From assembly GCA_017550655.1 (NCBI GenBank), contig JAFZOK010000018.1, positions 124,001-188,000 of the forward strand: a stretch of 64,000 nucleotides of DNA. The letters run 5' to 3'. Position numbers and translations under genes: made by a program. This document shows positions 1-64,000 of this stretch, in pieces. Position 1 is the stretch's first letter, and the number at the start of each line of letters is the position of its first letter. Origin of the DNA: Bacteroidales bacterium (GTDB lineage: Bacteria > Bacteroidota > Bacteroidia > Bacteroidales > UBA932). Below the pieces are notes generated by a model. The model did not search any database, was not told where the DNA came from, and saw only the letters and a list, made by a program, of their open reading frames with translations.

Positions 1-707
1 TAGGCGTCCGGAATCCTTCCGATTACTTCAGCTGCAGAGAGAACGGTTGTGCTCATACCGTCTCTTCTGGCCACGTTCTTGGCTCCTCCTTCCTCCAGGA
101 ACAGAGGTGAGGCGTTAAGTTTTGCGGCCAGTGCAATGGCGTCGAAATAGTCGCTTCCCTTTGGAGGACAAATCACTTTTACACAGTCGTTTAACCTATC
201 CTTGAACCATAGTGCGTCCAGATTGTCTTCAGGAATTGCAATCACCAGAGGAATGTTGTTGTCCGAGCATACTTGGGAGAACGCTCTTGCGGTATTGCCT
301 GCCGAGGCCACAACCAGAATTCTCTTGTTGTCTTCAGCCAGTCTTCCGCATACGGAATAGGCTTCCGTTTCCTTGAAGGAGCAGGTGCGCATAGTGGCGC
401 CTTTTTCAGGCCACCATCCGCTGTAAGTTATGTAGAGGTTCTTCAGGCCCAGCTTTTTGGCCAGGGCCTCGCTGCGGTATGTTACCGGAGCGCAGGATCC
501 TTTCAGGGCGCGGCTGACAGGGAGCCAGTCGGAGAACCTGTAGATTCCGTAGGACGGATCCTTGAACTCGATCTGCTTCTTGTCATAGATGGCCCTTACA
601 AGGGAAGGGCGGGAATCCTCAGGGTCTGCCATAAGCCATCCCGTGTCTTTGAACACTCTGTGTGTCAGGCAGTTTTCCAGGCGGTAACTCGTGGGTTTGA
701 TTTCCAT
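1..707 (-). CDS. Cysteate-synthase-like PLP enzyme (3' end beyond window)
   Basis: Fold-type II PLP enzyme related to threonine synthase. The visible 235 residues start at an ATG (705-707) and run off the left edge. The motif CSFKETEAY carries the likely Schiff-base lysine (K112), and SAGNTARAF (from residue 135) is the usual loop that holds the substrate phosphate. The N-terminus (GWLMADP, YRFSDWLP) matches my recollection of Bacteroidetes proteins annotated as cysteate synthase, which turns O-phosphoserine and sulfite into cysteate, rather than housekeeping ThrC. The gene lies 5 bases after the membrane Hdr-like gene, so it is probably the last visible gene of that operon. A threonine-synthase paralogue of other specificity remains possible. 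Confidence 0.6.
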   Translation of the reverse strand, partial: MEIKPTSYRLENCLTHRVFKDTGWLMADPEDSRPSLVRAIYDKKQIEFKDPSYGIYRFSDWLPVSRALKGSCAPVTYRSEALAKKLGLKNLYITYSGWWPEKGATMRTCSFKETEAYSVCGRLAEDNKRILVVASAGNTARAFSQVCSDNNIPLVIAIPEDNLDALWFKDRLNDCVKVICPPKGSDYFDAIALAAKLNASPLFLEEGGAKNVARRDGMSTTVLSAAEVIGRIPDA

Positions 708-712
708 ATCAT

Positions 713-2611
713 TTAGTTTTTATCATTGTTTTCAATATTCTCGCAGACAATCTCGGCAAAATCCTTTACAGGCACTTCGGCCTTGCTCCTGATCGCCCTG
801 TAGCACATAGGGCAGGCGGTGACAATCTCTTGAGGATTCTCCGCCATAAGGCTGGAAACGGAGCTCTCCGCGATCTTTGCCTTGTCTTTCTCGTCCAGAG
901 TCAAGGTTCCAAGGCTGTAGCCGCAGCAAATGCTCTCGTCCCTTTCCTTTGAGGCTTTTTTCAGTTCGGCGATGGCTCTGAGGACATTTCTTGGCTCCTC
1001 GTAAATGCCGCAGCCCCTGCCCAGTTCGCAAGGGTCGTGATAAACAATCGCTGAAGAAGATTTTGAAACCTTCAGTTTTCCTTCCTTGATGAGACTGTCA
1101 ATGAACTGGGTATAGTGGATAACTTTAATGCCTTTCAACGAGTATTCTTCCTTGAAGATCTTAAGGCAGATAGGGCAGGATACAAGCAGGGTAGTACATC
1201 CGGAGTTCCTGATTATCTTGCTGTTGGCCTCAATGGTCTGACGTGCCGCATCGCCTCTTCCGGCAAGCATCAGAGGCCTTCCGCAGCAGATTCCCTCATT
1301 GCGGTCCATGAATTCATAATCCTGGCCGCTGGCCTTGAGGATGGTTTCCACGCTCTTTATGATTGTTGGTGTAAGATGGCTCATGCATCCGGCAAAATAG
1401 AGGATCTTACCGCCGGATTTTGGATTCTCGGAACTCTTCTCCGCATATTTGCCGAGATAAGAGTAGTCGCATTGTATCTTATTGTTCTGGGTTTCTCTGA
1501 TTGCCCTTCTTATGGCAGGGGAATTGACTCCCACCGGGCAAAGCGCATAGCATTTTCCGCACATCAGGCATTTTTCTGCTATTTCTCTGGTTTTCCTTTT
1601 GTTATGCCTGCGGAGGAAACGCATGAAATAAACGGACGAATATTTGAGATTCTTCTTCTGGACATTCATAGGGCAGGCGTCCAGACAGAGTCCGCAGCTT
1701 GAGCAGGCATAAATTTCCGCCTCGGCGAAGCCTTTTCTCGGATGGCGCACCTTCAGGCCGGCATTGCGGAAGAGAATCAGAAGAGGCTCGGTCAGAATGT
1801 GCATATAGCGGGAGAAAGGCATCGCTACAAAGAAGAGTCCCAGGCAGATGGAATAAGCCCACCAGGTAGGGAGGAAGTTCAGTTCGTTTCCGAAGAATGC
1901 CCTGAATACCCAGTTCAGAGGCCTGGTAAGGAATCCGCCGCCGCTAAGGTCTGCCGTAAATCCTTCCGCCAGAAGCCTCAAAGGGAAAATCAGCCACAGG
2001 CAGTAGAGGGCAACGCGGTCTGCCAGGGATGGCTTTGTGGTATGCCTCATTCCCAGGGCTATAGACCTGACTCTCTTGAACATGGCCAGTCCGATACCGC
2101 TCAGTACGTACAGCAGCAGGAAGTCCATTATGAAGAAGAATACGGAGCCCCTGAGGGTTTCATGAGCCGGATTTATCCAGATGAAGAAGCGGTAGAAGAT
2201 AGGGTAGTAGAGAGAACCTTCAGTCAGTCCGGAAAGATGTCTTGGAGCAAAAAGCCATACCTCTATATGGCCCACTACAATGAGCAGGAACCATCCGAAG
2301 GCAATTGCCGAGTGCATATATCCCAGAAGAGGTTTCCTCTTCCATATCTTGGTGTGCAGCAGGCAGTCGCAGAATATGTCCTTTATGTTTTTCCAGGCGG
2401 TTTTCGGGTTGAAGAGCGATTTGAGAAGCTTTAGCCTGTCTTCCCCGGTCAGGTGGTATAGAATCCTGATCAAGCCTATGAAAAGGTATATCAGAATAAA
2501 GGTTATTCCTATTACGAACGGCAGTACAAAATGATTGTAGCTGTTGGGGTATCTGTCTATGATCCCTTCCGGCGAAATCTGCTGTAAGTTTGTGGTCAGA
2601 AGATAAATCAT
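713..2611 (-). CDS. Membrane-anchored HdrDE/DsrMK-like Fe-S protein with two CCG domains
   Basis: A 632-residue fusion. The N-terminal part (about residues 28-270) has roughly five membrane spans with His residues, like cytochrome b subunits of the HdrE/NarI/DsrM type. A di-[4Fe-4S] module follows (C303-x2-C-x2-C-x3-C and C348-x2-C-x2-C-x3-C). Then come two complete CCG domains (C409, C442-C443, C479, C482 and C528, C562-C563, C600, C603), the type that carries noncubane clusters in HdrB/HdrD. Expected role: passing electrons between the quinone pool and a cytoplasmic Hdr-like complex. Its ATG overlaps the stop of the upstream HdrC-like gene by four bases, so translation is probably coupled. 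The physiological substrate is unknown. Confidence 0.8.
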   Translation of the reverse strand: MIYLLTTNLQQISPEGIIDRYPNSYNHFVLPFVIGITFILIYLFIGLIRILYHLTGEDRLKLLKSLFNPKTAWKNIKDIFCDCLLHTKIWKRKPLLGYMHSAIAFGWFLLIVVGHIEVWLFAPRHLSGLTEGSLYYPIFYRFFIWINPAHETLRGSVFFFIMDFLLLYVLSGIGLAMFKRVRSIALGMRHTTKPSLADRVALYCLWLIFPLRLLAEGFTADLSGGGFLTRPLNWVFRAFFGNELNFLPTWWAYSICLGLFFVAMPFSRYMHILTEPLLILFRNAGLKVRHPRKGFAEAEIYACSSCGLCLDACPMNVQKKNLKYSSVYFMRFLRRHNKRKTREIAEKCLMCGKCYALCPVGVNSPAIRRAIRETQNNKIQCDYSYLGKYAEKSSENPKSGGKILYFAGCMSHLTPTIIKSVETILKASGQDYEFMDRNEGICCGRPLMLAGRGDAARQTIEANSKIIRNSGCTTLLVSCPICLKIFKEEYSLKGIKVIHYTQFIDSLIKEGKLKVSKSSSAIVYHDPCELGRGCGIYEEPRNVLRAIAELKKASKERDESICCGYSLGTLTLDEKDKAKIAESSVSSLMAENPQEIVTACPMCYRAIRSKAEVPVKDFAEIVCENIENNDKN

Positions 2612-2934
2612 AGAGAGTAGATTTTTTGGATTGACAATATGAGGTGGCGGGTATTGATACCCCTAGGGCAAACCATCGTGCATTTTCCGCATAGCATGCA
2701 GTGACTCAATAGTTTGGAGGCATCATCGCCGAGGCCGTTCTGGAGAGAAAGGATAGCCCTTCTGAGGCTTGTGTCTTCAAAGGCGGCGGCTGTGCAGGAA
2801 GCCGAGCAGCTGCCGCAGGCCATGCATTTGAGCACATCCGGCTCAGCGATGGCAAGCTCATTGAATTTCTCCTTGTCTGCGCTGTCGAGGTTTATCCTCG
2901 AACTTGGACTGACGCCAAAGCCGAAGTCTATCAT
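2608..2934 (-). CDS. HdrC-like di-[4Fe-4S] ferredoxin subunit (second)
   Basis: A small 108-residue protein with two classical [4Fe-4S] motifs, at C37/C40/C43/C47 and C79/C82/C85/C89. The spacing is that of HdrC, the subunit that relays electrons from HdrA to the CCG subunit. It overlaps the HdrA-like gene upstream by four bases (ATGA) and the double-CCG membrane gene downstream by four bases, so it likely pairs with the latter. It is shorter than most HdrC proteins, with little sequence beyond the cluster-binding core. Family assignment is firm; partner assignment is inferred from gene order. Confidence 0.8.
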   Translation of the reverse strand: MIDFGFGVSPSSRINLDSADKEKFNELAIAEPDVLKCMACGSCSASCTAAAFEDTSLRRAILSLQNGLGDDASKLLSHCMLCGKCTMVCPRGINTRHLILSIQKIYSL

Positions 2935-3944
2935 TTCCTGAAGTTTTCTTTAATGTAACGGTCTATTTCCATGGCGGCGCTTCGGGCCTCGTGGAGGGTG
3001 TCCGGAAGAGTTTTCGGGCCGGTGCAGGCTCCGGCATAGAAGAATCCCGGAAGCTTGCTTTTCTGAAGTGAAAGCAGGCCGTCTCTAGCGGAGAAGAAAC
3101 CGTCTTCCTCTACACTGAGATTCAGCTGCCTGCCAACTTTATGCCCGGCCTCTGAAGGCCTCATTCCGGCCATCAGCACCAGACGGTCCAGAGTGACTTT
3201 CAGCGGTCTGCTGGAGAGCGTGTCTTCCGCCTTAACCAGCAGCCTTCCTTCAGCTGTTTCAGCAACCTCGCTAACTCTTCCCCTTATGAACCTGATGCCG
3301 GATTTCTGCGCCCTCAGGTAAAGGTCCTCGTAGTGGCGGCCGAACATTCTCAGGTCCATATAGAAGCAGTAAACTTTGGCGTCCGGATAAAGTTCCTTGG
3401 TCTCAATTGCCTGTTTTACAGCGGTTGCGCAGCAGACCTTGGAGCAGGCCGGATTGCCGGCTTTCTCGTCTCTGCTTCCCACGCAATGGACAAAACCTAT
3501 GGCCTTTGGAGCCGGGTTTGAAGACTTTCCTTCTCTGAAGGCTTGCTCCAGATCGGCATTTGTAAGGACTCCATCATATATGCCGTAGCCGTATTCCTCT
3601 TTCTTTTCCGCCTTGAACATATCGAATCCGCTGGCCAGAAGAACTGCATCCGCCAGAACGGTTATTCCATTGGAAAGCATCGCGTTAAAGGAACGGTCCA
3701 GAAGGTTTATGGAGTTAACGTCGGTTTCCGTGAAGCATTTAACATCCTTGATTCCAGAGAGCATACTGTCCAGCACTTCCTTTGCCGAAACCTGGTCGGG
3801 GAACAGGCGGTCCCATTTGGCAAGGTGTCCGCCCAGACGCTTTTCCTTTTCTGCCAGAATCACGTTGTATCCCATTTGGGACAATGCTTTGGAGGCTTCC
3901 AGTCCGGCGGGTCCGCCTCCGATTACCAATATGTTGTTTTTCAT
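2931..3944 (-). CDS. Short HdrA/QmoA-like FAD protein
   Basis: A 337-residue flavoprotein with a Rossmann GGGPAG motif (residues 9-14) and the HdrA/QmoA signature FVHCVGSRD, followed by C167, C171 and C172 for a [4Fe-4S] site. Near the C-terminus GACTGPKTLPDT matches the conserved FAD-domain end of HdrA. It lacks the ferredoxin domains that bring methanogen HdrA to about 650 residues. In size it resembles sHdrA of sulfur oxidisers and QmoA. It sits between the HdrB-like and the second HdrC-like gene, 4 bases from the former. It probably forms the flavin hub of a cytoplasmic Hdr-like complex; electron bifurcation cannot be judged from sequence. Confidence 0.8.
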   Translation of the reverse strand: MKNNILVIGGGPAGLEASKALSQMGYNVILAEKEKRLGGHLAKWDRLFPDQVSAKEVLDSMLSGIKDVKCFTETDVNSINLLDRSFNAMLSNGITVLADAVLLASGFDMFKAEKKEEYGYGIYDGVLTNADLEQAFREGKSSNPAPKAIGFVHCVGSRDEKAGNPACSKVCCATAVKQAIETKELYPDAKVYCFYMDLRMFGRHYEDLYLRAQKSGIRFIRGRVSEVAETAEGRLLVKAEDTLSSRPLKVTLDRLVLMAGMRPSEAGHKVGRQLNLSVEEDGFFSARDGLLSLQKSKLPGFFYAGACTGPKTLPDTLHEARSAAMEIDRYIKENFRK

Positions 3945-3948
3945 AACT

Positions 3949-5013
3949 TTACTTCAGACAATGTGGTTTTTCAGGCTCGCCGAGATATTTCCCGTTCTTG
4001 CCCAGATATTTCTTTGCGGGGTCGTAAGGTATTCCGATTTTGTCCAGCAGCGGCTCTACAGAAACCTGATGAGTTTGAAGTCCCAGATCCCAAGGGTCAT
4101 AACCCATTACAAGGCCCGCAACCTCCTCGTAGGTGAACACCGGAATCCCGTGCCCGTCCTGACCGTAGGTTTTGCCCTGAGTCTCCGCGATTACATACTG
4201 CCACCTGTCCAGGAAATAAGGGCAGCCAGGGCAGTTGGTGATAATCATATCCGGCTTGAAAGGCTCCATGCTCTCGAATTTCTTATGGGTGTTGGAAAGC
4301 GAGTAGCCGCGGTTGCTCTTGATGAAATACTGCCTGAATCCGAATCCGCAGCAATGTCTTCTTTCCGGATAATCAACGATTTGGCCGCCCCAGGCCTCTA
4401 CCATTCCCACAAGAACGTAAGGATATTCGGCGCCTCCGACTCCCTTTGACGGGAACATTTTAGAGTAGTGGCAGCCGATATGCTCCACAACCCTGAGAGG
4501 CTCTCCAGTATTCTTGTTTACTAGCTTGAATTTGCTTTTTGCCGCTATCTGCATCCTGTATTTGAAGATGAGGTCGCTGGCATGAACCAGGAACTTAGGC
4601 TTGGCAAATTCCAGATGACAGCTTTTCCAGAGGTTCTCCGCGATTTTCTGCTGGAGTTCAGGATATTCTCTCCAGGTCTCCATAGTCTCGCAATACAGTC
4701 CGAAAGATGTTATGCAGGAGCAGACATAGTTCTCGTAACCGTATTTGTGCATCAGGGCAAACTGCCTGGCTATAATGGTCATAACAGTTTCCTGGGGAAT
4801 GGCGTCAGAGTGGTAGGCGATGCCTCCGCAAGTTGTATGGTGCTCGGTCTCGAATATGTCCTTTCCCAGCTTGTTTCTGGTTATATCCAGGAATGTAGCC
4901 TCTGAAGCGGGGAAGAAAGACTGCCTGATGCAGCTCCTGACATAGAAATAATGGTCTTCCGGTATCTCTTTCTGGTATTCGGCCCAGATTTTCTTTTTTC
5001 CTTCGTAAATCAT
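3949..5013 (-). CDS. HdrB-like CCG-domain protein
   Basis: 354 residues. The C-terminal CCG motif is complete (C181, C221-C222, C261, C264), as needed for a noncubane [4Fe-4S] cluster. The N-terminal motif is degenerate: C28, a single C62 in TCGG where CC is expected, then C98 and C100. HdrB-type subunits normally hold the catalytic clusters that cleave or form disulfides or handle sulfane sulfur. The gene starts 3 bases after the 231-aa HdrC-like gene and ends 4 bases before HdrA-like. Asymmetry between two CCG motifs is known in sHdrB1-like proteins, which fits the sHdr-like gene order. Confidence 0.75.
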   Translation of the reverse strand: MIYEGKKKIWAEYQKEIPEDHYFYVRSCIRQSFFPASEATFLDITRNKLGKDIFETEHHTTCGGIAYHSDAIPQETVMTIIARQFALMHKYGYENYVCSCITSFGLYCETMETWREYPELQQKIAENLWKSCHLEFAKPKFLVHASDLIFKYRMQIAAKSKFKLVNKNTGEPLRVVEHIGCHYSKMFPSKGVGGAEYPYVLVGMVEAWGGQIVDYPERRHCCGFGFRQYFIKSNRGYSLSNTHKKFESMEPFKPDMIITNCPGCPYFLDRWQYVIAETQGKTYGQDGHGIPVFTYEEVAGLVMGYDPWDLGLQTHQVSVEPLLDKIGIPYDPAKKYLGKNGKYLGEPEKPHCLK

Positions 5014-5016
5014 CTT

Positions 5017-5712
5017 CTAATGGTTGAAATGTTTTGGACTGCACTCGGTGTAGAGTTTCTGGCAGTACTCTTCTTCAGTAAGGCCGAGCTCCTCTGCTTT
5101 TTTCAGTCCTGCATTTTTCACGTTTTCAAGCATTTCGGTTGCTCCTGTGATATCGTAGATCCGTTTCAGTTCGTCCAGATCCTTCTGGGGTATCTTTCTC
5201 ATCGCTCCCGGACCTTCTTTGTCCAGGTTACCGCCAAGGCGGTCGAATACTTCGTCAATATTATTCTCCACCCATTGCCAAACGACTCCGGCTTCCTTAT
5301 GCCCGTCATATTTGAAGGCTCTTGCGTAAATGCAGTAGCCGTAATTTAGTATATTGTGGTTGAGGTCTTTGCACAGAAGATACATCTGCCGTCCCTTTTC
5401 GGATTCCATAAAAAGCCCGGTCTGTATAGAAAGGCTTCGCAGAGCCATTATTATCAGGCCGGCGGCGTTCTTTCTCGGGCATCTGGTTACACAGCTTAGG
5501 CATTCCCCGCAATACCAGATGGTGTCGCTTTTGAGAAGTTCCTCGATCTGGGCATCGTCCTGTTTCTGAACAATATCCACAATCCTTCTCGGATCGTAGC
5601 GGTAGAATTCCGCAGCCGGGCAGATGGCTGTGCAGGTACCGCAGTTTATGCAGGCGTTAAGGCCCTCGCGGAGCCTGTAATCCTGCATCAGTTTGTCATA
5701 TAGCTTTCCCAT
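5017..5712 (-). CDS. HdrC-like di-[4Fe-4S] subunit (first)
   Basis: 231 residues with two [4Fe-4S] motifs near the N-terminus (C21/C24/C27/C31 and C68/C71/C74/C78, the second containing CGECLSC). A helical C-terminal extension of about 150 residues follows. Size and layout match HdrC/sHdrC1 proteins that pair with HdrB. The ATG at 5710-5712 directly abuts the stop codon of the MarR gene, and the HdrB-like gene follows after 3 bases, so the three are almost certainly one transcript. The conserved role is electron transfer between the flavin subunit and the CCG clusters. Confidence 0.8.
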   Translation of the reverse strand: MGKLYDKLMQDYRLREGLNACINCGTCTAICPAAEFYRYDPRRIVDIVQKQDDAQIEELLKSDTIWYCGECLSCVTRCPRKNAAGLIIMALRSLSIQTGLFMESEKGRQMYLLCKDLNHNILNYGYCIYARAFKYDGHKEAGVVWQWVENNIDEVFDRLGGNLDKEGPGAMRKIPQKDLDELKRIYDITGATEMLENVKNAGLKKAEELGLTEEEYCQKLYTECSPKHFNH

Positions 5713-6198
5713 CTATGCCGTGACTTTACTGTTGGTAGGGTACTTTGCGGCAAGGGCCATAAGGTCTATGTCGTTGTTCATGTTCTCGGCCATCTTGCTC
5801 AGAACCCGGATGTATGCCTGCATGTCTTCCTTGGAAATGCCGTTGACTATCTTGTCTACAGCATCCACCGCGACCTTGGTGACCTTTTCTTGTATGCTTT
5901 TGGCATAATCTGTTACCTCAATCAGGTTCTGGCGGCGGTCTTTAGGATTGCTGGTCCTGCGAACCAGTTTCCTGTCTTCCAGCCCGTCCACGAGCTTTAC
6001 CACTGAATTCTTGTCTTTGAGCAGATAGTCTGCAATCTGCTGCTGGGTGAGGACACCTTCATCCCATAGAGCGTCCATAACCAGGAACTGCTCCGGAGTG
6101 ATGTTGAAACCTTGTTCTTCAAAAATGCCCGCAACATATTGCTTGAACCTGTTATGGACAAGATTGAGGAAAAAACCAATCTGTTTGCTGAGTATCAT
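5713..6198 (-). CDS. MarR-family transcriptional regulator
   Basis: 161 residues with the winged-helix MarR fold. A helix-turn-helix (QQQIADYLLKDKNSVVKLVDGL) is followed by the wing with the family DRR motif (PKDRRQNLIEVT). It is the first gene of the Hdr-like/cysteate-synthase operon and touches the next gene with no spacer, so it most likely regulates that operon and itself. A 7+7 inverted repeat overlaps its start codon and is a plausible operator. The ligand is unknown; MarR proteins in redox or sulfur operons often sense oxidants through cysteine, but this protein shows no cysteine. Confidence 0.88.
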   Translation of the reverse strand: MILSKQIGFFLNLVHNRFKQYVAGIFEEQGFNITPEQFLVMDALWDEGVLTQQQIADYLLKDKNSVVKLVDGLEDRKLVRRTSNPKDRRQNLIEVTDYAKSIQEKVTKVAVDAVDKIVNGISKEDMQAYIRVLSKMAENMNNDIDLMALAAKYPTNSKVTA

Positions 6199-6215
6199 AT
6201 AATACGAAATTATAT
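6197..6215 (-). promoter_or_regulatory. Candidate MarR operator (inverted repeat)
   Basis: ATATAAT-ACGAA-ATTATAT is a perfect 7-base inverted repeat with a 5-base spacer, placed between the probable -7 box and the marR start and touching the ATG. Size and symmetry suit a MarR dimer. AT-rich sequence makes chance symmetry easier, so this is a suggestion only. Confidence 0.4.
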
Positions 6216-6245
6216 AGTAAGAGGTTTTACTTTCATTAACGAGTA

Positions 6246-6253
6246 CAAATATA
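6246..6253 (-). promoter_or_regulatory. Bacteroidetes-type -7 box for the marR-hdr operon
   Basis: On the minus strand this reads TATATTTG, an exact match to the Bacteroidetes -7 consensus TAnnTTTG, about 48 bases before the marR ATG. No good -33 TTTG is seen at the usual distance. It indicates that the operon is transcribed separately from the antiporter gene upstream. Confidence 0.5.
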
Positions 6254-6278
6254 GCATAAAACCGGTCTTGTTGAACTC

Positions 6279-7274
6279 TTAGGCCAGAGAAATGGTCACT
6301 ATAATGTAGAGAATGTAGAGAGCAAAGAGCATCAAGCCTTCTATTCTCCTGATCTTGAAGCTTGTTCTCGCCGATACCAGGAACAGCAGGGTAGCCAGGA
6401 GCAGGAAGATGAAATGCACGTGGTTTACACTCGAGAGAGGAAGCTGGGTAACGGTGGCACAGCCTCCAAGGATCAGGAATACGTTGAAGATATTGGAGCC
6501 TATGACATTTCCGATTGCGATTCCCACTTTCTTGCGGCAGGCTGCCATTACGCTTGCGGCAAGTTCAGGAAGGCTTGTTCCTATCGCGATAATGGTTGCT
6601 CCTATGAGGGTGTCGGAGACGCCCTTTGCCCTTGCCAGGATAGTTGCGTTGTCTACCAGTATGTTACCGCCCCAGATCAGGACTGCCAGGCCGCCGAGGA
6701 ACATGATAAGGGAAATGAAGAAGTTCTTCTTGACAACAGGCTTTTCCTCTTCCTTTGTTTCTGTTCCCCTGGTTGCCTCTTCGTGCCGTTTTGCGCTGGC
6801 AAATGAATAGAACATGAACACCAGGAAGAACAGCAGGAGAATGATTCCCTCGGTTCTGGATATCACGTTTCCTGTCATCTGGTCATCTATGGTCAGGGTT
6901 TCTATCTGGGCGTCAAGGGAAACGAGAATCAGCACAACAGTGGAAAGCAGCATGAACTGCATGTCCCTGTTGACATTTAGCCTCGTAACGGTCATAGGGT
7001 AGATAATGGAGCTCAAGCCTATGATAAGCAATATGTTGCAGATGTTGGAACCCAGAATGTTACCGACGGAAAGTCCGACGCTGCCCTTCATCGCTCCCAT
7101 AAAGGAAACCACCATTTCCGGTGCGCTGGTGCCGATTGCAACGATGGTCATACCAATAATAATGTCCGAGATTCCGAAGCGGCTTGCTATCCTGGAGGCA
7201 CCCTCCACAAGGAAGTTGGCTCCTATGATAATCATCGCGAGACCTAAAATGATCAGAAGTATGGTATTTGTCAT
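6279..7274 (-). CDS. Calcium/sodium antiporter (CaxA/YrbG family)
   Basis: 331 residues, almost entirely membrane spans, built as two inverted repeats. Each repeat carries the ion-binding motif of the CaCA superfamily: AIGTSAPEMV in the first and AIGTSLPELA in the second. Each is followed by GSNI-type segments (GSNICNIL, GSNIFNVF). A charged cytoplasmic loop near residues 160-185 separates the halves. The family exchanges cations such as calcium and sodium across the inner membrane. The gene lies 19 bases after carB on the same strand and may be read from the carA promoter region, but no functional link is known. Confidence 0.88.
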   Translation of the reverse strand: MTNTILLIILGLAMIIIGANFLVEGASRIASRFGISDIIIGMTIVAIGTSAPEMVVSFMGAMKGSVGLSVGNILGSNICNILLIIGLSSIIYPMTVTRLNVNRDMQFMLLSTVVLILVSLDAQIETLTIDDQMTGNVISRTEGIILLLFFLVFMFYSFASAKRHEEATRGTETKEEEKPVVKKNFFISLIMFLGGLAVLIWGGNILVDNATILARAKGVSDTLIGATIIAIGTSLPELAASVMAACRKKVGIAIGNVIGSNIFNVFLILGGCATVTQLPLSSVNHVHFIFLLLATLLFLVSARTSFKIRRIEGLMLFALYILYIIVTISLA

Positions 7275-7293
7275 AATCTTTTGTTTTTGCGGT

Positions 7294-10200
7294 TTAATAC
7301 TCGTCCCAGCTCTTGATCTGGACCTGGTCTATGTCCAGGTTGCAGAACGCGTTTATGAATGCGCTTGCCAGGCGGGTGTTGGTCAGAAGCTGGATGTTGA
7401 AGTCAACCGCCGCCCTGCGGACCTTGTAGCCGTTGTCGAGCTCTGTCTTGGTAAGGTTCTTAGGGATGTTGACCACCATATCTATCTTCTTCTGGCGTAT
7501 CAGGTCCATTGCCTGCGGAGCCTTTCCCTTCTCGCTCGGCCAGTAAACCAGGGTTGTCTGTATGTTGTTGTCTTTAAGGTATCTGTAAGTTCCTCCGGTA
7601 GCGTAGAGCCTGTATCCCTTGCGGCTTAGCTTCTGGCAGGCTTCAAGCATCTCCGCCTTTTCCTTGCCGTCTCCGGTAGAAAGGAGGATGCCTTTGGATG
7701 GAATGCTGTATCCCACGCTGAGCATTGACTTGAGAACTGTTTCGGAAGTGTCGTCGCCGATGCATCCTACTTCTCCCGTGGAAGCCATGTCAACTCCCAG
7801 TACAGGGTCTGCCTTCAGCAGTCTTGAGAAGGAGAACTGAGGGGCCTTGATTCCCACATAATCAAGGTCGAAAGCGCTCTTGTCAGGAGTCTTGAACTTT
7901 TCTCCTGTCATTACCTTTGTTGCAAGCTCTATAAAGTTAATTTTCAGCACCTTGCTGACAAACGGGAAGCTTCTGGAAGCCCTCAGGTTGCACTCTATGA
8001 CAAGGATGTCGTTGTCCTTTGCCATGAACTGGATGTTGAACGGGCCGCTGATTTTAAGCTCTCTGGCAATGGTCCTGGAAATTTTCTTGAGCCTTCTTAC
8101 TGTTTCCACGTAAAGTTTCTGTGGAGGGAACTGGATTGTCGCGTCTCCCGAGTGGACTCCGGCAAATTCTATGTGCTCACTGATGGCGTAGGCAACTATC
8201 TCACCGTCCTTGGCCACGGCGTCAAACTCTATCTCCTTGGCATGCTGGATGAATTCGCTCACTACCACAGGATGCTTTTTTGAAACGTCTGCAGCCAGCT
8301 GGAGGAACTGCTTGAGTTCGTGGTTGTTGGAACATACGTTCATAGCGGCGCCGCTGAGAACGTAGGACGGCCTTACAAGAACCGGGTAGCCAACTTTGTC
8401 CACAAAGGCGTGGATGTCGTCCAGGGTGGTAAGCTCGCTCCAGCGTGGCTGGTTGATTCCCAGACGGTCCAGCATCGCGGAGAACTTGTGGCGGTCCTCA
8501 GCATTGTCTATGGATAGGGCGGAGGTTCCCAGAATCCTCACGTTAGCATCGTTGAGCCTCATTGCCAGATTGTTAGGAATCTGGCCTCCCACGCTTACCA
8601 CAACTCCGTAAGGTGATTCCATCTCGAAAATGTCCATTACCCTCTCGTATGTAAGCTCGTCAAAATAGAGGCGGTCGCACATATCGTAGTCTGTGGAAAC
8701 GGTTTCCGGATTATAGTTGATCATCACTCCTCTCCAGCCGCACTTGCGCAGGGTGCTAAGGCAGTTGACGCTGCACCAGTCGAATTCCACGGAACTTCCA
8801 ATGCGGTAGGCTCCGCTTCCCAATACTATAATGGACTTGTGGTCTTTCTCGTAGTTTATGTCGTTGGCGGTTCCGTTGTATGTCAGGTAAAGGTAGTTGG
8901 TTTTGGCCGGGAATTCGGCTGCCAGTGTGTCTATCTGCTTGACTACCGGGATAATACCCAGAGACTTGCGGTACTCGCGGACCTTGATTGCGTAGCTGTC
9001 AGGATCAGTCTTGCCCTTGAGCACGAGCCTTCCGATCTGGAAGTCCGAAAAGCCGCTGGCCTTTGCCCGTTTCATCGTTTCGGAGTCGATATCCCTAAGG
9101 TCCTTCAGACGGGAGAGATCCTTTCCGATCAGATGGATGTTGTAGAGTTTCTGGAGGAACCACTTGTCTATCTTGGTGGCATCGTGGATCCTGTCTACGG
9201 TGTAGCCCGCCTCAAAAGCCTTGGCTATGACAAAGATACGGCTGTCTGTAGGTTCCTTGAGCTCCTTCTCTATGTCGTCCACCTTCATCTCCTTGTTGCC
9301 CACGAAACCGTGCGCTCCGCGCCCGATCATCCTGAGGCCTTTCTGGATTACCTCCTCAAAGCTTCTTCCTATGGCCATGACTTCTCCCACACTCTTCATG
9401 CTGCTGCCTATCAGGCGGCTGACTCCGTGGAACTTGCTCAGGTCCCAGCGCGGGATCTTGCAGACTATGTAGTCAAGTGCCGGCTCAAAGAAGGCCGGTG
9501 TGGTCTTCGTCACTGAATTCTTTAGGTCGAACAACCCGTAGCCCAGTCCTAGCTTGGCGGCCACAAAAGCAAGCGGATAACCGGTGGCCTTGGATGCCAG
9601 GGCGGAAGAGCGGCTGAGGCGCGCGTTAACTTCAATCACCCTATAGTCTTCACTCTCAGGGTCAAAGGCATATTGCACGTTGCATTCTCCAACAATCCCT
9701 ATATGCCTGACTATCTTTATGGAAAGCTCCCTGAGGAGGAAGTATTCGTGATTTGTAAGCGTCTGGCTTGGAGCCACCACGATGCTCTCTCCGGTATGGA
9801 TACCCAGAGGGTCGAAGTTCTCCATGTTGCAGACAGTTATGCAGTTGTCGAAGCGGTCTCTGACCACCTCGTATTCTATTTCTTTCCAGCCCTTCAGCGA
9901 TTTTTCCACCAGTACCTGCGGGGAGAAGGTGAAAGCTTTTGCGGTGAGTTTCTTGAGTTCAGAGTCATTGCTGCAGAAGCCGCTGCCAAGCCCTCCCAGG
10001 GCGTAAGCTGCGCGCACAATCACAGGATATCCCAGCTGATTGGCGGCTTTAAGAGCATCTTCCGTGTTTTCCACGGCGTGGCTCTTTATGGTCTTCACGG
10101 ATATCTCGTCCAGCTTTTTGACGAACAGTTCCCTGTCCTCGGTGTCCATTATGGCCTGGATAGGGGTTCCCAGTACCTGTACCTTGTATTTTTCCAGAAT

Positions 10201-10509
10201 TCCGAGGCGGTAGAGTTCCACACCGCAGTTAAGGGCCGTCTGGCCTCCGAATGACAGAAGAATGCCCTGGGGCTTTTCTTTCTGAATGACCTTCTCCACA
10301 AAATACGGGGTAACCGGCAGGAAGTATATTTTGTCCGCGATGCCTTCCGATGTCTGCACGGTGGCGATGTTAGGGTTGATGAGCACTGTCTTGATATGCT
10401 CTTCCTTCATCGCCTTGAGAGCCTGGGAACCGGAGTAGTCGAATTCTCCGGCCTCGCCGATTTTAAGAGCGCCGGAACCCAGTATGAGGACTTTCTTTAT
10501 AGACTTCAT
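7294..10509 (-). CDS. carB: Carbamoyl-phosphate synthase large subunit
   Basis: 1071 residues, the standard length. The protein has two homologous ATP-grasp halves (about residues 1-400 and 550-930), an oligomerisation region between them, and a C-terminal MGS-like allosteric domain (from about 940, with STGDGKEKAEML and YATGGTYRYL). It makes carbamoyl phosphate from bicarbonate, two ATP and ammonia channelled from CarA, for pyrimidines and arginine. The start codon directly abuts the carA stop, so the two subunits are co-translated. All expected domains appear intact. Confidence 0.97.
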   Translation of the reverse strand: MKSIKKVLILGSGALKIGEAGEFDYSGSQALKAMKEEHIKTVLINPNIATVQTSEGIADKIYFLPVTPYFVEKVIQKEKPQGILLSFGGQTALNCGVELYRLGILEKYKVQVLGTPIQAIMDTEDRELFVKKLDEISVKTIKSHAVENTEDALKAANQLGYPVIVRAAYALGGLGSGFCSNDSELKKLTAKAFTFSPQVLVEKSLKGWKEIEYEVVRDRFDNCITVCNMENFDPLGIHTGESIVVAPSQTLTNHEYFLLRELSIKIVRHIGIVGECNVQYAFDPESEDYRVIEVNARLSRSSALASKATGYPLAFVAAKLGLGYGLFDLKNSVTKTTPAFFEPALDYIVCKIPRWDLSKFHGVSRLIGSSMKSVGEVMAIGRSFEEVIQKGLRMIGRGAHGFVGNKEMKVDDIEKELKEPTDSRIFVIAKAFEAGYTVDRIHDATKIDKWFLQKLYNIHLIGKDLSRLKDLRDIDSETMKRAKASGFSDFQIGRLVLKGKTDPDSYAIKVREYRKSLGIIPVVKQIDTLAAEFPAKTNYLYLTYNGTANDINYEKDHKSIIVLGSGAYRIGSSVEFDWCSVNCLSTLRKCGWRGVMINYNPETVSTDYDMCDRLYFDELTYERVMDIFEMESPYGVVVSVGGQIPNNLAMRLNDANVRILGTSALSIDNAEDRHKFSAMLDRLGINQPRWSELTTLDDIHAFVDKVGYPVLVRPSYVLSGAAMNVCSNNHELKQFLQLAADVSKKHPVVVSEFIQHAKEIEFDAVAKDGEIVAYAISEHIEFAGVHSGDATIQFPPQKLYVETVRRLKKISRTIARELKISGPFNIQFMAKDNDILVIECNLRASRSFPFVSKVLKINFIELATKVMTGEKFKTPDKSAFDLDYVGIKAPQFSFSRLLKADPVLGVDMASTGEVGCIGDDTSETVLKSMLSVGYSIPSKGILLSTGDGKEKAEMLEACQKLSRKGYRLYATGGTYRYLKDNNIQTTLVYWPSEKGKAPQAMDLIRQKKIDMVVNIPKNLTKTELDNGYKVRRAAVDFNIQLLTNTRLASAFINAFCNLDIDQVQIKSWDEY

Positions 10510-11586
10510 TTACAGGAGGTTTATGAACTGGTCAAACAAAAATTCAGTGTCGGTGGGGCCGCTTGTGGCCTCAGGGTGGAACTGGGCGGAGAAGAACGGC
10601 TTCCTCTTGTGGCGAATGCCCTCGTTGGTGCCGTCGTTCATGTTCACGAACAGCGGTTCCCAGTCCTTGTCCAGCGTGCTGTCGTCCACAGCGAATCCGT
10701 GGTTCTGGCTGGTTACAAAGCAGCAGTCCGTTCCAAGCATCCTTACCGGCTGGTTGTGGCTGCGGTGTCCGTATTTGAGCTTGTAGGTCTTTGCTCCGGC
10801 GGCCCTGGCCATCAGCTGGTTGCCCATACAGATGCCGAAGATTGGCTTGTCGCCTTTCATCGCGACCTTCAGATGATCCACTGCCTTGGTGCACAGCTCC
10901 GGGTTTCCCGGGCCGTTGGATATGAACAGGCCGTCCCACTCCAGCAGGTTGAAGTCGTAGTCCCAAGGAACCCTAATCACTTCCACGTTCCTGTTTATCA
11001 GGCATCTGAGTATGTTGTTCTTAACTCCGCAATCCACGAGTACCACCCGTTTGGTCCCATGGCCGTAAACTGTCACGTCCTTGCAGGAAACTATATCGAC
11101 CTGATTGTCCAGGTTAGGGTCTGCGACAGGGCCCTTCTTGCGGCTTCCCGCAGGCACTATCCTTCCCAGCATCGCTCCATTCTCCCTCAGTACCTTGGTA
11201 AGTTCCCTGGTATCAACCCCGTAGATTCCAGGAACCTTGTGGCTTTTCATCCACTGGTCCAGGCTTTGGGCGGAATCCCAGTGGCTATAGTTCTCCGAAT
11301 AGCAGGAAATCACCAGCCCCCTTACGTGTATCTTGTCCGATTCAAAAACCTTGGATATTCCAAATTCGTCCACCCGGTCTTCAGGTACACCATAGTTTCC
11401 GATAATGGGGTAGGTTATGCAGAGTATCTGCCCGGAATAAGACGGATCCGTGAGGCTTTCGGGGTATCCCACCATAGCGGTGTTGAATACCACTTCTCCC
11501 TCAGCACTCTTCTGATACCCAAAAGAATAGCCCTGAAATTCAAGGCCATTCTCCAATACAAGTTTTATTCTGTTGTCTGATTTCAT
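10510..11586 (-). CDS. carA: Carbamoyl-phosphate synthase small (glutaminase) subunit
   Basis: 358 residues: an N-terminal CPSase small-chain domain followed by a class I glutamine amidotransferase domain. The nucleophile elbow is FGICMGNQL, where Cys is retained and the usual His after Gly is Asn. HPEATSGPTDTE near the end supplies the catalytic His and Glu. It hydrolyses glutamine and feeds ammonia to CarB, whose gene follows with no spacer. The C69 dipeptidase gene is 30 bases upstream on the same strand. Confidence 0.96.
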   Translation of the reverse strand: MKSDNRIKLVLENGLEFQGYSFGYQKSAEGEVVFNTAMVGYPESLTDPSYSGQILCITYPIIGNYGVPEDRVDEFGISKVFESDKIHVRGLVISCYSENYSHWDSAQSLDQWMKSHKVPGIYGVDTRELTKVLRENGAMLGRIVPAGSRKKGPVADPNLDNQVDIVSCKDVTVYGHGTKRVVLVDCGVKNNILRCLINRNVEVIRVPWDYDFNLLEWDGLFISNGPGNPELCTKAVDHLKVAMKGDKPIFGICMGNQLMARAAGAKTYKLKYGHRSHNQPVRMLGTDCCFVTSQNHGFAVDDSTLDKDWEPLFVNMNDGTNEGIRHKRKPFFSAQFHPEATSGPTDTEFLFDQFINLL

Positions 11587-11616
11587 CGCAGATGAGTGTC
11601 TTTTCGGGCTTCAAAG

Positions 11617-13251
11617 TTACAAACTTCTTGCGAAAATGCTCCAGAATTCCTCCCTGAGTTCTTCCCAGGTTCTCTGTTCGGAGGCGCTCAGACGGCTGCA
11701 ATATCCGTTGAGAAGTTCAACGGCTTCATCCTTCTTTCCAGCCTTGATTAGTTCCACCGCCTTCTTTTCCAGTTCAGGGGCGTCTTCAAATATCATCCTG
11801 TCGTACTCCGAGAGGGCTTTCCTGATCTTTCCCTTGGTCCTGTCCCATCCGATTGTGGCCACCCTGTTGGTTTCCCTGAAACGCCAGATTGCGGCATCCT
11901 TGCGGTAGCGTTTCTGGCCGCACACGTCAAAGCCTTTAGGAAGTTCCGTCTGGCCTGCGTAGATTGGCACTCTAGGAGTCTGGGCAGGATTGTCAAAGGC
12001 AAAGTATGCCACTCCACCCACCTCGTCCGGAAGCCAGCTGCGGAGCTTGATTATCTCTGAGTATGAGCACTGTATTACCGCTATTGTCCTGATTCTCGGG
12101 GCGCATCCCGGCTTCAGCTGGTTAAGCAGCGTGCGGGTGTCGTTAGTCATGAATGTGCTGATAGGGGCGGTGGTGTCAGTTACAGTCACCATCTCTCCGT
12201 CTGCATTCCTGACTCTTCTCTTGACTTCTATCTTAAGGTCCTTAACCTGGTCAAAATCAGTTCCGTCGTAGGTTTCCCTATACAACTCGAACATCCTCTG
12301 CGCGCTTATCTTCTCATCCGGCTTTACGGAGAAAGGCATTTCCTCGTCCTCGAACTTGAGTCCAAGGCTCGGTGCCACAGCGTTCAGCACAAAGTACTCC
12401 CTGTAATAGAAGTTCTTGGGATATGTTGTCACCATCGGCCAGAACTTGAATGGAGACTTTCCGTCCCACAGCCCCAGTTCCCTGCACCTTTCCCTGAGGT
12501 CAGAGCCGTACATGAAGCTGTCAGGATCCTTGAAGTCTATCACTCCAATTTTCGGCACGTTGGCGCTTATGCTCACGTGGTCGTCCGGGATTCTCTGAGC
12601 GGCCCACAGCGCTCCAGGCTTCTTTCCGCTCTTTCCGCTTCCGTATATTTCAAACAGCCAGGCTTCCTTCTTGTCTATCACGGTCAGGGATTCTCCCCAG
12701 TCTCCGTAGCCGTATTCCTCTGCAAGTCTTCCCATTAGCTTGATGGCATCACGTGCAGTGGAGCATCTCTGCAGAGCTATCCTTTCCAGTTCCTCTATCT
12801 GGAACAGGCCTTCCTTGTTCACCAGCTCCCGCTTCCCTTCAGTGGTGGTTTCTCCCATCGCCAGCTGCTTTTCGTTCATGCACGGATAGGCCACATTCAG
12901 GAACCGGAACGTTTCTCCTTCCGGTGCCGGAATATAACCTTTAACCTCCGTATTTCTAAGGTCGTAAGGCTCTTCCGTGTGCAGAAGCCCCCAGCGTATC
13001 TCGTCCTGTCCTCCGGCTAACACCTTCCCCGGCTCCATTGTTACCCAAGTCCTGTAGTTGGCGTCGCAGGTATGGGATGTCATCACGCTTCCGTCATCGG
13101 ATGCTCCACGTCCAACAATAATGGATGTGCAGCTTTCCTTTGCCGGCTCATCCTCAGGAAGATATGGAACAACTTGCGCAAAAGTGCATACAGAACTTGA
13201 AAGAAACAGCACGGCAATAGCCATCGCCGATGAAAAAAGAAACCTTCTCAT
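11617..13251 (-). CDS. C69-family dipeptidase, exported
   Basis: 544 residues with an N-terminal signal peptide (hydrophobic stretch at about residues 5-25, then a TFAQ cleavage-like site). The motif CTSIIVGRGAS (Cys near residue 41) is the N-terminal-nucleophile region of peptidase family C69 (PepDA type), in which the cysteine becomes catalytic after processing. Such enzymes in Bacteroidales are secreted or periplasmic and cut di- and short peptides. The gene heads the dipeptidase-carA-carB-antiporter run and has a consensus-like promoter upstream. Confidence 0.87.
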   Translation of the reverse strand: MRRFLFSSAMAIAVLFLSSSVCTFAQVVPYLPEDEPAKESCTSIIVGRGASDDGSVMTSHTCDANYRTWVTMEPGKVLAGGQDEIRWGLLHTEEPYDLRNTEVKGYIPAPEGETFRFLNVAYPCMNEKQLAMGETTTEGKRELVNKEGLFQIEELERIALQRCSTARDAIKLMGRLAEEYGYGDWGESLTVIDKKEAWLFEIYGSGKSGKKPGALWAAQRIPDDHVSISANVPKIGVIDFKDPDSFMYGSDLRERCRELGLWDGKSPFKFWPMVTTYPKNFYYREYFVLNAVAPSLGLKFEDEEMPFSVKPDEKISAQRMFELYRETYDGTDFDQVKDLKIEVKRRVRNADGEMVTVTDTTAPISTFMTNDTRTLLNQLKPGCAPRIRTIAVIQCSYSEIIKLRSWLPDEVGGVAYFAFDNPAQTPRVPIYAGQTELPKGFDVCGQKRYRKDAAIWRFRETNRVATIGWDRTKGKIRKALSEYDRMIFEDAPELEKKAVELIKAGKKDEAVELLNGYCSRLSASEQRTWEELREEFWSIFARSL

Positions 13252-13273
13252 AAAACCTTATTATTTGTTTCAA

Positions 13274-13304
13274 CAAATATAACAACCTCCCTCTTAATAT
13301 GAAA
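13274..13304 (-). promoter_or_regulatory. Promoter of the C69 dipeptidase gene
   Basis: Minus-strand TATATTTG (13274-13281) matches the Bacteroidetes -7 box. TTTC (13301-13304) lies 19 bases upstream, one base off the -33 TTTG. The -7 box is about 23 bases before the ATG. Confidence 0.55.
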
Positions 13305-13355
13305 ATGGAGTTTTCTTTATAACTTTACGGGAAGTTAACCAGTTCCGCTCCTGAG

Positions 13356-15017
13356 ATGGGTGTTAAATCCAAGATACTTGTATGGCTTGCCGCAGTGGCG
13401 GGAGTTGCTGTCTTGTTGTTCTATGTCATTGACAATAATGCAGATACTATCCTTTCCGGGATCGCGAACCGTGTAATCAAGAAGCATTTTAACGATTCTT
13501 CTTCCGTCAGCCTCAATTACTCCAGTATAGATATCAGCCTGGCTTCGGGGAGGCTGGAAGTCAAGGATGTAGGGTTCAGCTATCCGCAAAAGGGGATTTC
13601 CGGTTCTGTAAAAAGCATTGAGGCCGGACCTGTTAAGCTCTGGCGAATCTGGAAGGACAAGCAGGCTAAACTGGATTATCTCACGATAAAAAATCCGGAG
13701 ATAACAGTTCATCTTCAGCCGGCCGATACCGTGGCTGTCCCCGATGAAGAAGGCGGCATCGTGAAATATATCAGGAATATAGGGGTAAAGAAGGTTTCCG
13801 TTACCGATGGATCTGTTTTATTGAGGAGGAAGGATAGCAAGCTGACTCTCTCCGCCCGGGATATTGGCCTATCCGTATTTGACATTTCCTATGGTCTGGA
13901 GGACAAGAAGTTGACTTATTGCGACTCTCTCTATGAAATCTCCGCATCCAGGTTTGCCTATGTTTCTGCCGACAGCCTGTACCGTCTTGATGCGGACAGT
14001 CTGGGGACCAGAAATTCAGAAGGGGTGGCAATAAAGGGCATTCACGGAAGAAATACCGTTCACAAGACACATCTTGCCGCAGCCAGGGGCAAGGTTCCTG
14101 TAACCTGGTCTGACTTCAGTGCCAGGAAATTACACACTTCGCCCGTCAATATTGTCCGCACCGTTCTGCAGAAAAGCATATTGATAGACAGCGTCTTCAT
14201 AGAAGGAGACAAGCTTACATCCTATCGCGATGCAAGGTATTTGCCAAAGAAGGCATTCCCTATGCCACAGGAGTCTATCCTGAAAATCCCGATTCCTGTC
14301 CGTATCGGAACAATTGACATCAGGCTGACATATTACAATATGGAGGTCAAGCGTCCGCAAGGTTCTGCCGGATTGCTCAGTCTCCACGACATGGGCCTTA
14401 AAATCAGTAACTTCTCCAACGAGCCGGATCATACTATTATTTTCCATATCACTCCGCGAATGGGTAAGGCTGGGCACGGACTGGCCACTCTCCACATGAA
14501 AAACGACAGCAATTCGTCCTTTACCTTCATCGGGAGTGTGAAGAATGTCAATATCAGCGATTTCGGCAGCCTCCTTACGCCTCTTTTCGGAGTATCGGCA
14601 TCGGGGAACATACAGAGTCTCCAAACCTCCTTCTCGGGCAACAGGTTTTCCACTAAGGGAGACTTCTGCCTGCTGTATGACAACCTGAAACTGGAGGTAG
14701 ATCCGGAAAAGACTCCGATTGCTTTCCTTGCCAAGCACGGAAAGGCAGTCGGTCTCCTGGAGGGAGGCCTGATCCATAGGCAGAACCCGCGCAAACTCAA
14801 GAAAGAACCGTTCAAGTGCACTGTAGAGGCAACTAGAGACCCTATGAAGAACTATGGCGCATACATTGTTTCCACGCTTCTGAACGGAGTGGAACAGACC
14901 GTCCTTAACTCTCTGGCTTACAAGGAAGCGCAGAAAATGAAAAACAGGAAGAAAAACAAAAAGGAGAATGTTGTCCAGCGCATAAAGCAGAAACTGGAAA
15001 AACGAAATAATCGATGA
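13356..15017 (+). CDS. AsmA-like large envelope protein of unknown function
   Basis: 553 residues with one N-terminal membrane anchor (about residues 5-25), followed by long beta-rich sequence containing phrases typical of AsmA/DUF748-type proteins (SLNYSSIDISLASGRLEVKDVGF). The C-terminus is lysine-rich and ends in a coiled, basic tail (KMKNRKKNKKENV). Relatives in Gram-negative bacteria act in the periplasm in outer-membrane homeostasis or lipid movement, but I cannot assign a specific role here. It is divergent from the dipeptidase gene and lies 15 bases before a lipoprotein gene, with which it may form an envelope operon. Confidence 0.6.
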   Translation: MGVKSKILVWLAAVAGVAVLLFYVIDNNADTILSGIANRVIKKHFNDSSSVSLNYSSIDISLASGRLEVKDVGFSYPQKGISGSVKSIEAGPVKLWRIWKDKQAKLDYLTIKNPEITVHLQPADTVAVPDEEGGIVKYIRNIGVKKVSVTDGSVLLRRKDSKLTLSARDIGLSVFDISYGLEDKKLTYCDSLYEISASRFAYVSADSLYRLDADSLGTRNSEGVAIKGIHGRNTVHKTHLAAARGKVPVTWSDFSARKLHTSPVNIVRTVLQKSILIDSVFIEGDKLTSYRDARYLPKKAFPMPQESILKIPIPVRIGTIDIRLTYYNMEVKRPQGSAGLLSLHDMGLKISNFSNEPDHTIIFHITPRMGKAGHGLATLHMKNDSNSSFTFIGSVKNVNISDFGSLLTPLFGVSASGNIQSLQTSFSGNRFSTKGDFCLLYDNLKLEVDPEKTPIAFLAKHGKAVGLLEGGLIHRQNPRKLKKEPFKCTVEATRDPMKNYGAYIVSTLLNGVEQTVLNSLAYKEAQKMKNRKKNKKENVVQRIKQKLEKRNNR

Positions 15018-15032
15018 TATAAAACAAGTATT

Positions 15033-15830
15033 ATGAAGACAATTTATTATTCTTTGATTGGAATTGCGAGCCTCCTTATGGTGAGCGCTTGCGGTGGAGG
15101 AAACTCCGGCCAGAACACGGATCAGGAAACTGAGCAGAAGACAGAACAAAACGCTGTTGCAACGCAGCAGGCTCCTTCTCAGGAAGTTGCACAGGCAGAA
15201 GAACAGGCTCCCGCAGAAGCCGAGGCCCCAAAGGAGGAGGGAAAGGAATGGTGGAAGCACGATTTCGTCCTGACCGAGAATATGTATGTTGGAAATGTCT
15301 GTATGACCAGAACCTATGCACGCAAGGGGAACATTCTGATCGGTGTGTCAGAGGGAAGCGGGATGACAAACCTGTTTGTATGCACAGACTCCACCCGTAC
15401 TCTCTATACGATTGGCAATGAGAAGAAAACTTACATCAAGAGGAACGAGAAGACGGGATTCAACGGTGTGGATGATGCTGTATACAGGTACCTGAAGGAT
15501 CAGATGAGCAACACTGTCTTTGGCAAACAACTTAAGATCGGCGATGAGGGAACCACAGTTAGGGACACGACCATTTTCGGACGTCCTGCATACATCATAA
15601 CCAAGGAAAAGTCAGAAAAGAACGCTATTGTAGAGGTATGGGGCAAGACCATAATGCACATCGACAAGGAGAACGGCCTTCCTTATTACAAGTGGAGCAT
15701 TATGAAAAGCAAAGGCCAGCTCGCTACTGAAGGTGAAGGCAAGGCCTTTGAAGTGACTGCCTTTTCTGCAGAACCTGATTATGAGGGTCTGATCATGAGC
15801 CTAGACGGATTAACTGAAATTAAAATGTAA
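15033..15830 (+). CDS. Lipoprotein of unknown function
   Basis: 265 residues. A lipoprotein signal peptide ends in the lipobox VSAC (Cys at residue 20). It is followed by GGG and a low-complexity Gln/Glu/Ala/Pro linker to about residue 70, then a folded domain of about 190 residues beginning near EWWKHDF. The linker suggests the domain stands off from the membrane. The middle region alternates short strands in a way reminiscent of LolA/DUF4412-like lipoprotein-binding folds, but this is not secure. The next gene follows after 4 bases. Confidence 0.75.
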   Translation: MKTIYYSLIGIASLLMVSACGGGNSGQNTDQETEQKTEQNAVATQQAPSQEVAQAEEQAPAEAEAPKEEGKEWWKHDFVLTENMYVGNVCMTRTYARKGNILIGVSEGSGMTNLFVCTDSTRTLYTIGNEKKTYIKRNEKTGFNGVDDAVYRYLKDQMSNTVFGKQLKIGDEGTTVRDTTIFGRPAYIITKEKSEKNAIVEVWGKTIMHIDKENGLPYYKWSIMKSKGQLATEGEGKAFEVTAFSAEPDYEGLIMSLDGLTEIKM

Positions 15831-15834
15831 TACT

Positions 15835-16272
15835 ATGAAATACAGATTTTTAATAGTTTTGCTGCTCGTTATGGGCGCAAGTATGGTGTTTATGAGTATG
15901 GACGGCAAGAAACTCAAGCTTAAGGGAACCAAGTGGCAGTATGTGGAGAAAATGTTTGTGGCCGATGCCGGAACAGAGACCACTACCTACACCCTGGAAT
16001 TCACTACAGACAAGGATGTTGTCAAGACACGCAGAACATATATGCCGCCGCATCCGGCAATGTATATGGATGCAAACGGAGAAGTTCCGACCCAGCCAGG
16101 CTGGGAGTCCAGCAGTACTAAAAAGGGAACTTACCGTGTCAAGCGTAATGTGGTGACAATCACGCTTGAAGACGGATCTACGGAAATATTTGACTATAGT
16201 GAGGGAAATCTTGTACCCTTGCGCAAAAGTCTGAGAGTGGAGAATATGGTTTTCAGTCCTTGCCAGGAGTGA
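15835..16272 (+). CDS. Small exported protein, lipocalin-like fold suspected
   Basis: 145 residues with an N-terminal hydrophobic segment (residues 4-22) but no cysteine for lipidation there. The mature part alternates beta strands (GTKWQYVEKM, TYTLEFTTDKDV, GTYRVKRNVVTITL), in the pattern of small lipocalin-like proteins common in Bacteroidetes. It lies 4 bases behind the lipoprotein gene and its stop is one base from the stop of the convergent DUF2752 gene. Function unknown. Confidence 0.6.
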   Translation: MKYRFLIVLLLVMGASMVFMSMDGKKLKLKGTKWQYVEKMFVADAGTETTTYTLEFTTDKDVVKTRRTYMPPHPAMYMDANGEVPTQPGWESSSTKKGTYRVKRNVVTITLEDGSTEIFDYSEGNLVPLRKSLRVENMVFSPCQE

Positions 16273-16273
16273 T

Positions 16274-16675
16274 TCAAATCCCTAGCAGATTTCTTACAAC
16301 CCACCAGACAAGGTAAACCGCTATATAGGACATAAGCGTGTATTTGCTTGTGGCAAAGTTATATAGGGAGACGGTTAGCCTGGATGGGTTCGGCTTGTTT
16401 ATCATCAGTGTAGCGTAGGCTGTTACCAGAAGAAAAGGTATCGCGATTATAAAGAACAGGTTATAGGACACGGCCTCTGCGATCCGTCCGTGCAGGAAAG
16501 CGTGCAATGCTCTCTGCCCTCCGCATGACGGGCATTGCCAGCCTGTCAGAAGCTTCATCGGACATTTGGGTGCTATATCGGATTCCAGCGGGTTAACGCA
16601 ATAATAAAATACCCCTGCCGCCACTATTGCGGCAGGGATTATCCACATCCATATCTTCCGGATTTTCCGGGCCAT
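16274..16675 (-). CDS. DUF2752 membrane protein
   Basis: 133 residues with about three membrane spans. The DUF2752 signature is visible as CPMKLLTGWQCPSCGGQRA, with two short Cys-containing turns, followed by a helix with HAFLHG. Function is unknown for the family, but in Bacteroidetes it usually sits next to a CD225/TM2-like protein, as here, 8 bases downstream of one on the same strand. Confidence 0.8.
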   Translation of the reverse strand: MARKIRKIWMWIIPAAIVAAGVFYYCVNPLESDIAPKCPMKLLTGWQCPSCGGQRALHAFLHGRIAEAVSYNLFFIIAIPFLLVTAYATLMINKPNPSRLTVSLYNFATSKYTLMSYIAVYLVWWVVRNLLGI

Positions 16676-16683
16676 AAGGTCCG

Positions 16684-17085
16684 TTAATAAATATCCAGGT
16701 AATCGGTAAGGCCGGTGCTGATTCCCTTAGCTGCAGCCAATAACACGATAACGATATATATAATGAAGAAGAGTAAACCTATTGAAGCGGATACAATTGC
16801 CCAGGTTCCCGCTTTCCTGGCGGCATCCTTTGATTCCAAATAGCGGCCGCTGTACCACAATGAATCTACCTTTGATGCATATACTATGGATACAATTCCA
16901 AACGGAAGGCAGCATAGAATAGTGGTTAATATACCCCATACCAGGTTGTTGGATGGTTTTGGATATGGCGGCATCTGATTCTGGTTAGGCTGCTGGTATC
17001 CGTATGGATTCTGGTATGGCTGCTGATACTGGTTCTGGTTGTAGTAGCCGTTCTGGTTCTGGTTCTGGTCGTTGATTACTTCCAT
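16684..17085 (-). CDS. CD225/dispanin-like small membrane protein
   Basis: 133 residues. The first 45 residues are low-complexity Asn/Gln/Tyr/Pro, predicted disordered. Two membrane helices follow: NLVWGILTTILCCLPFGIVSIVY-type (given in part) and a second near residues 95-120. The loop between them (AARKAGTWAIVSASIG) is typical of CD225/dispanin-fold bacterial proteins. It precedes the DUF2752 gene by 8 bases, a pairing seen often in the phylum. Function unknown. Confidence 0.75.
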   Translation of the reverse strand: MEVINDQNQNQNGYYNQNQYQQPYQNPYGYQQPNQNQMPPYPKPSNNLVWGILTTILCCLPFGIVSIVYASKVDSLWYSGRYLESKDAARKAGTWAIVSASIGLLFFIIYIVIVLLAAAKGISTGLTDYLDIY

Positions 17086-17126
17086 GGCAATTGTTGTTTG
17101 AGGTTGTAAAGATATAAATAATATCT

Positions 17127-18002
17127 CTAGTACTTCAGGTTTCCGAAGAGGAGCTCTGCGGCAGAAGGAGCCATCTTGGTGTTGGAGTGGCCCACATTCT
17201 TGACATATTCCTTCTGCCAGTTGAAAGGATATCCCTTCCTCTCAGCATCCTGACTGCAGAAACTGAAGAAGGCGTTGCCTCTTGCAAGCCTTGTAAGTCC
17301 CTGGGCATCAGTTTCCGGAATCTGTTTAAGGTCTGAAGTCCTTAGAGTATCTGCATCGCCGAGCAGTATAATCAGCTTCTTGCCGTAATAGGCCTTGATA
17401 TCAGCCCCGCTTCCCTGTGTGCCGTAAGGGTAGGAAACCGTATCGGAAGGATAGGTGTACCATCCGGCATTGGCGGCGATGGCCCTGTCCAGATGAAGGG
17501 TCTTGTTGAAAAGAAGGAAGCGATGAACGAACTGTCCTCCGGCGGAATGGCCATAGATGCTGTAAGTCTTTGCCTTGGAGCCGCTGTGGGCAATAAAGAA
17601 CTCAAATACCTCATCTATAAGCACATATACCCTCTCGTTCTCGGGATTGTAAGTGTTATCCTCCGCGATGACATTTCCCCTTTGGTAGAACTCATCCGGG
17701 AACTGGTCTTGGGAGAAGGTCGGTACAAGCAGGACAAATCCGTATTTGTCGGACAGGTCTTTCCACTGATCGCGGTAGTCGTCTCCGTTACGGTCCATTC
17801 CGTGCATTACAAAAAGGACTGGCATAGAGGAGATTTTTCCACTTGGAATGTTGTAGTATACCTTGATGGTCTTACCTTCAAAAGGGCCCTGGCAGGCATA
17901 ATCCACATCCCCGGCACCTTCATTGAACAGTATTTCTTCCCGGCATGAAGACAGGAGAATCAAAAAAATAGCGAGAAGCAGATAGGAAAACGAATGTTTC
18001 AT
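17127..18002 (-). CDS. Alpha/beta-hydrolase lipoprotein, esterase/depolymerase-like
   Basis: 291 residues. The lipoprotein signal ends at LLSSC (Cys about residue 20). The mature part is an alpha/beta hydrolase with oxyanion region VLFVMHGMDRNG and nucleophile elbow YGHSAGGQ (Ser). A late Asp (LGDADTLR) and His (NVGHSN) complete the triad. The layout is that of PHB-depolymerase/feruloyl-esterase-like proteins. The substrate is not evident. The 17 bases before the ATG are identical to those before the 632-aa Hdr-like gene at 2611. Confidence 0.75.
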   Translation of the reverse strand: MKHSFSYLLLAIFLILLSSCREEILFNEGAGDVDYACQGPFEGKTIKVYYNIPSGKISSMPVLFVMHGMDRNGDDYRDQWKDLSDKYGFVLLVPTFSQDQFPDEFYQRGNVIAEDNTYNPENERVYVLIDEVFEFFIAHSGSKAKTYSIYGHSAGGQFVHRFLLFNKTLHLDRAIAANAGWYTYPSDTVSYPYGTQGSGADIKAYYGKKLIILLGDADTLRTSDLKQIPETDAQGLTRLARGNAFFSFCSQDAERKGYPFNWQKEYVKNVGHSNTKMAPSAAELLFGNLKY

Positions 18003-18015
18003 AGAGAGTAGATTT

Positions 18016-18046
18016 TTTGTAAAGGTAATAAAACATAATATATTTG
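18016..18046 (+). promoter_or_regulatory. Consensus promoter of the lysO-like gene
   Basis: TTTG (18016-18019), a 19-base spacer and TATATTTG (18039-18046) match the Bacteroidetes consensus perfectly. The -7 box ends only 6 bases before the ATG at 18053, so the mRNA would be leaderless or nearly so. Confidence 0.7.
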
Positions 18047-18052
18047 TAATGT

Positions 18053-19009
18053 ATGCTTATCACTCTCGGACTCCTGATATTCGGTATAATTGTGGGGATG
18101 TTCCTCAGGGGGCACAACGGCAAATGGGTTTCAGCCGTTGTGATGGCAACCGTGTGCATCCTGCTGTTTGTCATGGGAGTGAGAGTAGGGCTGAACGAGG
18201 AGATCATTGGCGCGATCAAGTCAACAGGAGTAATCTCCGCGATTCTTTTTGTGCTGGGAACAGGCACTTGCATTGTCTTTACCTGGCTTTTTACCAAGTA
18301 TGTTATAGACCGTAAAAAAAGCAAAGACTCTGCAGAGGGAGAGCAGGATATCACGGAAGAGGCGATTCCCGAAGGCGGGGGAAGCGGGTTCAAAGACAGC
18401 GCGATCATTCTCGGATGCTTTGTGCTGGGACTGGTTCTGGCGCTGACAAGGATTCTGCCGGATGCTTTCTATGCTCTTGACTTTGAGTCTTATGCAGATT
18501 GGGTTCTATATGCGATGCTGCTGTCTGTGGGAATAAATATCGGGATGGGGGACAGTATCCTTGCTCTGGTAAAGAAGGTTCCAAGACGGGTTTTGTGGCT
18601 TCCGCTGGTTGCGCTTGTGGGAACATGGCTTGGCTCGGTTCTGGCATTCCTGGTTATAAAGGCATGGGGCTATGACCTTTCGCTTCAGCAAAGCGCAACG
18701 ATTAACACTGCAATGGGATATTATTCCCTTTCTTCCATATTGACAACCAAGGCCTGGGGAGCAACCATCGGCTCCATCTGCCTTCTGACAAACCTTATGA
18801 GGGAACTCTTCACCATCGTGTGCGCCAAGCCTTTGGGAAGAGTGTTCGGAAGGTTTGCTTCCACTTCCAGCGGCGGAGCTACAGTTACGGACACCAGCCT
18901 TCCGATCATCCTTAAGGCCGAGGGAAACGGGATTCTGCCGGCAGTTCTGTACTTCGGCATCGTGATTAATATAGCCGTTCCGTTCCTTTTGACATTCTTT
19001 TTGATGTAA
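18053..19009 (+). CDS. LysO-family transporter
   Basis: 318 residues. The N-terminal part (about residues 1-85) has short membrane spans, a charged linker lies near 85-105, and the C-terminal half carries the conserved segments of the DUF340/LysO family (NTAMGYYSLSSI, TLPxxLK-like region near SLPIILKAEG). LysO of E. coli exports lysine. The start aligns with the family N-terminus, which supports the short-leader start at 18053. It is followed at 48 bases by the hut operon. Substrate assignment is by family only. Confidence 0.75.
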   Translation: MLITLGLLIFGIIVGMFLRGHNGKWVSAVVMATVCILLFVMGVRVGLNEEIIGAIKSTGVISAILFVLGTGTCIVFTWLFTKYVIDRKKSKDSAEGEQDITEEAIPEGGGSGFKDSAIILGCFVLGLVLALTRILPDAFYALDFESYADWVLYAMLLSVGINIGMGDSILALVKKVPRRVLWLPLVALVGTWLGSVLAFLVIKAWGYDLSLQQSATINTAMGYYSLSSILTTKAWGATIGSICLLTNLMRELFTIVCAKPLGRVFGRFASTSSGGATVTDTSLPIILKAEGNGILPAVLYFGIVINIAVPFLLTFFLM

Positions 19010-19011
19010 TA

Positions 19012-19051
19012 CCAAAATTATTCGTACCTTTAACCGAATAATTGATTTTGG
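19012..19051 (+). promoter_or_regulatory. Palindrome at the probable hut operon promoter
   Basis: ATTATTCG (19017-19024) and CGAATAAT (19035-19042) form a perfect 8-base inverted repeat around TACCTTTAAC, which itself resembles a -7 box (TAnnTTTA). Outer arms CCAAAA and TTTTGG extend the symmetry imperfectly. A repressor or activator site for ftcD-hutUHI is plausible. It could instead be a hairpin in the lysO-like transcript, though no T-run follows. Confidence 0.4.
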
Positions 19052-19057
19052 TTTTAT

Positions 19058-20767
19058 ATGAAAAGAATAATTGAGTGTGTGCCCAATTTTTCTGAAGGGC
19101 GCAACAGGGAAGTTATTGACAAGATAGTTGCCGCAATCGCGGCGGTAAAAGGAGTAAAAGTTCTGGACGTGGATCCTGGAGAGGCCACCAACCGTACGGT
19201 GGTAACCTTCGTGGGAAGTCCGGAGGATGTTGTGGAGGCTGCATTCCAGGGAGTAAAGAGGGCTGCTGAACTCATTGACATGAGGGTTCATAAGGGAGCT
19301 CACCCAAGGTCCGGAGCCACCGATGTTCTGCCTCTGATTCCTGTTTCAGGAATTACTCTTGAGGAATGTGCCGAGTTGGCCAGGGCCTTGGCAAAGAGAA
19401 TCTTTGACGAGCAGCAGATACCTTGCTACTGCTACGAGGCCGCCGCTTTCAAACCTGAAAGGAAGAACCTTGCAGTATGCCGTGCCGGAGAGTACGAGGC
19501 TCTGCCTGAGAAGGTTGTGGACCCTGCCAGGATGCCTGACTTTGGCCCTGGAGCATATACGGATGTGGTTGCAAAGAGCGGTGCCATCAACGTTGGAGCA
19601 AGGAATTTCCTTGTGGCCGTTAACTATAATCTGAATACAACATCTACAAGAAGGGCTATGGCCGTGGCATTTGACGTAAGGGAAAAGGGAAGGAAGATGC
19701 GCGAGGGCGGAAGCCTTACCGGAAAGGTGCTCAAGGACGAGAACGGTAAGGAGATGTGGCAGCCCGGAACACTCAAGGGATGCAAGGCTATCGGCTGGTA
19801 CATAGATGAATACGGCATTGCCCAGGTATCTATGAACATCACCGATATAGAGACAACTCCGCTTCACAAGGCATACGAGGAAGTTTGCCGTGCAGCCGCT
19901 GCAAGAGGCCTGAAGGTTACGGGAACGGAGATAGTGGGCCTGGTGCCAAAGCGTGTGCTCATTGATGCCGGAAAGTTCTATCTGGAGAAGCAGCAGAGAT
20001 CTCTCGGAATCTCCGAGGACGAGATACTCAAGATTGCCGTCAAGAGCATGAGCCTGGACGACCTGAAGCCGTTCAACCCGCACGAGAAGGTTATCGAATT
20101 CCTGATGGAAGATCCTAAGGAGATGGCTGTGAAAGAGAGGCTTGTGAGGATGACATGCAAGGATTTTGCAATCGAGACCGCAAGCGAGTCTCCGGCTCCT
20201 GGCGGAGGAAGCATTGCCGCTTATATGGGAGCACTTGGAGCAGCCCTTTCCACTATGGTGGCAAACCTGTCTTCCCACAAGAGGGGATGGGACGACCGCT
20301 GGAAAGAGTTCTCGGATTGGGCCGAGAAGGGGAATGCCCTTATGAACGATCTGATTGCGCTGGTGGACGAAGATACCGCTGCGTTTAACAAGATAATGGA
20401 CGTGTTCTCAATGCCTAAGGGCACGGAAGAAGAGAAGGCTGCAAGGGCTCAGGCTATGGAAGAGGCCACTTTGTACGCTACCCAGGTGCCTCTGAGGACT
20501 CTAAAGACCGCTTTCAAGGTATTTGAAGTTGCCTCTGCGATGGCATCCGAAGGCAATCCGAATTCCGTTTCAGATGCCGGAGTTGCAGCAATCGCCGCAA
20601 GGGGCGCAGTGATGGGTGCAAGGCTAAATGTCCACATCAACGCCGAAGGCCTTAAAGACAGGATGAAGGCAGAAGAACTTATGAACGAGGCAGACAGGAT
20701 TACCGCCGAAGCAGTCGCTGAGGAAAAGAAGATCCTGGAAACCGTTGAAGACAAAATAAAGGCATAA
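19058..20767 (+). CDS. ftcD: Bifunctional glutamate formimidoyltransferase / formimidoyl-THF cyclodeaminase
   Basis: 569 residues. The N-terminal half (about 1-330, starting KRIIECVPNFSEGRN) is the formimidoyltransferase domain. The C-terminal part (about 360-569, with ASESPAPGGGSIAAYMGALG) is the cyclodeaminase domain. The enzyme moves the formimino group from formiminoglutamate to tetrahydrofolate and releases ammonia, leaving 5,10-methenyl-THF. The fused form is like the animal protein and common in Bacteroidetes. It is the first gene of the hut operon, 178 bases before hutU; the gap holds a tandem repeat. Confidence 0.95.
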   Translation: MKRIIECVPNFSEGRNREVIDKIVAAIAAVKGVKVLDVDPGEATNRTVVTFVGSPEDVVEAAFQGVKRAAELIDMRVHKGAHPRSGATDVLPLIPVSGITLEECAELARALAKRIFDEQQIPCYCYEAAAFKPERKNLAVCRAGEYEALPEKVVDPARMPDFGPGAYTDVVAKSGAINVGARNFLVAVNYNLNTTSTRRAMAVAFDVREKGRKMREGGSLTGKVLKDENGKEMWQPGTLKGCKAIGWYIDEYGIAQVSMNITDIETTPLHKAYEEVCRAAAARGLKVTGTEIVGLVPKRVLIDAGKFYLEKQQRSLGISEDEILKIAVKSMSLDDLKPFNPHEKVIEFLMEDPKEMAVKERLVRMTCKDFAIETASESPAPGGGSIAAYMGALGAALSTMVANLSSHKRGWDDRWKEFSDWAEKGNALMNDLIALVDEDTAAFNKIMDVFSMPKGTEEEKAARAQAMEEATLYATQVPLRTLKTAFKVFEVASAMASEGNPNSVSDAGVAAIAARGAVMGARLNVHINAEGLKDRMKAEELMNEADRITAEAVAEEKKILETVEDKIKA

Positions 20768-20772
20768 GATCG

Positions 20773-20907
20773 CCCTCTGGCACACAAAACGGGACAGAAG
20801 GAGCAAAAAAGCCCGAAAATGCTCCCTCTGGCACACAAAACGGGACAGAAGGAGCAAAAAAGCCCGAAAATGCTCCCTTTGGCACATAAAATGGGACAGA
20901 AGGAGCA
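20773..20907. repeat. 51-bp tandem repeat, 2.6 units, hairpin-forming
   Basis: Two identical 51-base units (20773-20823, 20824-20874) are followed by a diverged partial unit of 33 bases (20875-20907). Across unit borders GCTCCCTCTG and CAGAAGGAGC form a 10-base inverted repeat. On the minus strand the one mismatch becomes a G-U pair. The array fills most of the gap between ftcD and hutU inside the hut operon. No spacers as in CRISPR. It could tune read-through or mRNA decay; no function is shown. Confidence 0.85.
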
Positions 20908-20945
20908 TTGACAGATGAAATACATGTAACATTAAATATGAGTTT

Positions 20946-22970
20946 ATGACATTCAAGGAAGAGATACTCTCCGGAATACCATCCGTTTTGCCGGAGCCGA
21001 AACCCTATGACAAGAACATTAACCATGCTCCAAAGCGCAAGGATATTCTTACGCCTGAGCAGAAGAAGCTGGCGCTGAGGAATGCCCTTAGGTATTTCCC
21101 TAAGGAGTTCCACGCCACCTTGGCACCGGAGTTTGCCAAGGAGCTAAAGGACTACGGAAGAATCTATATGTACCGCTTCCGTCCTGACTACAAGATATAT
21201 GCAAGGCCGATAGGCGAGTATCCCTGCAAGTGCCGCCAGGCCGCGGCCATTATGGCGATGATCCAGAACAACCTGGACGAGAGGGTTGCCCAGCATCCGC
21301 ACGAGCTGATTATCTACGGCGGAAACGGGGCCATTTTCCAGAACTGGGCTCAATACAGGCTTGCCATGCAGTATCTTGCGACAATGACAGAGGAGCAGAC
21401 CCTGAGTATGTATTCAGGTCATCCGATGGGGCTTTTCCCGAGCCACAAGGATGCCCCGAGAGTGGTTGTCACCAACGGAATGGTGATTCCGAACTACTCC
21501 AAGCCGGATGACTGGGAGAGATTCAACGCACTTGGAGTTTCCCAGTACGGCCAGATGACGGCCGGCTCCTATATGTACATAGGTCCGCAGGGAATCGTTC
21601 ACGGAACCACGATAACCGTTATGAACGCTGCCCGTATGCAGCTCAGGAAGAGGGGAATAGAAGGCACGAGGGATAATATGGCCGGAATGCTCTTCGTTAC
21701 CGCAGGACTGGGTGGAATGAGCGGCGCTCAGCCAAAGGCCGGCAACATTGCGGGCGTTGTGAGCGTTACCGCCGAGATCAATCCGAAGGCCGCCAGAAAG
21801 CGCTATGACCAGGGATGGGTGGATGAACTCCACGAGAATCTGGATGAACTCATACAGAGGATAAGGAAGGCCACAGAGGGCAGGGAAACCGTTTCCCTTG
21901 CATTCGTAGGCAACATCGTAGACCTTTGGGAAAGGCTTGCAGACGAGGGCATTAAGGTAGATATCGGTTCAGACCAGACATCTTTGCACAACCCTTGGGC
22001 AGGCGGCTATTATCCTGTAGGCTATTCTCTTGAGGAATCGCAGATGATGATGGCTGAGGAGCCTGAGAGATTCAAGGAGGCTGTGCAGGCATCGCTGAGA
22101 AGGCAGATTGCCGCGATTAACCGCCTGGCAGACAGGGGAATGTACTTCTTCGACTACGGCAATGCCTTCCTGCTGGAGTCTTCAAGGGCCGGGGCAGACG
22201 TTATGAAGGCGGACGGCACATTCCGCTATCCTTCATACGTTCAGGATATTATGGGCCCACTGTATTTCGACTACGGATTCGGCCCGTTCCGCTGGGTGTG
22301 CATGAGTGAGGATCCTGAGGACCTTGCAAAGAGCGATGCCCTTGCAGTTGAGGCTCTTCTGGAAGAAAGCAAGACCGCAACAGACGACATAAAGATGCAG
22401 ATGCTGGACAACATCCACTGGATAGAGGAGGCCGGAAGAAACAACCTTGTGGTAGGCTCGCAGGCCAGAATTCTCTATGCAGATGCAATAGGAAGAACTA
22501 CCATTGCCCTCAAGTTCAACGAAGCCATAAGGAAGGGGGAAATCAAGGCTCCAATAGTTCTGGGAAGAGACCATCACGACGTGTCCGGAACAGATTCTCC
22601 GTTCCGCGAGACTTCCAATATATATGACGGCAGCCAGTTCACAGCCGATATGGCCGTACAGAACGTGATTGGAGACGGCTTCCGCGGAGCTACCTGGGTA
22701 TCAATCCATAACGGTGGCGGAGTAGGCTGGGGGGAAGTAATCAACGGAGGCTTCGGAATGGTGGTGGAAGGCACTGATGATTCCGCAAGGCACATCAGGG
22801 AAATGCTCCACTGGGATGTTAACAACGGCATCGCAAGGCGCAGTTGGGCAAGGAACAAAGGCGCAGAGGACGCTATCCGCAGGGAAATGGACCGTACTCC
22901 ATCCCTAAAGGTTACGATGCCTAACCACGCGGATGATTCCATTATTGAACAAGCTTTGAATAATCAGTAA
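20946..22970 (+). CDS. hutU: Urocanate hydratase, long form
   Basis: 674 residues, about 115 longer than the Pseudomonas enzyme but normal for the Bacteroidetes type. The NAD-binding and active-site region includes ITAGLGGMSGAQPKA-like sequence (TAGLGGMSGAQPKA), YGNAFLLE and GRDHHDVSGTDSPFRET. It converts urocanate to imidazolonepropionate with NAD as tightly bound cofactor. It is the second gene of the hut operon; hutH follows after 8 bases. Confidence 0.96.
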   Translation: MTFKEEILSGIPSVLPEPKPYDKNINHAPKRKDILTPEQKKLALRNALRYFPKEFHATLAPEFAKELKDYGRIYMYRFRPDYKIYARPIGEYPCKCRQAAAIMAMIQNNLDERVAQHPHELIIYGGNGAIFQNWAQYRLAMQYLATMTEEQTLSMYSGHPMGLFPSHKDAPRVVVTNGMVIPNYSKPDDWERFNALGVSQYGQMTAGSYMYIGPQGIVHGTTITVMNAARMQLRKRGIEGTRDNMAGMLFVTAGLGGMSGAQPKAGNIAGVVSVTAEINPKAARKRYDQGWVDELHENLDELIQRIRKATEGRETVSLAFVGNIVDLWERLADEGIKVDIGSDQTSLHNPWAGGYYPVGYSLEESQMMMAEEPERFKEAVQASLRRQIAAINRLADRGMYFFDYGNAFLLESSRAGADVMKADGTFRYPSYVQDIMGPLYFDYGFGPFRWVCMSEDPEDLAKSDALAVEALLEESKTATDDIKMQMLDNIHWIEEAGRNNLVVGSQARILYADAIGRTTIALKFNEAIRKGEIKAPIVLGRDHHDVSGTDSPFRETSNIYDGSQFTADMAVQNVIGDGFRGATWVSIHNGGGVGWGEVINGGFGMVVEGTDDSARHIREMLHWDVNNGIARRSWARNKGAEDAIRREMDRTPSLKVTMPNHADDSIIEQALNNQ

Positions 22971-22978
22971 AACGGTTT

Positions 22979-24463
22979 ATGGAACACAAGATATCTTTTG
23001 AGCATCTCTCCCTGGAGAGAGTGAAGGAAATAATAGACAACAAAATGACGCTGAGCCTTAGCCGGGAGGCTGAGGAAGCGATAATCAAATGCCGCAAGTA
23101 TCTGGACAGCAAGATGGAGGACATCGGAAGGCCTGTTTATGGAGTTACAACTGGCTTCGGTTCTCTGTGCAACGTCACCATTCCGGAAGACCAGCTCAGC
23201 CAGCTCCAGTACAATCTGGTTGTCAGCCACGCCTGCGGCTTTGGAGAGAAGGTAAGGCCGGAAATCGTTAAGCTGATGCTGCTTCTGAAAGTCCAGTGCT
23301 TGTCTTACGGACACTCTGGAGCACAGCTTGTTACAGTTCAGAGGCTGATAGATATGTTCAACGATGACATACTGCCTGTGGTGTATCAGCAGGGCTCACT
23401 GGGAGCATCCGGAGACCTGGCTCCGCTGGCTCATCTGGCTCTTCCTCTGCTTGGACTCGGAGAGGTGGTTTATCAAGGCAAGACAATGCCAAGTTCCGAG
23501 GTTCTTGCCATCAAGGGATGGGAGCCAATCCGCCTTCAGAGCAAGGAGGGGCTTGCTCTTCTGAACGGAACCCAGTTCATGAGCGCTCACGCCGTATGGT
23601 CTCTGATCCAGTGCCATAGGCTCTCTCTTTGGGCAGACAGGATAGGGGCCATGAGCCTTGAGGCTTACGACGGAAGGATTGAGCCGTTCTACCCTCTGAC
23701 TCACAGACTCAGGAGACATCGGGGACAGATAGACACTGCAGAGAGGTTTATGGGCCTTCTGGAAGGAAGCAAGCTTATCTCGATGCCTAAGAAGCACGTC
23801 CAGGACCCTTATTCTTTCCGCTGCATTCCGCAGGTTCACGGAGCTGTGAAGGACAACATCCGCTATGTGGAAAGCGTAATAGACAACGAAATAAACAGCG
23901 CAACGGATAATCCTAACGTATTCCCTGACGAGGATATGATAATCTCCGCCGGAAATTTCCACGGGGAGCCTATCGCGATACCTATGGATACCCTTGCAAT
24001 CGCGATGAGCGAGCTTGCAAACATCTCTGAGAGAAGGACTTTCCGTCTTATTTCAGGGCAGCGTGGGCTTCCTCAGTTCCTGGCTCCGGACAGTGGCCTG
24101 AATAGCGGATTTATGATTCCGCAGTACACGGCGGCTTCCATCGTGAGCCAGAACAAGGGTCTTTGCTGGCCGGCTTCCGCAGACTCCATCCCGTCTTCAC
24201 AGGGACAGGAAGACCACGTGAGTATGGGAGCGAACGCCGCCACCAAACTTGTCCGGGTTGTTGAGAACACGGAAAGGGTTCTTGCCATCGAACTCTTCAA
24301 CGCCGCGCAGGCTCTGGACCTGAGGCACAGGATTTCCGGTGAGAAATCCTCTCCGGTAATTGAAGGCATACTGGCGGACTACCGCAAGGAAGTGCCTTTC
24401 CTTGAGAAAGATGCCTATATGCATCCTCTTATGGAAAAGTCAGTTGAATTCTTGAGAAAGTAG
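22979..24463 (+). CDS. hutH: Histidine ammonia-lyase
   Basis: 494 residues, the usual length. The ASG triplet in GSLGASGDLAPLAH forms the MIO electrophile. YGVTTGFGSL near residue 53 supplies the active-site tyrosine loop, and SQGQEDHVSMG is the conserved C-terminal substrate region. It deaminates histidine to urocanate, the first step of the pathway. hutI follows after 3 bases, so translation may be coupled. Confidence 0.96.
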   Translation: MEHKISFEHLSLERVKEIIDNKMTLSLSREAEEAIIKCRKYLDSKMEDIGRPVYGVTTGFGSLCNVTIPEDQLSQLQYNLVVSHACGFGEKVRPEIVKLMLLLKVQCLSYGHSGAQLVTVQRLIDMFNDDILPVVYQQGSLGASGDLAPLAHLALPLLGLGEVVYQGKTMPSSEVLAIKGWEPIRLQSKEGLALLNGTQFMSAHAVWSLIQCHRLSLWADRIGAMSLEAYDGRIEPFYPLTHRLRRHRGQIDTAERFMGLLEGSKLISMPKKHVQDPYSFRCIPQVHGAVKDNIRYVESVIDNEINSATDNPNVFPDEDMIISAGNFHGEPIAIPMDTLAIAMSELANISERRTFRLISGQRGLPQFLAPDSGLNSGFMIPQYTAASIVSQNKGLCWPASADSIPSSQGQEDHVSMGANAATKLVRVVENTERVLAIELFNAAQALDLRHRISGEKSSPVIEGILADYRKEVPFLEKDAYMHPLMEKSVEFLRK

Positions 24464-24466
24464 TTT

Positions 24467-25693
24467 ATGAAAGACACTCTCTTTGTTAACATAGGACGGA
24501 TTGTGGGCATTCTGCCGCAGGGAGCAGGAAGACTCTGCGGCAAGGAAATGGACCGTGTCCAGACTCTGGACAATGCCTGGCTTATGGTCCGGGACGGAAA
24601 GATTGACTCCTTCGGGCCTATGGATTCTCTCGGGGAGATTCCATCCGGAATTGTAATGGATGACCTCAAGGGCAAGATGCTCCTTCCTGCATTCTGCGAT
24701 GCGCATACCCACATTGTCTATGCCGGAGACCGCCAGAGAGAGTTTGTGGACAAGATAAACGGCCTGAGTTACGAGGAGATAGCAAAAAGAGGCGGCGGAA
24801 TTCTCAATTCCGCTGACCTTCTGCACAATACAAGCGAAGATGAGCTCTTTGCCCAGGCATCTGAGAGGCTGGAGGAAATGATTTCCAAGGGCACTCTCAC
24901 TATGGAAATCAAGAGCGGATACGGTCTCAGGACAGAAGACGAGCTAAAGATGCTCCGTGTTATAAAGAGGCTTAAGAAAAATTATCCTGTCACGATAAAA
25001 TCCACTTTTCTTGGCGCTCATGCAGTGGGAAGGGAGTATACCGGCAGACAGGACGAGTATGTTGACCTTGTCTGCAATGAAATGATCCCCGCTGTAGCCT
25101 CTGAAAACCTGGCAGATTTCGTTGATGTCTTCTGCGATGAGGGTTTCTTTACCGTGGAGCAGACAGACCGTATTTTAAGGGCCGGAATGCAGTATGGAAT
25201 GCGGCCAAAGATCCACGCCAACGAACTTGCCGTATCCGGTGGAGTCCAGGTAGGGGTTAAGTACAATGCTGTTAGCGTGGATCATCTGGAAAGGACAACT
25301 GATGTGGAGATGGAAGTCCTCCGCAACTCGGACACTATGCCTTTGATGCTTCCTGGGGCATCTTTCTTCCTCGGAATGCCTTACGGCAGGGCCAAGGACT
25401 ATGTAAGGGCAGGTCTTCCTGTTGCTCTTGCATCAGACTGCAACCCAGGCTCTTCCCCGTCCTGCGATATGAGGTTTGTGATGGCTTTGGGCTGCATAAA
25501 GATGAGGCTCACCCCAGAGGAAAGCTTCAATGCCTGCACCATAAACGCCGCTGCCGCAATGGGCTGCGCTGATGTTGTCGGCTCCATAACTGTGGGCAAG
25601 AAGGCCGCCTTCATTGTGACTAAAAAAGTGATGGAACTGGGATTCATCCCTTATTTCCATCACACTCCTTTCATAGACAAGGTTATTGCCTAG
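24467..25693 (+). CDS. hutI: Imidazolonepropionase
   Basis: 408 residues of the amidohydrolase superfamily. The metal-binding HxH is in CDAHTHIVYAGDR, later metal ligands are at KIHANELA and VDHLE, and the catalytic Asp is in ALASDCNPGS. It hydrolyses imidazolonepropionate to formiminoglutamate, the substrate of FtcD in the same operon, so ftcD-hutUHI encodes the complete route from histidine to glutamate. Its stop lies 3 bases from the stop of convergent ispG, with no obvious terminator in the gap. Confidence 0.95.
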   Translation: MKDTLFVNIGRIVGILPQGAGRLCGKEMDRVQTLDNAWLMVRDGKIDSFGPMDSLGEIPSGIVMDDLKGKMLLPAFCDAHTHIVYAGDRQREFVDKINGLSYEEIAKRGGGILNSADLLHNTSEDELFAQASERLEEMISKGTLTMEIKSGYGLRTEDELKMLRVIKRLKKNYPVTIKSTFLGAHAVGREYTGRQDEYVDLVCNEMIPAVASENLADFVDVFCDEGFFTVEQTDRILRAGMQYGMRPKIHANELAVSGGVQVGVKYNAVSVDHLERTTDVEMEVLRNSDTMPLMLPGASFFLGMPYGRAKDYVRAGLPVALASDCNPGSSPSCDMRFVMALGCIKMRLTPEESFNACTINAAAAMGCADVVGSITVGKKAAFIVTKKVMELGFIPYFHHTPFIDKVIA

Positions 25694-25696
25694 GTT

Positions 25697-27025
25697 CTAT
25701 TTCTGGTCTTCCTCTATTATCTTGAGCAACAGATCAATGGCTTCTGAATCCGGGACTGATTTCAGGACCGGATTCTTGCCTTTGTAGATGGTTACCAGTC
25801 CGCCTCCCTGGCCAACATAGCCGTAGTCCGCATCCGCCATTTCCCCGGGACCGTTTACAATGCAGCCCATAACGGCGATCCTCACTCCCTTGAGATGGGA
25901 TGTCTTTTCCTTGACCTTGTTGAAGGTTTCCTCCAGGTTGTACTGGGTGCGTCCGCAACCCGGGCAGGCAATGTATTCAGGATGGTAGAAGACTCTTCTG
26001 GCGCCCTGCTGGATGTTTTCCTTGAGAGCCTCCATTTTCTTTGCGGAATATGGATTCTCCGCGATGGCGAAATCGTCGATTTCCTTGTTGAGAAGCATAA
26101 CTCCGAATAGGGATGCTGCTCTGATAATGAAGCGGTTCCAGTCTTCCTTATCGCATTCGAAGGCGTTGAACGGAAGGATTGGAGTGCGGCTGTTCTGCTG
26201 CTGGACAAGAGCCTTCAGTTTTGCTTCCAGTCCGCTCTCGAAGAATTCTGCAATCTGCATTCCGGCAGGAATCTCGTTGACAGGATTTTCCGTCAGTGAT
26301 ACCCTGATAGTGTCTCCGATACCCTTGTCAAGCAAGGCACCGATACCAATGGCAGACTTGATTCTGCCCTGGTCGGCATTGCCGGCCTCGGTGACTCCAA
26401 GATGGACAGGGAAGACGGTTCCGCTCTCTTCCATAGCCTTGTAGAGGAGAAGGTAAGCCTGGCTCATCACGATGGTGTTGCTGGCTTTCAGGGATACGAC
26501 AACATTGTCGAATTTCTCGTCTATGCACATCGCAAGCCACTGCATTGCAGCCTGTTTCATACCTTCCGGGGTATTCCCGTACCTGTTGACTATGTCTTCT
26601 CCAAGAGAGCCGTGGTTAAGGCCGATCCTGACGGCTGTTTTGTATTTACGGCAGACTTCTATGAAGCGGGAGAACTGGCTCTGGGCATCCTTGTGAACCT
26701 GGGAGAAATTGCCGGGATTGATCCTGACCTTGTCCGCAACCTGGGCGGCTGCTATGGCAACCTCGGAGTTGAAATGCACATCGGCGACAAGAGGAGTGTT
26801 TATCCCCTGGTTTCTGAGTATGTCCTTGATTTTGGCGAGGGCTTCCACTTCCTTTAAACCCTGGGTGGTAAGCCTTATCAGCTTTGCTCCGGCATTCGCC
26901 ATTTCAAGGCACTGGGCAACGCTTTTTTCAACATCCTGGGTATGGGTGTTGCACATTGTCTGGACGGCGATAGGGGCGCCGCCACCGATAATCAGGCCGG
27001 CGGCCTTGGCTTGTATCCTTCTCAT
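25697..27025 (-). CDS. ispG: 4-hydroxy-3-methylbut-2-enyl diphosphate synthase (IspG/GcpE)
   Basis: 442 residues. The N-terminal TIM barrel (to about 270) begins with the family segment GGGAPIAVQTMCNT. The C-terminal [4Fe-4S] domain has ACPGCGRTQYN and IAVMGCIVNGPGEMADAD. It catalyses the penultimate step of the MEP isoprenoid pathway. The stretch between barrel and cluster domain is about 85 residues, against about 20 in E. coli and some 250 or more in the long form usual in Bacteroidetes and plants, so a reduced insert is retained. It is the last gene of the ligA-to-ispG run and overlaps the upstream gene by 4 bases. Confidence 0.93.
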   Translation of the reverse strand: MRRIQAKAAGLIIGGGAPIAVQTMCNTHTQDVEKSVAQCLEMANAGAKLIRLTTQGLKEVEALAKIKDILRNQGINTPLVADVHFNSEVAIAAAQVADKVRINPGNFSQVHKDAQSQFSRFIEVCRKYKTAVRIGLNHGSLGEDIVNRYGNTPEGMKQAAMQWLAMCIDEKFDNVVVSLKASNTIVMSQAYLLLYKAMEESGTVFPVHLGVTEAGNADQGRIKSAIGIGALLDKGIGDTIRVSLTENPVNEIPAGMQIAEFFESGLEAKLKALVQQQNSRTPILPFNAFECDKEDWNRFIIRAASLFGVMLLNKEIDDFAIAENPYSAKKMEALKENIQQGARRVFYHPEYIACPGCGRTQYNLEETFNKVKEKTSHLKGVRIAVMGCIVNGPGEMADADYGYVGQGGGLVTIYKGKNPVLKSVPDSEAIDLLLKIIEEDQK

Positions 27026-27804
27026 CTCTTAGGCGCGTTTGCAGGGTTCTTGTAAGAGCTTCCCCCGAATCTGTAGAACAGGCCTACTGAGATGATAATC
27101 TGGCTGGTATGTGTGGAAACCCAGTATTCGTCCCCATAGAACGAGGTCTTGCTGTAGAGGTTGCTCAGGTTATATTTGTAGTTGGCCTCGGCGTGTATCT
27201 CAAATGGCCTGAAGACGTATGCCAGGCCTCCACCCGCTATGAAGCCGTAGCCCCATTTCTTCCAGGTGGAGCTGACGGTTTCCGGAAGAAGTCCGGAGAA
27301 GCTGGCACTTTGCCTCTTTGCCACAAAGACTCCGGCATTTGCCAGAATTCTCATGTTCCAGAAATCTATCCTGAACTGGGAAACAAACGGAAAAGTGAGA
27401 TTGCGGAAGGTTTCGTTCCCTTGCTGGACCACCTTGCCGCTCTCGTCCAGTATCTGGGTTTTATAGCCTTCCTCGTTCATCTGGAGACCAGTTTCTATGC
27501 CAAACAGGGAAATCGAATTCCAAAGGGAGTGGTAGTAGGTGTAGTAGACTCCGAAGTTCATCGGGCTGGTAATCGGCTTCTTGTCATAGTCTACGCTAAC
27601 TGTCAGGGAGTTTATGCCCATTCCCCACTTGACTCCGAACAGATGTTCCCTCAGTCGGGTGGAATCCTTGACCTGGCCCGTGACCTTGGCATCGCGGAAG
27701 GAGTATTCGTCAAACTCTTTCATAATGTCCACGGTGTCCACTATCTGGGAGTAGCCTTGAATGGAGGCGAAAACCAGCAATATGGCAACAAATACTCTTT
27801 TCAT
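27022..27804 (-). CDS. Outer-membrane beta-barrel protein (PorT-like size)
   Basis: 260 residues with a signal peptide (to about residue 20, YSQ). Alternating amphipathic strands follow, ending with an aromatic-rich last strand (VGLFYRF), as in small outer-membrane barrels of Bacteroidetes. An upstream GTG at 27805-27807 is in frame, but the ATG at 27802-27804 overlaps the stop of the preceding gene (TGATG) and is the better start. It is coupled to the Ig-like lipoprotein gene before it and to ispG after it. The function is not evident. Confidence 0.7.
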   Translation of the reverse strand: MKRVFVAILLVFASIQGYSQIVDTVDIMKEFDEYSFRDAKVTGQVKDSTRLREHLFGVKWGMGINSLTVSVDYDKKPITSPMNFGVYYTYYHSLWNSISLFGIETGLQMNEEGYKTQILDESGKVVQQGNETFRNLTFPFVSQFRIDFWNMRILANAGVFVAKRQSASFSGLLPETVSSTWKKWGYGFIAGGGLAYVFRPFEIHAEANYKYNLSNLYSKTSFYGDEYWVSTHTSQIIISVGLFYRFGGSSYKNPANAPKR

Positions 27805-29744
27805 CACTCAAACAGTTTTGTCAGGTCGACGGACTGGGTAAGGTCTGTCTGTTCCTTTAGATTTATAATCGTTTTTCCGTCAGGCAGTTTCAGCAGTCTT
27901 GCCTTCTCGGGAGGTATCTTCTTTATAATGTCTCCGACGTCAAGTTTTCCGTTGCGGTTGATGTCCTGGGTAATCCTGAAGGAATAGACTCCGGCGTTAA
28001 GATAAGGGAAACGTAGCTCTCCGTCCCGGGAAATATCGTATTTGAGATAAACCCTGTCTCGCTTTTCAGTAACAAGTTCAACGATGTATCTGTTGCCCTT
28101 GGTTCCACTGACTTCCAGAGTTATGGAACTCAGCTTGTCGTCGGTAGGCAGATTAAAGGTCTTGACCAGAGAGTCGTTGGTAAAACCGTTGACGTCCCTG
28201 AACAGGGCCTGAGGAATCCTGATCTTGTAGTCGTTGCCCACCTTGTACGGGTCATCTGCCTTGAGTATGTAGTGGAGAATATTGGCGGAATCCCTTTCCA
28301 CGTGGAATCGGACATCGGAGACAATCTTCCTAGGAGTTGATGTAGTGAACATTATGGAATCGAAGTCGGTCTTTACCAGTGGGGCGGGAACCGTGATATC
28401 TATTCCCATATTCTCCACGGTCTTGCCGTCGACCTTAACCTCCATTTTCAGCAGGTCTTTCCTTTGCTCGGGCTTTTTATCCTTCTCCGATTTCTCCAGG
28501 GACATTTGGCCCTTTTCGTTGTTGCCGTAAGGATCTTTGCGGTCGTTCTTTCCGGCTCTTCCAAGGTTGCTCAAATAGTCGTTCGTAAGGCCTGATTTGG
28601 AAGGATCCTTCTTGCCGGTTTCCTTGATCTTGCTCTTGTCGAACGGCTTGACGAGTTTTATGGTTTCTCCGTAAGGCTTGAGAGTTCCGGTGGAATCGGT
28701 CTTCATGTAGTTGATTCTCAAGAATAGGGTATCCTGGGTGGCCTTCGGATCATTGATCCAGAAAGTCAGGGAGTCTCCCTTAGGGTCAAACTGGCGGATG
28801 ATCCTATCGTCGTAGATTCCCTTGATGCGGAAGGTGTCTATCTGGGGATTCTCTGCCCTGAATTTTATGTAACATTCTCTTTCCGAGATTCTTCCGGAAC
28901 TTTCAATATACTGGTTGCTAACCTTTTCCTTAAACAGGTAGATGTCTGTCTGGCTAGGCCTTGAGAGGCAGGCAAGAGTGTCTTTCATGTTCATCATCGC
29001 GATCTGAGGCATACCCTTCCTTGCGGCGATGGATGGGGTAATTGTGGAGTCGCAGAAACCGGCCAGTTCTCCGCCCCTGTCGTAGAGCTGGTTATTGTTC
29101 TTGTCTTCCCACGCGTAGATTGTGTATGGCACGTCTTTAAGGCCTCTGAAGCAGAAATATCCCCAGTCATCGCTTCTGGTTGCGGCATCCGCAAGATCCT
29201 TCACGACGCAGGAGTCTGTTGGGTTCTTGTACAGGGCCACATACACTCCCTTGAGAGGAAGAAGGGTAGCGTAGTCCATCACAGTTCCGCTGAGAATCAG
29301 CGAGTCTATGCTCTCTCCGGTCGAGAAATCAATCACATAGCCGTTGAAAGGATTACCCTCGTTCACGTCTGAGATGGAGTTGCCGAAAGAAATGGAATAT
29401 GTCTGGTCTGCCCTTAGAGTATCGTCGAAAGAAACCACCACGCTCCTTTTCTTGATTTTTGCCACGGGCCTTTTCTTAGAAGGAGGGGATAGCACGATTT
29501 CCTGGTACTGGTTTTTCAACTGGACATATTCGTTGAAAGTGAGGTAGATTTTCCCCTTATGGACAGGGAAGTTCAGCATAGGCACGTCCGGGTTAATTCC
29601 CACGATTACAGGGGGAATCGTGTCCTTAGGCCCTCCCACGGGTCCCTGTTTGGTATTGGCGCAGCTCTGCGATGCGGCCACCACCAGCAAAATAGCCAGC
29701 GGAGCCGCCAGCGCTCCAGTCAAAAATCTATGCAATCTTGTCAT
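27804..29744 (-). CDS. Ig-like-domain lipoprotein
   Basis: 646 residues with an N-terminal lipoprotein-type signal (SQSCAN, Cys about residue 29). A bacterial Ig-like (SbsA-type) domain of about 100 residues follows (DTIPPVIVG ... FSTGES), and then a carboxypeptidase-regulatory-like beta domain (LSGTVMDYATLLPLKGVYV). Later sequence includes a charged Lys/Asp linker near residues 375-430 and another beta domain. This is a widely conserved Bacteroidetes surface or periplasmic lipoprotein of unknown role. It overlaps relA by 4 bases and the barrel gene by 1 base. Confidence 0.78.
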   Translation of the reverse strand: MTRLHRFLTGALAAPLAILLVVAASQSCANTKQGPVGGPKDTIPPVIVGINPDVPMLNFPVHKGKIYLTFNEYVQLKNQYQEIVLSPPSKKRPVAKIKKRSVVVSFDDTLRADQTYSISFGNSISDVNEGNPFNGYVIDFSTGESIDSLILSGTVMDYATLLPLKGVYVALYKNPTDSCVVKDLADAATRSDDWGYFCFRGLKDVPYTIYAWEDKNNNQLYDRGGELAGFCDSTITPSIAARKGMPQIAMMNMKDTLACLSRPSQTDIYLFKEKVSNQYIESSGRISERECYIKFRAENPQIDTFRIKGIYDDRIIRQFDPKGDSLTFWINDPKATQDTLFLRINYMKTDSTGTLKPYGETIKLVKPFDKSKIKETGKKDPSKSGLTNDYLSNLGRAGKNDRKDPYGNNEKGQMSLEKSEKDKKPEQRKDLLKMEVKVDGKTVENMGIDITVPAPLVKTDFDSIMFTTSTPRKIVSDVRFHVERDSANILHYILKADDPYKVGNDYKIRIPQALFRDVNGFTNDSLVKTFNLPTDDKLSSITLEVSGTKGNRYIVELVTEKRDRVYLKYDISRDGELRFPYLNAGVYSFRITQDINRNGKLDVGDIIKKIPPEKARLLKLPDGKTIINLKEQTDLTQSVDLTKLFE

Positions 29745-32014
29745 ACTCGGTTCTCCTCTTTAATGTCCACCCTGGTGGCAGTGTCTATTCCCTTGATCTC
29801 CTCTATGTGGTTTATTATGGTTTCAAGGTCCTTGGTGTTGTGCACATAAAGGTCTATGTATCCGTGGAATACGCCGTCGTGAGTCTCAAAGAACAACTTG
29901 CGTATGTTCACGGAAAGCTGAAGGGTTATGTATTTTGTAATGTCGTTTACGATACCCAGGCGGTCTATTCCCTTGAGCTCTATCCTGGCAAGGAAAGACA
30001 GGATGGTGTGCTTGGTCCACTTGGCGTTGATGATTTTTCCGCCTTCGCTGGCTGCCAGGGCAATGGCCTCCGGGCACACCTTCTTGTGGATTACCACCTG
30101 GCCGTCCTCGTCTATGAAGCCGATGATAGGGTCTCCCGGAATAGGGTTGCAGCAGTCTGCTACCTTGTAGGACAGGGTTTTGTCCACAGGATTCTCTTTA
30201 AGCAGATAGTCCTTGTGCTTGTCTATCTTGACATCTGAAGGAGAATCCTTCTGCTCCTTGTCTTTGGAAGATGACCAGAACTGCAGGTTCCAGAATTGCA
30301 CGAGCTTGTTCTCCTTGTTCTTTTTCAGGATGGCTTCAAGGTTGGACAGGTCAATGAGGCCGCTTCCTATCTTGCTGTAGAGTTCGTCCTTGTTGCTTAC
30401 CTTGAACTCGTCGATGAGCTTCTTGAGCACCCTTATGTGCAGCTTGACTCCATATTTGTCAAGTTCTTTCTCCAGTTTCTCCTGGCCGTTCTTGATGGTG
30501 CTCTTTATGTCTCCCTTGATACTGTCAAGGATTATGTTGCGAGCCTTGGTTGTCTTTACAAACTTAAGCCATTGGCGTTCAGGCTTCTGGGAATCTGCTG
30601 TAATGATTTCCACCTGGTCTCCGTTCCTGAGCTCGTATGAAATCGGGACAAGTTTCAGGTTCACCTTTGCGGCTATGGCCCTGTTTCCGATTTCAGAGTG
30701 GATGGCGTATGCAAAGTCCAGGACGGTGGCTCCCTTTTCCAGCCTCTTGGCTTCTCCCTTAGGAGTGAAGACATATATCTCCTTGGTCATCAGGCCGCTG
30801 TGGAAATTGTCCAGGAATTCCAGGGCGTTCACGTCCGGATTCTCCAGAACCTCCCTTACCATATTCAGCCAGGAGTCCATGTCGTTCTCCGGATTCTGGA
30901 TCTTCTCTCCCTTGTAATTCCAGTGGGCGGCCACACCTTTCTCCGCGATGGCGTTCATCCTCACCGTCCTGATCTGGACTTCCACCCATCCGCCCTGAGG
31001 ACTCATAAGCGTACAGTGGAGTGCCTCGTAACCATTTGACTTAGGTGTACTTACCCAGTCCCTGATACGGTCAGTGTTGGAAAGGTAATCCTCTGAAATC
31101 AGTGAGTATATATCCCAGCACTGCTTCCTTTCCGAACTTCCTTTCTTCGGGGTGAAGACAATCCTTACGGCAAACAGGTCGAAGATTTCCTCGAAAGGAA
31201 TTCCCTTGGTCTGCATCTTGTTCCAGATGGAGTAAGGAGTCTTGATTCTCTTGGTTATGGTGAACTTGTAGTGAGCCTGTTCCAGAAGCTTGGAGATAGG
31301 TTCGATGAAGTTGTCTATGGAACCTCCCCTTTCCTTTGAATATTCTTCGATGCGGCGGGAAATCTCGTTATACTGCTCTGGCTGACGGAATTTCAGCCAG
31401 ATGTTCTCCATCTCGCTCTTTATGCTGTAGAGTCCGAGCCTGTGGGCCAAAGGAATGAAGATGTACATCGTTTCGCTGAGGATCTTGTCCTGCTTCCTTT
31501 CCGGCATCGACTCTATGGTGCGCAGGTTGTGGAGCCTGTCAGCGAGCTTTATAAGGATTACCCTGACATCATCGTTGAGGGTGAGGAGGATTCTCTTGAA
31601 GTTTTCCGCCTGGATGGATTTCTCGTTGAGCTGTCCGTCCATCTTGCTGTCCATTGCGGATTTGATCTTTGTGAGGCCGTCTACCAGTGATGCAATCTTT
31701 GCCCCGAAGAGTCTTTCGATGTCTTCCACGGTGTATTCCGTGTCCTCCACAACATCGTGAAGCAGAGCGGTTACTATGGACTTGTAGCCCAGGCCAATCT
31801 CCTGAACCACGATTTTGGCCACAGCGATAGGGTGGAGGATGTAAGGCTCTCCGGAGCGCCTTCTGACACCCTTGTGCGCCTCGTTTGCAAACTCGAATGC
31901 CTTGATCACGCCCTCGTACTCCTCCTGGGAGGCGCATCTTCGTAGGGCAGCAAGTCTCAGCTGCTCGAATTCCCGCTGGATCAGTTCGTTGTCTTCTTTG
32001 GTAAACTCGCTCAT
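29741..32014 (-). CDS. RelA/SpoT bifunctional (p)ppGpp synthetase/hydrolase
   Basis: 757 residues with the full long-RSH layout. The HD hydrolase domain has an intact HD pair (H86-D87 in LLHDVVEDT). The synthetase domain spans about 240-370 (RIKTPYSIWNKM, TPKSNGYEALH), the TGS domain about 400-465 (YVFTPKGEA), and a C-terminal ACT domain lies near 680-757. The intact HD motif predicts that it both makes and degrades the stringent-response alarmone. The gene is 9 bases after hydG and 4 bases overlapped with the Ig-like lipoprotein gene. Confidence 0.95.
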   Translation of the reverse strand: MSEFTKEDNELIQREFEQLRLAALRRCASQEEYEGVIKAFEFANEAHKGVRRRSGEPYILHPIAVAKIVVQEIGLGYKSIVTALLHDVVEDTEYTVEDIERLFGAKIASLVDGLTKIKSAMDSKMDGQLNEKSIQAENFKRILLTLNDDVRVILIKLADRLHNLRTIESMPERKQDKILSETMYIFIPLAHRLGLYSIKSEMENIWLKFRQPEQYNEISRRIEEYSKERGGSIDNFIEPISKLLEQAHYKFTITKRIKTPYSIWNKMQTKGIPFEEIFDLFAVRIVFTPKKGSSERKQCWDIYSLISEDYLSNTDRIRDWVSTPKSNGYEALHCTLMSPQGGWVEVQIRTVRMNAIAEKGVAAHWNYKGEKIQNPENDMDSWLNMVREVLENPDVNALEFLDNFHSGLMTKEIYVFTPKGEAKRLEKGATVLDFAYAIHSEIGNRAIAAKVNLKLVPISYELRNGDQVEIITADSQKPERQWLKFVKTTKARNIILDSIKGDIKSTIKNGQEKLEKELDKYGVKLHIRVLKKLIDEFKVSNKDELYSKIGSGLIDLSNLEAILKKNKENKLVQFWNLQFWSSSKDKEQKDSPSDVKIDKHKDYLLKENPVDKTLSYKVADCCNPIPGDPIIGFIDEDGQVVIHKKVCPEAIALAASEGGKIINAKWTKHTILSFLARIELKGIDRLGIVNDITKYITLQLSVNIRKLFFETHDGVFHGYIDLYVHNTKDLETIINHIEEIKGIDTATRVDIKEENRV

Positions 32015-32023
32015 ATCTTCACG

Positions 32024-33445
32024 TTAAACTCTGAGGTCCCTTTGTCCTGTCTGAATCTTTCTGAGGTTATCCTTAATCCTTTCTTTCCAGGCATCTTCCG
32101 GCATCTTCTGCAGTTCCTTTTCTATCAGCGCATCCCCAAGTGCCTTAGTATTCGGTGACGCATAATCCTGAAGGAATTCCGCCAAGGTAAGCAGGGCGTT
32201 AGGGGTGCAGAATTTGTTTATCAGGCCCTTCTCCGCAAACTCCATAAAGCGGTCTCCCGTCCTTCCGGCCCTGTAGCAGGAAGTGCAGAAACTCGGGATG
32301 AAACCTTCCCCCAGAAGCCAGCCGGTTACCTGGTCCAGCCCTCTGGTGTCTCCCACCTGGAACTGCTCCCTTTCAAGAGCCTGCTTCTCGGAATGTGAAC
32401 TGTAGCCGCCGATCTCCAGATGCGTCCCTGCATCTATCTGGCTCACTCCCAGATGCATAACCTCGTTCCTTATTTCAGGGGATTCTCTTGCGGTCATAAT
32501 CATTCCGGTATATGGAACGGCAAGACGGAGAACTGCTACAAGGTGCTTGAAGTCCTCGTCTGAGCATTTGTAAGGGAGAGGCAGGTTCATGCCCTCTGCC
32601 GGCTGGATTCTCGGGAAGCTGATGGTATGCGGCCCGACACCGAACTTTTCCTTCAGGTGCAGGGCGTGGCTAACCAGTCCCATAACCTCGAACCTCCAGT
32701 CATACAGGCCGATGAGGGCTCCGATGCCGAGGTCGTCTATGCCCGCCTCAAAAGCCCTGTCCAGACTGTCCAGCCTCCACATGAAGTCTCCCTTGACTGT
32801 GTTTGCCGGGTGGTATTTGGCATAGGTTTCCCTATGGTAAGTTTCCTGGAAAATCTGGTATGTTCCGATGCCTTCCGCCTTGACAATCTTGTATCCCGCC
32901 ACGTCCAGTGGGGCGGCGTTGATGTTCACCCTGCGGATAGCCCCGTTGCCGCTATGGACTCCGTAAACTGTTTTGACACAGTTTGCTATGAAATCCGGAC
33001 CGTAAACAGGGGACTCTCCGAATACCAGAATCAGCCTTTTCTGTCCCTCGTCCTGAAGGGCTTTAACCTCGGCGACAATTTCATCCTGAGTCAAGGTCTT
33101 GCGCACTGTTCCGCCGGAAGACTTCCTGAAGCCGCAGTAGAGGCAGTCGTTGATGCATAGGTTTCCTATGTAAAGCGGTGCAAACAGAACTATGCGGTTT
33201 CCGTAAATCGCTTTTTTCAGGGCCTTTGCGGTTTGGAACAGTTCCTGTTTTCCTTCCTCGCTCCTTATGGCCAGCAAGGCTGCGGTTTCTTCCAGAGTCA
33301 GCGGATTCTTCTCCATCGACTTGGCAAAGATCTCCCTCAGGCGGACCTTGTCTTCCCCCTGGCCGGATAGAAGTCCGGTAATCTTTTCAGAATCAACGAA
33401 GTCAAATGCTCCGTCGCTCAGTTTCCTGTCCATTTTGTATGCCAT
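32024..33445 (-). CDS. hydG: [FeFe]-hydrogenase H-cluster maturase HydG
   Basis: 473 residues. The radical-SAM cluster motif is C97-x3-C101-x2-C104 (CINDCLYC). The C-terminal C387-x2-C390-x22-C413 motif binds the auxiliary cluster, which separates HydG from ThiH. HydG cleaves tyrosine to give the CO and cyanide ligands of the [FeFe] active site. No hydE, hydF or hydrogenase structural gene occurs in this window. Neighbours are fprA (6 bases upstream) and relA (9 bases downstream). Confidence 0.92.
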   Translation of the reverse strand: MAYKMDRKLSDGAFDFVDSEKITGLLSGQGEDKVRLREIFAKSMEKNPLTLEETAALLAIRSEEGKQELFQTAKALKKAIYGNRIVLFAPLYIGNLCINDCLYCGFRKSSGGTVRKTLTQDEIVAEVKALQDEGQKRLILVFGESPVYGPDFIANCVKTVYGVHSGNGAIRRVNINAAPLDVAGYKIVKAEGIGTYQIFQETYHRETYAKYHPANTVKGDFMWRLDSLDRAFEAGIDDLGIGALIGLYDWRFEVMGLVSHALHLKEKFGVGPHTISFPRIQPAEGMNLPLPYKCSDEDFKHLVAVLRLAVPYTGMIMTARESPEIRNEVMHLGVSQIDAGTHLEIGGYSSHSEKQALEREQFQVGDTRGLDQVTGWLLGEGFIPSFCTSCYRAGRTGDRFMEFAEKGLINKFCTPNALLTLAEFLQDYASPNTKALGDALIEKELQKMPEDAWKERIKDNLRKIQTGQRDLRV

Positions 33446-33451
33446 AGCAAC

Positions 33452-34645
33452 TTATTCAATAGCCTTTACATAGTTTGCGGCAAATTCCTCCAGAGAAGGA
33501 TTTACCTTTTCTGCGGTAGGGGCTCCAAAAGCCTCTACGGTAGGGGCGACAACCTCCAGCTTGGCCTCCTCGGCGAATTTTGCCAGAGCCTTTGCACCTG
33601 CTCCGTTCCATCCGCTGGTTCCGAAGATACCCATCTTCTTACCCTTAGGGGACATTATCCTGATCTCGTTGCACAGATGCTCCATCATCGGGTGCATGAA
33701 GGTGTTGTAGGCGCAGGTTCCAAGTATGAACCCGTTGTAGCGCATAATGTCGCTGAGGATGTAGGATACATTTGTGCGGGAAACGTCGTAAGTGCGTATG
33801 TTCTTGACTCCCAGGGTGGAGAGCTTTGCTCCGATTTGGTCTGCCAGGGATGCGGTGTTGCCGTACATCGAGGCGTAGGCTATTACCACGCCTTTCTCAG
33901 CCTTGGAAGCGGCCCAGTCTGAATACAGGCCGATGACCTTTGCCGGATTCTCCTTCCATACCACGCCGTGAGACGGGGCGATCATCTTTGCAGGTACATC
34001 GGCGAGCTTGGTTATAGCCCTGGTTACCATCTGGTTGTACTTGGCAACTATATTGGAGTAGTAACGTCTCATTTCCGGCAGGAACATCTCTTCCATATTG
34101 TAGTCCGAGTCAAAGATTCCGCCGTCCAGACTGCCGTATCCGCCAAAGGCGTCGCAGGTGAACAGAACTCCGTCCGCCAAATCCAGGGTAACCATTGTTT
34201 CTGGCCAGTGAACCCAAGGGATGAAATAGAACTTCATACTTGTGCTTCCGATGTTAAGTTCCTGCCCGTCAGCAACCTGCATAAAGGCTTCCTGAGGGAT
34301 GCCGTAATACTTCTGCATCAGCTCGAAGGTCTTTGCGTTGCCGATTATCTGGAGGTCAGGATATTTTGCAAGCACGCTGCGGATCATTCCGGAATGGTCC
34401 GGCTCCATGTGGTTAACAACCAGATAGTCCAGCTTTCCGCCTTCCAGCAGGGCCTCGATCTTGCAGAGGAAATCTCCGTCAGACCCGTACTCCACGGTGT
34501 CTATCAGCACGTTCTTTTGGTCCTTGATAAGGTAGGAGTTGTAGGAAACTCCGTAAGGAATCGGCCAGTTGTTCTCGAAGAGAGCTGTGCGGCGGTCATT
34601 TACGCCTATGTAGCTTATCCTTTCAGTTACTTTTGCAATTCTCAT
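33452..34645 (-). CDS. Flavodiiron protein (FprA, class A)
   Basis: 397 residues. The N-terminal metallo-beta-lactamase-like domain has the diiron motif NHMEPDHSG and further ligand residues (CDAFGG). The C-terminal flavodoxin domain has an FMN loop (ASMYGNTAS). Class A enzymes reduce oxygen to water or NO to N2O, usually with electrons from rubredoxin; a rubredoxin gene lies at 58862. Being next to hydG suggests protection of oxygen-sensitive metalloenzymes, which is inference. Confidence 0.93.
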   Translation of the reverse strand: MRIAKVTERISYIGVNDRRTALFENNWPIPYGVSYNSYLIKDQKNVLIDTVEYGSDGDFLCKIEALLEGGKLDYLVVNHMEPDHSGMIRSVLAKYPDLQIIGNAKTFELMQKYYGIPQEAFMQVADGQELNIGSTSMKFYFIPWVHWPETMVTLDLADGVLFTCDAFGGYGSLDGGIFDSDYNMEEMFLPEMRRYYSNIVAKYNQMVTRAITKLADVPAKMIAPSHGVVWKENPAKVIGLYSDWAASKAEKGVVIAYASMYGNTASLADQIGAKLSTLGVKNIRTYDVSRTNVSYILSDIMRYNGFILGTCAYNTFMHPMMEHLCNEIRIMSPKGKKMGIFGTSGWNGAGAKALAKFAEEAKLEVVAPTVEAFGAPTAEKVNPSLEEFAANYVKAIE

Positions 34646-34679
34646 ATAGTTTGTCTTTTAAATCATTGTATTCATTTTG

Positions 34680-36740
34680 TCAGAACAGGCTCATCTGCCC
34701 GTCTTGAGGCTGGGTTTCCTTTGGCTCTTCTCCGGGAGCGGCAATCCTGTAGAATTCCTCCTCGCTGATGACAGGGATGCCCAGCTTGCGGGCCTTCTCC
34801 AGCTTGGAGGCTCCGGCCTTGCTTCCGGCCAGAAGGTATGTGGTTGAGGCTGTTACGCTGCTTCCTACCTTTCCGCTGTGTGCCTCTATGTAATACTTCA
34901 TTGTTTCTCTAGGGATGGAATAGTTTCCGGTAATCATTATGGTCATTCCCTTCAGAGTGTCCGATACCGGGGCCTTTTCCTCCAGGCTGAACTGAAGGCC
35001 GGCTTTCCTGAGTTCCTCAATTGTCTTGAGATGCCTTGGCTCTTCAAACCAGCCTCTTATGGAATCCACGATTATCCCGCCTATGTCTGCCACCTCCAGA
35101 AGCTCTTCCCTTGAAGCGGCTGCCAGGGCGTCAATATTCTTGAAACGGGAAGCCAGAGTCTTTGCTGTTGTCTCTCCGATATTCCTGATTCCCAGTGCAT
35201 ACAGAACTCTGTGGAACGGTACGGACTTGGATTTTTCCAGTGAGGCGCGGAAGTTCTCCACGCTCTTTCCCTTCCATTTGTCGAGGCTCAGGAGCTGGAG
35301 GTCGTCCAGATTGTATAGATCCTGGAGTTCACGCACATATTCCCTTTCGCACAACTGGTGTACGGCTACTTCTCCGATATTGATATCCATTGCCTTGCGG
35401 GAGGCGAAATGGAGGAACTTTCCTTCTATCTGAGGAGGGCAGAAGTCCGAGTTCGGGCAGAAGAACTTGGATTGCTCCGGATCCCTGACAAGCGATGCGC
35501 CGCAGGCAGGACAAACCTTCGGGAAGGTTTCCGGAACGCTTCCGCTCTCCCTTCTGGAGAGTTCTACACGGGTAATCTTAGGGATGATTTCCCCACCCTT
35601 TTCCACATACACGCTGTCTCCGACGCGGATATCCAGGATCTCCATCTGGTCCGCGTTGTGGAGGGTGGCCCGCTTGACGGTAGTTCCGCTGAGCTGCACA
35701 GGGGAGAGATTTGCCACAGGGGTTACGGCTCCGGTTCTTCCAACCTGATAGTCGATTGACTCTATCTTTGTCAGGGCTTCTTCCGGCTTGAACTTGTAGG
35801 CTACTGCCCATTTAGGAGTCTTTGCCGTAAAGCCCAGAGCTGTCTGGATGGCGTACTGGTCAACCTTCACAACCACTCCGTCAGTAGGGTAAGGCAGGGA
35901 ATGGCGCCTGGTGTCCCATTCCTGAATATATTGTATAACTTCTTCTATGTCAGAACATCTCCTTGAGAGAGACGATATCGGGAGCCCCCAGCTTGCGGCA
36001 TCCTCCAGAGACTTGCTGTGCAGGGAATTTTCGTATCCCGGAGCAATCAGATGATAGAGCACGCAGTCCAGCCCTCTTTCAGAGACGGCCTTGCTGGAAA
36101 GCATTTTCAGGGAACCGGCCGTGGCGTTTCTCGGATTGGCGAACAGAGGTTCCTCGTCCAGTTCTCTCTGGATGTTGAGTTTGTCGAAGGAAGCGAACGG
36201 CATAAAGACCTCGCCGCGGATTTCAAACTCGGCGGGATATCCGCTATCTTCCTTGAGCTGCAGAGGCACAGACTTGATTGTCTTGATGTTGCGCGTGACA
36301 TCGTCTCCCACGCTTCCGTCTCCGCGGGTCAGAGCCCTTACCAGGATCCCGCCCCTGTAAAGCAGATTAATGCCCGTACCGTCGAATTTAAGTTCGCAGT
36401 TGTAGGTGAAAGGGGAATCCGTGCCCTTTCTAACCCTGGCGTCAAAATCGCGGAGCTCCTCAATACTGTAAGTGTTTGCAAGAGAGAGCATAGGGTGCTT
36501 ATGGGCATACTGGGAGAAAGGAGCGTTTTCCGTTTCAAGGTCGCTTCCCACCTTGGAGGTAGGGGAATCGGGGTTCTTGAACTCGGGATAGAGTTCCTCC
36601 AGCTGGATGAGTTCCTTCAAAAGGAGATCAAACTCGTAGTCTGAAATCGTGGGCGAGTTCTCCAGATAATAATGCCTGTTGTGGGCATTTATCTCCTCTG
36701 TCAGGGCGTCAATCCTCCGTTTTGCTTCGTTTTTGTCCAT
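34680..36740 (-). CDS. ligA: NAD-dependent DNA ligase
   Basis: 686 residues, standard length. The adenylation lysine is in ELKFDGTGI (KxDG). The OB fold, a Cys4 zinc finger (CPACGASL and later FCPN/FCPPQ), helix-hairpin-helix repeats and a C-terminal BRCT domain (MTIMITGNYS onward) follow in the usual order. It seals nicks during replication and repair. It heads a seven-gene minus-strand run; fprA follows after 34 bases. Confidence 0.96.
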   Translation of the reverse strand: MDKNEAKRRIDALTEEINAHNRHYYLENSPTISDYEFDLLLKELIQLEELYPEFKNPDSPTSKVGSDLETENAPFSQYAHKHPMLSLANTYSIEELRDFDARVRKGTDSPFTYNCELKFDGTGINLLYRGGILVRALTRGDGSVGDDVTRNIKTIKSVPLQLKEDSGYPAEFEIRGEVFMPFASFDKLNIQRELDEEPLFANPRNATAGSLKMLSSKAVSERGLDCVLYHLIAPGYENSLHSKSLEDAASWGLPISSLSRRCSDIEEVIQYIQEWDTRRHSLPYPTDGVVVKVDQYAIQTALGFTAKTPKWAVAYKFKPEEALTKIESIDYQVGRTGAVTPVANLSPVQLSGTTVKRATLHNADQMEILDIRVGDSVYVEKGGEIIPKITRVELSRRESGSVPETFPKVCPACGASLVRDPEQSKFFCPNSDFCPPQIEGKFLHFASRKAMDINIGEVAVHQLCEREYVRELQDLYNLDDLQLLSLDKWKGKSVENFRASLEKSKSVPFHRVLYALGIRNIGETTAKTLASRFKNIDALAAASREELLEVADIGGIIVDSIRGWFEEPRHLKTIEELRKAGLQFSLEEKAPVSDTLKGMTIMITGNYSIPRETMKYYIEAHSGKVGSSVTASTTYLLAGSKAGASKLEKARKLGIPVISEEEFYRIAAPGEEPKETQPQDGQMSLF

Positions 36741-36759
36741 ACAAACACTTACAATCTGC

Positions 36760-36797
36760 CAAATTTAGCGATTATTTTAATAAAAATGGTACATTTG
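36760..36797. promoter_or_regulatory. Divergent promoter region ligA / phosphofructokinase
   Basis: Minus-strand TAAATTTG (36760-36767) is a -7 match 19 bases before ligA. Plus-strand TACATTTG (36790-36797) is a -7 match 24 bases before the phosphofructokinase ATG. Neither has an exact TTTG at -33. Confidence 0.5.
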
Positions 36798-36821
36798 CCC
36801 CCGATTTAGAGTCATCGAATT

Positions 36822-38054
36822 ATGCAAAAATCTATCGTAATCCTGACAGGCGGCGGTCCCGCCCCGGGAATGAATACTGTTGTAGGCAGTATAACAAAAA
36901 CTTTCTTAAGCAACGGATACCGTGTTCTGGGCCTTCACGGAGGTTACAAAGGCCTTTTCTCCGAGAATCCGAATTATGTGGAGCTTGATTTCTTCAAGGC
37001 GGACGATATCTTCAATCGCGGAGGATCCTTCCTCGTGATGAGCCGCTTCAAGCCGACGCAGGAGGATTTTGACAAGAACTTCAACCTGAAATTCTTCCAG
37101 GACAACAACATAGAACTGCTGGTCACCATCGGTGGAGATGATACCGCTTCTACCGCAAACCGTATTGCCAAGTTCCTGAAGGCAAAGAATTTCCCTATTT
37201 CCAACATTCACGTTCCAAAGACTATAGACAACGACCTTCCTCTGCCTCAGAACATCCCTACGTTCGGATACCAGAGCGCAAAGGGAGAGGGCTCCAGGAT
37301 TGCCGCAACCGTTTACGAGGATGCGCGCACAAGCCACAACTGGTTTGTGATTTCCGCTATGGGACGCAGCGCAGGACACCTTGCACTGGCAATCGGCTAC
37401 ACCAACCATTTCCCTATGATCGTGATTCCGGAGATGTTCAACAAGAGCGACATTTCTGTGGAGAAGATTCTCAACATGGCAGTTTCCGCCATTATCAAGA
37501 GAAAGATCCTGGGAATCGACTATGGAGCAATCATCATTTCCGAGGGCGTTTTCGAGGGCTTCTCTCCTGAGGAACTCAAGAACTACGGTGTAAGGTTCTC
37601 ATACGACGAGCACGGACATCCGGAACTTGGCAAGATTTCCAAAGCCCAGATGTTCAACGATATTCTCGACGTGAAACTCAACCAGCTGGGCCTGAAGGTG
37701 AAGATCCGTCCTGTGGAGATCGGATACGAGATCCGCTGCATCACCCCTCACGCTTACGACCTGGTTTACTGTACCGAGCTGGGTATGGGAGTTTACAAGC
37801 TCTTCAAGCAGGGCATAACCGGATGTATGGTTTACCTGGATTTGAACGGAAATATCAAGAGCCTGTACCTGAAGGATATGCAGGATCCAACCACCGGAAA
37901 GATTCCTCCAAGAGGAGTTAATATCCATCAGGACAAGGTGAACATGATCTTCGAGTACATAATGCACTATATCACGCCTGCAGACTATGAGGCGGCCAAA
38001 AAGTACGTTCCGGATCCAGAGACTTACGACTTCAAGAAAATCTTGAACTGGTAG
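36822..38054 (+). CDS. 6-phosphofructokinase, probably pyrophosphate-dependent
   Basis: 410 residues of the phosphofructokinase family. GGGPAPGMN (10-18) is the phosphoryl-donor loop. At the selector sites it reads GGDD (D107), where ATP enzymes have GGDGS, and PKTIDND (K133), where ATP enzymes have Gly. Both changes mark PPi-dependent enzymes. It phosphorylates fructose 6-phosphate with PPi, reversibly, in glycolysis. It is transcribed alone, divergent from ligA, with a tRNA gene on the opposite strand just after it. Confidence 0.88.
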   Translation: MQKSIVILTGGGPAPGMNTVVGSITKTFLSNGYRVLGLHGGYKGLFSENPNYVELDFFKADDIFNRGGSFLVMSRFKPTQEDFDKNFNLKFFQDNNIELLVTIGGDDTASTANRIAKFLKAKNFPISNIHVPKTIDNDLPLPQNIPTFGYQSAKGEGSRIAATVYEDARTSHNWFVISAMGRSAGHLALAIGYTNHFPMIVIPEMFNKSDISVEKILNMAVSAIIKRKILGIDYGAIIISEGVFEGFSPEELKNYGVRFSYDEHGHPELGKISKAQMFNDILDVKLNQLGLKVKIRPVEIGYEIRCITPHAYDLVYCTELGMGVYKLFKQGITGCMVYLDLNGNIKSLYLKDMQDPTTGKIPPRGVNIHQDKVNMIFEYIMHYITPADYEAAKKYVPDPETYDFKKILNW

Positions 38055-38065
38055 AAAAAAAGAAG

Positions 38066-38138
38066 AGCCATCTTGGAGGTTCGAACTCCAGACCTACGCG
38101 TTACGAATGCGTTGCTCTACCTGCTGAGCTAAGATGGC
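38066..38138 (-). tRNA. tRNA-Thr (anticodon CGU)
   Basis: Cloverleaf: acceptor GCCATCT/AGATGGC, D-stem GCTC/GAGC, anticodon arm ACGCA-TTCGTAA-CGCGT, T-arm TGGAG-TTCGAAC-CTCCA. The anticodon CGT reads ACG (Thr). The last anticodon-stem pair is A-C, a mismatch. The discriminator is U and CCA is not encoded. A run of seven T follows on the minus strand. It lies antisense between the phosphofructokinase and MATE genes. Confidence 0.92.
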
Positions 38139-38169
38139 TTGTTGCGGGTGCAAAAGTAATAAAAAATTT

Positions 38170-39531
38170 ATGGCTGTAGTAATCCCTACCGAACTTGGAA
38201 CCGAGAAAATCTCCAAGCTGCTGAGGCAATATGCTGTGCCGGCGATAATTGCAATGACCGCATCATCGCTCTACAACATGTGCGACAGCATTTTCATCGG
38301 TCAGGGAGTGGGCTCTTTGGCTCTTGCCGGACTGGCGCTGACGTTCCCGATAATGAACCTCAGCGCCGCCGTGGGAACCCTTGTGGGAGTGGGTGCAGCA
38401 ACTCTTATCAGCGTCCTTCTGGGGCAGAAAAACTACGATACGGCCAATAGGGTTTTGGGTAACTCTCTGGTACTTAACATTATCACGGGCATAATATTCG
38501 GTGCTTTAGTCATTGCGTTCCTGGATCCCATCCTGTATTTCTTCGGAGCCAGCGAGAATACCATTTCCTATGCCAGGGAGTATATGTTCATCATCCTCCT
38601 GGGCAATGTGATCACCCATCTTTACTTCGGCCTGAACGCCGTGGTCAGGGTTATGGGACTTCCCAAGAAGGCGATGGGGGCCACCATTTTCACTGTCGCG
38701 ATAAACTTTGTGCTGGACTACGTCTTCATTTTCATTTTCAAGTGGGGAATCAGGGGTGCGGCAATCGCAACTGTGCTTTCCCAATTCCTGGCCATGGTCT
38801 ATGTTATCAGCCTGGTTTCCAACAAAAACAGGGTGATTCATTTTCAGAGGGGAATCTATCGCCTGAAGAAGAAGATAATCTCCCAGACTTTCTCAATAGG
38901 AATGGCTCCTTTCCTGATGAATGCCTGCGCCTGCATAATCGTGATAGTGATAAACAGGCAGCTTTACAAGTACGGAGGGGATATGGCCATTGGAGCGTAT
39001 GGAATCCAGAACCGCCTGGTTTTCATTGCAGTTATGATAGTGATGGGCATTAACCAGGGAATGCAGCCGATTGCAGGATACAACTATGGCGCCCAGAAGC
39101 ACGACAGGGTTTCCCGCGTGCTGAAAATTTCAATTATCTGGGCTACTGTGGTGACCACCCTGTTTTTCATCGTTGCGGAACTGTTCCCGAGGCAGCTTGC
39201 CGAGATATTCACTGACGACGAGGAGCTTCTGGCCCACACTACAAGGGGCATGAGAATAAACTTTGTGGCCTTTGCCATAGTCGGTTTCCAGATGGTTACC
39301 ACCAATTTCTTCCAGAGCATCGGAAAGGCCAAGAAAGCTATCTTCTTGAGCCTCAGCCGACAGGCTATATGCCTGCTGCCTCTGCTTCTGGTGCTTCCGC
39401 CAATACTGGGCGTGGACGGAGTATGGTGGAGTCTCCCGATTTCGGATCTTATTGCCAGCATACTTACATTGTGGCTGCTTCTAAGGCAGAGGAACGAATT
39501 CCGCAGAAACATCAATCTTAACGCTTCATAG
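38170..39531 (+). CDS. MATE-family efflux transporter
   Basis: 453 residues with about twelve membrane spans and the two-fold pseudo-repeat of MATE proteins (VPAIIAMTASSLYNMCDSIF-type first helix; ANRVLGNSL; IGMAPFLMNA in the second half). An in-frame ATG at 38134 lies inside the tRNA gene, so the ATG at 38170 is preferred. It exports organic cations or drugs by sodium or proton antiport; the substrate is unknown. The next gene starts directly after its stop. Confidence 0.9.
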   Translation: MAVVIPTELGTEKISKLLRQYAVPAIIAMTASSLYNMCDSIFIGQGVGSLALAGLALTFPIMNLSAAVGTLVGVGAATLISVLLGQKNYDTANRVLGNSLVLNIITGIIFGALVIAFLDPILYFFGASENTISYAREYMFIILLGNVITHLYFGLNAVVRVMGLPKKAMGATIFTVAINFVLDYVFIFIFKWGIRGAAIATVLSQFLAMVYVISLVSNKNRVIHFQRGIYRLKKKIISQTFSIGMAPFLMNACACIIVIVINRQLYKYGGDMAIGAYGIQNRLVFIAVMIVMGINQGMQPIAGYNYGAQKHDRVSRVLKISIIWATVVTTLFFIVAELFPRQLAEIFTDDEELLAHTTRGMRINFVAFAIVGFQMVTTNFFQSIGKAKKAIFLSLSRQAICLLPLLLVLPPILGVDGVWWSLPISDLIASILTLWLLLRQRNEFRRNINLNAS

Positions 39532-40173
39532 ATGGAAAAGAGTATTCACATAAACATTGGAAGACAGATAGGGGCCGGCGGCCTTGACGTTGCCAGGGAA
39601 CTGGGAAAGCGTTTCGGCATAAAGGTTTACGACAAGGAACTCCTGGCTTTGGCTGCAAAGGAAAGCGGCCTGGACCATTCCGTATTTGTCAGGGAGGACG
39701 AGAAGGACAACCTTTCCCTAAACACGGGCTTCAGCCTTTCCTCTTTTACCGAAGTAATTACAAACGCTTTCAAGCCAAGCGTTTACAATAGCAATACAAT
39801 CTTCACCATCCAGAGCGAAGTAATCCGTAAACTGGCCTCGGAGGGCTCAACGATATTTGTCGGAAGATGCGCGGATTATATTCTGAGAGATGTTCCGGGA
39901 TGCTTCAACGTTTTCATAACCGCCTCTATGCGGGACCGTATCAACAGGGTGCGCACGGTAAACAAATACGGGGATTCCGTAGGTATCTCCGATGAAAAGC
40001 TTGCTGATCTTCTCCAGAAAGGGGACCGCAAGAGGGCGTCATACTACGGAGATTACTCCTTCAAAACCTGGGGAGCTGCTGAGAGTTATGATATGTGCTT
40101 GAATTCCAGCCTTCTTGGAATAGATGGCTGTGCAGACCTCATCGAAGAGACGATAAAGCGTCGTCTGCTTTAA
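39532..40173 (+). CDS. Cytidylate-kinase-like family protein
   Basis: 213 residues of the AAA_26/cytidylate kinase-like family. The N-terminus (INIGRQIGAGG) replaces the classical P-loop with GRQIGAGG, which is usual for the family. EGSTIFVGRCADYIL is the second conserved block. Nucleotide-kinase activity on an unidentified substrate is assumed. It starts with no gap after the MATE gene, a pairing common in Bacteroidales and Firmicutes, and its last 35 bases overlap the convergent HAD gene. Confidence 0.82.
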   Translation: MEKSIHINIGRQIGAGGLDVARELGKRFGIKVYDKELLALAAKESGLDHSVFVREDEKDNLSLNTGFSLSSFTEVITNAFKPSVYNSNTIFTIQSEVIRKLASEGSTIFVGRCADYILRDVPGCFNVFITASMRDRINRVRTVNKYGDSVGISDEKLADLLQKGDRKRASYYGDYSFKTWGAAESYDMCLNSSLLGIDGCADLIEETIKRRLL

Positions 40174-40975
40174 TTTTCCTGATAAGCTTTGTGACTATTT
40201 CCTCAACGAGGCTTCCCTTGCTGTAGTCTGCAGGGCAGGTAAAGCTTACCCTGTGCTGCTCGAACAGCCTCTGTGCCACCTCCTTGGAGGCAGGAGAAGA
40301 GTTGTATACGGCAATGGAGGTTCCACCCAGCTGACGGGTGAGTTTCATGCAAGGCACGTCCGTTTCCCCGTCGCCGAAATAAATCATATTGGAGAAAGAG
40401 ATTCTCTTTTCCTCCTCAGGCACGGAAGAGTTGATCTTTTCGCTGTCGTGGATATTGAGGATTCCCTTGTTTATCTTGAAGAGGAACTGCGTCTTGTTGG
40501 TGTAGTTAACGGCTGAGGCCGGCCAGATTGCGCATCCGTCCTTGCCGTAATAGAAGGAACTTGCGAAGATTGCCTTGAATTCTTTGGCGATGCTGGTGCC
40601 CTGCATAATCTCCAGAAGTCCGGAGGAATTTATGTAATGCTCAACGATTACGCCCTCTCTCCTGCCAATCTCCTTAATCCTTGAAAACCAGGTTTCAACG
40701 CCTTTGAAATAGGTAATGTCCCTGCCGAATGAGCGCAGACGGTTCCTTGTCAGGCGGATGCCTTTGCGCCGCGCTTCCTCCAGCATCAGCAGCATGTAGA
40801 TCAGCACTCCGTCGGCATCCTGCTTCTGGGACATTACGTGGGTTTCCCCCCAGAATTCGTCCTTGCTTCTTCCAACGGCGTTTATAAAGGAATACTCCTG
40901 CATGTTGCCTGGAGCGAGAGTCCCGTCAAAGTCGTATATCAGCGCCGCTATCGGCTTCTCTTTCTTCTTGTTCAT
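40139..40975 (-). CDS. HAD-superfamily hydrolase
   Basis: 278 residues. Motif I is YDFDGTLAPGN, motif II lies around INSSGL, and motif IV is IYFGDGETDVPCM, giving a complete HAD active site. The long segment between motifs I and II forms a cap. The substrate is unknown; distant likeness to phosphoserine-phosphatase-like proteins is only at fold level. Its 3' end overlaps the cytidylate-kinase-like gene tail-to-tail by 35 bases. It follows the WYL regulator gene by 22 bases. Confidence 0.82.
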   Translation of the reverse strand: MNKKKEKPIAALIYDFDGTLAPGNMQEYSFINAVGRSKDEFWGETHVMSQKQDADGVLIYMLLMLEEARRKGIRLTRNRLRSFGRDITYFKGVETWFSRIKEIGRREGVIVEHYINSSGLLEIMQGTSIAKEFKAIFASSFYYGKDGCAIWPASAVNYTNKTQFLFKINKGILNIHDSEKINSSVPEEEKRISFSNMIYFGDGETDVPCMKLTRQLGGTSIAVYNSSPASKEVAQRLFEQHRVSFTCPADYSKGSLVEEIVTKLIRKIKADDALSSLR

Positions 40976-40997
40976 CGCTAATAATCAATGGATAACA

Positions 40998-42119
40998 TCA
41001 GAAAAGGGATGAGAAGAGGTCTTCTTCCGGCTTTTCCTGCTGTTTCTTCTTTTTCTTTGTTTCCTTCTCTTTCCTGGCTTTGATTTCGGCTGCCGGCATA
41101 GGGCTTGGCAGGTCTGAAACCACATTGCGTATGAAGTCGTTAGCCCTGGTCTCCAGATATTTAGGGCTCTGAATGGTTATGTATGGATGGTTTTCGTAAA
41201 CCCATCTGAAGAATTCGTCGTTAGGGATGATGCTCAGGCGGAAGGTGCAGCTTCCGTCCTCGTCCTTGAGCGAGAGTTTCTGTGAAGGATGCAGAGGGTT
41301 CTGTATCAGGTACCTGGAGATGATGCCTTCCGCCTTGAAGACAATGTCTTCCTTCTTTTCCGCAGGGCGGCTGATGCCGATTATGTCTGCAAAATACTCG
41401 TCAGCGTTGAACCTGTAGTTAGGCGGGAACGGCAGGATTGCGTAGGAGTAGCTTGTCACACAATCTGTCTGCACTGCCTGCACTCCTTCCTTGCCGTCCA
41501 CATATCCAAGGCAGAACCACTTGTCCTTCCAGGTGGTAAGATGGAGCGGGTAGAATATCACCTCGCGGGCAAATCCTCTTTCGTCGGTGAAGCTGAGGCT
41601 CAATACTCTGCGATGTATAACCGCATCCTTGATTATGTCCAGGAAGGCTCCTCCCGACGGCTTTGCGGCCTTCTGCCTGCGTATCTTCTGGAATGCTCCG
41701 TTTACCTTTACCTCAAGGCATTCCCTGATAAGGTCCACAGCTCCTTCCAGAGACTCCATCCCAGCCATCCTGGAATATCTTTCCAGTGTCTCGGCTATCT
41801 CAGAAAGCGGTGTGAGGGTTGTCTGCTTGACGTTTGCGTTGCCGATGGAATAGTCCGGATCAGAATACTTGTAGTACTTCTGCTCATAAACCACGATAGG
41901 TGCGTTATAGCCCTTTTTCTTGTCTCTCATCATCTGAAGGTCAAGCTGTACGGTTCTGGTGGATACCGCGAAATTATCCTTGAGCTTGCCTTTGCTGTTC
42001 TCCTTTATCGCTCTGGTACAGGCGGCAATAAGATCCTGGAGAGAATACTTGTGAGCGGTATCTCTCAGGCAGGCGTCTATGGTTATGTGCCTCAGCAGGG
42101 CGTTGGAGGTTACAGACAT
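40998..42119 (-). CDS. WYL-domain transcriptional regulator (first)
   Basis: 373 residues. The N-terminal region (1-110) is winged-helix-like, with a Lys-rich wing. The WYL domain spans about 175-330 (RRVLSLSFTD, FYPLHLTTWKDKWFCLGYVDG). A basic Lys/Glu-rich tail ends in EDLFSSLF. WYL regulators bind nucleotides or nucleic-acid ligands and often control defence or stress genes. A palindrome 16-42 bases upstream of the start may be its own operator. The HAD gene follows after 22 bases. Confidence 0.85.
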   Translation of the reverse strand: MSVTSNALLRHITIDACLRDTAHKYSLQDLIAACTRAIKENSKGKLKDNFAVSTRTVQLDLQMMRDKKKGYNAPIVVYEQKYYKYSDPDYSIGNANVKQTTLTPLSEIAETLERYSRMAGMESLEGAVDLIRECLEVKVNGAFQKIRRQKAAKPSGGAFLDIIKDAVIHRRVLSLSFTDERGFAREVIFYPLHLTTWKDKWFCLGYVDGKEGVQAVQTDCVTSYSYAILPFPPNYRFNADEYFADIIGISRPAEKKEDIVFKAEGIISRYLIQNPLHPSQKLSLKDEDGSCTFRLSIIPNDEFFRWVYENHPYITIQSPKYLETRANDFIRNVVSDLPSPMPAAEIKARKEKETKKKKKQQEKPEEDLFSSLF

Positions 42120-42132
42120 ATCAAATACTTGA

Positions 42133-42161
42133 GCGCAAATACATTTGCATCTTCTTTGCGC
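42133..42161 (-). promoter_or_regulatory. Candidate operator upstream of the first WYL gene
   Basis: GCAAATACATTTGC (42135-42148) is a perfect 14-base palindrome. GCGCAAA (42133-42139) and TTTGCGC (42155-42161) add a wider inverted repeat, giving three related half-sites 14-42 bases before the ATG. This fits autoregulation, by analogy with other WYL regulators. Confidence 0.4.
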
Positions 42162-42214
42162 AAAAGTATAAAAAATCTCTAATATTTACAACTTTACACC
42201 AGAAATACGCAATT

Positions 42215-44038
42215 TTACTGCGTTAGGGCTCCGAGTTTGTCGCAAAGGCTCTGGAGAAGAGCCTTGCCAACCGCTTCTTTCTCCCCCAAGCCTGTATCCG
42301 GCATCTTGTCCAGATCACAGGTAATTGCAGAGATAGTGTCAGCGACAATAAAGCCGTTATTGTAGCAGCAGAAAGCGCTTGGGGCTGTGTATGACGGGGA
42401 GAGGATGTTGCGGCTGAGCGGGAAGTCCTCTATGCCCATTCCCAACTGGGCCAGAAGTGTCGCTGCCACATCGCTCTGGTTCATAATCGTGTTGATCTCC
42501 GTTCCCGGAGCAGATATGGCTCCTCCAGTCCATATCATACGGTTTTTGAAGTATTCAGGGCCGTAGGATTGCCTGTAGAGCATATTGTGGTCAGGAAGTA
42601 TCACAACAAGGAGATTGTCCCAAACAGGGCTGTTCCTGAGACTATCCATCAGAGTTCCAAGACATCTGTCCGTATAGGCGGCTGAGTTCAGAACTTTGTC
42701 TTCCAACAGTTTTTCCGGCACATCGAACGGTTCGTGGCTGGATAGGGTCAGGAAGCCGTAGAACCACGGGCTTTCCAGGTTCCTAAGCTGCTTTTCAAGG
42801 AAACGGAAGGTTATGGCATCGTCCACTCCCCACTTGTTGGTCTTCTGCTCTTTCTGGGAGAAATCCGTATCGGCGATGAGGCTCCTGAAGCCGTTGGTTA
42901 TGAGGTAACCCTTTGTGTTGGTGAAGTTTATGTCTCCGCCGTAAAGGAAATGAGTGGAGTAACCTTCATTCAGGAACGCCTCGGCAAGTCTCGGCAGTTT
43001 TTCCACAACCTTCGGCTGCTTCATAAGGGAGGTCTTCGGGAATGCCGGATAACCGCTGAAAATGCTTACAGTTCCCCTGTCTGTCCGGTAACTGTTGCAC
43101 CAGAGGTTGCTGAAGAGTATGCCTTCCTCAGCGATTCTCCACCAATTAGGGGTCACGGTTTCCCTGGAGTATCCCGGAATCTGCGGATCTGTGTAGGTGG
43201 AGCCGAAGCTCTCCATCTCAATAATGAGAACGTTAGGCCTTCTGGTGTTCAATAGCTTTATGCTCAGCGATGTATCCCGTCCCTGATTGTAGAAGGAACC
43301 GAAATAAACTTCTGCCTTTTCTTTGCTCATAAACCTGTACTGCTTCTTGAAATCCTTGCTCTTTCCGATAGATGAAAACAGGCTGAAGGCAGGGTTTACG
43401 GCACTGTGGTTAAGGAACTGGTTATCGCTGAAATAGGCCCGTCCCACGTTCATCACAGATTCCTTTACTCCGCCCCTCAGGGCAAGGAACAGCAGCCCCC
43501 CGGCAATAAGGAGAGCTGCAATGGAGGCGACTCTTCCTTTAGGCTTTTCCGGGGAAGTTTCAAAAGTCTTGGGAGTAGTGCGGTTTAACAGAGCATAGAT
43601 GATTATTGCGTATGCCGCTATAGCCAGTATCCTGATAATCAGATAGCCGGTAGAGACGCTTGCGGTGGCTTCCCCAGGGCTGTCAAGATAAAGGAATACA
43701 GATGCGTCCAGCTTGAATTGCCAGAACGGATATAGGGAAATGTCGGCGACAAAAATAAGGCTCAGGGCAATGGCGGTGATTATGTGATAGGGCCTGAGAA
43801 CCTTTCTGGGGTTCAGTTTAATGAAAAGACTTGCGAGTGCAACTATCCAAGGTATTATTGAAACGTAAGCCGCAGTGGAAAGATCCATTGCCGCTCCGTG
43901 ATACATAACTTTCAGGCAGTCAGATAGGGAAAAACTCTGTCCTTCCCATGCAAAAAGCATGAACAGGGGCTTCTGGAGAATGAAAATCACTACCAGAATG
44001 ACAAAATACCTGATTATGAAAGTCAGCCTGCTTCTCAT
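42215..44038 (-). CDS. LTA-synthase-like membrane phosphotransferase/sulfatase-fold protein
   Basis: 607 residues: about five N-terminal membrane spans (to about residue 190) and then a large extracytoplasmic alkaline-phosphatase-superfamily domain. VLIIEMESFGS supplies metal ligands, RTDRGTVSIFSG holds the likely Thr nucleophile, and SSHEPFD and ILPDHN supply further metal ligands. Related proteins transfer phosphoglycerol or phosphoethanolamine onto envelope glycans. The substrate here is not known. The start overlaps the stop of the second WYL gene by 4 bases, so the regulator and this enzyme are co-expressed. Confidence 0.87.
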   Translation of the reverse strand: MRSRLTFIIRYFVILVVIFILQKPLFMLFAWEGQSFSLSDCLKVMYHGAAMDLSTAAYVSIIPWIVALASLFIKLNPRKVLRPYHIITAIALSLIFVADISLYPFWQFKLDASVFLYLDSPGEATASVSTGYLIIRILAIAAYAIIIYALLNRTTPKTFETSPEKPKGRVASIAALLIAGGLLFLALRGGVKESVMNVGRAYFSDNQFLNHSAVNPAFSLFSSIGKSKDFKKQYRFMSKEKAEVYFGSFYNQGRDTSLSIKLLNTRRPNVLIIEMESFGSTYTDPQIPGYSRETVTPNWWRIAEEGILFSNLWCNSYRTDRGTVSIFSGYPAFPKTSLMKQPKVVEKLPRLAEAFLNEGYSTHFLYGGDINFTNTKGYLITNGFRSLIADTDFSQKEQKTNKWGVDDAITFRFLEKQLRNLESPWFYGFLTLSSHEPFDVPEKLLEDKVLNSAAYTDRCLGTLMDSLRNSPVWDNLLVVILPDHNMLYRQSYGPEYFKNRMIWTGGAISAPGTEINTIMNQSDVAATLLAQLGMGIEDFPLSRNILSPSYTAPSAFCCYNNGFIVADTISAITCDLDKMPDTGLGEKEAVGKALLQSLCDKLGALTQ

Positions 44039-44937
44039 TGAATATCAGCTAGTTTTCTGGCGAAATCGCGGAGGCATTTCTTGAGTTTGCGCCCCTTAAG
44101 AACCTGGACGTCATCCGGCAATCCCGCAATAAATCTGGCAGCACCGAAAGGGGAGCAGATCTGCGTCTTGAGGATCCAGTGGCCGTCATCTTCCCTGGTT
44201 ATGAACTTGCCGCTGAGCGGATATTCCTCTTCTATGAGGTTCTTGGCCCTGAGGCTCAGGCGGAGTTCAATCTCCTCGGTTTCAGCGCTGCTGTAGCGGA
44301 ATATGTCCATATATCCGGCATTGTGGTCTTTCTCGTGGGCCCAGTCTTTGTCCGTTACCTGGACGGAAGCCATCCTCTCAGTCTTGAACAGTTTGTTCTT
44401 TCCGTCTGCAAGGTCATAGCACCATACTGATATATAGTTGGTTGTGAACTTGTAAGGCTCTACCTTGCGGTCAGCTACTTTTCCGGTGTGGGAACTGGCA
44501 TAGTCTTTCAAGATGACCTGCTTCTTTTCCTGGATGGCCTCGATCAGGGCGTTCACGTTGCCGGCGTTCTCGCTTTTGACCACTACATCCGCAATTGAGG
44601 AAATGCTGTAGATGGTGGCCAGCTTGCGCCTCAGGTTCTGCTTTATGACATTGGTATCGTCGATGCCGTCTATCAGGCGGTTAACCATATATGCCTCTTC
44701 ATCAGTGAAATGGACCAGTTGGGATATGTCCTTGAAGAAAGGGCTTTCCTTGGCTATATGGTAATACTCTCCGCTTTTGTGCACAACGAATCCGGCTTCC
44801 TTGAACGTGTCTATATAGCGGTAGATAGATCTGTAGGAGGTCTCCAGCTTGTCTGCAAGATCGTTGATTGTGTAATTGCGGTTGCCGGCCAGAAGCATCA
44901 TAAGGCGCAGCATCCTCTCGACTTTGGGCTGATCCAT
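44035..44937 (-). CDS. WYL-domain transcriptional regulator (second)
   Basis: 300 residues. The N-terminal HTH_11-like helix-turn-helix (YTINDLADKLETSYRSIYR) is clear. The WYL domain spans about 130-215 (DRKVEPYKF, ISVWCYD, FKTERMASVQV) and is followed by a C-terminal WCX-like extension. It lies in the operon nitroreductase - this gene - LTA-synthase-like gene (7-base gap, then 4-base overlap). This suggests it senses a signal relevant to one of them. It is only distantly similar to the first WYL protein. Confidence 0.85.
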   Translation of the reverse strand: MDQPKVERMLRLMMLLAGNRNYTINDLADKLETSYRSIYRYIDTFKEAGFVVHKSGEYYHIAKESPFFKDISQLVHFTDEEAYMVNRLIDGIDDTNVIKQNLRRKLATIYSISSIADVVVKSENAGNVNALIEAIQEKKQVILKDYASSHTGKVADRKVEPYKFTTNYISVWCYDLADGKNKLFKTERMASVQVTDKDWAHEKDHNAGYMDIFRYSSAETEEIELRLSLRAKNLIEEEYPLSGKFITREDDGHWILKTQICSPFGAARFIAGLPDDVQVLKGRKLKKCLRDFARKLADIQ

Positions 44938-44944
44938 ATTTGTC

Positions 44945-45583
44945 CTATTTTATAATCAAATCCTCGATCCTTACTTTTGGAATATAGTGTATTCCGTTCT
45001 CCCTGAAGTAGTTGTGGTTTTCATTCTCCGCGATGTGGAGTATCTGGTACTTTTCCGCGCTCTTGCCAAGGGCAATGGCCAGAATAGGCTCCAGCCCTTG
45101 GGGAACCAGCTTCTGAGCCTCGGCCTTGTTGAAAGCTCCTATGCAGATTCCTGTAAATCCCATCTCCACGGCCTTCAGCAGCATACTTTGGGCTGCAATG
45201 CCAAGGTCCATATCCACCCACTTGTTTTCCGGAATAGTGGAGCATATAATAATAAAGGCAGAAGGCTCCATTCCCTTTGGCGGAAGAGTAAGTTCCGGCA
45301 GCAGGGCTCCGAGCTTTATGAACTGGCAGAAACCAGCAGCCTCTTTCCCCGTCAGGAACTTGAACCTGAGCACCTGCTGGTTCTTTGCGGACGGAATCAT
45401 CGTGCTGACTGCCACAATCTTGCGAAGGTCGTCCTCCGTTACTTTTACAGCCGGATCCCATCCCCTGCAACTGCGGTTACGGAGCAGCAGAGTGTCCAGG
45501 CTCTTGACATTGCTCCTTGACTTGACAACCTTTTTCCGGTTAGCCAGGTCTTCCATTTTCTTTCCGAGATAATTGTCTGCCAT
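44945..45583 (-). CDS. Nitroreductase-family protein
   Basis: 212 residues of the FMN-dependent nitroreductase fold. RNRSCRGWDP replaces the usual RRSIR block, IPSAKNQQVLRF is the FMN-binding segment, and a later GFTGICIGAFN matches the family. It probably reduces a nitro, quinone or similar substrate with NAD(P)H. A TTG at 45607 would extend it by 8 residues but lies inside the -7 promoter box, so the ATG at 45581-45583 is chosen. It heads the operon with the second WYL gene. Confidence 0.85.
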   Translation of the reverse strand: MADNYLGKKMEDLANRKKVVKSRSNVKSLDTLLLRNRSCRGWDPAVKVTEDDLRKIVAVSTMIPSAKNQQVLRFKFLTGKEAAGFCQFIKLGALLPELTLPPKGMEPSAFIIICSTIPENKWVDMDLGIAAQSMLLKAVEMGFTGICIGAFNKAEAQKLVPQGLEPILAIALGKSAEKYQILHIAENENHNYFRENGIHYIPKVRIEDLIIK

Positions 45584-45604
45584 AATCGTTGAAATGTATC
45601 TATG

Positions 45605-45636
45605 CAAATATAATCATCTCCCATCTCATTGACAAA
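45605..45636 (-). promoter_or_regulatory. Consensus promoter of the nitroreductase-WYL operon
   Basis: Minus-strand TTTG (45633-45636), a 20-base spacer and TATATTTG (45605-45612) match the Bacteroidetes consensus exactly. The -7 box ends about 21 bases before the chosen ATG. Confidence 0.7.
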
Positions 45637-45669
45637 TCCTGTCACAAAAAGGGATTCCTTAAGGGCAGG

Positions 45670-45778
45670 CAACCTCTTCTTGCTAGACTGTGGCCGCCCG
45701 TGGCCACATGAACGGGAGGGGCCCACAAGCATAGCGCAGTGGGAGGGATGAGCGAAGCGAAGTCTATAGAAGAGGTTG
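45670..45778. repeat. Structured palindromic repeat, copy 1
   Basis: Outer arms CAACCTCTTCT and AGAAGAGGTTG enclose three further pairings. TGTGGCC/GGCCACA (45689-45708) is a hairpin. Its loop CCCGT can pair with ACGGG at 45712-45716. CCCAC/GTGGG lies at 45722-45743. A run GGGAGGGATGAGCGAAGCGA with AGTC follows and is shared with copy 2 at 59.1 kb except for one base. The element lies between two divergent genes. Confidence 0.75.
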
Positions 45779-45802
45779 ATGCCATTAGGTTCATTTTTGT
45801 GG

Positions 45803-45810
45803 TATATTTG
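45803..45810 (+). promoter_or_regulatory. -7 box before the 116-aa gene
   Basis: TATATTTG matches the Bacteroidetes -7 consensus and ends 14 bases before the ATG at 45825. No -33 TTTG is found at the usual distance. Confidence 0.45.
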
Positions 45811-45824
45811 TATTTGTTATCGCG

Positions 45825-46175
45825 ATGAAAGGAATAGGGAAGACACGGAGATATGCCTGGATTATGCTGACGGTGATGCTGTTGGCTGGATTGTTCTATG
45901 ATAGGGGCAGGGGAACGGCTTTAAATACAGAGGAAGATATATCCACATGTGTTCTTGGTCAGGGGCAGAGACCTGTTAGTGATGCCCATCAGACTTATCT
46001 GGTGACAGTTCCGTCTGTGGTGGAGGCGTCCCTTTCTTCCCGAATCAGTATCGCTGAGCTGAATTGTGCCTTTGAAGGCGAAATCCGTATCCTATGCAAG
46101 GTTTTCAGCATTAAGCTTCCGGTTCCTTCAGACTGTGTAAGGAGGCTTACTTTCCTCAGGGTCCTGAGAATTTGA
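45825..46175 (+). CDS. Small exported protein of unknown function
   Basis: 116 residues with an N-terminal basic region and one hydrophobic segment (about residues 11-24), consistent with a signal peptide or single anchor. I recognise no domain. The rest has three Cys residues and a final Arg-rich stretch. It has its own -7 box. It lies between a structured repeat upstream and a long palindromic element downstream, so it may belong to a region reshaped by small mobile repeats. It could be a non-coding ORF. Confidence 0.45.
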   Translation: MKGIGKTRRYAWIMLTVMLLAGLFYDRGRGTALNTEEDISTCVLGQGQRPVSDAHQTYLVTVPSVVEASLSSRISIAELNCAFEGEIRILCKVFSIKLPVPSDCVRRLTFLRVLRI

Positions 46176-46213
46176 TTTCTTTTCCATACAGAGAGGTTAT
46201 GGTGTTCATTCTC

Positions 46214-46328
46214 GGCGATGGTGCACTGTAACTGTCTCATTTTCAACATCTCCCTAAATAAGGCCTTTTTTAACAAACTCTTGTTTTGGGATGTGCTGAG
46301 TATCAGGTATTTACAAGATACCATCGCT
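46214..46328. repeat. Long palindromic element, copy A
   Basis: A 115-base imperfect palindrome. GGCGATGGTG at the left end and ATACCATCGC near the right end are inverted, and inner arms also match (TTTTCAACATCTCCC against GGGATGTGCTGAGTA). Copy B at 46823-46938 has the same ends and similar length. The two copies flank the 138-aa gene. Resembles a miniature inverted-repeat element. Confidence 0.75.
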
Positions 46329-46353
46329 GTTCACTACCTCACAATAAAATATT

Positions 46354-46770
46354 ATGGAAAAGAAAATTTCAAAGGTCCGCACAACTGTGGACATTATCGT
46401 AGTTTTAGTATTACTTCTTGGAGGAGCGGCTTGCTTTGCTGCCCCTTCTACAGGGATGATGATTCTGGGCGGAACGCTGATTCTTGCAGGAATCATAGTG
46501 TTCTTTTTTTTAAAGAGCGGATATAGACTTGAAGGAGAGGAGGGTGTGTTCAAAAAGAAGGAACACTTTTTTCCGGACAGCAGATACGATGTCATCTATT
46601 CGGAGATAAATGCCGGAAGAATGCTTACAGATTTCAGTGACGAAGACAAGGCAATAGTTGTCAGGCTGGATCTTTACCGCAACAAGTCAAACGGCAAAGT
46701 CTTCGGCCATCTGTTCAAGTATGTTCCGTACGACTATGTTGAGAAGGTACCTCTGATTCAGTTACAATAG
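46354..46770 (+). CDS. Small membrane protein of unknown function
   Basis: 138 residues with two membrane helices (about 13-32 and 36-54) and then a cytoplasmic domain of about 85 residues starting GYRLEGEEGVF and ending near the C-terminus. No family is recognised. It stands alone: a long palindrome lies 26 bases before its start, and a strong terminator and then the second palindrome follow its stop. The layout looks like a single-gene unit bounded by matching repeats, though no recombinase is seen nearby. Confidence 0.6.
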   Translation: MEKKISKVRTTVDIIVVLVLLLGGAACFAAPSTGMMILGGTLILAGIIVFFFLKSGYRLEGEEGVFKKKEHFFPDSRYDVIYSEINAGRMLTDFSDEDKAIVVRLDLYRNKSNGKVFGHLFKYVPYDYVEKVPLIQLQ

Positions 46771-46774
46771 CGTT

Positions 46775-46809
46775 AAAGACAGGCTCTGAAGAAAGCTGCC
46801 TGTCTTTTT
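46775..46809 (+). terminator. Rho-independent terminator after the 138-aa gene
   Basis: AAAGACAGGC (46775-46784) pairs with GCCTGTCTTT (46798-46807) around a 13-base loop, and T residues continue to 46809. It starts 5 bases after the stop codon. Confidence 0.85.
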
Positions 46810-46822
46810 AGGTTTCCTGAGA

Positions 46823-46938
46823 GGCGATGGTGTCTCGTAATTAGTTGATTGTCAGCGCTCCCCAAAATAACACATTTCGGAGACATAAGGTTATTTCAGG
46901 GAGTGCTGATTTTCAGTGTGTTACAAAGCACCATCGCC
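46823..46938. repeat. Long palindromic element, copy B
   Basis: A 116-base imperfect palindrome with perfect 10-base terminal arms GGCGATGGTG and CACCATCGCC. Further inner arms are TCAGCGCTCCCC and GGGAGTGCTGA. The ends and size match copy A. An open frame runs from it into the ABC transporter gene, but that N-terminal extension is repeat-derived. Confidence 0.8.
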
Positions 46939-46980
46939 GGTGAGTTTTTTTTCTTATTTTTGAAACAGTTTTCCCTAATC

Positions 46981-48723
46981 ATGTACAGAACCATTTTCAG
47001 ACAGTTCAAGCAGTACAAGACGGCGGCTTTCCTGACTCCGGTCTGGACGGCTGCTGAAGTTGTTATGGGGGTGCTCATTCCGTATGTAACAGCCTCGATA
47101 ATAGACAAGGGCATCAATGCCGGAAGCATGCCGAATGTTTACCGCTATGGGCTGTATATGGTGGGGATGGCGTTCCTGAGCCTTCTGTTCGGATATCTGG
47201 CAGGACTGTTTGCTGCATATTCATCAACTGGAATCGCAGCCAATCTCAGGGATGCGATGTACAGGAACATTCAGCGGTTTTCTTTCTCGGACATAGATAA
47301 GTTCTCCACAGCCGGCCTGGTAACAAGGATGACAACGGACGTGTCTAATGTGCAGGGTGCCATCCAGATGCTTCTCAGGGTATCTTTCCGTGCCCCTTTG
47401 AACCTGATTTCCAGCGTGGTGATGTGCTTTTTCATCAATCCGAGGCTGAGCCTGATTTTCCTTGTGGCCATCGTGATACTGGCAACTCTCCTGACTCTTA
47501 TAATTATGAGAGCCAGCAAGCTGTTCCAGCAGATTTTCCGCAGGTATGACAGTTTGAATGCCGTTGTTCAGGAAAATGTCTCCGCGATCAGGGTTGTGAA
47601 GGCCTATGTCAGGGAGCATCACGAACTGGGCAAGCTGGATAGGGCGGCGCTTTCCCTGTTCCGGCTGAATGTGAAGGCTGAGGCGATTATGGCCCTGAAC
47701 GGCCCGGTAATGAACCTTGTGGTTTACGGGTGTATAATCTCATTGTCCTGGTTTGGAGCGCATTACATTGTGGAGGGAAGCCTCACCACAGGTCAGTTGA
47801 CCTCCCTGTTCTCCTATGTGATGATGGTGCTGCAGTCTCTTATGATGCTGTCTATGATATTCGTGCAGCTGACACAGAGTGCCGCAAGCGTCAAGAGAAT
47901 TGCACAGGTGATTGACGAGGAGCCGGATATGACAGAGATTGATTCTCCTGTGGAGAACGTAAGGGATGGCGGCATCGAGTTTGACCACGTATGCTTCTCA
48001 TACAAGGAAGGCGGGGGATATGCCCTGGAAGATATAAACCTCTCTATTGAAGCTGGCCAGACAATCGGAATAATTGGTGGAACGGGCAGTGGAAAGAGTA
48101 CGCTTGGTTCTCTCATAAGCCGCCTGTATGACGTCAGCAAGGGTGCTATAAGGATAGGGGGCGTGGATGTGAGAAAGTACGCCCTCAAGCCTTTGAGAAA
48201 CGAGGTGGCTGTTGTTCTTCAGAACAATACGCTTTTCAGCGGAACGGTTCTGGATAACCTCCGATGGGGAAAGGAAGATGCTACGGAAGAGGAATGCCGC
48301 CAGGCCTGCATAGCCGCCTGTGCGGACGAGTTCATCTCGGCTCTCCCGGACGGATACCATACCCGGGTGGATCAGGGAGGAGCCAACTTCTCCGGCGGGC
48401 AGAAGCAGAGGCTCTGCATAGCGCGTGCCCTTCTGAAATCGCCGAAGGTGCTGATTCTGGACGACTCTACTTCTGCAGTGGATACCGCCACGGACGGGAA
48501 GATAAGGGATACCTTTGCCCAGAAGATTCCGGGCACAACCAAGATTATCATATCCCACAGGATACTGAGCATCCGGCACGCAGACAAGATAATCGTGATG
48601 GACGATGGCCGCGTGAAGGGATTTGACACTCACGACAACTTGCTTAAGACTAACGATATATATCGGGATATCTACTCTATGCAGACATCCGGAGGAGAAG
48701 GAGACTTTGATGAGAATGGGTAG
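46981..48723 (+). CDS. ABC exporter half-transporter 1 (degenerate Walker B)
   Basis: 580 residues: six membrane spans (about 15-310), then a nucleotide-binding domain with Walker A GGTGSGKST (about 365), signature FSGGQKQR, and Walker B VLILDDSTSAVD, where Asp replaces the catalytic Glu. It is the first member of a heterodimeric exporter of the BmrCD/TM287-288 type. The start at 46981 is preferred over an in-frame ATG at 46849, which lies in palindromic element B. The partner gene overlaps its end. Substrate unknown: drug, lipid or peptide. Confidence 0.9.
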   Translation: MYRTIFRQFKQYKTAAFLTPVWTAAEVVMGVLIPYVTASIIDKGINAGSMPNVYRYGLYMVGMAFLSLLFGYLAGLFAAYSSTGIAANLRDAMYRNIQRFSFSDIDKFSTAGLVTRMTTDVSNVQGAIQMLLRVSFRAPLNLISSVVMCFFINPRLSLIFLVAIVILATLLTLIIMRASKLFQQIFRRYDSLNAVVQENVSAIRVVKAYVREHHELGKLDRAALSLFRLNVKAEAIMALNGPVMNLVVYGCIISLSWFGAHYIVEGSLTTGQLTSLFSYVMMVLQSLMMLSMIFVQLTQSAASVKRIAQVIDEEPDMTEIDSPVENVRDGGIEFDHVCFSYKEGGGYALEDINLSIEAGQTIGIIGGTGSGKSTLGSLISRLYDVSKGAIRIGGVDVRKYALKPLRNEVAVVLQNNTLFSGTVLDNLRWGKEDATEEECRQACIAACADEFISALPDGYHTRVDQGGANFSGGQKQRLCIARALLKSPKVLILDDSTSAVDTATDGKIRDTFAQKIPGTTKIIISHRILSIRHADKIIVMDDGRVKGFDTHDNLLKTNDIYRDIYSMQTSGGEGDFDENG

Positions 48724-50599
48724 TCCAAATATGAAAGAGCGGGGATTTGTACCGGCCGACGGTAAGCTTAAGCTTTCCACCGTTGCGCGTCTGTTTGGCC
48801 TGATTCTCAAGCATAACAAATGGAAGATTGCCATTGTTTTGCTTTGCATTCTCGTGTCCACACTTGCTACTCTGGCATCAACCCTGTTTACCAAGACACT
48901 CCTGGACGACTATGTGGTGCCGATGATAGGGCAGGCAAGTCCGGACTATTCTCCTCTTGCGATAGCGCTGGTTAAATTGGCTGCGGTCCTCATCATTGGA
49001 ATGGGCGCCTCGTATCTGCATAGCATAATGACTGTATATATCAGCCAGGGAACGCTCAAGACGCTGAGGCATAACCTGTTCGAGCACATGGAGAAACTGC
49101 CTCTGAGCTACTTTGACTCCCGCTCCCACGGAGACATTATGAGCGTCTACACCAATGATGTAGATACTCTCCGCCAGGTAATAGGGCAGACAATTCCGCG
49201 CCTGTTCCAGAGTCTGGTTACAATCATCTCCACCTTCGTGAGCATGATCGTGCTCAGCCTTCCGTTAAGCGCAATCTCCGTTGTAATGGCATTCCTGATG
49301 TACTATGTGACAAGGAAACTTGGCGGCCTTTCCAAGAAATATTTCAAGAAGAGGCAGGAGATGCTGGGCAAGGTAAACGGCTTCATCGAGGAAATGGTTT
49401 CCGGCCAGAGGGTGGTAAAGGTTTACTGCCACGAAGACAAGGCAATAGAGCAGTTCTCCGAACTTAATGAGCAGCTAAGGCAGAGCGTCTACAATGCCAA
49501 CAAGATAGGCAACATCGTGATGCCGGTAAACGGAAACCTCGGCAACCTGGGCTATGTGTTCATCGCCACGGCGGGAGCTGCCATCGCCCTTTCAGCCCTT
49601 ACCGGCTGGTATTTCTGTGGCCTTAACGGCTCTGTCCTTACCATTGGTACTCTGGTAGCGTTCCTTACCCTTCACAAGAACTTCACGAGGCCTGTAACAC
49701 AGATAAGCAACGAGATCAACAGCATTGTGATGGCAAGTGCCGGAAGCGACCGTGTCTATGACCTTATGGACCAGAAGGAGGAAGCAAATGAGGGAAAGGT
49801 TACCCTGGAGAAAACAGGAGAATGCCAGTGGTGCTGGAAAACCCCGTCTGGAGAGGCCATTCCGCTCAAGGGGGAGGTCAGCCTCAGCGATGTGGATTTC
49901 AGCTATGTGGAAGGAAAGCAGGTTCTCTATGACATAAATCTCACGGCCTATCCGGGCCAGAAGATTGCCTTTGTGGGCGGAACAGGTGCAGGCAAGACCA
50001 CAATCACGAATCTCATCAACCGCTTCTATGAGATCCAGGATGGAAAGATTACATACGATGGCCTGGATATCAAGGATATAGAGAAAGATTCGCTGAGGCG
50101 GAGCCTTGGAATCGTGCTTCAGGAAACCCATCTTTTCACGGGAAGGATCATAGACAATATCCGTTACGGCAGGTTGGATGCCACTGATGCTGAGTGCATA
50201 GAGGCCGCCAAACTGGTATGCGCCCACAGTTTTATAATGCGTCTTCCTTTCGGTTATGACACCGTGATTTCAGGAGACGGCGGCAACCTCTCACAGGGTG
50301 AAAGGCAGCTCCTTGCCATCGCCAGAGCCGCAGTGGCAGCTCCTCCAGTTCTGATTCTTGACGAGGCGACATCGTCCATCGATACCCGAACTGAAAAGCT
50401 CATCCAGAAGGGAATGGATGAACTTATGAAAGGAAGAACAACATTCGTTATAGCCCACAGGCTTTCCACCATCCTCAATGCGGATTACATTATGGTAATG
50501 GATCACGGAAGGATAATCGAACGTGGAAAGCACAACGAGCTTCTCGCCCTGAAAGGCAAATACTATCAGCTGTTTACGGGAAACCAGATTACAGGCTAG
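48710..50599 (+). CDS. ABC exporter half-transporter 2 (catalytic Walker B)
   Basis: 629 residues with six membrane spans and an NBD carrying Walker A GGTGAGKTT (about 422), an altered signature LSQGERQ (about 526) and a canonical Walker B VLILDEATSSID. In a heterodimer its altered signature would face the degenerate Walker B of partner 1, giving one dead and one active ATP site. The ATG at 48710 follows an AG-rich stretch (GGAGGAGAAGGAG) and overlaps the partner's stop by 14 bases. Its 3' end overlaps atoE by 4 bases tail-to-tail. Confidence 0.9.
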   Translation: MRMGSPNMKERGFVPADGKLKLSTVARLFGLILKHNKWKIAIVLLCILVSTLATLASTLFTKTLLDDYVVPMIGQASPDYSPLAIALVKLAAVLIIGMGASYLHSIMTVYISQGTLKTLRHNLFEHMEKLPLSYFDSRSHGDIMSVYTNDVDTLRQVIGQTIPRLFQSLVTIISTFVSMIVLSLPLSAISVVMAFLMYYVTRKLGGLSKKYFKKRQEMLGKVNGFIEEMVSGQRVVKVYCHEDKAIEQFSELNEQLRQSVYNANKIGNIVMPVNGNLGNLGYVFIATAGAAIALSALTGWYFCGLNGSVLTIGTLVAFLTLHKNFTRPVTQISNEINSIVMASAGSDRVYDLMDQKEEANEGKVTLEKTGECQWCWKTPSGEAIPLKGEVSLSDVDFSYVEGKQVLYDINLTAYPGQKIAFVGGTGAGKTTITNLINRFYEIQDGKITYDGLDIKDIEKDSLRRSLGIVLQETHLFTGRIIDNIRYGRLDATDAECIEAAKLVCAHSFIMRLPFGYDTVISGDGGNLSQGERQLLAIARAAVAAPPVLILDEATSSIDTRTEKLIQKGMDELMKGRTTFVIAHRLSTILNADYIMVMDHGRIIERGKHNELLALKGKYYQLFTGNQITG

Positions 50600-51942
50600 G
50601 CCCAGATCAGGAGGCCTGCGCAAATCATCGCTCCGGATACCACAAGGTCTATCAGGCAGAATCCCATTATGTCCCTGGCGTTAAGCTTGGCAATGGCCAG
50701 TGCAGGCAGGGCCCAGAACGGCTGGATAAGGTTGGTCCAGGCGTCTCCCCAGGCGATTGCCATTCCAGTAAGGCCCGGATCAACATTCAGCTGGGAACCG
50801 GCCGTGAACATTATAGGGGCCTGGATTGCCCAGTGGCCGCCTCCGGACGGAACAAACATGTTCAGTATTGCCGCGCAGAGGAAGGTCAGAAGCGGGTATG
50901 TGGTGTGGTTGGAGATTGAAATGCAGGCGTTGCTGACCTCAGTTCCGAGGCAGATGCCGCTTTCTCCAACGCCCATAATGATTCCCATAATACCGGCGTA
51001 GAACGGGAACTGGAGAAGGATACCGGCGGCTCCGGTAGCGCTCTTTCCGAAAGCCCTTACGTAAGACAGAGGGTTACCGTGCAGGATGATTCCCGCAAAC
51101 AGGAAGAGCATAATCACAAAGTTAAGGTCTATGCTTCCTCCCTTTACAAGTTTGATAACCAGGAAGGAAAGTCCCATAATGGAAATAATCCAGCTCAGAA
51201 TCCTGCTGTTTTCCAGATGCTCGGCAGGGGAGGAAGGCTTTGCCTTTTCTGTTTGGGTTTCCTCCTGCAGGAGGGCAGGATCTATCGCGATAACATTCTC
51301 CCCTTTAGGGTGCATCAGGGAATTTACCAGCACCAGGGCGGCAATGATCAGTACCACCATTACAAGGTTATGCGGGTCCAGAATGGTTTGTGAAACAGGT
51401 ATAGGGTTCTCGACAGCACCCCTTGTGATTTCCTTGAGTCCCGCTCCCGGAGTGGCCATAGTAAGTGGTATGGATCCGGAAAGGCCGGCATGCCAGACAA
51501 CAAAGCCGCTGTAGGCGGAGGCTATGAGAAGGCGGTAGTCCACACCTCTGAGTATCCTGGCGATTTCCTTTGCGAATATCACTCCCACAATCAGTCCGAA
51601 ACCCCAGTTAAGCCAGCAGGCTATGGCGGAAATGCCTGTCACAAGGGCAATTGCACCGGCAGGGGACTTTGGCAGGGAAGCCAGGGCGGATATCCCTCTC
51701 TTGACCAGCGGAGCGGCGGCCAGGGTTGAGCCGCAGACCAGAACCAGGGCCATCTGCATTGCGAAGGCCAGGAGGCTCCACACACCGTTACCCCAGTGCT
51801 CTATGACTTCCACAGGGGTCTGGTGGCAAACCGGGATGGCGATGGCGACCGCGATAAGGGTAAGGATTATAGCAAAAATGAACGGGTCCGGGAGATATTT
51901 CTGGACCACTTTGACACACGCCTTGATTATTCTCTGAAACAT
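50596..51942 (-). CDS. Short-chain fatty-acid transporter, AtoE family
   Basis: 448 residues with about twelve membrane spans. Family segments include LPDPFIFAIILTL at the N-terminus, WNWGFGLIVG-like ACWLNWGFGLI, HAGLSGSIPL and the C-terminal VPSGGGHWAIQAP. AtoE of E. coli belongs to the acetoacetate degradation operon and is thought to carry short-chain fatty acids. No ato genes are adjacent here. The gene is transcribed alone, convergent with the ABC pair (stops overlap). Confidence 0.88.
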   Translation of the reverse strand: MFQRIIKACVKVVQKYLPDPFIFAIILTLIAVAIAIPVCHQTPVEVIEHWGNGVWSLLAFAMQMALVLVCGSTLAAAPLVKRGISALASLPKSPAGAIALVTGISAIACWLNWGFGLIVGVIFAKEIARILRGVDYRLLIASAYSGFVVWHAGLSGSIPLTMATPGAGLKEITRGAVENPIPVSQTILDPHNLVMVVLIIAALVLVNSLMHPKGENVIAIDPALLQEETQTEKAKPSSPAEHLENSRILSWIISIMGLSFLVIKLVKGGSIDLNFVIMLFLFAGIILHGNPLSYVRAFGKSATGAAGILLQFPFYAGIMGIIMGVGESGICLGTEVSNACISISNHTTYPLLTFLCAAILNMFVPSGGGHWAIQAPIMFTAGSQLNVDPGLTGMAIAWGDAWTNLIQPFWALPALAIAKLNARDIMGFCLIDLVVSGAMICAGLLIWA

Positions 51943-51962
51943 AGGACTTTGATTTGACGCGG

Positions 51963-51970
51963 CAAATATA
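51963..51970 (-). promoter_or_regulatory. -7 box of the atoE-like gene
   Basis: Minus-strand TATATTTG, 20 bases before the ATG, matches the Bacteroidetes -7 consensus. No -33 TTTG at the expected distance. Confidence 0.5.
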
Positions 51971-52053
51971 CTTAAAAAGAAAAGAGGGGAAGGTGTAATT
52001 GGTGGAAAAAAATCTTGTTTCTGGCATTTTTGCTTATAATTTTTTTCATTTTT

Positions 52054-52084
52054 TTTGTGTTGGGTTGAAAATTTGTTATATTTG
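52054..52084 (+). promoter_or_regulatory. Consensus promoter of the ilvE-vor run
   Basis: TTTG (52054-52057), 19 bases, TATATTTG (52077-52084): an exact Bacteroidetes promoter. The -7 box ends 41 bases before the ilvE ATG, leaving a leader of roughly 35 bases. Confidence 0.75.
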
Positions 52085-52125
52085 TCAATGCAATAAAACT
52101 ATTGGCAAACATTATTTAAAAGAAT

Positions 52126-53163
52126 ATGAAGAATATTGATTGGGGAAAGTTATCTTTCTCTTACACTAAGACAGATTACATTGCTTACAGTACATTCAAG
52201 GATGGCAAATGGTCTCCTGCTAAACTGATACCTGATGCCGATATTCCTGTCAGTCCGTACGCAGGAGCATTTCATTATGCATCCGGATGCTTCGAGGGAA
52301 TGAAGGCATTCAGGGGAGCAGACGGCAAGGTTCGTCTTTTCCGTCCTGAGGAAAATGCAAAGAGAATGATCCGCAGCGCCGGCTACCTGGATCTTGCATG
52401 CCCTTCCATAGAGCAGTTCATTGATATGTGCGTTATGGTTGTAAAGGCAAATGCAGAGTATATCCCTCCATTTGAGACAACCGCTTCCTTGTATCTGAGA
52501 CCGCTCCTTATCGGTACTAACCCTCAGCTTGGTATCCGTTCTTCATCAGAGTCCACCTTTATGGTAATGGCCTCTCCTGTAGGAACATACTCAGGAGACA
52601 AGATACTGGTACCTGGTACTGCAGTTATAAGCAGGAATCACGACAGGGCTGCTCCTAACGGCAGCGGCAGCTACAAGGTTGGAGCAAACTATGCCCAGAG
52701 CCTCCATCCTTACAATCTCGCGCACAAGCAGGGTTACAGGGAGCTTTTGTTCACCGATGCCTTGACTCATCAGTACATTGAGGAGTTCGGCTCTTCCAAC
52801 TTCTTTGCAGTAAAGGGCAATACATACATCACTCCTGACAGCAAAAGCGTGCTTCCGTCCATTACAAACGCCAGCCTCAGAACAATTGCCGAGAGTCTTG
52901 GAATGAAGGTGGAAATGAGGCCGATACCGGTCACAGAACTCGCTGAGATGGACGAGGCAAACTCTTGCGGAACGGCAGTGGTAATCACTCCTATTTGCCG
53001 GATCGACGACAAGATTTGCCTTGAGGACGAGAATCCAAGCCACGTCTACAAGTTCGGCGACGAGTGCGGTCCTAAGTCCCGCGCCCTGTACGAGAAGATG
53101 ATAGCTATCCAGAAGGGTATCATCGATGATCCTTTCGGATGGATAATGTTTGTTGACTGCTAA
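52126..53163 (+). CDS. ilvE: Branched-chain amino-acid aminotransferase
   Basis: 345 residues, fold-type IV PLP aminotransferase. The N-terminal block ends in HYASGCFEGMKAFRG (substrate loop). The PLP lysine is in GSGSYKVGANYA, and the C-terminal segment has SSNFFAVKG and EANSCGTAVVITP. It interconverts valine, leucine and isoleucine with their 2-oxo acids. A strong promoter precedes it. A small TPR gene and the Vor/Kor oxidoreductase cluster follow on the same strand, so its 2-oxo acid products can be the substrates of the next enzyme. Confidence 0.94.
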   Translation: MKNIDWGKLSFSYTKTDYIAYSTFKDGKWSPAKLIPDADIPVSPYAGAFHYASGCFEGMKAFRGADGKVRLFRPEENAKRMIRSAGYLDLACPSIEQFIDMCVMVVKANAEYIPPFETTASLYLRPLLIGTNPQLGIRSSSESTFMVMASPVGTYSGDKILVPGTAVISRNHDRAAPNGSGSYKVGANYAQSLHPYNLAHKQGYRELLFTDALTHQYIEEFGSSNFFAVKGNTYITPDSKSVLPSITNASLRTIAESLGMKVEMRPIPVTELAEMDEANSCGTAVVITPICRIDDKICLEDENPSHVYKFGDECGPKSRALYEKMIAIQKGIIDDPFGWIMFVDC

Positions 53164-53182
53164 ATCCCGTCGAAGAAGACAG

Positions 53183-53455
53183 ATGACAGCCCAGGAACTG
53201 GAGAAAATTCTTTACGAGGAAGGTGCGGAAAGGGCCATCGCCGAGGCGAAGAATTACATTTCTTCCTCTGCAGAAGACCTTGACTTTGCCTACTACATTC
53301 TGGGCAACGCCTACAGGAAAAAGGGGGACTGGCAGGGAGCCATAAACAATTACCTTGAGGCAATGGCAATCAATCCGGACTCTCCGGCCAAGCAGGCTTA
53401 CGAGATGGCGAACGACATTCTGGACTTCTTCAACAAGGATATGTATAACCAATAG
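53183..53455 (+). CDS. Small tetratricopeptide-repeat protein
   Basis: 90 residues. One clear TPR is formed by YYILGNAYRKKGDWQGAINN and the helix after it (LEAMAINPDSPAK), flanked by further helices. An in-frame GTG-type upstream extension exists from 53150 but would overlap the ilvE stop with a basic, unlikely N-terminus, so the ATG at 53183 is chosen. Genes of this kind often stand just before the Vor/Kor cluster in Bacteroidales. It may act as an assembly helper, but nothing proves this. Confidence 0.8.
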   Translation: MTAQELEKILYEEGAERAIAEAKNYISSSAEDLDFAYYILGNAYRKKGDWQGAINNYLEAMAINPDSPAKQAYEMANDILDFFNKDMYNQ

Positions 53456-53484
53456 AAATTCAAACCAATACTAATTATAACACT

Positions 53485-53715
53485 ATGGCTAAGATGAAAG
53501 GTGCGACCGTAATCAACACCGAGCGCTGCAAGGGATGCGGCTTGTGTGTGGTTGCGTGTCCATTCCAGGTTCTCGCCCTCTCAGACAAGAGCGTGAACCG
53601 TAAGGGGTACAACTACGCCGTCACCGTTAAGGAAGACACTTGCACCGGCTGTACCTCTTGTGCTGTAGTTTGTCCTGACGGATGTATAACCGTCTACCGT
53701 AAAAAGGAGGAATAA
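53485..53715 (+). CDS. 2-oxoacid:ferredoxin oxidoreductase, ferredoxin-like delta subunit
   Basis: 76 residues with two [4Fe-4S] motifs: CKGCGLCVVACP near residue 15 and CTGCTSCAVVCP near residue 54. It is the electron-transfer subunit of a four-subunit Vor/Kor-type enzyme whose other subunits follow directly. An AGGAGG at 53705-53710, inside its 3' end, is well placed as ribosome-binding site for the next gene, unusual in this genome. Confidence 0.92.
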   Translation: MAKMKGATVINTERCKGCGLCVVACPFQVLALSDKSVNRKGYNYAVTVKEDTCTGCTSCAVVCPDGCITVYRKKEE

Positions 53716-53718
53716 ATT

Positions 53719-54798
53719 ATGGCAGATCAGGAAATTACTTTGATGAAAGGCAACGAGGCCATTGCCCATGCGGCAATCCGTTGCGGCTGTGACGGATACT
53801 TCGGGTATCCTATCACCCCTCAGAGCGAAGTGCTCGAGACCCTTGCCGAGCAGAAACCTTGGGAAACCACCGGAATGGTAGTTCTCCAGGCTGAGAGTGA
53901 GACTTCTTCTATCAACATGGTTTACGGCGGAGCAGGCTGCGGAAAGAAGGTTATGACCTCTTCTTCCAGCCCTGGAATCAGCCTTATGCAGGAAGGCCTG
54001 TCCTATATGGCTGGCTGCGAGATTCCTTGCCTTGTTGTTAACGTCAGCCGCGGCGGCCCTGGTCTTGGAACCATCCAGCCTAGCCAGGCAGACTATTTCC
54101 AGAGCTGCAAGGGCGGTGGACACGGAGACTATCACCTGATCGTGCTGGCTCCTTCTTCCGTTCAGGAGACCGCTGATTTTGTGGATCTTGCATTTGAACT
54201 TGCATTCAAGTACAGAAACCCTGCAATGATCCTTTCAGACGGTGTTATCGGCCAGATGATGGAGAAGGTTGTACTGCCTCCTTTCAAGCCGAGAAGGACC
54301 GAGGAGCAGATTCTCAAGGAGTGCCCTTGGGCTGCTACCGGAAGGCCTAAGACAAGAAAGCCAAACGTAATCACTTCCCTGGAGCTGGATCCTGCAAAGA
54401 TGGAGGAAATCAACATCCGTATCCAGAAGAAATACGCTGAGATTCAGGAGAAGGAAGTAAGATTCGAGGAGTTTATGCTGGAGGATGCCGAGTATGCTAT
54501 CTGCGCATTCGGTTCAGCTGCCAGAATCGCAAAGAAGGCTATCGAGGATGCCAGAAAGGAAGGCATCAAGGTCGGCCTGCTGCGTCCAATCACTCTCTGG
54601 CCGTTCCCTTACAAGGAAATCGAGGCTTTGAGCAAGAAGGTGAAGGGAATCCTTTCACTCGAAATCAACGCCGGCCAGATGGTTGAGGATATCCGCCTTG
54701 CCGTTAACGGCAGGATTCCTGTTAACCACTACGGCCGTCTGGGCGGAATCATTCCTGCTCCGGACGAGGTTGTCAACGAACTCAAGAAAATGATGTAG
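53719..54798 (+). CDS. vorB: 2-oxoacid:ferredoxin oxidoreductase alpha subunit (VorB/KorA type)
   Basis: 359 residues. The N-terminus (TLMKGNEAIAHAAIRCG, GYPITPQSE) is the pyrimidine-binding TPP domain. The central GGPGLGTIQPSQADYFQ and the C-terminal domain II with RPITLWPFPY follow. It closely resembles Bacteroidales proteins annotated VorB, acting on branched-chain 2-oxo acids (2-oxoisovalerate), though KorA (2-oxoglutarate) cannot be excluded. It oxidises the acid to acyl-CoA and reduces ferredoxin, or runs in reverse. ilvE upstream favours the branched-chain role. Confidence 0.88.
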   Translation: MADQEITLMKGNEAIAHAAIRCGCDGYFGYPITPQSEVLETLAEQKPWETTGMVVLQAESETSSINMVYGGAGCGKKVMTSSSSPGISLMQEGLSYMAGCEIPCLVVNVSRGGPGLGTIQPSQADYFQSCKGGGHGDYHLIVLAPSSVQETADFVDLAFELAFKYRNPAMILSDGVIGQMMEKVVLPPFKPRRTEEQILKECPWAATGRPKTRKPNVITSLELDPAKMEEINIRIQKKYAEIQEKEVRFEEFMLEDAEYAICAFGSAARIAKKAIEDARKEGIKVGLLRPITLWPFPYKEIEALSKKVKGILSLEINAGQMVEDIRLAVNGRIPVNHYGRLGGIIPAPDEVVNELKKMM

Positions 54799-54809
54799 GA
54801 GGTATTGCT

Positions 54810-55577
54810 ATGGATATTAAAGAGATAATTCAACCCGAGAATCTGGTTTACCGCAAACCTGAACTTCTGAACGATACGCCTATGCATTACTGCCCGGGCT
54901 GCAGCCACGGTGTTGTACACAAGCTCATCGCCGAGGTAATTGCAGATATGGGTATGGAAGAGAAGACCGTTGGAGTTTCTCCTGTAGGCTGCGCCGTTTT
55001 CGCTTACAAGTACATCGATATCGACTGGCAGGAAGCCGCTCACGGCAGGGCACCTGCGCTGGCTACCGCCATCAAGAGGCTGTGGCCGGACCGTATGGTA
55101 TTCACTTATCAGGGAGACGGAGACCTCGCCTGCATCGGTACGGCAGAGACTATCCACGCCCTGAACCGCGGAGAGAACATCACCATAATCTTCATTAACA
55201 ACGCCATTTACGGTATGACCGGCGGACAGATGGCTCCTACAACCCTGCTGGGTATGAAGACCGCAACCTGCCCTTACGGCAGGGATGCCAAGCTGCACGG
55301 CTATCCTCTCAAGATTGCGGATCTTGCCGCACAGCTTGAGGGAACCTGCTATGTTACAAGGCAGAGCGTCCACAACGTTGCTTCTATCAACAGGGCAAAG
55401 AGAGCTATCCGCAAGGCCTTCGAGTACAATATGGCCGGCAAGGGCTCCTGCCTGGTGGAGATGGTTTCCACCTGCAACTCAGGATGGAAGAAGACTCCTG
55501 CCAACGCCAACAAGTGGATGGAAGAGAACATGTTCCCGTTCTACAAGATCGGTGACCTTAAAGACATTAACCAATAA
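54810..55577 (+). CDS. 2-oxoacid:ferredoxin oxidoreductase beta subunit (TPP-binding)
   Basis: 255 residues. CPGCSHGVVHKLI near residue 30 and the TPP/magnesium motif GDGDLACIG with the later NNAIYGMTGGQ define the pyrophosphate-binding domain. It pairs with the alpha subunit to bind thiamine diphosphate. The start is preceded by AGGAGG at 54797-54802 with a 7-base spacer, a genuine-looking Shine-Dalgarno sequence that overlaps the alpha stop codon. Confidence 0.92.
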   Translation: MDIKEIIQPENLVYRKPELLNDTPMHYCPGCSHGVVHKLIAEVIADMGMEEKTVGVSPVGCAVFAYKYIDIDWQEAAHGRAPALATAIKRLWPDRMVFTYQGDGDLACIGTAETIHALNRGENITIIFINNAIYGMTGGQMAPTTLLGMKTATCPYGRDAKLHGYPLKIADLAAQLEGTCYVTRQSVHNVASINRAKRAIRKAFEYNMAGKGSCLVEMVSTCNSGWKKTPANANKWMEENMFPFYKIGDLKDINQ

Positions 55578-55589
55578 AAGGATTGTAAG

Positions 55590-56126
55590 ATGAAACAGGA
55601 AATTATCATTGCCGGATTCGGTGGACAGGGAGTTCTGTCCATGGGAAAGATCCTTGCATATTCCGGACTTATCGAGGGCAAGGAAGTTACTTGGATGCCA
55701 GCTTACGGTCCTGAGCAGAGGGGCGGTACCGCCAATGTCACTGTAATTGTCAGCGACGAGGAGATTTCTTCTCCGATTCTCTCCACTTACGATACTGCCA
55801 TCATCCTTAACCAGCCTTCCATGGAGAAATTCGAGAAGACTGTTAAGCCTGGCGGAACCCTCATCTACGACGGTTACGGTATCAGCATCCCTCCAACACG
55901 CACCGATATCAATATCTACCGTGTTGACGCAATGGATGTTGCAGCCAAGATGAACCTCATCAAGATCTTCAACATGATCCTTCTGGGAAGCTACCTTAAG
56001 CTTCATCCGATTGTTCAGATCGAGAGCGTGCTGAAGGCTCTGAAGAAGACTCTTCCTGAAAGGCACCACCACCTGATTCCTCAGAACGAGGAGGCAATCA
56101 AGACAGGTATGGACCTTGTAAAGTAA
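55590..56126 (+). CDS. 2-oxoacid:ferredoxin oxidoreductase gamma subunit
   Basis: 178 residues. The family N-terminus is EIIIAGFGGQGVLSMGKIL, with YGPEQRGGTANV following. The gamma subunit contributes to CoA binding and assembly of the four-subunit enzyme. It is the last gene of the cluster and is followed by a clear terminator 20 bases after its stop. No sequence anomaly is seen. Confidence 0.92.
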   Translation: MKQEIIIAGFGGQGVLSMGKILAYSGLIEGKEVTWMPAYGPEQRGGTANVTVIVSDEEISSPILSTYDTAIILNQPSMEKFEKTVKPGGTLIYDGYGISIPPTRTDINIYRVDAMDVAAKMNLIKIFNMILLGSYLKLHPIVQIESVLKALKKTLPERHHHLIPQNEEAIKTGMDLVK

Positions 56127-56146
56127 TTGCCCGTACGGCAAAATGA

Positions 56147-56176
56147 AACGGCAGCCCGGTGGACTGCCGTTTTTTT
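56147..56176 (+). terminator. Rho-independent terminator of the ilvE-vor run
   Basis: AACGGCAG (56147-56154) and CTGCCGTT (56164-56171) form an 8-pair stem around a 9-base loop, followed by a T tract to 56176. Confidence 0.92.
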
Positions 56177-56227
56177 ATTTCATTTAATTCGTATATTTAT
56201 AGTCTGAAACCTTAAAATATTCACGAT

Positions 56228-56665
56228 ATGGCAATGTGGCAAGTTTGGCTGATTGTGGCCCTGGCTTTCTTTATTCTTGAACTTTTCACGACGGGTATTG
56301 CAGTAATCTGCTTCTCCTTTGGAGCGATTGCGGCCTGCATAGCCGCTCCGCTGGGAGCCAATTTCTATTGGCAGGTAATAATATTTGCACTGGTTACCCT
56401 TTTGAGTTTCATCTTCATAAGGCCTCTGCTGATAAAGCTTTTCTACAAGAAGGGCAAGGATGATGTAAAGACCAACGTGGATGCTCTTATAGGACGCAAG
56501 GGCATTGTGTCAGAGGCAATTGATCCTGCAACCGGAGCAGGCAGGGTGAAGGTGGACGGAGACGACTGGAAGGCCGTGTCCGTGGACGACCAGCCGATTG
56601 AACTGGGAGCAAGGGTGGAAATCCTCAAGCTGGACAGTGTGATAGTGACGGTAAAGAAACTCTAG
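56228..56665 (+). CDS. NfeD-family membrane protein
   Basis: 145 residues. Two or three N-terminal membrane helices (to about residue 78) are followed by a short OB-fold domain (LIGRKGIVSEAIDPATGAGRV). NfeD proteins work with SPFH/stomatin-like proteins in membrane microdomain organisation, and such a gene follows after 35 bases. A TATATTTA string upstream could be its -7 box. Confidence 0.88.
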   Translation: MAMWQVWLIVALAFFILELFTTGIAVICFSFGAIAACIAAPLGANFYWQVIIFALVTLLSFIFIRPLLIKLFYKKGKDDVKTNVDALIGRKGIVSEAIDPATGAGRVKVDGDDWKAVSVDDQPIELGARVEILKLDSVIVTVKKL

Positions 56666-56700
56666 TGATAATAAAATAATAATCTATAAAACAAGAAGTT

Positions 56701-57690
56701 ATGTTTGGAATGGAACCTGGAATGCTAATACTTGTCGCGATTATCGTGATAGTAGTATTGATTGTACTGTCTGGAATCAAGGTTATCCAGCAGTCTGAGA
56801 CCAAGATTGTGGAAAGGCTTGGTAAGTACCACGCAACCCTTCCTTCCGGTATAAACATCATCTGGCCTATAATCGACAAGCCAAGAAAGGTTTATATCAG
56901 GAAAGTTGTGGAAGGATATGACGGAACCGCTCACGTTATCATGCGCCAGAGCGACAAGATAGACCTCCGCGAGCAGGTGTTCGATTTCCCTAAGCAGAGC
57001 GTTATTACAAAGGATAACGTAACAACTACTATCAACGCGCTGCTGTATTTCCAGATCACGGATCCTATGAAGTCTGTGTATGAGATTGACAATCTGCCTT
57101 ATGCTATCGAGAAACTCACCCAGACTACCCTGCGTAACGTAATCGGTGAGCTGGAACTGGACCAGACTCTTACATCAAGAGACACCATCAACTCCAAGCT
57201 GCGTGCAGTGCTGGACGAGGCCACCAACAAGTGGGGAGTCAAGGTTAACCGCGTTGAACTTCAGGACATTACTCCTCCGAGCAGCGTCCGCGACGCCATG
57301 GAGCAGCAGATGCAGGCAGAGCGTGAAAGGCGTGCAAAGGTCCTCAAGGCATCCGGAGACAAGGAGAAGGCCATCCTCGAGTCCGAAGGTCTGAAAGAGG
57401 CCCAGATCAACCGCGCAGAGGCAGAAAAGCAGACCAAGATCCTCCAGGCCCAGGGTATCGCTGAGGCAAAGGTGCTTCAGGCGAACGCTGAGGCTGAGGC
57501 TATCCGCAGAATCGCCGAGGCAGTTAAGGAAAGCAATATGTCTCCAGCCAGCTATATGCTTGCAGACAAGTACATTGCAACCCTCAAGGAGATGGTTTCC
57601 GGCAAGGACAACAAGACCGTTTACCTGCCTTACGAAGCATCCAACCTGCTTGGTTCAATAGGCACAATCAAGGAATTGTTCAAACAGTAA
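56701..57690 (+). CDS. SPFH/band-7 membrane protein (QmcA/stomatin-like)
   Basis: 329 residues with one N-terminal membrane helix (about 8-25). The band-7 domain (IKVIQQSETKIVERLGKY to about residue 190) is followed by a long Ala/Glu/Lys-rich coiled coil (about 195-270, with repeated QA/EAE patterns). Such proteins form large oligomeric cages or scaffolds in the inner membrane and partner with NfeD and proteases. The HAD gene begins immediately after its stop. Confidence 0.92.
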   Translation: MFGMEPGMLILVAIIVIVVLIVLSGIKVIQQSETKIVERLGKYHATLPSGINIIWPIIDKPRKVYIRKVVEGYDGTAHVIMRQSDKIDLREQVFDFPKQSVITKDNVTTTINALLYFQITDPMKSVYEIDNLPYAIEKLTQTTLRNVIGELELDQTLTSRDTINSKLRAVLDEATNKWGVKVNRVELQDITPPSSVRDAMEQQMQAERERRAKVLKASGDKEKAILESEGLKEAQINRAEAEKQTKILQAQGIAEAKVLQANAEAEAIRRIAEAVKESNMSPASYMLADKYIATLKEMVSGKDNKTVYLPYEASNLLGSIGTIKELFKQ

Positions 57691-58380
57691 ATGAAGGACG
57701 TAAGGCTCCTGGCCTTTGATGCGGACGACACTCTGTGGGACAACCAGTCTCACTTTGACAAGGCGGTAGAAGACTATTGCCGCCTTTTGTCTTGCTATGG
57801 CTCTATGGACCAGATGTACAGGGAACTGTACAAGACCGAGTGCGGCAATATGGACTCCCTGGGCTATGGCACAAAAGCCTTCATCATATCGCTTGTGGAG
57901 AATCTTGTCAGGGTCAGCGATGGAAAGGCTTCCAACCGGATGATCCTGGAAGCCGTGAACATAGGCAGAAGGATTCTGGAAAATCCGGCAGTTCCGCTGG
58001 AGGGCGTAAAGGAAACTCTGCAAACCCTGAAGGCGGAAGGTAAATACCGTATGGTGATTTTCACCAAGGGAGACCCGCTGGAGCAGGAAGCCAAGATCGC
58101 AAGGAGCGGCCTGGGAGAATTCTTTGAGGATGTGGAAATTGTGGGCAACAAGACTCCGCTGGAGTACAGGCGCCTTTGCCGCCATAACGGAGTGAAGCCG
58201 GAAGAGTTTGCTATGATCGGGAACTCCTTCAAGAGCGACATCGCTCCCGTTCTGGAAATGGGCGGAAATGCCATACTGATTCCTTACGGCCTCCTCTGGG
58301 AGCACGAAAGAGTGGAGGAATACGACCATCCGAACCTTATAAGGCTTAAACATTTTTCCGAACTTGCAACAGTTCTGTAA
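57691..58380 (+). CDS. HAD-superfamily phosphatase
   Basis: 229 residues. Motif I is LLAFDADDTLWDNQ, motif II IFTKGD, motif III the Lys near GNKTPLEYR, and motif IV IGNSFKSDI. The C1 cap lies between I and II. The motif I form DADDTLWD occurs in nucleotidase-like and YjjG-like HADs. The substrate is unknown. It starts directly after the SPFH stop and is followed 4 bases later by the GAF-domain gene. Confidence 0.87.
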   Translation: MKDVRLLAFDADDTLWDNQSHFDKAVEDYCRLLSCYGSMDQMYRELYKTECGNMDSLGYGTKAFIISLVENLVRVSDGKASNRMILEAVNIGRRILENPAVPLEGVKETLQTLKAEGKYRMVIFTKGDPLEQEAKIARSGLGEFFEDVEIVGNKTPLEYRRLCRHNGVKPEEFAMIGNSFKSDIAPVLEMGGNAILIPYGLLWEHERVEEYDHPNLIRLKHFSELATVL

Positions 58381-58384
58381 CCCT

Positions 58385-58840
58385 ATGGAAAAGAAAGAGA
58401 AATACCAGATGCTGCTGCCTCAGCTAAAGGCCCTTACGGAAGGCGTTAACAACAACACGGGAGCGCTTGCCAACGCTGCCGCGCTCATCCACGAGACTAT
58501 GGGCTTTTTCTGGACAGGCTTTTATCTTGTAAAAGACAATATCCTGAAACTAGGCCCGTTCCAGGGGCCTGTAGCCTGCTACGAGATAGGCTTTGGCAAG
58601 GGAGTCTGCGGCACTGCCTGGAAGGAAAACAAAACCATAATAGTAAAGGATGTGGAGGAATTCCCCGGACACATTGCCTGCAGCAGCCTCTCCAGAAGCG
58701 AGATTGTGGTTCCAATCTTCAAGGAAAACAAGATAATAGGGGTGCTGGACATAGACAGCAAGGAAATAGGAACCTTTGACGAAACAGACAAGGAATACCT
58801 TGAATCAGCGATGAGGATTCTATCAGAAAATCTAGTATAA
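58385..58840 (+). CDS. Free methionine-(R)-sulfoxide reductase (GAF domain)
   Basis: 151 residues forming a single GAF domain. The three conserved cysteines of the fRMsr/YebR family are visible: ACYEIG, GVCGTA and GHIACSS, the last being the catalytic one. It reduces free methionine-R-sulfoxide with thioredoxin, part of oxidative-damage repair. The ATG at 58385 is chosen over one at 58364, which would overlap the HAD gene and add seven unlike residues. Rubredoxin follows after 21 bases. Confidence 0.9.
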   Translation: MEKKEKYQMLLPQLKALTEGVNNNTGALANAAALIHETMGFFWTGFYLVKDNILKLGPFQGPVACYEIGFGKGVCGTAWKENKTIIVKDVEEFPGHIACSSLSRSEIVVPIFKENKIIGVLDIDSKEIGTFDETDKEYLESAMRILSENLV

Positions 58841-58861
58841 ACAATTAAAACAAAAACAGTT

Positions 58862-59023
58862 ATGAAAAAGTACGAGTGCGAGCCATGCGGCTACATTTAT
58901 GACCCTGCAGAGGGCGATCCGGACGGAGGAATTGCTCCGGGAACAGCATTTGAGGACATTCCTGACACTTGGGTTTGCCCGCTTTGCGGAGCTGCCAAGA
59001 GCGATTTCAAACCTATTGATTAA
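58862..59023 (+). CDS. Rubredoxin
   Basis: 53 residues, the standard rubredoxin length. The iron is bound by two Cys pairs, [10 protein letters not shown] near the N-terminus (C6, C9) and [11 protein letters not shown] near the C-terminus (C39, C42), with the family phrases [11 protein letters not shown] and PDTWVCP. It carries single electrons in anaerobes, for example to flavodiiron proteins such as FprA at 33452 or to rubrerythrin. Its stop codon begins the structured repeat copy 2. Confidence 0.96.
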
Positions 59024-59150
59024 AAGCAGAAAGGCCAGTAGCAGTATTGTTGAATTGCCTGTGGCCGCCCATGGCCACATGAATGGGAGGGACCCAGCTT
59101 GCTGGGAGGGATGAGCAAAGCGAAGTCAAATAAATGAGAACTGCTTTTTA
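59021..59150. repeat. Structured palindromic repeat, copy 2 (between convergent genes)
   Basis: Outer arms TAAAAGCAG (59021-59029) and CTGCTTTTTA (59141-59150) contain the stop codons of the two convergent genes. Inside are hairpin TGTGGCC/GGCCACA (59060-59079), a loop segment CCCAT (59068-59072) complementary to ATGGG (59083-59087), and CCCAGC/GCTGGG (59093-59106). The conserved run that starts GGGAGGGATGAGC follows. It may double as a two-way terminator. Confidence 0.75.
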
Positions 59151-60344
59151 TAGATTGGCAATGCTGTAGGCAACGGTAAAGCCTGTGGTCCAGGCGGCCT
59201 GGAGGTTGAAGCCTCCGGTGACCGCATCGATATCGAGAACTTCCCCGGCAAAATAAATGTCGGGGTGTTTTTTTGCCTGGAGGGTGTTCTGGTCTATTTC
59301 CTTGAGGCTTACTCCGCCGCAAGTCACAAACTCCTCCTTGAAGCGTCCCTTGCCTGTAATTTCGTAGATATCGGAGGTTAGAGTGCTTGAGAGTTTGTTC
59401 ATCTGCTTTGGTCCGACCTCGCTGCAGCGTATGTCTTCCCTGATGGCGGAGCGGTTAATGATATGGCTCCAGAGCCTGTTGGTTAAGCCTTCTATATTGA
59501 TAGAAGACAGTTTCTTGAGACTGTTCTCAGCGATTGATTTTTTTAGGGTTGCCAGTGCCTCTTCCTGAGTTTTTGAGATCCAGTTTATGGTTAGCGGAGT
59601 CTTGTAATTTGTCTCGCTGAGGAATCTGGCCGCATAGGAAGAAAGCTTAAGAGTGGCGGGTCCGCTTGTTCCCCAGTCGGTGACGAGAAGGATGCCGTTG
59701 CTTTTGAACTTTGTCTTTGGAATCGAGAGGGTGGCATTGTCTGTAACAGTGCCGCTCAGAGACTTAAGGGCCTTGTCGCTGAGCTCAAAGGTGAAAAGGG
59801 AAGGGATTGGCTTTTCGGTTTCTATGTTCAATTTTGCCAGGAATCCGTAGCCTTTATCCGTTTTCTTGCCGCCTGTTGTGATGACCTTTATGTCTTCTGT
59901 GAGAGCTGTTATGTCTTCCACTTTGTGACCTGTCCTGATTTCCACGCCTGTTTGTTTCAGGAGATTTTCCAGGGTGTGGACAATCTGCATGGCGTCCTGG
60001 GATTTTGGGAAGATGCAGCCGTCTGGCTGGGTTACAAGCTTTACTCCGTGGCTTTCAAACCACTTGATTGTGTCGTCCGGTGAGAAGGTGTTGAACAGCC
60101 TTTTCATAAGGCGATGGCCTCTTGGATAGACATTTTCAAGAGACTGGATTTGTCCGTTGGCATCCCTGAAATCCTGGAAAGAATTGGTAAGGTTGCAACG
60201 TCCTCCGCCGGTAATGGCAACCTTTGCAAGAAGCTTGTCCTGAGCCTCGTAGATGGTTACTTTGGACTGTGGCAGCCTTCTTTTGAGCTCAATGGCGCAG
60301 AAGCATCCGGCAGCTCCGCCTCCTATTACAGCGATGGATTTCAT
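59148..60344 (-). CDS. NAD(P)/FAD-dependent oxidoreductase, YhiN/HI0933 family
   Basis: 398 residues. FAD-binding GGGAAGCF near residue 8, family block ITGGGRCNLTNSF near residue 45, and C-terminal FAGEVLDIDAVTGGFNLQ. The HI0933-like family binds FAD and NAD(P) but lacks a settled substrate. The start overlaps the stop of the metallophosphoesterase gene by 4 bases (ATGA), so the two are co-transcribed. It converges on rubredoxin with repeat copy 2 between. Confidence 0.88.
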   Translation of the reverse strand: MKSIAVIGGGAAGCFCAIELKRRLPQSKVTIYEAQDKLLAKVAITGGGRCNLTNSFQDFRDANGQIQSLENVYPRGHRLMKRLFNTFSPDDTIKWFESHGVKLVTQPDGCIFPKSQDAMQIVHTLENLLKQTGVEIRTGHKVEDITALTEDIKVITTGGKKTDKGYGFLAKLNIETEKPIPSLFTFELSDKALKSLSGTVTDNATLSIPKTKFKSNGILLVTDWGTSGPATLKLSSYAARFLSETNYKTPLTINWISKTQEEALATLKKSIAENSLKKLSSINIEGLTNRLWSHIINRSAIREDIRCSEVGPKQMNKLSSTLTSDIYEITGKGRFKEEFVTCGGVSLKEIDQNTLQAKKHPDIYFAGEVLDIDAVTGGFNLQAAWTTGFTVAYSIANL

Positions 60345-61171
60345 TGCTTTGGATGTATGGTGACAAATACCAGTTCCGGGCGGTTGAAGAACCTCGGAAT
60401 CCTGGTGCTTTCCCTTGACAGGCCGCGGCTTACAACTGCATAGCGGTCGTTTCCGAAAGGATAGAGGCCACCTGTGTACTTGAGTTCTCCGGCATGGTCC
60501 GGAGCATAGACTCCTTCCTTTATCCAGGGCAGGCGGAACTGGCCACCGTGGTAGTGGCCGGCGGTAACCATATCAAAAGGAGACTCCATGAAGATCTCTA
60601 TCAGTTCCGGGCGGTGGTGGAGGAGAATCGTGTAGCGGGTGGTATCGCAGAGCCTTGAGACAGAGTCAACTGCAGCTCTTACAAGATTCCAGTTAAGCAA
60701 TTGGGTAACATCAACCACTCCGCAGAGGTTTATGGTGTCCTGCCTGACCTTGACCATGGTTTTCTCGTTCTCCAGGTACCTTGTTCCCGAATTCTTTATC
60801 ATGGTCTTCATGGTGTCCAGGTTTCCGCTCTTTACCTCGTGGTTTCCCACAACGTACCAGCAGCTGTAGCGATTGCCTATGTTGTTGAAAAACTCGGTGG
60901 TTATGTCCATCGGTTTCTCGTCGTCGTAGATGTCTCCGATGAGGAATATAAGGTCTGGATGGAACTTGTCTATCTGCTTTATGATTCTCCGTTCTCCTTT
61001 GCCGTAATAGCAGGAATGAAGGTCTGAAACCAGGGCGATTCTTATATCAGATTTGATTTTTCCGGACTCTATGTTGTAATGGCGAATCTTCATCCTGCAA
61101 TCCAGACCGCAGGCCAGGAAAACCAGGAAAGCCAGAAGGATAATTCTTATTATGAGTCTCAGAGTCTTCAT
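60341..61171 (-). CDS. Membrane-anchored metallophosphoesterase
   Basis: 276 residues with an N-terminal membrane helix (about 5-22). The calcineurin-like motifs follow in order: VSDLHSC, GDIYDDE, VGNHE, and the late LLHHRPE and GHYHGGQ. It is of the YkuE type, active outside the cytoplasmic membrane on an unknown phosphoester such as a lipid diphosphate. It is co-transcribed with the YhiN-type gene and lies 26 bases after the MFS gene. Confidence 0.9.
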   Translation of the reverse strand: MKTLRLIIRIILLAFLVFLACGLDCRMKIRHYNIESGKIKSDIRIALVSDLHSCYYGKGERRIIKQIDKFHPDLIFLIGDIYDDEKPMDITTEFFNNIGNRYSCWYVVGNHEVKSGNLDTMKTMIKNSGTRYLENEKTMVKVRQDTINLCGVVDVTQLLNWNLVRAAVDSVSRLCDTTRYTILLHHRPELIEIFMESPFDMVTAGHYHGGQFRLPWIKEGVYAPDHAGELKYTGGLYPFGNDRYAVVSRGLSRESTRIPRFFNRPELVFVTIHPKQ

Positions 61172-61197
61172 CCGGGTGCAAATTTAAGCAAATGGAA

Positions 61198-62379
61198 TCA
61201 TCTTAAGGCATGCTTGCGGTAGTGAGCCTTGGTCAGAAGGAAGAATAGCCCCACTCCGATGATATGGGCTACAACCATTGTGAGGAAGGCAGAAAAATAT
61301 CCGAATTTCTCTGCGAACACACCTCCTAGAAGAATACCGACTCCCAGCCCCAAGTCCCAGGATGTCAGGATGGTGGAGTTGGCGGTGGCCCTGCGGCTGT
61401 TAGGCGCCAGGTTGATTATCATGTTCTGCATACCCGGCCACATGTGCCCGTTGCCGAGACCTATTAGTATCGCCGAGCCGTAATAGGCAATGTAAGAAGG
61501 CCAGAGGGTGAAGATGGCGTAACCTACCGTGGATATGAGGATTCCGCCGGCAACGTTGCCTACAATCTTTCCTTTGCGCAAGGATCTGGCTCCAATGAAA
61601 CGGGACAGGATCAAGCCAGCCGCCAGGAGCATGAAGTATGTTCCTGTGCCGGAAGTTATCCCCAATTTTTCCTTGCCGTAAATTGCCAGATAGTTGCTCA
61701 GCACGCCGTAGCAATAGCCGAACATGAAGATGTTTATTGCTATGGCCCAGCCTTTTATGAGGAAGAAACGGTCCAGGGAAATCTTTCTCTTTTCCTGCTT
61801 TTTGTGCTTGCTCGGGGCATCAATGCTTTTTGCCAGGAGGAAGGCAATGCCAGCCACCGCGAATGCCAGCCAGAACAGAAGCTCATAGCTGTTTGACCAT
61901 TTGAACAGGAAAATCGCCACGGTAGGGGCGATGGCCGTTCCAAGGTTGTTGCTGATGCCGTACAATCCGATGCCTTCCGTTCTTCTGGAAGACGGCAGCA
62001 CGTCGATCGCCATAGTGTTGTTTGCAACCGTAGCGGCTCCAAACGGCGCTCCGTGGAGAGTTCTGGCTATGGCAAACAAAAGCAGGGAGCTTGCCGCCAG
62101 GTAGCTTCCGAACATTATGAAATTGGCCAGCACGAATACCAGAAGCACTTTCTTGCGATGGAAAGTGTCTGCGATGTAGCCGGAAAAAGGCCTTGCGGCA
62201 ATGGCCAGAAGGGCGTATCCGCTAAGAACAAATCCTATTGTATCCTTTGTGGAATGGAACGTATCGCTCAGATATACAGGCAGCAGAGGGGTAATCAGGT
62301 AAAAGGCGAAGCTAAGGCAGAAGTTAACCGCCATCACCTTTGTATAGTTCCTGTTCCAGAGTTTCTCGTGCACTGCCAT
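61198..62379 (-). CDS. MFS transporter
   Basis: 393 residues with twelve membrane spans. The family loop after helix 2 appears as RPFSGYIADTFHRKK, and a longer central cytoplasmic loop (KHKKQEKRK) separates the halves. The ATG at 62377-62379 is chosen: a possible 36-residue extension would run through the divergent UvrA-like start and promoter. Drug or sugar efflux is typical for close families; the substrate is unknown. Confidence 0.87.
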   Translation of the reverse strand: MAVHEKLWNRNYTKVMAVNFCLSFAFYLITPLLPVYLSDTFHSTKDTIGFVLSGYALLAIAARPFSGYIADTFHRKKVLLVFVLANFIMFGSYLAASSLLLFAIARTLHGAPFGAATVANNTMAIDVLPSSRRTEGIGLYGISNNLGTAIAPTVAIFLFKWSNSYELLFWLAFAVAGIAFLLAKSIDAPSKHKKQEKRKISLDRFFLIKGWAIAINIFMFGYCYGVLSNYLAIYGKEKLGITSGTGTYFMLLAAGLILSRFIGARSLRKGKIVGNVAGGILISTVGYAIFTLWPSYIAYYGSAILIGLGNGHMWPGMQNMIINLAPNSRRATANSTILTSWDLGLGVGILLGGVFAEKFGYFSAFLTMVVAHIIGVGLFFLLTKAHYRKHALR

Positions 62380-62387
62380 AGCGGTGG

Positions 62388-62404
62388 CAAATTTAGTAAA
62401 TTTG
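62388..62404. promoter_or_regulatory. Palindromic divergent promoter core, MFS / UvrA-like
   Basis: CAAATTTAGTAAATTTG is symmetric around its central base and gives a TAAATTTG -7 box on each strand: 62397-62404 for the UvrA-like gene and 62388-62395 for the MFS gene. Each ends 8 bases before its ATG, so both transcripts would have very short leaders. No exact -33 TTTG is seen on either side. Confidence 0.5.
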
Positions 62405-62412
62405 TACCCGTT

Positions 62413-64000
62413 ATGTTTGACAATATCATTATAAGGGGAGCCAGGGAGAACAACCTCAAAAACATATCGCTGAGTATCCCCAAACACAAGATAACCGTAT
62501 TTACGGGTGTGAGCGGATCCGGAAAGAGTTCACTTGTGCTGGACACAATTGCGGCAAAGAGCCGCAGGGAGCTCAACGACACTTTCCCGACTTTTGTGCA
62601 GAGATATCTGCCAAAGTACGGAAGGCCGCACGTTGATTCCGTAGAGAATCTTCCGATAGCGATTGTGATAGACCAGAAGAAGCCTGCTTCCAATTCCCGC
62701 TCTACTGTAGGCACTTACACGGATATATATTCTCTTCTGCGATTGCTTTTCTCCAGGGTGGGCAAACCGTTTGTTGGCTATGCGGAGAGCTTTTCCTTCA
62801 ACCATCCGGACGGAAGTTGCCCTCGGTGTGCCGGCCTCGGTGAAATCCGCGAGCTGGATATCCACAAGCTGGTGGACTTTGACAAGAGCCTCAACGACGA
62901 GGACACAATCCATTACATTGCCTTCCACAAGGGAGGCTGGAGATGGATCAGATATGCCCACAGCGGGCTTTTTGACCTGGACAAGAAGATAAAGGACTAC
63001 AGTCCGGAGGAACTGGACCTGTTCCTGAATTCCCCGCAGATACGCCTCAAGAATCCGCCTTCCAACTGGCCTAAGACCGCTAAGTACGAGGGGCTTATAC
63101 CAAGGATGTACCGCAGCATAATAAACTCCGAGGAGGGGCTTCTGCATTCAGCGGTGCTGAACCCGATGCTGAAGATGGGAGTCTGCCCGGACTGCGGAGG
63201 CACACGACTTAACAAAAAGATATTGTCCTGCAAGATTGAGGGACTTAACATTGCGGAAGCAACTTCACTTTCCATCAGGAAACTGAACCGCTGGATAGCT
63301 TCCATATCAGACCCTCTGGCGGAAGACCTCAAGGCCGCGATAGGAGCCCGTCTGACCGCTTTGGAGGAGATCGGGCTTGGCTATATCAGCCTGGACCGCC
63401 CGATCGGAACGCTTTCCGGGGGAGAGGCCCAAAGGTGCAAGATTGCGAAGTACATCAACTCATCTTTGTCTGATGTGATGTATGTGCTGGATGAGCCGAG
63501 CATCGGGCTGCATAACAAGGATATAGAGAGGATGAAGCACTCTGTCAGGAGGCTCCGCGATGCCGGTAACACTGTCCTTCTGGTGGAGCATCACAGGGAG
63601 ATGATAGGCATTGCGGACCATATTGTGGATATGGGCCCGGGCCCTGGCTCCGAAGGCGGAGAAATCATCTTCCAGGGCTCTTATCCGGAACTCCTTTCCA
63701 GCGGAACGGATACCGGCAGGATGCTTTCCGCAAGATCTTCGTTCAAGGAATCCGTAAGGCGTCCGGAGAGTTTCTTTTCTCTGGAAAACACCACGCACCA
63801 TAATCTGAAGAATGTATCCATCGATCTGCCCCTCAATGTGTTCTGCGTGGTTGCAGGTGTAGCCGGAAGCGGCAAGAGCTCGCTTATGGAAGCCTTCTGC
63901 AATGCCCGTGGCGGAGACGATATGATATACATAAGCCAGAAAGGCATAGGCATCAGTCTCAGAAGCACCCCGGCAACCTATATGGATGTGGCGGACCTTA
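62413..64000 (+). CDS. UvrA-like ABC ATPase without UvrB-binding domain (3' end beyond window)
   Basis: 529 residues visible, cut by the right edge. First Walker A is GVSGSGKSSLV, signature TLSGGEAQRCK, Walker B VMYVLDEPSIGLH, and the second half begins with Walker A GVAGSGKSSLM. A zinc-type Cys pair lies at GSCPRCAGLGE and another at GVCPDCGGTRL. Between LFSRVGKP and SFNHPDGSCP only a few residues remain, where classical UvrA has about 130 that bind UvrB. This is the class III UvrA layout, tied to self-protection or unknown DNA transactions rather than standard excision repair. Confidence 0.88.
   Translation, partial: MFDNIIIRGARENNLKNISLSIPKHKITVFTGVSGSGKSSLVLDTIAAKSRRELNDTFPTFVQRYLPKYGRPHVDSVENLPIAIVIDQKKPASNSRSTVGTYTDIYSLLRLLFSRVGKPFVGYAESFSFNHPDGSCPRCAGLGEIRELDIHKLVDFDKSLNDEDTIHYIAFHKGGWRWIRYAHSGLFDLDKKIKDYSPEELDLFLNSPQIRLKNPPSNWPKTAKYEGLIPRMYRSIINSEEGLLHSAVLNPMLKMGVCPDCGGTRLNKKILSCKIEGLNIAEATSLSIRKLNRWIASISDPLAEDLKAAIGARLTALEEIGLGYISLDRPIGTLSGGEAQRCKIAKYINSSLSDVMYVLDEPSIGLHNKDIERMKHSVRRLRDAGNTVLLVEHHREMIGIADHIVDMGPGPGSEGGEIIFQGSYPELLSSGTDTGRMLSARSSFKESVRRPESFFSLENTTHHNLKNVSIDLPLNVFCVVAGVAGSGKSSLMEAFCNARGGDDMIYISQKGIGISLRSTPATYMDVADL

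Follow-up and report, generated by a model that had tools for sequence, protein, structure and literature searches.

At the left end of the window, the 64-kb stretch of DNA analysed here (G000:C24:124001-188000, where G000 is the host genome, 88% complete), a rumen gut bacterium carries seven genes on the minus strand in the order marR, hdrC1, hdrB, short hdrA, hdrC2, membrane CCG protein and cysteate synthase. Successive intergenic gaps are 0, 3, 4, -4, -4 and 5 bases, and the coordinates confirm the original prediction of a same-strand, seven-gene operon with tight spacing (-4 to +5 bases). Each gene label is backed by Pfam or NCBIfam profiles, with equivalog cut-offs unreached for the Hdr subunits. 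The operon is probably transcribed as a single message under MarR control. Its features are as follows.

6246..6253, minus strand: TATATTTG, a putative -7 box 47 bases ahead of the marR ATG, by sequence match to the Bacteroidales -7 box consensus TAnnTTTG
5713..6198, minus strand: MarR-family regulator, 161 aa, operon gene 1 (Pfam MarR_2, 46.5 bits)
5017..5712, minus strand: HdrC1-like di-[4Fe-4S] ferredoxin subunit, 231 aa (NCBIfam HdrC, 83.7 bits; Fer4_8)
3949..5013, minus strand: HdrB-like subunit, 354 aa (NCBIfam HdrB, 137.3 bits)
2931..3944, minus strand: short HdrA with FAD domain, 337 aa (full-length match to 6TJR)
2608..2934, minus strand: HdrC2-like di-[4Fe-4S] ferredoxin subunit, 108 aa (Fer4_8, 40.3 bits; HdrC profile, 36.2 bits)
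713..2611, minus strand: EtfD/EMO-like membrane subunit, 632 aa (sequence, predicted fold, conserved residues)
1..707, minus strand: cysteate synthase, first 235 codons in the window (TIGR03844, PDB 9K3C)

The full synthase gene (428 aa, L005:11421-12707:-) was recovered from the leftward contig. Its product matched TIGR03844 over residues 13-409 (460.5 bits, cut-off 324.9), and its best solved relative was 9K3C, "Cysteate synthase" (545.7 bits), with threonine synthases scoring at most 46.5 bits. On these scores a threonine synthase identity was rejected; the PLP enzyme, foreseen as cysteate-synthase-like and showing no firm grouping with threonine synthase, is on its sequence a cysteate synthase (CysS). 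Nothing in the 88% complete host genome reached the threonine synthase cut-off (TIGR00260, 37.1 bits versus 167.1), so auxotrophy or a gap is possible. Beyond the synthase on the host contig come HydB, HydA and HydC, a group A6 set for an NADH-dependent [FeFe] hydrogenase, and such a set also follows the synthase in L102-L104. Hydrogenase was rejected as a constant Hdr partner and is taken as local, HydA lying near Hdr in just 3 of 80 named loci. The Hdr operon contains no etfAB; etfBA-like genes in L006, some 19 kb to the left of the synthase, form, by eye, a separate gene run. No LbpA, DsrE or TusA was recognised adjoining the operon among the open reading frames of L005, L006 and window positions 1-12000, going by frame size, visual inspection and the protein families scanned.

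HdrA aligned with 6TJR (349 aa), an sHdrA, at an E-value of 3.7e-86 (profile residues 3-331 on 2-335), and its invariant cysteines in 16 aligned sequences are C154, C167, C171 and C172. By this match, the host HdrA is a short, FAD-only protein of sHdrA type. The sHdr gene set is C1-B1-A-C2-B2, and an etfAB-emo variant exists. With sHdr of Hyphomicrobium and other sulfur oxidisers, the host complex shares a full-length 6TJR-type HdrA and the HdrC-B-A gene order. It differs in that an EMO-like membrane protein accompanies C1-B-A-C2 in place of sHdrB2, leaving the sHdr subunit set incomplete, and in that LbpA, DsrE3C and lip genes are unrecognised beside the operon. Moreover, the host is a gut Bacteroidales that places the complex with a biosynthetic sulfite consumer. 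The closest solved relatives of HdrB are methanogen HdrB proteins. Methanogen HdrABC (5ODC, 9SFI, 7BKB) resembles the host complex in HdrA, HdrB and HdrC homology and in the C-terminal CCG site of HdrB, which is complete (C181, C221, C222, C261 and C264, invariant in 16 sequences). In contrast, the N-terminal CCG site is incomplete, with C28, C62 and C100 left in the alignment of 16 sequences, and the host HdrA has 337 aa versus 643-671 in solved chains. NCBIfam scores also fall far under the methanogen equivalog or exception cut-offs for HdrA (253.9 bits, cut-off 1100), HdrB (137.3, 450) and HdrC (83.7, 350), and HdrC2 reaches 36.2 bits against the HdrC cut-off of 350. A second HdrC1-B copy occurs in L059 and L060, flanked by CoA-disulfide reductase/rhodanese and MrpORP-like genes (as annotated for L060).

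The membrane subunit has five long N-terminal helices, a di-[4Fe-4S] domain, two complete CCG sites and the invariant histidines His86, His100 and His271. Hydropathy exceeded 1.6 for every one of these helices except 246-266, and the predicted structure had a pLDDT of 85.3. By both sequence and fold (fold E-value 9.7e-20), the nearest solved relative was 9OJN, EtfD of M. smegmatis, an ETF:menaquinone oxidoreductase. In architecture and predicted fold, the subunit resembles EtfD/EMO rather than sHdrB2; unlike that system, the host operon lacks EtfAB and the partner is HdrABC. The expectation of an sHdr-like complex is thus borne out for HdrA but not for the membrane subunit. The EtfD/EMO likeness leads us to expect quinone coupling, with b haems probably present in the membrane subunit and menaquinone as the probable acceptor.

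Conservation of the Hdr-synthase linkage was assessed in 149 genomes of the host family and 243 of the order outside it. HdrB and cysteate synthase were both present in 53 of the 149 family genomes, and 45 of these 53 have the synthase downstream of HdrB at a distance of 3.1-6.7 kb. Conserved linkage of the two parts was thus found in other genomes, limited to one family. G030 and G111 keep HdrA-C2-membrane protein-synthase together with HdrC1-B at another site, and in G096 and G129 Hdr and synthase are both present but separated. Thirty of 80 named loci found through HdrB contain the synthase, with identical gene order in all 30 (counting L168, which starts at hdrB at a contig end), an arrangement beyond chance; in the other 50, the sequence fetched contains no synthase, in some cases because the contig stops. 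Outside the family, 25 of 243 genomes have HdrB and CysS, by coordinates never less than 20 kb apart. By Fisher tests, which ignore relatedness, Hdr was there associated neither with CysS (counts 25/51/39/128, 25 being both; p=0.12) nor with CysS or PLP2, a different PLP enzyme (38/38/72/95; p=0.33). Many Bacteroidales carry just one of Hdr and cysteate synthase, and most order-level Hdr loci have no sulfonolipid neighbour. Among the genomes searched, linkage of Hdr to CysS is a trait of one family.

HdrB and CFAT co-occur. Family genomes comprised 60 with both HdrB and CFAT, 2 with HdrB only, 22 with CFAT only and 65 with neither; the corresponding numbers for the order outside the family were 70, 6, 101 and 66 (p=1.4e-7, uncorrected for relatedness), and 35 of those 70 Hdr+CFAT genomes had neither CysS nor PLP2. 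The sole CFAT/SulA match in the host genome (C30:283519-284769) scored 575.1 bits with 7U7H versus 211 with serine palmitoyltransferase (Spt), and adjoins a KCR-like SDR gene. The equivalent of SulA Lys281 was kept in 33 of 33 CFAT sequences examined, host CFAT included; PMC9304779 gives lysine at this position as a diagnostic rule. In having cysteate synthase, SulA/CFAT and a KCR-like SDR, the host resembles the sulfonolipid (capnine) pathway of Alistipes and Chryseobacterium. It differs in the Hdr complex, absent from the descriptions in the available parts of PMC9304779 and PMC11211663. The suggested sulfonolipid context was correct insofar as CFAT and a KCR-like gene occur in the genome, but they sit on another contig than the operon, and no acyltransferase gene turned up left of it among the open reading frames of C24:96001-124000.

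In other genomes, sulfonolipid pathway genes share one run with Hdr genes, which supports the original prediction. L181, L206 and L207 hold single-run GLX-CFAT-KCR-Hdr-CysS clusters; in other families, Hdr occurs with CFAT and PLP2 (L035, L036, L050, L200, L208 and L210), and L199 contains an Hdr-CFAT pair. GLX, a VOC-fold protein with weak matches to glyoxalase I structures, accompanies several Hdr-CFAT clusters. Five of six CFAT+PLP2 rows clustered with L037 in a FastTree tree of HdrA+HdrB, distant from the CysS-linked rows, and the Hdr-sulfonolipid pairing thus seems of multiple origin. CysS and PLP2 never occurred in the same genome among the 243 outside the family, and on this mutual exclusion we name PLP2 a candidate second cysteate synthase, distantly related to CysS. 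Near CFAT in other genomes, a bamD-rpoZ-coaBC-porD-recN block was rejected as a third sulfite route, being a housekeeping block. Collectively, the family linkage, the GLX-CFAT-KCR-Hdr-CysS runs and the Hdr-CFAT-PLP2 pairs indicate that, in lineages carrying the linkage, sulfonolipid metabolism is where the Hdr complex belongs.

We give an even chance to the proposal that cytoplasmic HdrC1-B-A-C2, with its EtfD/EMO-like membrane partner, supplies sulfite to the adjoining cysteate synthase. The HdrB CCG site and the HdrA flavin would oxidise persulfide or carrier-bound sulfane sulfur, and electrons would pass from HdrC2 to menaquinone by way of the clusters and b haems of the membrane subunit. 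The sulfite released would displace the phosphate of O-phosphoserine to yield cysteate, which CFAT and KCR, whose genes lie at another site in the genome, would convert to capnine and sulfonolipid. We infer the direction of electron flow, the sulfur substrate and the sulfite product; the cytoplasmic sulfite formation proposed here would parallel sHdr, described in the parts of the sulfur-oxidiser literature available to us as a sulfite-forming system to which LbpA is essential. In favour of sulfite supply stand the family linkage, the clusters with sulfonolipid genes, the co-occurrence of HdrB with CFAT, an HdrA of the type known from sulfite-forming sHdr, the lack of a recognised CysH-sized protein in the host genome, and the anion transporters beside the synthase where HdrB is missing. 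Against it, no LbpA, DsrE or TusA is recognised beside the operon, one HdrB CCG site is incomplete, Hdr outside the family is associated neither with CysS nor with CysS or PLP2, many Hdr loci stand without a synthase and many family CysS genomes without HdrB, and G045 carries a CysH-sized frame alongside the operon.

Outside the family Hdr tracks CFAT and not the known or candidate cysteate synthases. This distribution, together with GLX in several Hdr-CFAT clusters and the A6 hydrogenase set after the synthase at the host locus and in L102-L104, would suit a complex that makes no sulfite and acts as a redox valve or in another sulfonolipid step, such as the GLX step or lipid desaturation or reduction. 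We consider this unlikely, as most linked family genomes have, by coordinates, Hdr adjoining the synthase and CFAT elsewhere, HydA is seldom near Hdr, and a small-anion transporter replaces the Hdr genes beside the synthase in genus g10. Methanogen HdrB, the nearest solved relative, cleaves disulfide reductively, and a complex that frees sulfite for cysteate synthase from thiosulfate or an S-sulfonate (R-S-SO3-), leaving a thiol or sulfide, would account for the same linkage; SulP-family anion transporters also adjoin the synthase in several genomes. However, the likeness of the membrane subunit is to a menaquinone oxidoreductase, and the short HdrA is of sHdrA type. Furthermore, with thiosulfate reduction to sulfite and sulfide at about -400 mV, menaquinol would be a poor donor unless proton motive force were applied, whereas a derived value of about -40 mV for sulfane sulfur/sulfite suits menaquinone/fumarate. 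Such a reductive role is distinctly improbable. That the linkage is merely ancestral gene order retained by descent is very improbable indeed: CysS linkage is confined to one family among the genomes searched and the Fisher tests ignore relatedness, but further families also link Hdr to sulfonolipid genes, in different gene orders and with another PLP enzyme, and order is intact in all 30 named synthase-linked loci.

Under sulfite supply by oxidation of sulfane sulfur, the Hdr-cysteate synthase pairing points to oxygen-independent formation of the sulfonolipid sulfonate head. More tentatively, and at somewhat less than even confidence, we propose that anaerobic Bacteroidales use Hdr-EMO for biosynthesis and not respiration, turning sulfane sulfur into sulfite for the sulfonolipid sulfonate with menaquinone as acceptor and without oxygen or sulfate assimilation; the system would serve CysS and the candidate PLP2, and anion importers could replace it. 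Our literature search found no answer to the sulfite source for cysteate in an anaerobe without recognised CysH. A dedicated Hdr complex, if true, would provide one, would add lipid biosynthesis to the energy-metabolism roles of Hdr complexes and would be a testable marker of sulfonolipid producers. According to the introduction of PMC11211663, sulfonolipids of gut Bacteroidota modulate inflammation.

The 88% complete host genome yielded no PAPS_reduct protein of CysH size. Its only PF01507 (PAPS_reduct) match was rejected as a sulfite source, being an 868-aa frame fused to DUF4007 with DUF6079 adjoining, an arrangement resembling phosphorothioation or defence proteins. G045, of the host genus, combines the linked operon with a PAPS_reduct frame of CysH size; thus, sulfate assimilation and the Hdr-synthase operon are not mutually exclusive. 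HdrB is missing from 20 of 73 family genomes having CysS, which therefore need another sulfite source, and anion uptake could there take the place of sulfite formation. In genus g10, a formate/nitrite-family transporter directly precedes the synthase in all six genomes that have the synthase and lack HdrB; no paper tying such transporters to hydrosulfide and sulfite emerged from a literature search that may have missed the usual slashed spelling of the family name. Among 19 family synthase loci without HdrB, a SulP transporter lies within 6 kb of the synthase in 8 and a MarR match within 6 kb in 13.

The operon lies in a 2.26-Mb assembly of 42 contigs (88% complete), the window being positions 124001-188000 of contig C24 (G000:C24:124001-188000). 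All seven genes are present on the minus strand with intergenic gaps of 0, 3, 4, -4, -4 and 5 bases, which confirms the one-strand run with tiny gaps or overlaps claimed in the original prediction. In operon order, profile labels are MarR, Fer4, CCG, Pyr_redox_2/HdrA, Fer4, Fer4 plus two CCG, and PALP/cysteate synthase. Among matches listed, the nearest named relatives of HdrB are from rumen Bacteroidales/Bacteroidia MAGs (RUG13464, 99%; RGIG10221 and Tb.RUG.340, 97%). An antiporter-like membrane gene (window 6279-7274; labeled by eye) sits directly before marR, and a tblastn panel placed a similar gene upstream of Hdr genes in several relatives.

Extension of C24 leftward completed the last gene of the operon, a synthase of 428 aa. 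The complete protein scored 460.5 bits against the cysteate synthase profile TIGR03844 (cut-off 324.9), and its best solved relative is 9K3C, a named cysteate synthase (545.7 bits, residues 3-428), in agreement with the predicted cysteate-synthase-like enzyme. Threonine synthase was ruled out for this PLP enzyme: solved threonine synthases gave at most 46.5 bits, and the sole threonine synthase match in the genome was the operon synthase itself, at 37.1 bits versus a cut-off of 167.1. The genome holds two PALP matches in all. No cysteate acyltransferase gene was recognized to the left among the ORFs of C24:96001-124000, where the genes that come next are those of a hydrogenase; the genome's one match to this acyltransferase (CFAT, or SulA) is on contig C30.

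L005:6217-10393, left of the window on C24, minus strand: HydC, HydA and HydB, forming an NADH-dependent [FeFe] hydrogenase set of group A6, on the same strand as, and after, cysteate synthase.

Assignment of HydA to group A6 is by 880 bits versus a cut-off of 765. Among named loci (best 80 of 587), a hydrogenase set near Hdr genes was seen only in L102-L104.

A neighborhood search revealed that linkage of Hdr and cysteate synthase genes is conserved, the synthase lying 3.07-6.7 kb downstream of HdrB in 45 of the 53 family genomes with both. Across all 149 family genomes, HdrB was detected in 62 (E 1e-20) and the synthase in 73 (E 1e-30), with 9 having HdrB alone, 20 the synthase alone and 67 neither. 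The synthase starts 3.07-3.51 kb downstream on the same strand in 44 genomes and 6.7 kb downstream in G067. G030 and G111 keep HdrA-C2-membrane protein-synthase together with HdrC1-B elsewhere, G096 and G129 have Hdr and synthase apart, and G012, G066, G102 and G145, assemblies of 120-270 contigs, have HdrB and synthase on separate contigs. Among the named loci from an HdrB-profile scan (the best 80, out of 587 stretches confirmed, a set biased to close relatives), 30 also contain the synthase, in identical gene order; one locus (L168) starts at hdrB owing to a contig end. HdrC1-HdrB pairs without HdrA occur in L059 (G064) and L060 (G030) beside genes for a CoA-disulfide reductase with a rhodanese domain, a metallo-beta-lactamase-fold protein and an MrpORP-like Fe-S carrier (annotated in L060, labeled by similarity in L059). 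In a phylum sample of 395 genomes, the listed part of which had five further members of the order followed by other members of the class, this genome was the sole HdrB match at 1e-60.

According to Wu et al. (PMC11211663), sulfonolipid synthesis proceeds through cysteate synthase, then CFAT, then KCR; Radka et al. (PMC9304779) describe SulA, its structure 7U7H and diagnostic Lys281. Beside MarR-synthase in G021 are genes for an SDR and an aminotransferase of class I/II. The CFAT of our genome (C30:283519-284769) is 70% identical to this aminotransferase, scores 575 bits with 7U7H versus 211 with serine palmitoyltransferase, and is adjoined by a KCR-like SDR (66%). All 33 CFAT proteins inspected, a subset of all CFAT matches, carry an equivalent of Lys281 (found by pattern in 29, read directly in 4). 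Three loci (L181, L206, L207) carry the single run GLX-CFAT-KCR-HdrC1-B-A-C2-membrane-synthase, six carry Hdr and sulfonolipid runs with another PLP enzyme, PLP2, replacing the synthase (L035 and L210, one genus of family f81; L036, f41; L200, f108; L050 and L208, f1 genus g2), and L199 (f27) has an Hdr-CFAT run. KCR matches in Hdr runs are just 29-36% identical to the query SDR and are thus called KCR-like only. GLX, a two-part VOC/glyoxalase-fold protein of ~356 aa whose structural relatives are all weak, recurs near CFAT (L035, L036, L050, L181, L195, L206-L208, L210, L217, L218). CFAT adjoins a bamD-rpoZ-coaBC-porD block, with recN next in most, in Bacteroidales loci L191-L193, L196-L198 and L204.

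PLP2 is threonine-synthase-like and falls under every profile cut-off. Among 243 genomes of the order outside the family, 64 have cysteate synthase and 46 have PLP2 (E 1e-80), but 0 have both, versus 12.1 expected (p=1.6e-7, relatedness ignored). This pattern is expected of two enzymes sharing one function, making PLP2 a candidate second cysteate synthase. HdrB and CFAT co-occur in 60 family genomes, with HdrB only in 2, CFAT only in 22 and neither in 65 (CFAT E 1e-100). Corresponding numbers outside the family are 70, 6, 101 and 66 (p=1.4e-7; CFAT E 1e-120), and four of the six HdrB-only genomes are just 76-82% complete. Outside the family, HdrB showed no association with cysteate synthase (25, 51, 39 and 128; p=0.12) or with either cysteate synthase or PLP2 (38, 38, 72 and 95; p=0.33), which is against a simple story. 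Because 72 CFAT genomes, 35 of them with Hdr, have neither synthase, there may be a third synthase or some other use.

A FastTree tree of HdrB+HdrA was built from 119 fetched loci with both proteins and HdrB of at least 300 aa. Five of six CFAT+PLP2-linked rows, L037 and CFAT-linked L199 formed one group (starred), apart from cysteate synthase-linked rows, among which PLP2-linked L050 was placed; the long branches of L199 and L050 make their positions uncertain. Linked versus unlinked state required ten changes over 49 linked and 41 unlinked rows, a count that omits 29 rows too near contig ends. Given the separate groups and these changes, pairing of Hdr with sulfonolipid genes appears to have had several origins, or to have been retained repeatedly.

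HdrA matches 6TJR, which we take to be sHdrA of Hyphomicrobium, over its full length (E 3.7e-86), with C154, C167, C171 and C172 invariant across 16 sequences. A CCG site has, as a rule, five cysteines. The C-terminal site of HdrB is complete, whereas its N-terminal site has three invariant cysteines versus five in methanogen HdrB. The membrane protein begins with five long helices in a structure model (mean pLDDT 85.3), four of which exceed the hydropathy threshold, and this part contains three histidines invariant in both alignments. Past the helices are 18 invariant cysteines, 8 in a ferredoxin domain and 10 in two CCG sites. Its nearest solved relative in both sequence and fold is M. smegmatis EtfD (9OJN). 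Of two readings with sulfite as product, we prefer the oxidative one, because HdrA is sHdr-type and the membrane subunit menaquinone-oxidoreductase-like: sulfane sulfur would be oxidized to sulfite and electrons passed to menaquinone. Sulfane sulfur to sulfite is at about -40 mV, near menaquinone (-74 mV), with fumarate higher at +30 mV. No LbpA gene was recognized beside the operon; thus, the predicted departure from the known sulfur carrier would hold unless LbpA is encoded elsewhere in the genome. Known sHdr releases sulfite and requires LbpA, according to PMC10332631 and PMC12423496. Our literature search, which most subscription papers fell outside, found no paper joining sulfonolipid with heterodisulfide reductase, or treating capnine, sulfite and cysteate together, and an earlier description is possible.

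Loci were fetched for 19 of 20 synthase-positive, HdrB-less family genomes (G128 left out). Throughout genus g10 (L055, L062-L066; 6/6), a formate/nitrite-family transporter precedes the synthase and SulP follows; MarR is ahead of the transporter in 5/6, L066 ending there. We read this channel, which sits where the Hdr genes stand in linked loci, as a putative replacement route for a small sulfur anion. In nine other HdrB-less loci, the synthase has CFAT and KCR matches beside it. PF01507 matched in 49 of 149 family genomes (44 above cut-off), with CysH-sized frames (239-243 aa, >160 bits; by length and score) in G045, G063, G028 and G088. G045, of the same genus as our genome, has the linked operon plus such a frame. 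The single PF01507 match in our genome is a DUF4007 fusion.

L209:1726-6001 (G000:C24:49225-53500), plus strand: a frame of 868 aa that combines PAPS_reductase, Fer4 and DUF4007 domains; a DUF6079 protein lies next to it.

We take this locus to be probably one of DNA phosphorothioation or defence. Also on C24, genes labeled by eye as lysine aminomutase-, CoA-transferase-, acyl-CoA dehydrogenase- and EtfBA-like form a run (L006:42-8441; G000:C24:96042-104441) that suggests lysine is fermented to butyrate.
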